Below are positions 1 to 21,570 of a stretch of 21,570 nucleotides of DNA, in pieces. Made by a program: the position numbers and the translations under genes. Below the pieces are notes generated by a model. It was not told where the DNA came from. It was given only the letters and a program-made list of their open reading frames with translations, and ran no database searches. Location: IMG/VR virus record IMGVR_UViG_3300036832_000332, positions 1 through 21,570 of that record; one strand, 5' to 3'. Each line of letters begins with the position of its first letter. Position 1 is the first letter of the stretch. The stretch is from a virus.

Positions 1-487
1 CCGCGTCGGCGAAGAGATCCGGCGCCTCGACGTCGGGCAGATCGGCGGCCTCGACGACGATGTGCGCCGACGGGGGCCGCGCGCCGCTCGTGTAGACCTT
101 GCGCGCGTGGAGATCGACGACTTGTTTATCGTCGACGAATACCACGCCCGTGAGCCCGTCGCCGATGGCGCGTACGAGTTTGTCGAGATCGGGTTGTTTC
201 GTGTGATGGTGCACTTTTTTCGGGAGCGACTCGGGGCGCGGCATCCGAAACGTGACCGTGAGCACGACCGGCCCGAGAAAGAGTTCGCCGCCGACGACGG
301 TTTGCGCTTGCTCGGCGACGACTTGCCGCCAGCCGCGTACCTTCGGGTTGTCGTGCGTCACGATGGCGCGCGGCGCGCGTCGTTGTCGCACGGCGGCTTT
401 TGCCCACGCGAACGGGACGAACGCGGTCGCACTCCCTTGCGGTTGCGGCACGCCGAGCACGGTGAACGCGACGCGTCGCCGGATCAC
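1..487 (-). CDS. rusA: RusA-family Holliday-junction resolvase, cut by the left window edge
   Basis: RusA enzymes are small dimeric nucleases that cut Holliday junctions during phage recombination and replication. I translated this frame by hand because it starts with GTG (485-487) and runs off the window without a stop; 162 codons are visible. The N-terminus reads FTVLGVPQPQGSATAFVP, the typical RusA opening. Near residues 98-123 is the family core QPDLDKLVRAIGDGL followed by VFVDDKQV. It contains D100, D102, K103 and the D119/D120 pair, matching the known catalytic Asp/Lys set of E. coli RusA. The GTG overlaps the TGA of the gene upstream as GTGA, which supports this start and translational coupling. 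The acidic tail after residue 146 probably ends shortly beyond position 1. I am confident of the family; the exact C-terminus is not visible. Confidence 0.92.
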   Translation of the reverse strand, partial: MIRRRVAFTVLGVPQPQGSATAFVPFAWAKAAVRQRRAPRAIVTHDNPKVRGWRQVVAEQAQTVVGGELFLGPVVLTVTFRMPRPESLPKKVHHHTKQPDLDKLVRAIGDGLTGVVFVDDKQVVDLHARKVYTSGARPPSAHIVVEAADLPDVEAPDLFADA

Positions 488-729
488 GCGCGACGGGCTC
501 CGACCGCTTTCAGCGCCGCCGCGCGTGCCGTCGCGACCGTGCGACGGGCCGCGACCGCTTTCAACGCCGCCGCGCGAGCCGTCTCGACCGTCCACCGATG
601 CCCGCGCTCGGATCGCACCGATGCGAGGCCGCCGAGCCGCGCGAGCCGTACCCGCTCCGCTCGCGGGAGCCGCGCGAGCCGTCCAAGGATCCACACGCAA
701 CGGTGCTCGGGTTTGATGATGTTTCTCAT
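484..729 (-). CDS. Small basic alanine-rich protein with a 17-residue tandem repeat
   Basis: This 81-residue protein has no function I recognise. It is rich in Arg and Ala. Its C-terminal half consists of two copies of a 17-residue unit, TVETARAAALKAVAARR and TVATARAAALKAVGARR, which probably form two amphipathic helices. The segment LARLGGLASVRSERGH before them resembles the short Gly-Gly-containing helical repeats of small nucleic-acid-binding phage proteins, but this is only a resemblance. The ATG (727-729) overlaps the TGA of the DpdA-like gene as ATGA, and its own TGA overlaps the GTG of rusA. It therefore sits tightly inside the early operon. A DNA-binding accessory role is possible; I would not go further. 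Confidence 0.7.
   Translation of the reverse strand: MRNIIKPEHRCVWILGRLARLPRAERVRLARLGGLASVRSERGHRWTVETARAAALKAVAARRTVATARAAALKAVGARRA
491..592. repeat. 51-bp imperfect tandem duplication
   Basis: Two adjacent 51-bp units, each beginning CGACGGGC and containing CGACCGCTTTCA, differ at only a few positions. They lie in frame and create the two 17-residue units of the small basic protein encoded on the minus strand. An in-frame duplication is the simplest explanation. Confidence 0.8.
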
Positions 730-1340
730 AAATCGAATTCCGGTTGCTTATCGATCTCGCCGTGCCACGCGTCGATCATCGGGATCCGCGTGTCGGGATA
801 GCGCGAGAACCCCGAACCGTCGATAGAATCCGCGCCCGCCTTGCGCGCGAGTTCGTACCGCCGTTTGCCGTTCACGCGACCCCAATGCACCCATACGTCG
901 CGCGCTTTCGCGACTCCGCATAGATCCCGCGCCGCCGTACTCACTTTGAACGCGGTCGTCCCGCCGATGAATAAGCACCCGATTTCCGGCCACGGCACGC
1001 GGTCGGGTGTGATGCCGTCTTGCGCGACGAACGCCGCCGGAAATCCGACCCCGCGAATCACGCGCGACCAAAACGGCCACCGTGCGAGCGTCGAGGCCGC
1101 ATCACCGACGAAATCCGGCGCGGCGACGAACAAGCACCCCGGGCAGTCGGCGAACCGCTCCAACATCCGTACGAACGCGCCCTCGTCGAACCCCTTAAAC
1201 GCGCCGTTATCCATTGCCCATCGGCCGGGTTCTAATTTCAACGAGGCCGGGTTGCCCCAATGGCGCGGCTCGATGAGATCGCCGACGTTCTCGTCGCGCG
1301 GATAGCGCGTCGCGCCGGATACCAACAACAACAAACTCAT
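726..1340 (-). CDS. DpdA/TGT-like transglycosylase, possible 7-deazaguanine DNA modification
   Basis: This 204-residue protein looks like a compact member of the tRNA-guanine transglycosylase superfamily, as found in phage DpdA proteins that insert 7-deazaguanines (preQ0 and related bases) into DNA. Visible motifs are MDNGAFKGF (D44, position of the TGT D-GGF substrate-pocket motif), APDFVGD (74-80), FIGGTTAFK (124-132, like the TGT YxxGGLxxGE strand), VHWGRVN (151-157), and GADSIDGSGFSRYPD (169-183). In the last motif D174 is the likely nucleophile. It is much shorter than bacterial TGT and lacks a C-terminal zinc site, as in actinophage homologs often annotated queuine tRNA-ribosyltransferase-like. 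ATG (1338-1340) is preceded by AGAGGCG and overlaps the upstream TGA as ATGA. No preQ0 synthesis genes (folE, queD, queE, queC) are in this window. The family call is good; a DNA rather than tRNA substrate is inferred. Confidence 0.8.
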   Translation of the reverse strand: MSLLLLVSGATRYPRDENVGDLIEPRHWGNPASLKLEPGRWAMDNGAFKGFDEGAFVRMLERFADCPGCLFVAAPDFVGDAASTLARWPFWSRVIRGVGFPAAFVAQDGITPDRVPWPEIGCLFIGGTTAFKVSTAARDLCGVAKARDVWVHWGRVNGKRRYELARKAGADSIDGSGFSRYPDTRIPMIDAWHGEIDKQPEFDL

Positions 1341-2137
1341 GCACGCCTCTTGAATCGCCCGTCGGCGTAATCGATGGCGTCGAACGCTGCCGCGAGCGCG
1401 TCGCCGACGGGGTACGCGAATCCTTGCCGCGCGAGCCGTACTTTCACGCCCTCGATCCAATTGTCGAAACCGCCGTGCGGATCGGATCGCATCTCGGCGC
1501 GGATCATCGAGCACAGGATCCGGTGCGTCGGGTTCTTTTTTTCGTTTTCTTTGCGTGTCCGAATTCCGCGCGCGGAGCGTGCGGTTATTCCACTGTCGGT
1601 ACTAACAACCCGTACGGTACGAAGAGAGATCGTCTTGTCCGTGGTACGTGGATCCGTGGTACGTGGATCGCGCGCGCGCGAGTCTCGGTGGGAGTCTTGA
1701 CCGGACACCCCGCCGGACACGTGTCCGTGGCCGGACAACCCGCAACTCTGTGATGCCGTGCGGAGTTTGTCGCTAAACCGACCATTACCGGCGTGCCGTT
1801 GTCGGCGTTTTTCGTCGCGCCATCGTTGTCGATCCCGTTTAATTTTCGCGGAGCTTTTGTTGTGATCGTGATAGTCGTGGATGCGGAACCCGCGCGGACA
1901 TTTGTGCCATAACTTTGCGCGGACAAGGGCGGTTGCGACGCTCAGCGGATCGGCCACGAGGCCGCACGCCTTGACGTACTCGGTCGGCACGAATCCGTCG
2001 GTGAGATGATGCCGCGAGTACCCGAGCCCGCCGACGTACACCGAGAGCGCGCACCCGCGCCCATTGTCGCCGCCGACGACCGCGCCCGCGCGGAGCATTT
2101 TCGGATGGTTCGCGATCTCGTCGTCGAGATAGATCAC
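1337..2137 (-). CDS. Phage replisome-organizer-like replication protein
   Basis: The 266-residue product has the layout of phage replication initiator or organizer proteins. The N-terminal domain (about 1-110) opens with MIYLDDEIANHPKML and contains LTDGFVPTEYV and a GFRIHDYHDHNKS segment. It looks like the winged-helix opening domain common in actinophage and siphophage replication proteins. A basic, low-complexity linker follows (about 115-205, rich in Arg, Ser, Thr and Asp), then a C-terminal helical domain (about 208-266, ILCSMIRAEMRSDPHGGFDNWIEG) that could contact a helicase or loader. The start is GTG (2135-2137), fused as GTGA to the stop of the small gene upstream, with GAGGG about 6 bases before it. 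The linker DNA carries two copies of GTGGTACGTGGATC at 1638-1666. The role is inferred from domain style and from neighbouring recombination genes. Confidence 0.7.
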   Translation of the reverse strand: MIYLDDEIANHPKMLRAGAVVGGDNGRGCALSVYVGGLGYSRHHLTDGFVPTEYVKACGLVADPLSVATALVRAKLWHKCPRGFRIHDYHDHNKSSAKIKRDRQRWRDEKRRQRHAGNGRFSDKLRTASQSCGLSGHGHVSGGVSGQDSHRDSRARDPRTTDPRTTDKTISLRTVRVVSTDSGITARSARGIRTRKENEKKNPTHRILCSMIRAEMRSDPHGGFDNWIEGVKVRLARQGFAYPVGDALAAAFDAIDYADGRFKRRA

Positions 2138-2319
2138 GCGCGCGCCCTCAGCACGGCGCCGACCGAATCGATCACGGCGCCGATGCGCCGCGTCATCTCG
2201 AATTTGATCACGAGCATCGCGGGATCGTTCGGGAGTCGGTCGACCTGTTCGGCGAGCCCTTGCAAGGCGTCGACGAGCGCGGCGAATTCGTTACGAATAA
2301 GTTGATCGGTCAATGGCAT
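2134..2319 (-). CDS. Small helical protein of unknown function
   Basis: This 61-residue protein is predicted to be largely helical. The segment LIRNEFAALVDALQGLAEQV shows regular hydrophobic spacing and could form a short coiled coil. I do not recognise a family. The chosen ATG (2317-2319) lies five bases after the Cas4-like gene's stop and has GGGTGA upstream as a ribosome site. The longer reading of this frame runs over the Cas4-like gene and is a shadow. Its TGA overlaps the GTG of the replication protein gene, so it is coupled within the early operon. Confidence 0.7.
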   Translation of the reverse strand: MPLTDQLIRNEFAALVDALQGLAEQVDRLPNDPAMLVIKFEMTRRIGAVIDSVGAVLRARA

Positions 2320-2323
2320 GACG

Positions 2324-3334
2324 TCACCCGTGTTTGATGATTTGCAGCGTGAACCGCCCGTGCGGATCGACGCGCGTGTATTGGGTTTTGACGGCGGGCG
2401 GGAGTTCGAGCCGCGATTGCTTGCCCCACGCGCCGCGAATCTCGAATTTGCCGACGACGCCGCGCGTGATGCCGCGCAACCGGTGTTTGAGTTCGCTATC
2501 GAGTTCGTTGAACGCCTTGCCCGGTGTCCGCAATTCCTCGCGGCGTTCGAGTGCGGCCTCAAGCTCGGGATCGTTCAACACGGCGAGCGTATCGGTTGCG
2601 CTCAGCGGCGGGTCGCACGTGCCGCCGAAGAACGGGCAACGGTGCATACATTCGTCGGGATCGCCGTCGAGATAGTCGGGCAGCGTGCCCGCCGCGACGT
2701 GATCGAGCACGGCCTCGGCGCGGGTGAGAAACGTCTCGACGAGTTCGAGGTGCGGATCGAGTTCGACGGGGATCAATTTCGGCACGCCGCTCCGGTCGAG
2801 GACGAACAACCCGAACGGCACAGCGGCGCCGAACATATACGCGAGCAGTTGATACGCCGCCGTTGCGGTCCACGGCGACTCGAGCACATCGGCGAATCGT
2901 TCGATCCGGTCGACGACGTACGGCGACCACGCCTTGACCTCGATAGGCGCACGCACGGTGCCGAGTTCGAGAAACGCGTCGACCTTGCCGGTGATCGCCG
3001 AACGCGATTTGCGATCCCGCAGTACGAACCGCTGTTGCTGATTCGTGATCACGAACGGCGGCTCGGCGTTGCGCCCGACTTTCACGAGGTCGGCGAGAAT
3101 GTCGCGCTCGCGGTCGATGCCGCGCCCGATGCGCGCGATCACGTCGGCGTCGAATGCGGGTTGCTGGTCGGGCACGGTCAACTCGTACACCATGCGCCGC
3201 TCGCACACGCGGAACGCCGAGGCGTACACCGCGTCGTGCGGTGTGCGCGTGGTGCGGTGCGCTTCGAGATCGGATCGCCATGCGCGGTCGAGGCGCCCGA
3301 CGAGATCGGCGGCATCAGTGATCGTGGTGGTCAT
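2324..3334 (-). CDS. Cas4/RecB-like PD-(D/E)XK nuclease with four-cysteine iron-sulfur pattern
   Basis: The 336-residue product has the nuclease core of Cas4, AddB and RecB-type exonucleases. It contains GKVDAFLE (D119), APIEVKAW (E132 and K134) and QLLAY (Q162-Y166), the D, ExK and QxxxY motifs in the right order and spacing. C44 (FRVCERRMVYE) together with C229, C233 and C240 (ECMHRCPFFGGTC) match the four cysteines that hold a 4Fe-4S cluster in Cas4-like enzymes. Phage relatives act as DNA end-resection exonucleases that feed an annealing protein. No Cas1, Cas2 or CRISPR array is present, so a CRISPR adaptation role is unlikely. ATG 3332-3334 has GAAAGG upstream and overlaps the preceding TGA as ATGA. 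An in-frame upstream extension to 3601 is rejected because it covers the neighbouring gene. Confidence 0.88.
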   Translation of the reverse strand: MTTTITDAADLVGRLDRAWRSDLEAHRTTRTPHDAVYASAFRVCERRMVYELTVPDQQPAFDADVIARIGRGIDRERDILADLVKVGRNAEPPFVITNQQQRFVLRDRKSRSAITGKVDAFLELGTVRAPIEVKAWSPYVVDRIERFADVLESPWTATAAYQLLAYMFGAAVPFGLFVLDRSGVPKLIPVELDPHLELVETFLTRAEAVLDHVAAGTLPDYLDGDPDECMHRCPFFGGTCDPPLSATDTLAVLNDPELEAALERREELRTPGKAFNELDSELKHRLRGITRGVVGKFEIRGAWGKQSRLELPPAVKTQYTRVDPHGRFTLQIIKHG

Positions 3335-3816
3335 AACGCGGAACCTTTCGGCAGTTCGGGATCGAGTTCCGATTGCGGGATCGCGTACGTCGGCCCGTGC
3401 CCGAGGTCGACGACCCGCGCGAACGCGAAATACGTGAGCGCGTCGATCCATCCCGCGAACCGAAACGCGGGAAACGCGCCGACCATGAGCGCGTAGAGAT
3501 CGGCGTCGCCCGGTTTGTGCTGGAGCACGAGCAGATCCGAGGCGGTGCGCGGGGCCGATTTCACATCGACCCGCCGCCGATCCGGCAAGTGACAATCGCA
3601 CCCGCCGCGCCTCGGGGTCGTCGTGAGGTCCGGGTACACGTTGAGCAACCGCGCGAACGCTAACTCGGCGCCGACGCCGTCGAGGTGAATGTCGAGATCG
3701 GATCGGGCGGTGCGGCGTTGATTGACGACGCGCGCCGCACAGTTGCGCGCCTGTCGCTGTTCGGCGAGGTACCGCGCGACGCGTTGCTCGTCGTCGTCGA
3801 GCATCACGGCGATCAT
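3331..3816 (-). CDS. Putative PD-(D/E)XK-type nuclease
   Basis: The 161-residue protein shows the bare elements of a small PD-(D/E)XK fold: an N-terminal helix with GVGAELAFARLL (E51), then GGCDCHLPDRRRVDVKSA, giving D74 and D84-V-K86. The tail contains YAIPQSELDPELPKG, which resembles the end of phage-encoded VSR- or VRR-like nucleases. These residues are consistent with a metal-dependent nuclease, but the family is not certain. The start was placed at ATG 3814-3816 because it overlaps the upstream TGA as ATGA; the longer ATG at 3882 would intrude into the neighbouring gene. It lies directly before the Cas4-like nuclease gene, and the two are coupled by an ATGA overlap. It may act in the same recombination or repair step, or protect the phage by cutting other DNA; both are inference. 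Confidence 0.6.
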   Translation of the reverse strand: MIAVMLDDDEQRVARYLAEQRQARNCAARVVNQRRTARSDLDIHLDGVGAELAFARLLNVYPDLTTTPRRGGCDCHLPDRRRVDVKSAPRTASDLLVLQHKPGDADLYALMVGAFPAFRFAGWIDALTYFAFARVVDLGHGPTYAIPQSELDPELPKGSAL

Positions 3817-4037
3817 TTCAATGTCCGTTCTGTTCCGAAAATCGCAACGCCGTCGGCGTCGAAATCGGAACGATGGAACCATGAGCCGTACTTGTGGAGT
3901 GTCTCGATCACGGCGTTCGTCGCCGCGTCGCGGGCACTGTCGCGGCGTCGAGGCTCGAACCGTTTCCGCAAGACGGCGTCGGCGATGGCGCGCGCGAGTT
4001 CGAGCGTCGTTGGGTCGCGTCGAAAGCGTTTCGCCAT
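3813..4037 (-). CDS. Small basic protein of unknown function
   Basis: This 74-residue protein, MAKRFRRDPTTLELARAIAD onward, is basic and probably helical in its first 50 residues, with a short YGSWFHRSDFDADGVAIF segment near the end. I recognise no family. The ATG (4035-4037) directly abuts the TAA of the preceding gene, and its TGA overlaps the next start as ATGA. This places it firmly within the operon. Nothing else can be said about its role. Confidence 0.65.
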   Translation of the reverse strand: MAKRFRRDPTTLELARAIADAVLRKRFEPRRRDSARDAATNAVIETLHKYGSWFHRSDFDADGVAIFGTERTLK

Positions 4038-4508
4038 TTACGCCGCCGAGATCCGCTTGAGAACGGACTCGACCGATTCGCCGTCGCTGGCAGCTTTGAT
4101 TACGTCGTCGGGATCAAACGTCCGTCCGGTCTGTTCGGCACACAGCGCGGCGATCTCGCGGGTGCGATGGAACATTTCGCGGCCTCGCCGCGCCATCTCG
4201 TACGCCCACTTGACGAAATCGGGGAACTCTAATTGTTCGGGTTCGCGGTATTCACCGTTGAGACTAACCGCCTTCGGATTGCCTTCTGCATCTCTCGTTC
4301 GGAGCGCGGTACGGACGCCGTTCACGAGACTTTGCTCGCCCCATTTCAACCACTCCGCAGCGGTCGCAATCCTCTTGACCGTCTTACAAATCGTTTGAAT
4401 GTCCCGCTTGCCGAGCGGCAGCGTTTCCAAGACGATGGCGACGACGGCATTAATGGATCGCGTTTCGTCCGGCAATTCCGGTTGTTTCGACGTCCGTCGT
4501 GTGCTCAT
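4038..4508 (-). CDS. Early-operon protein of unknown function
   Basis: The 156-residue product starts MSTRRTSKQPELPDETRSIN. It has a mixed, mostly helical sequence, including KRDIQTICKTVKRIATAAEWLKWGEQSLVNGV. No catalytic or metal-binding motif is evident. The start at ATG 4506-4508 was chosen because a strong GGAGGAAAT ribosome site lies just upstream and because it overlaps the previous TGA as ATGA; the longer frame up to 4640 is over the neighbouring gene. The C-terminal EQTGRTFDPDDVIKAASDGE region could be a small domain. Its position between a GELL-motif protein and nuclease genes suggests a replication or recombination accessory role, by context only. Confidence 0.65.
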   Translation of the reverse strand: MSTRRTSKQPELPDETRSINAVVAIVLETLPLGKRDIQTICKTVKRIATAAEWLKWGEQSLVNGVRTALRTRDAEGNPKAVSLNGEYREPEQLEFPDFVKWAYEMARRGREMFHRTREIAALCAEQTGRTFDPDDVIKAASDGESVESVLKRISAA

Positions 4509-5227
4509 ACGGATTTCCTCCTTGGGCGGCGCGTGGCTTCTTCTACGCGCGCAATCGCGTCTCGGGCATTGCGGCACGACAGCGCGAGCGCAGTACGTTC
4601 GACGGCGAGTTCGTCGTCGATCATGGGGAAATGATTCCAACGAATCGCCTCAATCGCAGCGGGCGCGAGTTCGGCGACGCGATCACAGGCGGTCTTGAAT
4701 CGGTCAACGTCTTTCCACCCATCGTCGGGCGTTCGCATCGCGTGCGGATCGATCTCACGCATCACGCTTTCACGCGTCACGGCAATTTTGCGTTCAGTTG
4801 CAGTCCGCGCGGCATTGCCGAGCGCGCGCTCGAACCGACCACCCGAGACGGACGCGAGCCGTTGAAACGTCGAGGACTCGTTCAACGTGATCCCTTGATC
4901 CTCAAGAGTTGGAAACCGATCAACGTCGCTGATCGGTTTTGGTCGGCCGCCTTTGTTCATATCCTGCACGGCGAGTAACTCTCCGACGCGCCGTTCGGCG
5001 CGAATCCGCATAGTGCTCGCGGCGACGACTGCCTCATGACTGAGATCGCGCACTTTGATCGCGTGTTCTAGAGTCGAGATTGCCGCGAGCACGTCTCGTG
5101 CGTCCGTGACCGACACCGCGCGTGCGAGCGCCTCGCGCGCTTTCTCGCACATCGCGAGCACAGCGGCGACAGGATGTGCAGCGTCTTTGATGATGCCGAC
5201 GGTACGTTGTACGAGATCGTCAGACAT
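4505..5227 (-). CDS. Phage protein with RAERRVGELL / GGRP motif, DNA-related by context
   Basis: This 240-residue protein carries a pattern common in phage and plasmid proteins of unknown function. It has a long helix ending STMRIRAERRVGELLAVQDM, then NKGGRPKP, then PTLEDQGITLNESSTFQRLASV. In other genomes this block is often found next to, or fused in front of, DNA methyltransferases and ParB-like proteins, and it may be a helix-turn-helix-type DNA-binding module. Here no methyltransferase or ParB catalytic motif follows; the C-terminal 80 residues are helical and basic at the end (EEATRRPRRKSV). The start at 5227 shares one base with the preceding stop (TGATG), and the gene ends in an ATGA overlap. 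A DNA-binding role is a guess supported only by the motif and operon. Confidence 0.7.
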   Translation of the reverse strand: MSDDLVQRTVGIIKDAAHPVAAVLAMCEKAREALARAVSVTDARDVLAAISTLEHAIKVRDLSHEAVVAASTMRIRAERRVGELLAVQDMNKGGRPKPISDVDRFPTLEDQGITLNESSTFQRLASVSGGRFERALGNAARTATERKIAVTRESVMREIDPHAMRTPDDGWKDVDRFKTACDRVAELAPAAIEAIRWNHFPMIDDELAVERTALALSCRNARDAIARVEEATRRPRRKSV

Positions 5228-5490
5228 CAGCGCCCCCTCTTGCGTCGCACGCGGCGACGACGTGCGCGCGGCGGCGGCTTGAATACTACGGTGTCGGTTT
5301 CCGGCGGCTCGGTTGCCGGGGTCGGCGGCGCGTCGACGAGTTCCGGCAGCGCACCCGACAACGTAAGCTCGATGAATTCGAGCCGCGCGATCTCGTCACG
5401 GAGTCGGTGGATTTCCTCGCGCACGCCGATGAGCGCGAACGGACGGAGATCGGGGAGCTTCACGCCCCGGACGTGTACGCCCCCGATCAT
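5227..5490 (-). CDS. Small coiled-coil protein with a basic tail
   Basis: The 87-residue product has a short N-terminal strand region (MIGGVHVRGVKLPD), then a heptad-like helix (VREEIHRLRDEIARLEFIEL, about 27-46) suited to dimerisation. A proline-rich linker (VDAPPTPATEPPE) follows, and then a very basic tail (PPRARRRRVRRKRGR). The tail suggests nucleic-acid binding. The start at ATG 5488-5490 overlaps the upstream TGA as ATGA; the longer reading up to 5682 is a shadow of the zinc-finger gene. No family is recognised. Confidence 0.65.
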   Translation of the reverse strand: MIGGVHVRGVKLPDLRPFALIGVREEIHRLRDEIARLEFIELTLSGALPELVDAPPTPATEPPETDTVVFKPPPRARRRRVRRKRGR

Positions 5491-6434
5491 TCGTCGTCCT
5501 CGCCGGGCTCGCGCTCGCGCGTCTTGCCGTTGCCGAATACCTCGTCGACTGGCGGCGGCGCCGTCGGCGCGCCCGTGAATCCCGCCGCCTGTGCGGGCGT
5601 GAGTTTCGCGGGGTGATCCGCGATCCATTTGTCGGCGGGCACGATGAATTTTTTGTCGGGGTGTTTCGAGTAGTTCGGGCATCCGTAGAACGCCCCTCGG
5701 TCACCCTTAGCGGGCCGGTAGACGCCGCGCGCCTTGCAATGCGGGCACACGGGCGGCTCGACGTCGGGCGCGTTGGCGGGCGCCGCGCCGAGCCGTTCGT
5801 CGCGCGAGCCGAATCCTTTTCCGTGCGGACATTGCGCGGTGCGTTTCGCCGTGTCCTTCCACACCTCGTCGACGAACTCGGCGGGGATCCCTTCGAGCCC
5901 CGCGAGCATCCGCGCCGCGCGTCCTTCGAGACTCGCTCGCGCCGCCTTGCGTACCGTGAGTTCGAGATCGACGCCGCTTTTCCCCTTGCAAAAATCCTCG
6001 GTCGAACTCCGGCCGCCCTCGACGTTCTCGATCACTTGTCCCGTGAGCCGTGAGCGCGCCGAGGCGCGTTGGATGTAATAGAACACTTTGGGATCGGCGG
6101 TCGGGATCCGTTCGGGCGTCCCGAGGTCGAACGTCTCGATCCCGATCACATCGCGAATCCGCCATGCCCCCTTGTTTTGGAGATACAACGTCACGCGCCC
6201 GTCGGGATCGCGGAACGCGACATAGTCGGCGGGGAACGTGGCCGCGACCATGATCCGCCGCGCCATGTCGAGCGACGCGCCGCGCCGTTGGATGTTCTCG
6301 ACGGCCCCGCCGGTCGCGGCAAGCTCGGTGATGTTCATCGGGACGCGCGCGATCCCGGCGGGGATCCGTTCGAGCGCGTGTTCGTCGTCGGGGTCGTCGT
6401 CGGGCAACTCGGCGTCGATGGGATCGTCGGACAT
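5487..6434 (-). CDS. Zinc-finger protein, possible single-strand annealing protein
   Basis: The 315-residue product has three parts. Residues 1-25 are acidic. Residues 33-192 form a globular domain with the segment LTVRKAARASLEGRAARMLAGLEGIPAEFVDEVW; its R-A-A-x-x-x-L-E-G-R-A pattern recalls Erf/Rad52-type and other phage annealing proteins. Residues 226-268 contain CPHC (C230, C233) and FYGCPNYSKHP (C252, H258), much like the topoisomerase-I type C4 zinc ribbon but with His in the fourth place. A proline-rich, acidic tail ends the protein. RBS AAAGGGG precedes ATG 6432-6434. Single-stranded DNA binding is well supported by the zinc-ribbon type; annealase activity is inferred from the tail of domain one and from the Cas4-like exonuclease in the same operon. 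A structure prediction would decide. Confidence 0.6.
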   Translation of the reverse strand: MSDDPIDAELPDDDPDDEHALERIPAGIARVPMNITELAATGGAVENIQRRGASLDMARRIMVAATFPADYVAFRDPDGRVTLYLQNKGAWRIRDVIGIETFDLGTPERIPTADPKVFYYIQRASARSRLTGQVIENVEGGRSSTEDFCKGKSGVDLELTVRKAARASLEGRAARMLAGLEGIPAEFVDEVWKDTAKRTAQCPHGKGFGSRDERLGAAPANAPDVEPPVCPHCKARGVYRPAKGDRGAFYGCPNYSKHPDKKFIVPADKWIADHPAKLTPAQAAGFTGAPTAPPPVDEVFGNGKTREREPGEDDE

Positions 6435-6453
6435 GAATGCCCCTTTCGTGATG

Positions 6454-6849
6454 TCAGCGGCGGCGACGCGGGCGGTCGTCGCCGAAACGTTTGACCGGCG
6501 GCGGCTCGGTCGAGCGGACGGCGGTGCCGAATTGCTCGGCGTCGCACCGTTCGCAGATCAATTCGCCGTCGCCGCGATGGTGAATGAACCGCAACCCGCA
6601 CGACGCGCAGATTTCGACGGCGTCACCGTCGGCGGGACCATCGACGACGATGCCGCCCAATTTGTCGGGGAATACCCACGTGTGCGACGCCTGCAACCGC
6701 GCGCCCGATTGATCGAGCGTTTGTAGACGCACCTTCCAATACTTGCGGCCGACGCGTGACTCGCACTCAAACAGCACGCCGCGCGGGCCGCCCGGCCCGC
6801 CCATGCGGACGCGGAGCCCGTGCCGATATCCCGAGGTGTCGCGCGGCAT
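6454..6849 (-). CDS. Zinc-ribbon protein of unknown function
   Basis: This 131-residue protein has an N-terminal beta-rich half (GVLFECESRVGRKYWKVRLQ, then HTWVFPDKLGGIVVDG) and a C-terminal zinc ribbon with C81-x2-C84 and C99-x2-C102 (EICASCGLRFIHHRGDGELI then CERC). It ends in an Arg-rich tail (RFGDDRPRRRR). It is probably a nucleic-acid-binding accessory protein. The ATG (6847-6849) has GGGGTG upstream; the stop is 19 bases before the next gene. It is the second gene of the leftward operon. No named family is recognised. Confidence 0.65.
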   Translation of the reverse strand: MPRDTSGYRHGLRVRMGGPGGPRGVLFECESRVGRKYWKVRLQTLDQSGARLQASHTWVFPDKLGGIVVDGPADGDAVEICASCGLRFIHHRGDGELICERCDAEQFGTAVRSTEPPPVKRFGDDRPRRRR

Positions 6850-6860
6850 AGCGCACCCCG

Positions 6861-7061
6861 TTACGCGACGCGTCGGGTTTTCTTTTTGGGGCGCGTGCGC
6901 TCGACGCCGCGCGCCTGATCTTCGGCGTCGAGCGCGGCCGAGAGGAGCCGCCGCACGACGGCGCTTACGCCGTTCTGTTCGCGTGCGGCGATTCGTTCGA
7001 GGCGAGTAAACGTGGACGTGGAGATCCGAGTACCGATGTAAACGGCGCCGATGGCGGGCAT
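6861..7061 (-). CDS. Ribbon-helix-helix type DNA-binding protein, first gene of leftward operon
   Basis: The 66-residue protein MPAIGAVYIGTRISTSTFTR onward has the size and pattern of an Arc/MetJ/CopG-type ribbon-helix-helix protein. A beta strand (VYIGTRIST) is followed by two helices (FTRLERIAAREQNG and VSAVVRRLLSAALDAED) and a lysine/arginine tail (KKKTRRV). The start at ATG 7059-7061 was chosen because a GGGGGG ribosome site precedes it; a longer frame to 7145 would include that site and is less likely. As the promoter-proximal gene of the early operon, it may autoregulate it, acting on the palindrome at 7086-7097 or on the TTGTCAA sites; this is inference. Confidence 0.7.
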   Translation of the reverse strand: MPAIGAVYIGTRISTSTFTRLERIAAREQNGVSAVVRRLLSAALDAEDQARGVERTRPKKKTRRVA

Positions 7062-7085
7062 AAGAGCAATCCCCCCGTGATGAAC

Positions 7086-7097
7086 AACCCTAGGGTT
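7086..7097. promoter_or_regulatory. Perfect palindrome AACCCTAGGGTT in the leader
   Basis: AACCCTAGGGTT is a perfect 12-base palindrome in the untranslated leader of the leftward operon, 25 bases upstream of its first start codon. It is a candidate operator for a dimeric regulator such as the ribbon-helix-helix protein it precedes. Confidence 0.45.
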
Positions 7098-7106
7098 CTT
7101 TCGTTT

Positions 7107-7137
7107 CTCGACTCCATTCACCGTGCGACGAGTCGAG
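7107..7137 (-). promoter_or_regulatory. Leader hairpin in the leftward early transcript
   Basis: CTCGACTC (7107-7114) and GAGTCGAG (7130-7137) form a perfect 8-base inverted repeat with a 15-base loop. It lies about 10 bases downstream of the predicted transcription start, so it would fold at the 5' end of the long early message. It could stabilise the message or be a regulator site. Confidence 0.4.
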
Positions 7138-7153
7138 CAACGCAAGACCGCAA

Positions 7154-7182
7154 CTTATAAACCTCGCTCACGCGGTTGTCAA
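7154..7182 (-). promoter_or_regulatory. Predicted sigma-70-type promoter for the leftward early operon
   Basis: On the minus strand, TTGACA (7182-7177) is followed after exactly 17 bases by TATAAG (7159-7154). This is a perfect -35 and a near-perfect -10 at ideal spacing. It points at the ribbon-helix-helix gene and the whole operon to position 1. The -35 overlaps the leftmost TTGTCAA repeat, so a repressor bound there would block it. Confidence 0.8.
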
Positions 7183-7224
7183 CGATGAATTTTTTTTCGC
7201 GATTGTCAAACGCGGTTTGTCAAT
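7175..7224. promoter_or_regulatory. Operator cluster: three TTGTCAA sites in the divergent control region
   Basis: TTGTCAA occurs at 7176-7182, 7203-7209 and 7217-7223. The first sits in GTTGTCAAC, an odd-length palindrome. The other two form one larger dyad: arms TTGTCAAAC and GTTTGTCAA around a GCG centre (7203-7223), symmetric except at the T in each arm. The copies overlap the leftward -35 and the likely rightward -35. They are the best operator candidates for the XRE protein encoded next to them. Confidence 0.65.
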
Positions 7225-7246
7225 TGCCCCTCGTTGGCAGTATGCT
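7217..7246 (+). promoter_or_regulatory. Probable promoter for the XRE repressor gene
   Basis: On the plus strand TTGTCA (7217-7222) lies 18 bases before TATGCT (7241-7246). Match to consensus is moderate. The -35 is itself part of the operator dyad, which would allow autoregulation. A GAGAGGAG ribosome site at about 7309-7316 follows before the TTG start. Confidence 0.5.
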
Positions 7247-7322
7247 CCCGCTCGACCCGGTGAGGCGCGGCGTTGCCGCAATCTCGACCGTACTCCGTGA
7301 ACTCTTTCGAGAGGAGTAACCT

Positions 7323-7973
7323 TTGTCATTTACCCCACTACCCACCGACCCGGCGCGATGGCGGCTCGCGGGTGAACGCGTGATCGAGTATCGACGCGCG
7401 CACGGCGTGAAAAAAAACGGGCGCCGTCAACCCATGACGCAAGAGGTACTCGCCAAACGCGCGGGCGTCTCGCAAGGGTGCCTGCAAGCATTCGAGAACA
7501 ACACGCGCGCGACGCAATTCGAGAACGTGCAGCGCATCGCCGCCGCTGTCGAGATGACACTCGATCAACTCTTCGCGCCCGGTAATGTGGCGTTCGAGCT
7601 TGGACGCGCGCGCGCCCTCGTCGCCGATTCTTCGATCTTCGTCAGCAGTGCCGAGGCCGACGGCCCGTATAGCGTCGAGGCCAACGCCGTACGGAAACTC
7701 TTCGTCGTGGCGTTCACGCGCGAACGCCTATTCGTGTTGATGCATCTCGTTACGCACGTGAAAAACCGCACGGATCCGGCGGCGATTGCGATGGTCGAAG
7801 AACTGCAACTCGCCGGGCTCGAACCGATCCCGAACGGGCCGCCGTCGGCCCCGCCGCCCGCGCCCTCGAAAGAGGCGGCGGCCTCGGTGCACGTGATGCC
7901 GCCGAATGGGAAAGAGTCACTCTCGGTCACGTCCGCGCAGTCGTCGAGACGGCGGAAAACGGGCGGGCGGTGA
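7323..7973 (+). CDS. XRE-family helix-turn-helix repressor
   Basis: The 216-residue protein carries an XRE/Cro-CI helix-turn-helix at about 38-85: MTQEVLAKRAGVSQGCLQAF, then FENVQRIAAAVEMTLDQLF. The N-terminal 37 residues also contain a helix (WRLAGERVIEYRRAHGVKK). The middle (90-160) is helical, and the last 50 residues are a disordered Pro/Ala/Ser-rich tail. There is no visible S24 peptidase domain, so LexA/CI-style self-cleavage is unlikely and induction must work otherwise. The start is TTG 7323-7325, six bases after GAGAGGAG. It is transcribed away from the early operon across a shared operator region, the position expected for a lysogeny repressor. That role is inferred from context and fold. 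Confidence 0.85.
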   Translation: MSFTPLPTDPARWRLAGERVIEYRRAHGVKKNGRRQPMTQEVLAKRAGVSQGCLQAFENNTRATQFENVQRIAAAVEMTLDQLFAPGNVAFELGRARALVADSSIFVSSAEADGPYSVEANAVRKLFVVAFTRERLFVLMHLVTHVKNRTDPAAIAMVEELQLAGLEPIPNGPPSAPPPAPSKEAAASVHVMPPNGKESLSVTSAQSSRRRKTGGR

Positions 7974-7976
7974 TCG

Positions 7977-8240
7977 ATGCGGACACGTTACGAGAAAGCG
8001 AAACGCCCCGACATCGACACCGTGCGGCATCGGCAACCGAGCCGCATAGGTACGCATCGGATCCCGCGCACGGCGGCGATGCTGCCCGAACTCGACTCGG
8101 CGTTACAAGACGAGGCCGACGAGTTTCACGTGTCGCGGTCGTGGATCACGGCGATTGCCATCGCACGGCATTTACAACTCGCGATCCCGCGCGGGATGGA
8201 CTACCGCTCGATGCCGTGGAAAAAGAAAGAGTCGAGTTAG
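7977..8240 (+). CDS. Small protein with ribbon-helix-helix-like segment
   Basis: This 87-residue protein begins MRTRYEKAKRPDIDTVRHRQ. It contains the segment RIPRTAAMLPELDSALQDEADEFHVSRSWITAIAIARHL; the strand, LDSALQDEADEFHVS helix and RSWITAIAIARHL helix fit the ribbon-helix-helix pattern of CopG-like regulators. ATG 7977 lies three bases after the repressor's stop codon with a GGCGGGCGG upstream, so it is probably co-transcribed with the repressor. A longer overlapping frame starting at 7970 has a different reading and less plausible composition. It could be a co-regulator of lysogeny or a plasmid-like antitoxin; the function is not shown. Confidence 0.7.
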   Translation: MRTRYEKAKRPDIDTVRHRQPSRIGTHRIPRTAAMLPELDSALQDEADEFHVSRSWITAIAIARHLQLAIPRGMDYRSMPWKKKESS

Positions 8241-8407
8241 CGCGTACTTTTGACAGTTGCGTTACACACTCGTCGCGGGGTACAGAGGGGATGCGGAAGG
8301 AATTACGGAGAAGCGTAAACACCCCGACGCAAACGCGGGCGCCCGATTCTCAGCGGGCGCGTTGCTGCGCCGCGTCGCTCGGGATTTCCAAGGGGGGAGC
8401 GGCAACA
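8241..8407. other. Short intergenic stretch, nothing recognised
   Basis: No gene, hairpin or promoter of quality is visible in these 167 bases. An AAGGGGGG ribosome site at its end serves the next gene. Confidence 0.5.
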
Positions 8408-8632
8408 ATGAAACATCCCGGGGCAGTACGACAACCCACGCGGGCGCAAACCCGACGCGCCCGTCAGTTGGTCCGACACCATTGTGCGGTGCACAAATGT
8501 CGAGAATGGGTGCGCGCCGATGGGCGGTGCGCGGTATGCGACCGCGTGATACTGCCGCCCGGGTTCGACGGCGGCGGCGACGGCGGCGGCGAACCGATGG
8601 GCGTCCGGGTCGCGCGCAAGATGGCGGCCTGA
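8408..8632 (+). CDS. Small cysteine-containing protein, possible zinc finger
   Basis: The 74-residue protein has HHCAVHKCREWVRADGRCAV followed by CD, giving C-x4-C and C-x2-C pairs and nearby His residues. This is enough for a single zinc knuckle. A Gly/Asp run (GFDGGGDGGGE) and a basic end follow. The ATG at 8408 is preceded by AAGGGGGGAGC, a strong ribosome site. It resembles small phage proteins with HNH-like or zinc-knuckle folds, but the nuclease residues are not evident. It is the last gene before the 8641-8668 terminator. Confidence 0.6.
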   Translation: MKHPGAVRQPTRAQTRRARQLVRHHCAVHKCREWVRADGRCAVCDRVILPPGFDGGGDGGGEPMGVRVARKMAA

Positions 8633-8640
8633 AACAAGAA

Positions 8641-8668
8641 AGGCCCGGCGGGGGAGATCGCCGGGCCT
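8641..8668. terminator. Bidirectional terminator between convergent genes
   Basis: AGGCCCGGCG (8641-8650) and CGCCGGGCCT (8659-8668) form a perfect 10-base stem with an 8-base loop. It stands between plus-strand genes ending at 8632 and a minus-strand gene ending at 8696. Read on the minus strand the hairpin is followed by TTCTTGTTTC, a weak U-rich tract. On the plus strand there is no T tract. Confidence 0.7.
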
Positions 8669-8695
8669 GAGAGAGTATGAGAGCGGGCGAGCGGT

Positions 8696-8902
8696 CTACG
8701 CGCGGCGGCGGGGTTTCAGCGGCGAGAGGTTGCACACGTGGATCGTCATGCGGTTGTTGCGGCGCACCGGGCGCGCGACGATCCGAAACCGGGCGCCACA
8801 CTGGCACGTGCGCGTGTGCACGGTCGTCGCGACGGTCGACAGGCCCGAGACGCGTACCAAGCGACGACCACAGGCCGTACAGAGCAACCGGGCGGCGTTC
8901 AT
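8696..8902 (-). CDS. Ogr/Delta-like zinc-finger protein
   Basis: The 68-residue protein contains LLCTACGRRLVRVSGL, then VHTRTCQCGARFRIVARPV. The C-x2-C then C-x-C spacing with a basic C-terminus fits the Ogr/Delta zinc-finger pattern of P2-like late-gene activators, which bind upstream of late promoters. The match is by motif and size only. It is the last of three minus-strand genes and overlaps the membrane-protein gene as ATGA (8899-8902). If it is Ogr-like, it could switch on the tail operon; no Ogr box was identified in this window. Confidence 0.6.
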   Translation of the reverse strand: MNAARLLCTACGRRLVRVSGLSTVATTVHTRTCQCGARFRIVARPVRRNNRMTIHVCNLSPLKPRRRA

Positions 8903-9156
8903 GACCGCCCCCTGAATCCGCGCCGAATCCACGCGACCCCGTACCCGATCCCGAGCAACCCGGCACACGCGATGCCCCACGCGACCCCGCCCGCCAACGC
9001 GAGCGAGCGCACGAGATCGCCGTCAATCGGCAGCGAACTCGCGACGCTGAACACGAGCGCGTACCACACGAGCCCGGCGGCCGTCACGACCGCGAGCACC
9101 GCGCACGCGACGATCCACGCCCGCCACCATCCGCCGAGCGACGACAGGCGGTTCAT
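8899..9156 (-). CDS. Small membrane protein with two transmembrane segments
   Basis: This 85-residue protein has two hydrophobic helices: about 14-38 (IVACAVLAVVTAAGLVWYAL) and about 51-74 (LALAGGVAWGIACAGLLGIG), joined by a short acidic loop, with a basic end (RRGFRGRS). The size and layout suit a holin, superinfection-exclusion or other inner-membrane phage protein. It sits in a small operon with a zinc-finger gene and not beside a lysin, so exclusion or immunity is as likely as lysis. The ATG (9154-9156) overlaps the preceding stop as ATGA. Confidence 0.7.
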   Translation of the reverse strand: MNRLSSLGGWWRAWIVACAVLAVVTAAGLVWYALVFSVASSLPIDGDLVRSLALAGGVAWGIACAGLLGIGYGVAWIRRGFRGRS

Positions 9157-9338
9157 GACCGCCCCCCGTCGACGTCGGCGCCGAGGGTCGCGAGGTGGCG
9201 GTCGACGGCGGCCTCGGCCGCTTCCGCCGTGGCGTTGAGATCCTCGACGTTGCCCGCGCCCGCGCGGAGCGCCATCAAGGCATCATCGAATGCCTGCATT
9301 AACCGGGCGAGTTCGTTCTGTGCGTCGCGGGTCGTCAT
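9153..9338 (-). CDS. Small helical protein, first gene of a three-gene leftward operon
   Basis: The 61-residue protein MTTRDAQNELARLMQAFDDA onward is alanine-rich and should be almost wholly helical, probably a coiled coil. No family is recognised. The start at ATG 9336-9338 has GGAAGGAAAAG upstream; a longer frame to 9419 would include the promoter and operator and is rejected. It leads the operon with the membrane and Ogr-like genes and is controlled from the 9391-9419 promoter. Confidence 0.65.
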   Translation of the reverse strand: MTTRDAQNELARLMQAFDDALMALRAGAGNVEDLNATAEAAEAAVDRHLATLGADVDGGRS

Positions 9339-9390
9339 ATTGTTCGCTTTTCCTTCCAACCGTCGGCGGCGCCATTGCCCCGACCCCTTT

Positions 9391-9419
9391 AGTATCCCAC
9401 AAATGATATCATTCTGCAA
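9391..9419 (-). promoter_or_regulatory. Predicted promoter for the 9338-8696 operon with embedded operator
   Basis: On the minus strand TTGCAG (9419-9414) and GATACT (9396-9391) are spaced by 17 bases. Match to consensus is moderate, but the spacing is ideal. The perfect palindrome at 9402-9413 fills the spacer between them, so a bound repressor would block RNA polymerase. Confidence 0.55.
9402..9413. promoter_or_regulatory. Operator candidate AATGATATCATT
   Basis: AATGATATCATT is a perfect 12-base palindrome. Its core TGATATCA recurs at 10118-10125. Half matches occur at 9424-9441 (minus strand, CACAAATTGATATGGTTT) and at 9506-9522 (CAAAATGATATGTTTTG). The group marks the control region on both sides of the LPD29-type gene. 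Confidence 0.65.
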
Positions 9420-9423
9420 CAGT

Positions 9424-9441
9424 AAACCATATCAATTTGTG
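9424..9441. promoter_or_regulatory. Second TGATAT-type site, reverse orientation
   Basis: Read on the minus strand this stretch is CACAAATTGATATGGTTT, close to the sequence around the palindrome at 9398-9413 and to the site at 9506-9522. It is a probable weaker operator copy. Confidence 0.45.
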
Positions 9442-9500
9442 ACAATTTCGACCCGCCCGTAACCCCCTCAGAATGGGGTGTTTACAAGCATATTATTCTC

Positions 9501-9531
9501 TTGTTCAAAATGATATGTTTTGCGGTATACT
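9501..9531 (+). promoter_or_regulatory. Probable promoter and operator of the LPD29-type gene
   Basis: TATACT (9526-9531) is a good -10. The best -35 is TTGTTC (9501-9506) with a 19-base spacer, so the match is weak and an activator may be needed. The spacer holds CAAAA-TGATATG-TTTTG (9506-9522), an inverted repeat of the TGATAT family. Confidence 0.55.
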
Positions 9532-9557
9532 AGTCAGTGAAAGGACGGTAGTTACAT

Positions 9558-10058
9558 ATGACAACGCAGTACATCGGCACCACGGAACGGGCGGCAATCA
9601 TTCGCAAGGCACTCAAGGTACAGCACGGGTGGACGTCGCGCGACGTGAGCGTGCGCGCGGATCATTTCTCGATGGGCTCGGCGATCCGCGTCCGCATCAA
9701 CAACCCCGACGTCTCGCTCGCGGCGGTCAAGGCGATTGCCGAGGATCACGAGAAAATCGACCGCGATCAGTTCGGCGAAATCCTGAACGGCGGCAACCGG
9801 TACGTGACCGTGAGCTATTCGCACGACGCCGCCGAGGCGCTCGCGGATCGGTTCATCGCACACGTAAACGTCGCCGTCGCCGCCCGCGAGGGCGCCAACG
9901 ACCGCACGTTGATTCCGATCCCCAACACGGCGTACTTGCTCGGGCTCGGTCAGAACGGGTACGGGTTCTCGCTCTGGACGAACGGCGGGCACGCGGGCGA
10001 AGTGATGGACGCACGCGGGGCGGCGCTTTACGTGGCGGTCGGCTCGCACAATCAGTAA
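9558..10058 (+). CDS. LPD29-domain protein
   Basis: The 166-residue protein begins MTTQYIGTTERAAIIRKALK and contains VSVRADHFSMGSAIRVRI, DRDQFGEILNGG and RYVTVSYS. This combination (start helix, S-V-R-x-D-H-[FY]-S-M-G-S-x-I-x-V-R strand pair, F.....D.....Y block) matches the LPD29 domain of large polyvalent proteins from phages and conjugative elements. Its function is unknown; such proteins are suspected of host take-over or mobile-element conflict. The C-terminal half (100-166) is beta-rich with GYGFSLWTNGGHAGEV. The gene stands alone between its own operator-bearing promoter and a strong terminator, so it is a single-gene unit. This layout fits a lysogeny-expressed or tightly repressed accessory gene. 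Confidence 0.75.
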   Translation: MTTQYIGTTERAAIIRKALKVQHGWTSRDVSVRADHFSMGSAIRVRINNPDVSLAAVKAIAEDHEKIDRDQFGEILNGGNRYVTVSYSHDAAEALADRFIAHVNVAVAAREGANDRTLIPIPNTAYLLGLGQNGYGFSLWTNGGHAGEVMDARGAALYVAVGSHNQ

Positions 10059-10079
10059 CGGCGGGGCGCACTCATACCG

Positions 10080-10107
10080 AGCCCGGGCAGCGTGCCCGGG
10101 CTTTTTT
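10080..10107 (+). terminator. Rho-independent terminator after the LPD29-type gene
   Basis: AGCCCGGGCA (10080-10089) and TGCCCGGGCT (10093-10102) form a 10-base stem with a GCG loop, followed by a run of T through 10107. This is a textbook intrinsic terminator. Confidence 0.93.
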
Positions 10108-10117
10108 GGTTTTTATT

Positions 10118-10125
10118 TGATATCA
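10118..10125. promoter_or_regulatory. TGATATCA operator copy before the downstream gene
   Basis: TGATATCA recurs here, 24 bases before the next start codon and just past the terminator. On the minus strand it reads AAATGATATCAAAT, like the site at 9402-9413. It probably controls the integrase-proximal gene set. Confidence 0.55.
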
Positions 10126-10148
10126 TTTCGAGCGAGGTTACATACCAA

Positions 10149-10382
10149 ATGACACGCAAACGCGGATACACCACGAAGTTTCGGCCGCACGGCGCCACGG
10201 GCAAGCGGTATCTACTCGGCAACATTCCGGCGGGGTTGTGGACGGCCGCGAACACCCGCGCGCGCCGCGAAAATCTCTCGATGCGCGCGACGATCCTCAA
10301 CCTGTTGACGTTGTACGGCGAGGGAAAAATCGACATTCCGACGACGACCGCGACGACGAGCGACGAGGCGAAAGCGTCGTAA
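10149..10382 (+). CDS. Small ribbon-helix-helix-like DNA-binding protein
   Basis: The 77-residue protein MTRKRGYTTKFRPHGATGKR onward has the strand-helix-helix pattern of Arc-like proteins: YLLGNIPAGLWTAANTRARR, then ENLSMRATILNLLTLYGEG. A Thr/Ala-rich tail follows. The start at ATG 10149 avoids the terminator and operator that a longer frame would cover. It follows directly behind the TGATATCA site and lies upstream of the integrase gene set. It could be an excisionase, a recombination directionality factor or an autoregulator; none is proven. Confidence 0.65.
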   Translation: MTRKRGYTTKFRPHGATGKRYLLGNIPAGLWTAANTRARRENLSMRATILNLLTLYGEGKIDIPTTTATTSDEAKAS

Positions 10383-10438
10383 CCCGTCCGACCACGAAAG
10401 GCACCCGGACATGAGCACATTCACAAAGGACGGTACAC

Positions 10439-10768
10439 GTGCAGAAACGAAAGCAAACCCAGGTGGTACAGGCACTCGCGCGCGTGGGCGCGCTCGCACA
10501 GGTGCGAGAGTTGCTCGGGCTATTCCCCGACTTGATCGACGAGATCAACAAGCTCGCGCCGAAACGGCGGCTCACGCCCGCGATGCGCGACGAACTCGGG
10601 GCACACGTCGAGGCGTCGACGAACGGCTCGACCCCGAAACCAAAACGGTCGAGCAAGCGAACGGGACCGAATCCGAACAAACGATGGACGGCCGCACACC
10701 GTCGCAACTTCATCGCGGCGATGAAACGCAAGGCGCGCGAGGCCAAGAGCAAGGCGGCGACGGAATGA
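10439..10768 (+). CDS. Small basic protein of unknown function
   Basis: The 109-residue protein starts with GTG (10439-10441) behind AAAGGA. Its first 50 residues are helical (VVQALARVGALAQVRELLGL, then FPDLIDEINKLAP). The rest is Lys/Arg-rich (NPNKRWTAAHRRNFIAAMKRKAREAKSKAATE), resembling AT-hook or nucleoid-type tails, so DNA binding is likely. A different frame starting at 10411 spans the same DNA but has the composition of a shadow in its first part. Its TGA overlaps the next ATG as ATGA, and the set runs straight into the integrase. Confidence 0.65.
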   Translation: MQKRKQTQVVQALARVGALAQVRELLGLFPDLIDEINKLAPKRRLTPAMRDELGAHVEASTNGSTPKPKRSSKRTGPNPNKRWTAAHRRNFIAAMKRKAREAKSKAATE

Positions 10769-10908
10769 GCGCGCGCGAGAGGCTTGCCGACGCGTTGGAA
10801 TTGCAACGCGTCGGCGACCTCGCTCTCGTCACAGACGTGTGCGCCGAGGTGCTCCGGTTGCTCGGGTGGACGTGCACGCCGCCGAGCGGCAAGGCCGGTG
10901 CGCGATGA
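10765..10908 (+). CDS. Very small protein coupled to the integrase
   Basis: This 47-residue product, MSARERLADALELQRVGDLA then LVTDVCAEVLRLLGW, is helical. It is linked by ATGA overlaps to the gene before it (10765-10768) and to the integrase after it (10905-10908). This double coupling supports it as a real gene. It is about the size of a small excisionase, but no helix-turn-helix is clear. Confidence 0.55.
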   Translation: MSARERLADALELQRVGDLALVTDVCAEVLRLLGWTCTPPSGKAGAR

Positions 10909-12101
10909 GCGTGTACAAGCGGTGCGGGTGCGACGCGTCGCCGAACTGCAAGCATCAACCGTTGTGGTTGAAAATCTGGTACGAGGGGCGCGTCGTCGCG
11001 CGCGGCCCCGTGCAGAAATTCGCGCGGCACCTCGTCGGCGAACAGAAATTGCCGACCACGGTCGGCGAGGCCAAGCTCTTAGAGGCGGCGGCGACGCTCT
11101 GGTACGCCAAGGGGTGCCCGCCGTTCGAGGTGACGCCCGAGGCGCGCGCGGTCGAGGCCGCCGCGCGGCGGTTCACGCCAACATACGCCGAGTATCGGAA
11201 ACGGCATCTCGACAAAATGGCCGAGGGCGCCTCGCGCGCGCTCGCGTTCGAGGCTCGGTGGAAATCGCGCCCGCTCGCCGTCGTCCTCGATCAACCCGAG
11301 GTCGAGGATTATTTCGACGACCGGCGCGACGTCGACGAGATCGCGGCGGGTTCGATCAACCGCGAGATCACACGCCTCGCGCATTTCATCAACTGGTGCC
11401 GGGGGCGCAAGTACCTCGCGGTCGGCGACGTCTCGCCGTTCTATCACCGCATCAACAACCCGACCGGGATCAAAAAAGAAACCGAGGGCGCGCGAAAACG
11501 GCGGCTCGCCCTCGCGGATCCGACGCGCGAGGCCGCACACGAACGGCTCGGCGAAGAGGACCGGATCATCAAGGGGATCGAGCAGCTACAGGAAACCGGC
11601 GAAGAGATGCGCGGGCGGTTCTATTGCGCCGTCGATGCCGGGTTGCGTAAGGGGGAGATGCTCGCGCTCGAACGCGCCGACGTGTTGTGGCAGCATCGCG
11701 ACGGGCTCATGCTCCGCGTGCGATGGGAAACCGCGAAAACGAAACGCGAGCGGCTCGTGCCCGTCGTCACCGAACGTCTTGAGGACTTTCTGAGGGCGCG
11801 GCGGTTCGCGCCGTTCCCGTTCGGCGACGGCGAGGGTGCACGGATCTACGCGTTTCAAACCGCATGGGACACCGTCCGCGAGCGCGCGCGGCTCGTCGAT
11901 CTTCGATGGCACGATCTCCGGCACGAGTGCGGCAGTCGATTCGCCGAGGGGTTCGGCGGTCGGCCGCCCGTGCCCGTGCGCGAATTGATGGAACTCATGG
12001 GACACACGAACCTCGCGACGACGCAACGGTACCTAAATCCGACGCTGTCCTCGCTCGCGGCGAACATGCGGCGCGCGGTCGGACGCGATCCGCTCCGCTA
12101 G
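10905..12101 (+). CDS. int: Tyrosine recombinase (phage integrase)
   Basis: The 398-residue protein is a tyrosine-type integrase. It has an N-terminal segment with CGCDASPNCKHQPLWLKIWY, a layout seen in phage integrases with a Cys-rich arm-binding start, a core-binding domain (about 92-200), and a catalytic domain. Catalytic residues are R248 (DAGLRKGEML), a strand lysine at K278 or K280 (ETAKTKRERLVPV), H336-x2-R339 (RWHDLRHECG), H367 (LMGHTNL) and Y376 (TTQRYLNP). All are present, so it should be active. ATG 10905 overlaps the upstream stop as ATGA; a longer frame to 10839 is rejected. Downstream lie arm-type repeats and a tRNA-Lys gene, the likely integration site. Confidence 0.97.
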   Translation: MSVYKRCGCDASPNCKHQPLWLKIWYEGRVVARGPVQKFARHLVGEQKLPTTVGEAKLLEAAATLWYAKGCPPFEVTPEARAVEAAARRFTPTYAEYRKRHLDKMAEGASRALAFEARWKSRPLAVVLDQPEVEDYFDDRRDVDEIAAGSINREITRLAHFINWCRGRKYLAVGDVSPFYHRINNPTGIKKETEGARKRRLALADPTREAAHERLGEEDRIIKGIEQLQETGEEMRGRFYCAVDAGLRKGEMLALERADVLWQHRDGLMLRVRWETAKTKRERLVPVVTERLEDFLRARRFAPFPFGDGEGARIYAFQTAWDTVRERARLVDLRWHDLRHECGSRFAEGFGGRPPVPVRELMELMGHTNLATTQRYLNPTLSSLAANMRRAVGRDPLR

Positions 12102-12124
12102 AAAAGGCACAAAAAAGGCACAGT
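12101..12124 (+). repeat. Arm-type direct repeat, copy 1
   Basis: Two AAAAGGCACA motifs at 12102-12111 and 12113-12122, 11 bases apart, begin at the last base of the integrase stop codon. The whole 24-base block recurs exactly at 12270-12293. Paired 10-base repeats beside an integrase gene are typical of the arm sites of lambda-type attP. Confidence 0.8.
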
Positions 12125-12151
12125 CGCACGTAATTCGCAAAATCGTTAGAG

Positions 12152-12202
12152 AAAACGGCCGTTTTGTGTTCCTTTTAAGGGGTTCAAAACGGCCCATTTT
12201 TT
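12152..12202 (+). terminator. Dyad terminator after the integrase, containing CCTTTTAAGG
   Basis: GGCCGTTTTG (12157-12166) pairs perfectly with CAAAACGGCC (12185-12194). The loop holds CCTTTTAAGG (12171-12180), itself a palindrome. A T run follows (12196-12202), as in an intrinsic terminator. The 14-base palindrome AAAACGGCCGTTTT (12152-12165) gives an alternative fold. CCTTTTAAGG also spans the anticodon loop of the tRNA at 12386-12395. Confidence 0.6.
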
Positions 12203-12269
12203 TGGAGATTCGCGAAATTCCCAATAGTTTGTGATGCCTCGACCTAGATTGTTGTGTATTGTTTTACTG

Positions 12270-12293
12270 GAAAAGGCACAAAAAAGGCACAGT
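12270..12293 (+). repeat. Arm-type direct repeat, copy 2
   Basis: An exact second copy of the 24-base block at 12101-12124, again with two AAAAGGCACA motifs (12271-12280 and 12282-12291). Inverted TTGTGCCT motifs follow at 12308-12315 and 12330-12337. Confidence 0.8.
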
Positions 12294-12307
12294 TGCCGAT
12301 GTGACTT

Positions 12308-12341
12308 TTGTGCCTCGAACAGTCACAAATTGTGCCTTTTT
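12308..12341 (-). repeat. Inverted arm-type motifs TTGTGCCT
   Basis: TTGTGCCT at 12308-12315 and 12330-12337 (the second extends to TTGTGCCTTTTT) is the reverse complement of the AAAAGGCACA arm motif. Both lie between the direct copies and the tRNA, so integrase sites face each other across this interval. Confidence 0.7.
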
Positions 12342-12355
12342 GAAAAGTGGATTTT

Positions 12356-12428
12356 GACCGGGTAGCTCAGTTGGCAGAGCAGCGCCCTTTTAAGGCGCGG
12401 GTCGCGGGTTCGAGCCCCGCCCCGGTCA
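12356..12428 (+). tRNA. tRNA-Lys(TTT)
   Basis: The 73-base cloverleaf folds cleanly. The acceptor stem is GACCGGG/CCCGGTC, the D stem GCTC/GAGC, the anticodon stem GCGCC/GGCGC with loop CTTTTAA (anticodon TTT at 12389-12391), the variable loop GGGTC and the T stem GCGGG/CCCGC with TTCGAGC. The discriminator base is A; CCA is not encoded (ACCT follows). It is complete and should work. It stands beside the integrase arm sites, so it is either the phage copy of a tRNA integration target or a phage-borne tRNA that serves both purposes. Confidence 0.95.
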
Positions 12429-12470
12429 CCTCTCGCGGTAGACTTTCCGGGCTCGCCTGTCGATGGGAAA

Positions 12471-12486
12471 CCACGGGCGCCCGTGG
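12471..12486. terminator. Perfect 16-base palindrome downstream of the tRNA
   Basis: CCACGGGCGCCCGTGG is a perfect palindrome 43 bases past the tRNA. It may end the tRNA transcript or bind a dimeric protein. No T run follows. Confidence 0.4.
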
Positions 12487-12507
12487 GTTCGATGGGTGAG
12501 TACGACG

Positions 12508-12547
12508 AACGGCCGCCGATGCGTTCGGCCATGCATTGGCGGCCGTT
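12508..12547. terminator. Hairpin with AACGGCCGCC arms, copy 1
   Basis: AACGGCCGCC (12508-12517) pairs with GGCGGCCGTT (12538-12547); the loop also holds an ATGC/GCAT inner pair. On the plus strand TTTCTTGCGTTT follows, which could act as a terminator. The same arms recur in the hairpin at 12606-12647. Confidence 0.6.
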
Positions 12548-12605
12548 TCTTGCGTTTGCGGTAAGATGCGCGCGCCCTGCAATGGGGGTCGTGCTGACCG
12601 CACGA

Positions 12606-12647
12606 GAACGGCCGCCGGTTGCGCTGTCACGCGCCCGGCGGCCGTTC
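12606..12647. terminator. Hairpin with GAACGGCCGCCGG arms, copy 2
   Basis: GAACGGCCGCCGG (12606-12618) pairs perfectly over 13 bases with CCGGCGGCCGTTC (12635-12647). The right arm codes for the end of the last tail-operon gene, whose stop codon lies in the loop. A smaller inverted repeat, TCGTGC/GCACGA (12589-12605), directly adjoins it. It probably ends the leftward late message. Confidence 0.6.
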
Positions 12648-12821
12648 GTGTTTCAGGATCACGCCCGACAACATTCCGAGATGGAGATACAGCACGTAGC
12701 GCGGCGTTCGTTCCGCGCGCGCGGGGTCGGAATAGTAGGCGTGGACTAATTCGACGAGCCGCCACGGATCCTCGACGGCCTCGGAAATCCCCCGCAGCAA
12801 TTCGGCGTCGTTCGCATCCAT
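12627..12821 (-). CDS. Small protein at the end of the late operon
   Basis: This 64-residue protein begins MDANDAELLRGISEAVEDPW and continues RLVELVHAYYSDPARAERTP. It is helical with several aromatic residues. I recognise no family. It is the last gene of the leftward late operon, 19 bases after the spike gene, and its 3' end is built into the terminator hairpin. Its ribosome site (GACGGGG) is further away than usual, so expression may be weak. Its place next to attP fits an accessory or lysogenic-conversion gene. Confidence 0.6.
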   Translation of the reverse strand: MDANDAELLRGISEAVEDPWRLVELVHAYYSDPARAERTPRYVLYLHLGMLSGVILKHERPPGA

Positions 12822-12840
12822 TCAGCACACTATAGCCCCG

Positions 12841-14256
12841 TCAGTAGCCCTTGCCCGACCCGTCGGTGACTTTGTACGTGTTCGGATCGAGCGGCAACTC
12901 GCCCTCGTTGAACCACGTATTCTCGCCCGGCACGGGGATCTCGCGCGCCGGATGGTGTTCGAGGTAGTTGCCGTTGAAATCCACGGGCGCGCAATACTTG
13001 TCGAGGGTCGGCGTCCCGGGTGTCGTGTTGTCGCCGCTGATTCCGTACGCGCCTTGGGGCGTGACGTTGTCGCGGAACGTGAACGGGGATTTGACGGGGG
13101 GTTTTCGGCCGTCGCTGAATTGCAGGAAATTGTTTTTCACCTTCGGGATCGTGTTGTTGAACACTTGCAACGCGGTCGCGACCCCGTTCAAGATGCGGAT
13201 CCCGTTCGGCGAATCCTCGAACAGATTGTGATCGACGGTGAGCGTTTGCGTTTGCTGTGAGGGGTGCTCGTCGTCGCTCCCGAGGACCGAGACGCCGAAC
13301 CCTTTCGGGCACCGTCGCGTCGTGTTGCCGGTGATCGTGACGTCGTCGACAATCGCCCACGGGTTGTCACCATCCTGATTGCGCACGGTGATCACAATTG
13401 GGGTGCCGTCTTGCCCCGCGTCCCAATTCCCATCGCAGACGTTGTTGGAGATGACGACGCGCCGCCCGACTTTCAACTCGATGGAATTCTTGACGGTCGG
13501 TTTCGGCGTTTGCGTTTTCCACGCGTCCGGTTTGAAACACGTATTCCCGTCGATCAGAATGTCGGACGGGATGCAATCGGGGATTTTGATCGACGCGCCG
13601 CCGGTCAAAATGATCTCGCCGCTCGCTTCGAGATAGTTGCCGATGATCGTGTACGGCCCCGGGCCGTTGTGGATCCACACCGCTTGTGAATCGCGGTTCG
13701 CTTCCCAAAAGTTGAGCACGTTGCATTCGCGCACGGTGATATCGGCGCCGTGTAGCACGATTGCGCGGTGCCCGCCGTCGGCGCCCGCCTGTACCGTCAC
13801 GTTGACGAACTCGACGCGGTGCGGTTGCTCGTCGGCGTCGGTGCACTCGAACTCGCCGACGATGACCGCGTCGCGATCCGGCGCGCCATTTTCAATCGTG
13901 CCGCCGATGATCTGCACATCGTTGGCGCGTACCGCGAGCGTCGGCTCGAATTGATCCGACGGTCGGAGCGTCGCGCCCGTGAGCGTGAGGTGTGTTGGTT
14001 TGCCGACGACGAAATTTCCCGCGTACGTCCCGGGCGCGGCCGTGATCGTGCCGCCGCTCGCGAGCGCCGCCGTCAATTCGTCGGACGTCGTGACGGTCGT
14101 TTCTTCGCCGGGTTCGCCGCCGCCCTCGCCGCCGCCGCCGCCCTCGCCCGAGATCGCGCGCGCCTCGTCGATGAGCGGTTTTATTTTCTTGCCGTGTTTC
14201 ACGACGGCGTCGGCGTGCTTTTCCATCTCGGTGTAAATCTGATCGAGTCGACTCAT
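12841..14256 (-). CDS. Tail spike with right-handed parallel beta-helix
   Basis: The 471-residue protein has an N-terminal helix that may form a trimeric coiled coil (LDQIYTEMEKHADAVVKHGK), a Gly/Glu linker (GEGGGGGEGGGEPGEE, about 37-52), then a pectate-lyase-like parallel beta-helix (about 60-400). It shows TITAAPGTYAGNFVV and repeats such as VQIIGGTIENG, VVISNNVCDGNW, VTITGNTTRR and LTVDHNLFEDS. Such spikes bind and often cut surface polysaccharide. No catalytic pair is clear, so a depolymerase activity is inferred from fold only. The first helix and linker would attach it to the tail or to another spike. RBS AAGGGGGC precedes the ATG. The short gap to the preceding gene (10 bases) shows co-transcription. 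Confidence 0.85.
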   Translation of the reverse strand: MSRLDQIYTEMEKHADAVVKHGKKIKPLIDEARAISGEGGGGGEGGGEPGEETTVTTSDELTAALASGGTITAAPGTYAGNFVVGKPTHLTLTGATLRPSDQFEPTLAVRANDVQIIGGTIENGAPDRDAVIVGEFECTDADEQPHRVEFVNVTVQAGADGGHRAIVLHGADITVRECNVLNFWEANRDSQAVWIHNGPGPYTIIGNYLEASGEIILTGGASIKIPDCIPSDILIDGNTCFKPDAWKTQTPKPTVKNSIELKVGRRVVISNNVCDGNWDAGQDGTPIVITVRNQDGDNPWAIVDDVTITGNTTRRCPKGFGVSVLGSDDEHPSQQTQTLTVDHNLFEDSPNGIRILNGVATALQVFNNTIPKVKNNFLQFSDGRKPPVKSPFTFRDNVTPQGAYGISGDNTTPGTPTLDKYCAPVDFNGNYLEHHPAREIPVPGENTWFNEGELPLDPNTYKVTDGSGKGY

Positions 14257-14266
14257 GGTTGCCCCC

Positions 14267-15310
14267 TTAGTACGGCGATCCGTCGAGTAACCGCATTCCC
14301 TCGCCCGAGCCCCACACTTTGGCGTCGGTGTGTTTCACGTCGTCGAATGTGCACGTCGCGAGGTAGCCGTCGAGGTTCGCGTCGTCCTCGGTCGGCGTCG
14401 GGTTGTCGAACATGCGGTACGCGCACCGCTCGAACGCGCGGAGCTTCCACAGGTTGCCCGCTTGCCCGAACTGCCACAACGTATCGACGATCCGCGCCTG
14501 CCATTCGTCGGCGAGCCAATTGGGATCGCCCTGATAGTTGATCCCGTTGACGTCGCCGCCGAGATGATTCCAGAACCCGAACCGCCCCTCGGGATCGCCG
14601 TCGGCGAACCACGAGGTCACGTGCGGCGAGAAATGCAACCAGCACGCGCACCCGGCCGCATGCGCGCGTTGCCCGACGGCCTTGCAAATATCCTCGGTCG
14701 TTTTGCCGGGCGTGTTGAAGAGATCCATTTCCCACGCGGGGATGAATTCGTCGACGGCGCGCGCGGCGATCAACGCGTCCATGATCGGGAACGCGTAATC
14801 TTTGTACTGTTGCGGGCTCATGTCGTGCGCCTGAAAATATTTCGAGGCGAGAAACGAGCAGACGTACAACCCGGTCGATTTGAGGTACGCGTGATGGTCG
14901 ACGACCTGTTGCAACGAATGCCCCGAGCCCGGCGGCGAGTTCGGGCCGTTGTCGACCGGCCCCATTTCGTCGGGCGGCGACAGGAATACGTGCGTGTAGC
15001 CGTTGCGGAAATTCTGATCGATCCATCGCTCTTGATAGTCGCGCGGGTAGCGATCAAAGAACCACGAGAGAAACCGATTTTGCGCGGGGTAGTTGCTCGA
15101 CCCGCCGGGCACGAACGGCAACCCGTCGAGCGTGATGCCCCAACAATCCGCGCGCAAGTAGTCGCGATCCTTTGTCGGCGGCGTCCACGGCAACTCGGAA
15201 TAGACCTTGATGCCGGTCGGGAGCGGCGGCAGCGGCGCGCGTTTCTCGGGCGACGGTCGACTCGTCGCCGTGCCGCCGCCGCCCATCAACAGCATGTGTC
15301 GCGTGTCCAT
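14267..15310 (-). CDS. Glycoside-hydrolase-like tail protein
   Basis: The 347-residue protein begins MDTRHMLLMGGGGTATSRPS and then shows a TIM-barrel-like pattern. It contains CWGITLDGLPFVPGG, YTHVFLSPPDEMGP, GLYVCSFLASKYFQAHDMSP, DEFIPAWEMDLFNTPG (E194 and D196 at the end of a strand) and CWLHFSPHVTSWFADG, then GINYQGDPNW. Strand-end acidic and aromatic residues suggest a sugar-cleaving or sugar-binding enzyme, as in several phage tail glycosidases. The start at 15310 shares a base with the preceding stop (TGATG); a longer frame to 15433 is rejected. Context between a propeller protein and a spike gene supports an adsorption role. The glycosidase family cannot be named. Confidence 0.65.
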   Translation of the reverse strand: MDTRHMLLMGGGGTATSRPSPEKRAPLPPLPTGIKVYSELPWTPPTKDRDYLRADCWGITLDGLPFVPGGSSNYPAQNRFLSWFFDRYPRDYQERWIDQNFRNGYTHVFLSPPDEMGPVDNGPNSPPGSGHSLQQVVDHHAYLKSTGLYVCSFLASKYFQAHDMSPQQYKDYAFPIMDALIAARAVDEFIPAWEMDLFNTPGKTTEDICKAVGQRAHAAGCACWLHFSPHVTSWFADGDPEGRFGFWNHLGGDVNGINYQGDPNWLADEWQARIVDTLWQFGQAGNLWKLRAFERCAYRMFDNPTPTEDDANLDGYLATCTFDDVKHTDAKVWGSGEGMRLLDGSPY

Positions 15311-16578
15311 CACGACACCTCGACACAAAACCGGACGTACGAATTTTCCTCGCCGTTCCACGGACGATCCGCAACGAGCGAGGTACCGACGCGGCGGAAA
15401 CTCTCGAACGTGCCGCCGGGCGCGGCGCGCCATTCGTCCTTACCCGCGTCGGTCACGCAATAGATCGGCGTCCCGTTCACGTTGGCGTCGGGGCTCGCGG
15501 CCCGCTTGACCGATTTGTAACTTTCGGATCCGTCGCCGTTCTTGATGATCTCGAATTTCATGACCTCGAAATTCGGGTTCGTTTTCTCGTAACGCGTTTC
15601 GATGAACAACATAGGCGGTCCCTCCGGTTCGGGTGGTTGCGGCTCGGGCTCGGGCGGCTCGACGACGTCGGGCGGTTCGACGGCGTCGGGCGGCTCGATG
15701 GGATCGGGCGGCTCGATGGGCGGTTCGACGGGCGGCTCGACGGGTTCGGGCGGTTCGACGGGTTCGGGCGGCGGCGGCACGAGCGCGACGCGCGGCTCGG
15801 TGCGGTCGATGCGGAGCACGCTCACATCCCCGGGCGCCTCGCCCGAGGTCGTCGAGGTCGCGATCCACAGTTCCCCGTTGACCGCGCGCGCGTGGTGATT
15901 GAAAAACGTCGGCGTGGTGCCGAGCACGTACCCGTCGCTCGCGCCGTCTTTTTGCGCGATGAACCCGAGCGCGTCGGACCAATACACGAGCCATCGCTCG
16001 CCGTCGGGGAGATCGACCACTTGCAGATTGACGCCCGGCAGCGCGAGCAACGGGATCGCCGTGCCGAGCGCGCCGCCGCGCCACACCGCCGCGCGCTCGT
16101 CGAGGGTCTGTTCTTCGAGCGCCCACACGCCGACGGCCTCGGACACGACGCCGTCGGGGTCGACGAGTTCGAGCCCGTAGCCGTTGCCCCGGTCGGGGAT
16201 ATACCCAATCGTGCCGTTGGCGGCGACGGCGAGGTGCGCGAACCCGGTGCCGCTGTTCGGGAGCCCGGCGGCGGGCAAATGCCCGAGCGACCCCCAACAC
16301 CCGAACCCGGCCAACCATGCGATAAACCGCCCGCCGCCCGCCGCGTAGTCGTTTGCGCCGCGTTGCTCGGCGAGGGGGGTAGGTTGGGCCGCCCCCGGGC
16401 GCCACGTCGCTAGAACGCCGCCTAATGGGGCGGGGGCGGGTATCTGGACGAGCACCGTATCGTCGTCGAGCCAACACGCCCCCCCGAACGTCGGAAACGG
16501 CAGGGGTACGCCGTTGAGCGAGGACGGGTGACCGCCGACCCCCGCGAGCACGTCGCCGCGACTGTTGAGCACCGGCAT
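15310..16578 (-). CDS. Beta-propeller tail protein with Pro-Glu linker
   Basis: This 422-residue protein has three parts. Residues 1-265 look like a beta-propeller, with repeating short strands such as ACWLDDDTVLVQIP, RFIAWLAGFGCWG, FAHLAVAANGTIGYIPD and RWLVYWSDALGFIAQ. Residues about 270-325 form a stiff Pro-Glu linker (PEPVEPPEPVEPPVEPPIEP and more). The C-terminal about 95 residues form a beta-rich domain with LFIETRYEKTNPNFEVMKFE. The plan (receptor-binding propeller, rod, tail-attachment domain) suits an adhesin. The linker DNA is a degenerate tandem repeat on both strands (about 15630-15775). The ATG follows the small membrane gene by 10 bases, with GGGGG upstream. Confidence 0.75.
   Translation of the reverse strand: MPVLNSRGDVLAGVGGHPSSLNGVPLPFPTFGGACWLDDDTVLVQIPAPAPLGGVLATWRPGAAQPTPLAEQRGANDYAAGGGRFIAWLAGFGCWGSLGHLPAAGLPNSGTGFAHLAVAANGTIGYIPDRGNGYGLELVDPDGVVSEAVGVWALEEQTLDERAAVWRGGALGTAIPLLALPGVNLQVVDLPDGERWLVYWSDALGFIAQKDGASDGYVLGTTPTFFNHHARAVNGELWIATSTTSGEAPGDVSVLRIDRTEPRVALVPPPPEPVEPPEPVEPPVEPPIEPPDPIEPPDAVEPPDVVEPPEPEPQPPEPEGPPMLFIETRYEKTNPNFEVMKFEIIKNGDGSESYKSVKRAASPDANVNGTPIYCVTDAGKDEWRAAPGGTFESFRRVGTSLVADRPWNGEENSYVRFCVEVS
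15630..15775. repeat. Degenerate GGCGGTTCGACGGGCGGCTC-type tandem repeat coding for the Pro-Glu linker
   Basis: Units such as GGCGGCTCGATGGGATCGG and GGCGGTTCGACGGG repeat with 9-18 base spacing. They encode PEPVEPPEP-type repeats of the propeller protein on the minus strand. Slippage here would change linker length. Confidence 0.75.
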
Positions 16579-16588
16579 TGCGACCCCC

Positions 16589-16732
16589 TTAGAGCAACCA
16601 CGCGAGCATGACCGCCACGAACGCGGCGCGCGTGAGCCGCTCGCCGAGCGTCGTCGACAGGTACGCCGACACGGCGAACAGCACGAGCGCGAGCACGATG
16701 CACACGAGCCGAAGCGTTGGAGTCGATTGCAT
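16589..16732 (-). CDS. Very small two-helix membrane protein, holin-like
   Basis: I translated this 47-residue frame by hand: MQSTPTLRLVCIVLALVLFA then VSAYLSTTLGERLTRAAFVA then VMLAWLL. Two hydrophobic helices flank a short loop with GER. The ATG (16730-16732) has AAAGGGG upstream and the stop is TAA at 16589-16591. Size and topology match small class II holins, but no lysin is nearby in this window, so the holin role is a suggestion from fold. Confidence 0.65.
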   Translation of the reverse strand: MQSTPTLRLVCIVLALVLFAVSAYLSTTLGERLTRAAFVAVMLAWLL

Positions 16733-16743
16733 GGCGTTCCCCT

Positions 16744-16941
16744 TTACAGCAAATCCGGGTTGTCGTTGTTGTCGTCGGCGGCGAGATGCGCGCGGGTTTC
16801 GTCCGAGACGGGGCCGAGTCGATATTTGTCATACGCGCGCGCCATGTGGCGGCGGCGTTGATCGTCGGCGAGCGCGGACCAAATCACCGCGACGACGAAC
16901 GCGGCGGCGGCGAGGCCGACGAATCCCCAAAACCCCAACAT
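16744..16941 (-). CDS. Small single-pass membrane protein
   Basis: The 65-residue protein has one N-terminal transmembrane helix (MLGFWGFVGLAAAAFVVAVI, then W), followed by a charged cytoplasmic or periplasmic tail (ADDQRRRHMARAYDKYRLGP) and an acidic end (DDNNDNPDLL). ATG 16939-16941 shares a base with the preceding stop (TGATG). Together with the two-helix membrane gene just after it, it forms a pair of small membrane genes within the tail operon, a place where holin/antiholin or spanin pairs often occur. Confidence 0.65.
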   Translation of the reverse strand: MLGFWGFVGLAAAAFVVAVIWSALADDQRRRHMARAYDKYRLGPVSDETRAHLAADDNNDNPDLL

Positions 16942-17336
16942 CACGGCACCGGCGGCGGCGGCGGCGGCGTCCCGTTGATAAGAAACGCATCGAGCGCGAG
17001 GAGATCGTCGGCGCGCAACGGGTCGGCGCCGAGCGCGTCCAGCGCGAGCGGCGTCCACGCGATCTCGACGGGCGTTTCGAGGAGCGTCGTCAAGTCATCA
17101 CGAAACGCGGCGAACGTCGCGGGCGGCACCTGATAGTTACCACTCCCGGGCGGATCCTCGCCGCCGTGTTTTTTTACGAGGTCGTCGTGCAGCGTGCGGT
17201 ACGTTTTGAGTTCCTCGCGCACGAGCCGCAAGAGTTTCGACGTTGTGTACGCCGTCTTGACGGGCAGTGGTCGCGCACCGAGCCGGTCGAGCGCGCCTTC
17301 GGCGGCAGCAATCGCGCCGAGGGTTGTCGTGATCAT
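16941..17336 (-). CDS. Late-operon protein of unknown function
   Basis: The 131-residue protein begins MITTTLGAIAAAEGALDRLG. It is helical (TSKLLRLVREELKTYRTLHD), then has a mixed domain with PPGSGNYQVPPATFAAFRDD and ends in a run of prolines (TPPPPPPVP). I recognise no family. The start at ATG 17334-17336 has GGAGTG upstream and lies 4 bases after the preceding stop; a 6-residue longer form is possible. It may be a virion-associated or chaperone-like protein of the tail region. Confidence 0.6.
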   Translation of the reverse strand: MITTTLGAIAAAEGALDRLGARPLPVKTAYTTSKLLRLVREELKTYRTLHDDLVKKHGGEDPPGSGNYQVPPATFAAFRDDLTTLLETPVEIAWTPLALDALGADPLRADDLLALDAFLINGTPPPPPPVP

Positions 17337-17340
17337 CGGT

Positions 17341-17673
17341 TCACACTCCGGCAAGGAAATCCCAATCGGTCATAAGTTGCGATTCGAGGGCGGCGTCGGT
17401 CGCGGCAGAGACGACCGTGCCCGAGGGAAAATCGTACGTCGTGTCCGCGCCCATGACGTTCGTCCGTTCCACGATCCACGGCGCGATACTTTGCGCGGTG
17501 AACGTCAAGTTGTTGATCGTCACCCGCGCGTACGCGACCCGCTTGTCGTGATTCGGCGTCGCCGGATCTTCCTCGACGACTTGAAACGCGACGACCGCGA
17601 GCGCGGATCGGACGCGTCCTTGGAATGCGAGATCGTTCGCGAGGCGTTGTTGTGTATAGGCGTCATTCGGCAT
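17341..17673 (-). CDS. Small virion-region protein
   Basis: This 110-residue protein contains QQRLANDLAFQGRVRSALAV, then HDKRVAYARVTINNLTFTAQ. The pattern (helix with [LF]-x2-D-x2-F-x2-R-V-R-x-A-L, then K-R-x2-[LY]-A-x-x-V-[IL]) recurs in small phage proteins encoded near tail genes. The function is unknown. The ATG lies inside the end of the fiber gene (11-base overlap), so it depends on translation of the fiber. Confidence 0.65.
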   Translation of the reverse strand: MPNDAYTQQRLANDLAFQGRVRSALAVVAFQVVEEDPATPNHDKRVAYARVTINNLTFTAQSIAPWIVERTNVMGADTTYDFPSGTVVSAATDAALESQLMTDWDFLAGV

Positions 17674-20600
17674 CTTGTGTTGTCCTTTCGAGCGCGGTTA
17701 GCCGTGCATCAAGCTCCTGCATCGTGGCGACGAGCACGGGAATGAACTGGGCGTAATTGAGGCCCGTCGGTTCCCCGGCGGGATCGCGAGAGACGGCGCC
17801 GAAATCCGCGTCGAGCGCGGCGACCTCTTGCGCGATGAAACCGTGTTGCCGTCCGGCGGGCATCGTCGGATCGATCCACTCGAAATCGACGGGCCGGATC
17901 TGCCGGAGAAAATCGGTACGGTAGGCGGTCGGGCGTACGTTCGTCTTTTGCCGGGCGTCCGACGTGACGACGCCCGCGACGATGTACGCCGTTTGCCAGT
18001 ACCACGATGGATGGCCGAGATTCCAGCGGGCGCCCGGGAAGAATTGCCCGCCGTCCCAGTAGAGCGCCGCGCCCGCCGCTAACAGTTGGATGCGCCCATG
18101 CGTGTCGGAGTTATAGCCGGTCGTCCCGTCGCCGACAAAGATGTACCCCGCCGTGCCCGACTTCCCTTGCATGATGGCCGCGTACCCGTTCGGGGACGCG
18201 AAATAGGTAGTCGCGTTCAGCACCGAGCAGTTGACCAAGTTGGCGCCGTTGATGTCATAGCCGTTCATGTTCAGCGCGGCCATCATCGCGCCGAGTGAAA
18301 CCGACCCCGCGACCCAGAAGTTGCCCGCGAGATACAAGCCCGTGTTGGAGTACAGGCCGTAACTCGCGTGACTCGCGATGTAGTAACTCCCTTGATTCGC
18401 GGGCAGACCCGACACGCTACCCGGATAGATGAAGTAGTTAGCCGCCTGCTGGAAATGTTGCCCGCAGAAAATCGTGCCGCCCGTGGTGAGCGTCTTAGAA
18501 CACGCGATACACCCGACGCCGGGCGAGTACCCCGGCACGTAGGTCGCGAACGGTCCAATCGCGAGCGAGAGCGCGGTGATCCCACCGTTGTTCGTGTTCG
18601 TCGTCGGGTCGGCGCCGTAGCCTTGAACGCACAAAAAACCCTGATTGATGTACTGGTTTCCGGCAGCGGTCACGATCCATTGCGTGTTGGGATCGGTACT
18701 GCCGCCCGATTGGGCGGCGGGGGGGAGTGCTCCAACCCATAGGCGCGCGTTGGTATTCGAGGGGGTGCCTTGATAACACATCCCGACGCCGATGCCCGCC
18801 GCCCCGTTCGCCCCCGAGAGAAAGAGGCCCGTCGGTACCAGTTTGATATTGAGATTCTGTTGATTGACGAGCGCGCCGCCGCTCAATGACCAACCGCCGA
18901 TCAGTCCGGCAGTCGCGACAATCGTGCCCGTGATCTGTAAGACCGTGCCGTTCCACGTCAGACAATTGCCGCCGGACGACGGATCGCCGACGCGAAACTT
19001 ATAGATCCCGTCGGCGGTGTCGCGCCCCATCCACACCCCGGGGGTCGTACCGCCGAATGAGGCCGGAAGCGGATTGCCGAGCGCGAACGATGGCACCGCG
19101 TGATCGATCTTCGCGGTGACGTTGCCCGCGTTCCACAAGACCAGATCGATCCCGTGTAACTCGAATGCGGTGTTACTCGCGCGGAAGTACTGCCCGTTGC
19201 TCGGCGCATACGCGCCCGCGATCATCCCGTATTCATTCGCGGTGCTCGTGATGCCGAAGAGATTGCCGAACCGCGTACGGATCGTCCGGTTCGCCGCGAG
19301 CGGTGACGTCGTCCACGTACCAATTTGCGCGTACGGCCCATTCGCGTCGTACGCGCCGTCGGCCGCTTGCACTTCGTAATACCCGCTGCCGCTCACGCCG
19401 AAATCGACGACGAGCGTGCCCGTCGAGACGGTCGCGCCGCCCGCGAGCGTGCCGCCCGTTGCACTCGTGCCGCGCGTGAACGTCCACGATTGCGTGTTCC
19501 CCGGTAACCCCGTGGTCGGTGCGGTGACTTGTCCGTACGCGGTGTCGGCGGTGAGCGCGCCGCCGCTCCGCGACACGATGCGCAGTTGCACCCAATCGCC
19601 CGCGACGAATACGGGCATCCCGGGCGCCCCGGCCACGTCCGCAACGGTGATCGTCACCGCCGCGCCGTACGCGGGGATCACGACGTCTGCGCTCAGCACC
19701 GCGACCGCTTTCGCGATCAGTTCCCCGCCCGCGAGCGACCGCTCTTGATCGGTCGCGAACACCTTGACGTGCAACGTATCGATCCCGAGTGATCGAAATT
19801 CGGCGGCCCCCGTGCTCGTGATCCGCCATCCCGTCGTCCCGCTCACGTACCCAATAGATCCGAGCGTGCCGCCGAGTTCAAGATTCGGCGTGCCGGTCAC
19901 GACGCGTGCAATCGGCGCCCCGCTCGGTTGCGCGATCATGAAATCGTACCCCGAACCCGCGAGCCCTTGAACGACCAACCCATTGCCCGCGTCGCGATAG
20001 ATCCGGCCCGGCCCCGGCGGGCTCGACCCGCCGAGCGTAAACCCGCCCGACGTCGTCGCGCCGTTGACGGTGAGCGCACCGCCGACGGTCGCGTCGTTTG
20101 TCACACCGAGCGAGGCGAGCGTCGACGCGCCCGCCGTGAGGCCCGCGAGGGTCGTCGCGCCCGTGACGCCGAACGTGCCGCCGATGCTCGCGTTATTCGT
20201 GACGACGAGCGACGAAAGCGTCGACGCGCCGGTCACGGTCAGCGTGCCGCCGATGGTCGCGATGTTCGTGACGCCGAGCGAGGTAAGTTGCGAGGCGCCC
20301 GCGTAGAGTACCCCGAGGGTCGATTGCCCGGTGACGCCGAGCGTGCCCCCGACCGTGGCGTTGTTCGTGACGCCTAGCGAGGCGAGCGTCGAGGCGCCCG
20401 CCGTAAGGCCCGCGAGGGTCGTCGCCCCGGTGACGCCGAGCGTGCCGCCGACGGTCGTGTTACCCGTCACGCCGAGCGAGGCGAGCGTCGACGCCCCGGT
20501 GACGCCGAGTGTGCCGCCGAACGTCGCGTTACCCGTGAACGCGTTGAGCGCGGCGTTTTTCAATGCGACGTTCGCCGACAATCGCGCATCAGGGATCGTG

Positions 20601-21570
20601 CCGGTGAGCGCGGTCGACGGGAGATTCGTTAACCCCGCGCCCGATCCCGTGTACGTGGTCGCGGTGACGTCGCCCGCGATTCCCACCGTGCTCCCGCTCT
20701 CGGTGATCAGCGAATCGCCGATGGTCGCCGCCGACGTCCATTTCGCGAGCTTGCCCGTCGTGCCCGGGCCGATCTCCGCACTGCCGCCGCCGCCGCCGCC
20801 GCCGCTCACGATATTCGCGGGCGATCCGCTCGCGCCGGTCGCGACCTTGTTCCACCCCTTGATCATGTCGCGCCACGTGTCAATCGGCGTGACGGTCGTA
20901 CTCGCGGCGGCGGTCACGTCGCGATACGTGCGGCCGTCCACGTCGCTGATCCCGACGTCGGTGATCAGACATTGCGCGTTGAGATGCCGCGCCGCGCGTA
21001 CGATCTGTTGCACTTGTCCCGGGTGGACGCCTGTATGGAGCGTGCGGTACTTCACTGTCCGCAGTTGTTGCGAGGCCGCAAGCACGTCCGCGTCGGCGTG
21101 TTGTTGCGCGAGCGTCGCGTCGAATACGTCGGGTTCGCGTACGAGTTGCTCCCACAGGCCCGGCGGGTCGGGGATGCCGCCCGGCGCGTCGGCGTACTTC
21201 AGTACCGGGAATTGCGCGGTGTAGATAAACCTGATCGCGGAGCCCGCCGCCGGGGCGCCGACGGTGCGCGTGAGGGTCGACGTTGCGTTGTCGTACGACC
21301 ACTCGGCGGGCGCGTCGCCGAGCGTCTCATTCACATCGGGGTCGGTCGCGAGGTGCCCGGGCGGGTTATTCGTGACGTACCCGCGCGTCGCCGCCACGTA
21401 GTATTGCAACGGAAACGCGGCGGTCGTGCCGTCGCCCGTAAACGTCTCGGTGACGTCGTGGAGACCCGCGCCCGCGAGCACGAGCACGCGCGTGGCGTAG
21501 GTCGCAATCGAGGGCGCGACGGTCACATCGCCGATGGTGTTGCGATCTCCGTCGGCGATGTTGAACGGCG
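17663..21570 (-). CDS. Tail hub-fiber fusion with C-terminal S74 intramolecular chaperone, partial at right edge
   Basis: At least 1287 residues are visible. The N-terminus is open: in-frame codons continue upstream of the listed GTG (21524-21526), reading PFNIADGDRNTIGD before it with no stop to 21570. The true start is therefore outside. Numbering from the GTG, residues 26-105 form a beta domain (TFTGDGTTAAFPLQYYVA). Residues 130-236 are like the end of a phage tail hub (GVHPGQVQQIVRAA, LITDVGISDVDGRTY, DTWRDMIKGW). Then come a Gly run (about 243-248), TLGVTG/ATVGGTL repeats (about 322-495) and a long fiber. An S74 peptidase domain follows: S1189-D1190 in TSDARQKTNV, then FLRQIRPVDFEW and HGFIAQEV. 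S74 domains cleave themselves after trimer folding. The last residues form a coiled coil (MQELDARLTALERTT). Confidence 0.9.
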   Translation of the reverse strand, partial: PFNIADGDRNTIGDVTVAPSIATYATRVLVLAGAGLHDVTETFTGDGTTAAFPLQYYVAATRGYVTNNPPGHLATDPDVNETLGDAPAEWSYDNATSTLTRTVGAPAAGSAIRFIYTAQFPVLKYADAPGGIPDPPGLWEQLVREPDVFDATLAQQHADADVLAASQQLRTVKYRTLHTGVHPGQVQQIVRAARHLNAQCLITDVGISDVDGRTYRDVTAAASTTVTPIDTWRDMIKGWNKVATGASGSPANIVSGGGGGGGSAEIGPGTTGKLAKWTSAATIGDSLITESGSTVGIAGDVTATTYTGSGAGLTNLPSTALTGTIPDARLSANVALKNAALNAFTGNATFGGTLGVTGASTLASLGVTGNTTVGGTLGVTGATTLAGLTAGASTLASLGVTNNATVGGTLGVTGQSTLGVLYAGASQLTSLGVTNIATIGGTLTVTGASTLSSLVVTNNASIGGTFGVTGATTLAGLTAGASTLASLGVTNDATVGGALTVNGATTSGGFTLGGSSPPGPGRIYRDAGNGLVVQGLAGSGYDFMIAQPSGAPIARVVTGTPNLELGGTLGSIGYVSGTTGWRITSTGAAEFRSLGIDTLHVKVFATDQERSLAGGELIAKAVAVLSADVVIPAYGAAVTITVADVAGAPGMPVFVAGDWVQLRIVSRSGGALTADTAYGQVTAPTTGLPGNTQSWTFTRGTSATGGTLAGGATVSTGTLVVDFGVSGSGYYEVQAADGAYDANGPYAQIGTWTTSPLAANRTIRTRFGNLFGITSTANEYGMIAGAYAPSNGQYFRASNTAFELHGIDLVLWNAGNVTAKIDHAVPSFALGNPLPASFGGTTPGVWMGRDTADGIYKFRVGDPSSGGNCLTWNGTVLQITGTIVATAGLIGGWSLSGGALVNQQNLNIKLVPTGLFLSGANGAAGIGVGMCYQGTPSNTNARLWVGALPPAAQSGGSTDPNTQWIVTAAGNQYINQGFLCVQGYGADPTTNTNNGGITALSLAIGPFATYVPGYSPGVGCIACSKTLTTGGTIFCGQHFQQAANYFIYPGSVSGLPANQGSYYIASHASYGLYSNTGLYLAGNFWVAGSVSLGAMMAALNMNGYDINGANLVNCSVLNATTYFASPNGYAAIMQGKSGTAGYIFVGDGTTGYNSDTHGRIQLLAAGAALYWDGGQFFPGARWNLGHPSWYWQTAYIVAGVVTSDARQKTNVRPTAYRTDFLRQIRPVDFEWIDPTMPAGRQHGFIAQEVAALDADFGAVSRDPAGEPTGLNYAQFIPVLVATMQELDARLTALERTTQDAE
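20041..20560. repeat. In-frame repeats of the tail fiber
   Basis: Repeating units code for LGVTNNATVGGTL and TGASTLASLGVT, about 23 residues (69 bases) with an occasional LTAGAST insertion. Near-identical nucleotide blocks such as GCCGCCGACGGTCG and GCGAGCGTCGACGC recur. Repeats of this kind form the fiber shaft and can change in number by recombination. Confidence 0.85.

Follow-up and report, generated by a model that had tools for sequence, protein, structure and literature searches.

A compact DpdA/TGT-superfamily gene in a phage replication operon, with relatives that often adjoin a predicted queuosine-precursor transporter gene

Phage DpdA proteins, singleton DpdA genes and phage homologues of YhhQ have all been described already, and in the published survey DpdA genes without synthesis genes formed the largest group, with their role left open; uptake of an exogenous precursor was named as a possibility, and the phage YhhQ homologues were not correlated with any phage group (PMC6884629). 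The Vut_1/YhhQ/QPTR family consists of queuosine-precursor transporters, which serve tRNA queuosine in bacteria (PMC11130926). The present study analyzes a compact DpdA-like gene in a temperate-phage fragment of 21,570 bases, which is the whole virus record and is referred to here as the window. Part of the picture was already known; what may be new is the tight pairing of a transporter gene with a compact DpdA-like gene and the profile placement of PHROG 15826, the family to which the gene belongs. Patterns detected suggest that this short family is a small, overlooked branch of DNA guanine-exchange enzymes and, because many relatives directly adjoin a base-import gene, that certain phages mask their DNA with a rare base taken up from their surroundings.

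The compact gene, its operon and its superfamily

The gene occupies positions 726 to 1340 on the minus strand (ATG start, 204 amino acids, PHROG 15826), an open reading frame whose coordinates in the initial annotation are borne out. Its start overlaps, in an ATGA, the stop of the upstream gene at 1337 to 2137 on the minus strand, which matches a replication initiation protein (PHROG 2447, E 3.6e-25), and downstream of it lies a RusA-like Holliday-junction resolvase gene at 2 to 481, also on the minus strand and cut by the window end (PHROG 140, E 8.7e-31; PF05866), in keeping with the replication operon that had been proposed. Conserved neighbours of this operon were sought in the other loci, where they were mostly absent and gave no hint of function. 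Elsewhere the window carries an HTH regulator (7323 to 7973, plus strand), an integrase (10839 to 12101, plus strand) and a tRNA-Lys at 12356 to 12430; the last, a tRNA-Lys(TTT) just after the integrase gene, may be an attachment site or a phage-borne tRNA. A search of the window for folE, queD, queE, queC, a second or full DpdA and Vut_1 found none of them, which agrees with the initial annotation as to the four preQ0 genes, and because the record is only a fragment, the phage may still carry genes that the window lacks.

This is a conserved gene under purifying selection and no chance open reading frame, because dN/dS is low, relatives at 45–75% identity exist and the aspartates of the motifs do not vary across 116 family sequences. 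Estimates of dN/dS against the nearest relatives were approximately 0.12–0.16 where dS was computable, dS being saturated in two comparisons, and the 45–75% identity is that of close relatives to the 204-residue protein. Relatives are encoded on at least 558 viral stretches and at 40 loci in bacterial genomes. All 21 members of one family alignment (A2) matched PHROG 15826, for which the listed function is unknown, and GenBank actinophage records name relatives “DpdA-like tRNA-guanine transglycosylase”. Searches of Pfam and NCBIfam with the 204-residue protein gave no match, the PF01702 model matched nothing in the window and none of 21 relatives, and a PDB sequence search with the single protein returned nothing useful. 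Two unusual forms of the gene were seen among the relatives. At locus L015 (approximately 10001 to 10546) a TGT-like domain with WAMDNGAF lies inside a 4,277-residue open frame that by eye also has helicase- and methylase-like stretches and resembles a polyvalent phage protein. The Seurat-type phages phiG7 (L023, 11881 to 12473) and SHIN8 carry the short gene as a pair of overlapping frames, with decay, sequencing error or frameshifting as candidate causes of the split.

By profile comparison, the product of 726 to 1340 is a compact protein of the TGT/DpdA superfamily, as initially annotated. A profile of 116 short-family sequences was compared by hhalign with target profiles built in the present analysis from 14 phage DpdA sequences (among them 9g, BcepGomr, Hedgerow of the Rosebush type, and Sonali gp87), 13 TGT, 14 GDPD, 12 TrpA and 12 RPE sequences. 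The match to phage DpdA had a probability of 95.9 and an E of 2.7e-9 over 197 columns, the match to TGT was weak (E 0.013), and the decoy TIM barrels GDPD, TrpA and RPE gave E values of 0.21–0.6 over 2–50 columns. An AF2 model of the 204-residue protein was a TIM barrel with a mean pLDDT of 90.5. Foldseek matched the model to TIM barrels in general, with TGT entries at a TMq of about 0.5 and other barrels as good or better, so that the fold alone does not decide identity; among named viral proteins, the best matches were mostly DpdA-type “queuine tRNA-ribosyltransferases”. A bridging protein, RHph_N3_2 gp054, matched both PHROG 887, “queuine tRNA-ribosyltransferase” (7.1e-51), and PHROG 15826 (6.7e-5).

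All four motifs named in the initial annotation (DNGAF, APDFVGD, FIGGTTAFK and SIDGSGF) were found in the protein, and they were mapped to TGT residues by alignment and motif order rather than by coordinate superposition. Conservation was counted in 116 family sequences, or in 115 where one sequence has no residue at the site. D44 of DNGAF (residues 44–48, codons at 1197 to 1211, minus strand as for all the motifs) was present in 115/115 sequences and aligns with the TGT general-base Asp in the DSGGF motif and with DSGAF of phage DpdA. D76 of APDFVGD (residues 74–80, 1101 to 1121; 116/116) aligns with the LDVIGD motif of phage DpdA, and FIGG (residues 124–127, 960 to 971), with G127 in 116/116, corresponds to the IGG/LGG strand motif of DpdA and TGT. 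D174 of SIDGSGF (residues 172–178, 807 to 827; 115/115) aligns with the TGT nucleophile Asp of the DMFDC motif. Thus the general-base-type D44, the nucleophile-type D174, the pocket-type D76 and G126–G127 are conserved in 115–116 of 116 sequences. QDG (residues 107–109, 1014 to 1022), with Q107 in 116/116, is placed like the VQGG motif of TGT in a weak alignment with a one-column shift; the conserved His of 9g-type DpdA (His196) is missing, and the invariant Q107 stands at the corresponding place. VHWGRVN (residues 151–157, 870 to 890) falls where TGT has its LMGVG motif, with H152 and R155 present in 115/115, and these two residues together with K132 are family-specific and invariant or nearly so among the 116 sequences.

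Transporter and preQ0 genes around the relatives

Six-frame searches of 124 loci found a gene of the Vut_1/YhhQ family (PF02592) in 42, of which 40 were within 300 bp of the short gene on the same strand. QueC was found in 8 of these loci, QueE in 8, QueD in 5 and FolE in 4, such that Que or FolE genes were present at 11 loci, and Vut_1 or Que genes were near 50 of 122 relatives. In a tree with 122 rows, 30 rows had the transporter upstream of the short gene and 10 had it downstream, with each gene order requiring at least five changes on well-supported branches, so that the pairing arose or re-formed repeatedly as opposed to being inherited once. The phage collection had the transporter in 17 of 24 records with the short gene, which are not independent in that 12 are one mycobacteriophage group, and 73–101 of its 50,697 records were transporter-positive. 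Examples of the pair in phages of M. smegmatis mc2 155 are Bhagsy gp54–55 and Majeke gp53–54. Several E. coli phages of the Seurat type have a Vut_1 copy that bears the annotation “preQ0 transporter”; phage copies diverge from the Pfam model (E approximately 1e-9 to 1e-12), and the transporter role is predicted from family membership. Neighbours of other kinds were DNA polymerase and clamp genes in phiG7 and R29Z, and C5-methylase, ParB and SSB genes near other relatives. A PAPS-reductase-like PP-loop gene, which could modify the base further, was near 15 of 124 loci, with the order Vut_1, short DpdA-like gene and PP-loop gene at L036 (8479 to 9342), L043 (8474 to 9343) and L016, ReqiPine5 (20682 to 21599).

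The association was also read in reverse, from the transporter. Four phages had Vut_1 and lacked the short gene (RHph_N3_2, Pam5, phiLM21 and X2_30), and in all four a DpdA-like gene was within approximately 0.5 kb of Vut_1, belonging to PHROG 887 or 1279 or, for phiLM21, to Pfam DpdA. Scans of viral contigs gave 87 transporter loci that fell into 28 clusters at 80% identity, and in 27 of the 28 a short-family or other DpdA-like gene flanked the transporter, nearly always touching it, whereas the published survey had found no correlation; the best 80 loci from the profile scan were ranked by similarity to one query, in whose alignment 6 of 10 sequences were neighbours of the short gene, and the clusters are still interrelated. 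The exception, L242 (Arib1 type), had a truncated transporter. In Mycobacterium phage Arib1 (L226/L242) the DpdA-like gene is also missing where the relative Bhagsy has an intact pair, as if one deletion took out both functions. Another candidate exception, L225 (“Bacteriophage sp.”, human faeces), was set aside in that it looks like a bacterial contig, with ferrochelatase-, GrpE- and DnaK-like frames by eye. In most of the 28 clusters a second compact DpdA-like family (approximately 230 residues, PHROG 887) is beside Vut_1, for example at L222 (3345 to 4025), L223 (3049 to 3741) and L227 (4993 to 5682), and its genes are annotated merely as hypothetical or “transglycosylase”.

The initial annotation had proposed that the phage may have modified DNA and use host-made preQ0. 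Among 24 bacterial genomes with a relative, some of them drafts and with loci that may not all be prophages, TGT was over the cut-off in 14, QueC was strong in 11, and 9 had neither. The sole Vut_1 match in three of these nine (Nonomuraea turkmeniaca, Planomonospora and Micromonospora) was beside the short gene, which leaves the neighbouring DpdA-like protein as the one apparent user of an imported base; no TGT, QueC or Vut_1 was found in the other six genomes, which are actinobacterial. Pairs of transporter and DpdA-like gene are found in hosts without a queuosine pathway. Mycobacteriophages carry relatives too, and for Mycobacterium as a genus it is reported that the genes of TGT and the preQ0 pathway are all missing (PMC6884629). 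Because hosts without TGT and QueC and phages of Mycobacterium carry relatives, host-made preQ0 is not a general supply for the short family. Import through Vut_1, the gene for which is near about one third of relatives, would be a further route of supply, one absent from the initial annotation. The clade of the window (the window itself, L066, L001–L014 and relatives) had no QueC, no Vut_1 and no flanking Que gene, its contigs reaching 61 kb, and a hydrophobicity search near the gene found no multi-pass protein with at least four predicted segments; it is possible that the host supplies the base in this clade. The source of the base would differ between clades, being own synthesis, own importer or, for the window clade, possibly the host. 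A separate actinobacterial clade (L041, L042, L045, L051, L054, L057, L058 and relatives) had no Vut_1 or Que genes nearby, and its genomes had no Vut_1 and, where tested, no TGT or QueC.

Proposed function and alternative readings

The 204-residue protein most probably exchanges bases in the DNA of the phage, a reading that we hold to be somewhat better than even. A minimal TGT/DpdA-type barrel would attack the glycosidic bond of guanine in phage DNA via D174 and would replace this guanine with a 7-deazaguanine base while the DNA is being replicated or shortly thereafter, and the modified DNA would resist restriction. The superfamily match, the intact TGT-type residues, purifying selection, the replication operon and the linkage to Vut_1 and Que genes support this reading, and from them we infer the activity, DNA as opposed to tRNA as the substrate, 7-deazaguanine as the base and protection as the benefit. 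Counting against it are the window clade without Vut_1 or QueC, the six actinobacterial genomes without TGT, QueC or Vut_1, the unmodified DNA of phage Orion, the three phages that have a full DpdA besides the short gene, and the weak match to the TGT profile. A further step, put forward tentatively as somewhat short of an even chance, is that a YhhQ-family importer and a compact DpdA-type enzyme form a salvage module that inserts environmental 7-deazaguanine into the DNA of the phage, also where the host has neither synthesis of such a base nor a use for it, with the window gene as the enzyme half in a clade that has lost the importer or never had it. If so, whether a phage can modify its DNA, and thereby evade restriction, would hinge on the presence of the base in the environment.

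Two of the alternatives are serious. The first is action on tRNA, whereby a phage tRNA-guanine transglycosylase would, in the infected cell, supply tRNA of the host or of the phage with a queuosine precursor. Of the enzymes with this fold, the closest that are well studied do have tRNA as their substrate, bacteria rely on Vut_1 transporters for tRNA queuosine (PMC11130926), and record names say “tRNA-guanine transglycosylase”, but this is unlikely given a profile match far stronger to phage DpdA than to tRNA TGT, neighbours that are DNA-replication and DNA-methylation genes, a length of 204 residues that is far shorter than the 357-position TGT model, and some hosts without a TGT of their own. 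The second, action on DNA without 7-deazaguanine, as a glycosylase on guanine or modified guanine or as an exchanger of another base, for example undoing a host modification, would be consistent with the six host genomes and the window clade in which no supply gene was found, and K132, H152 and R155, which are invariant and specific to the family, may point to a different chemistry. Also in its favour, some phages already have a full DpdA: Sonali, Vibrio R29Z and Seuratvirus phiG7 carry full DpdA and preQ0 genes alongside the short gene, which in these phages must then do something other than duplicate full DpdA alone. Such a departure from 7-deazaguanine is nonetheless rather doubtful, since relatives are strongly linked to Vut_1 and Que genes and the catalytic-type D44 and D174 and base-pocket-type residues are retained. 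Lastly, the protein could resemble TGT and yet be some other TIM-barrel enzyme, akin to phosphodiesterases, TrpA or epimerases, as the best PDB matches by Foldseek were TrpA and RPE and the top PDB sequence matches of the A2 profile were GP-PDE domains, weak at E 0.03–0.18. A GP-PDE identity was ruled out with GDPD as an hhalign decoy, which fell within the decoy E range, and the disparity between all three decoys (0.21–0.6) and DpdA (2.7e-9), as well as the linkage to queuosine-pathway genes, makes any such barrel very improbable.

Comparison with known systems

The singleton DpdA of Orion, a mycobacteriophage of cluster B1, is likewise a DpdA-type gene without preQ0 genes (PMC6884629, PMC9584339), and no 7-deazaguanine was detectable in the virion DNA of this DpdA-only phage (PMC6884629), hence modified DNA cannot be deduced from a singleton DpdA gene. 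The tblastn matches of the 204-residue protein included no B1 phage, so that the DpdA of Orion is a different branch. The QPTR/YhhQ family (Vut_1, PF02592; phage PHROG 4899) is that of the gene adjoining many relatives, but the window gene departs from the pairing, with no Vut_1 in the window or in close relatives. Compared with tRNA-guanine transglycosylase (PF01702), the short protein shares a TIM-barrel model and an aligned general-base D, nucleophile D and GG motif, but has no PF01702 match, has a profile E of 0.013, and is much shorter. Phage DpdA (9g, CAjan and Rosebush type; PHROG 887, with PF23859 for a related branch) measures approximately 270–380 residues compared with approximately 200 in the short family and has a conserved His motif where the short family has QDG; the short family also has its own invariant K132, H152 and R155. 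DpdA2 likewise does not have the 9g-type conserved His (PMC6884629). The window gene differs further in having no Pfam match and no preQ0 genes in the window, and its activity is a prediction from sequence. By profile, though, the two are homologous over nearly the whole length, and they have the same order of motifs, D(S/N)GAF, (L/P)DVxGD, IGG and a D at the nucleophile position.
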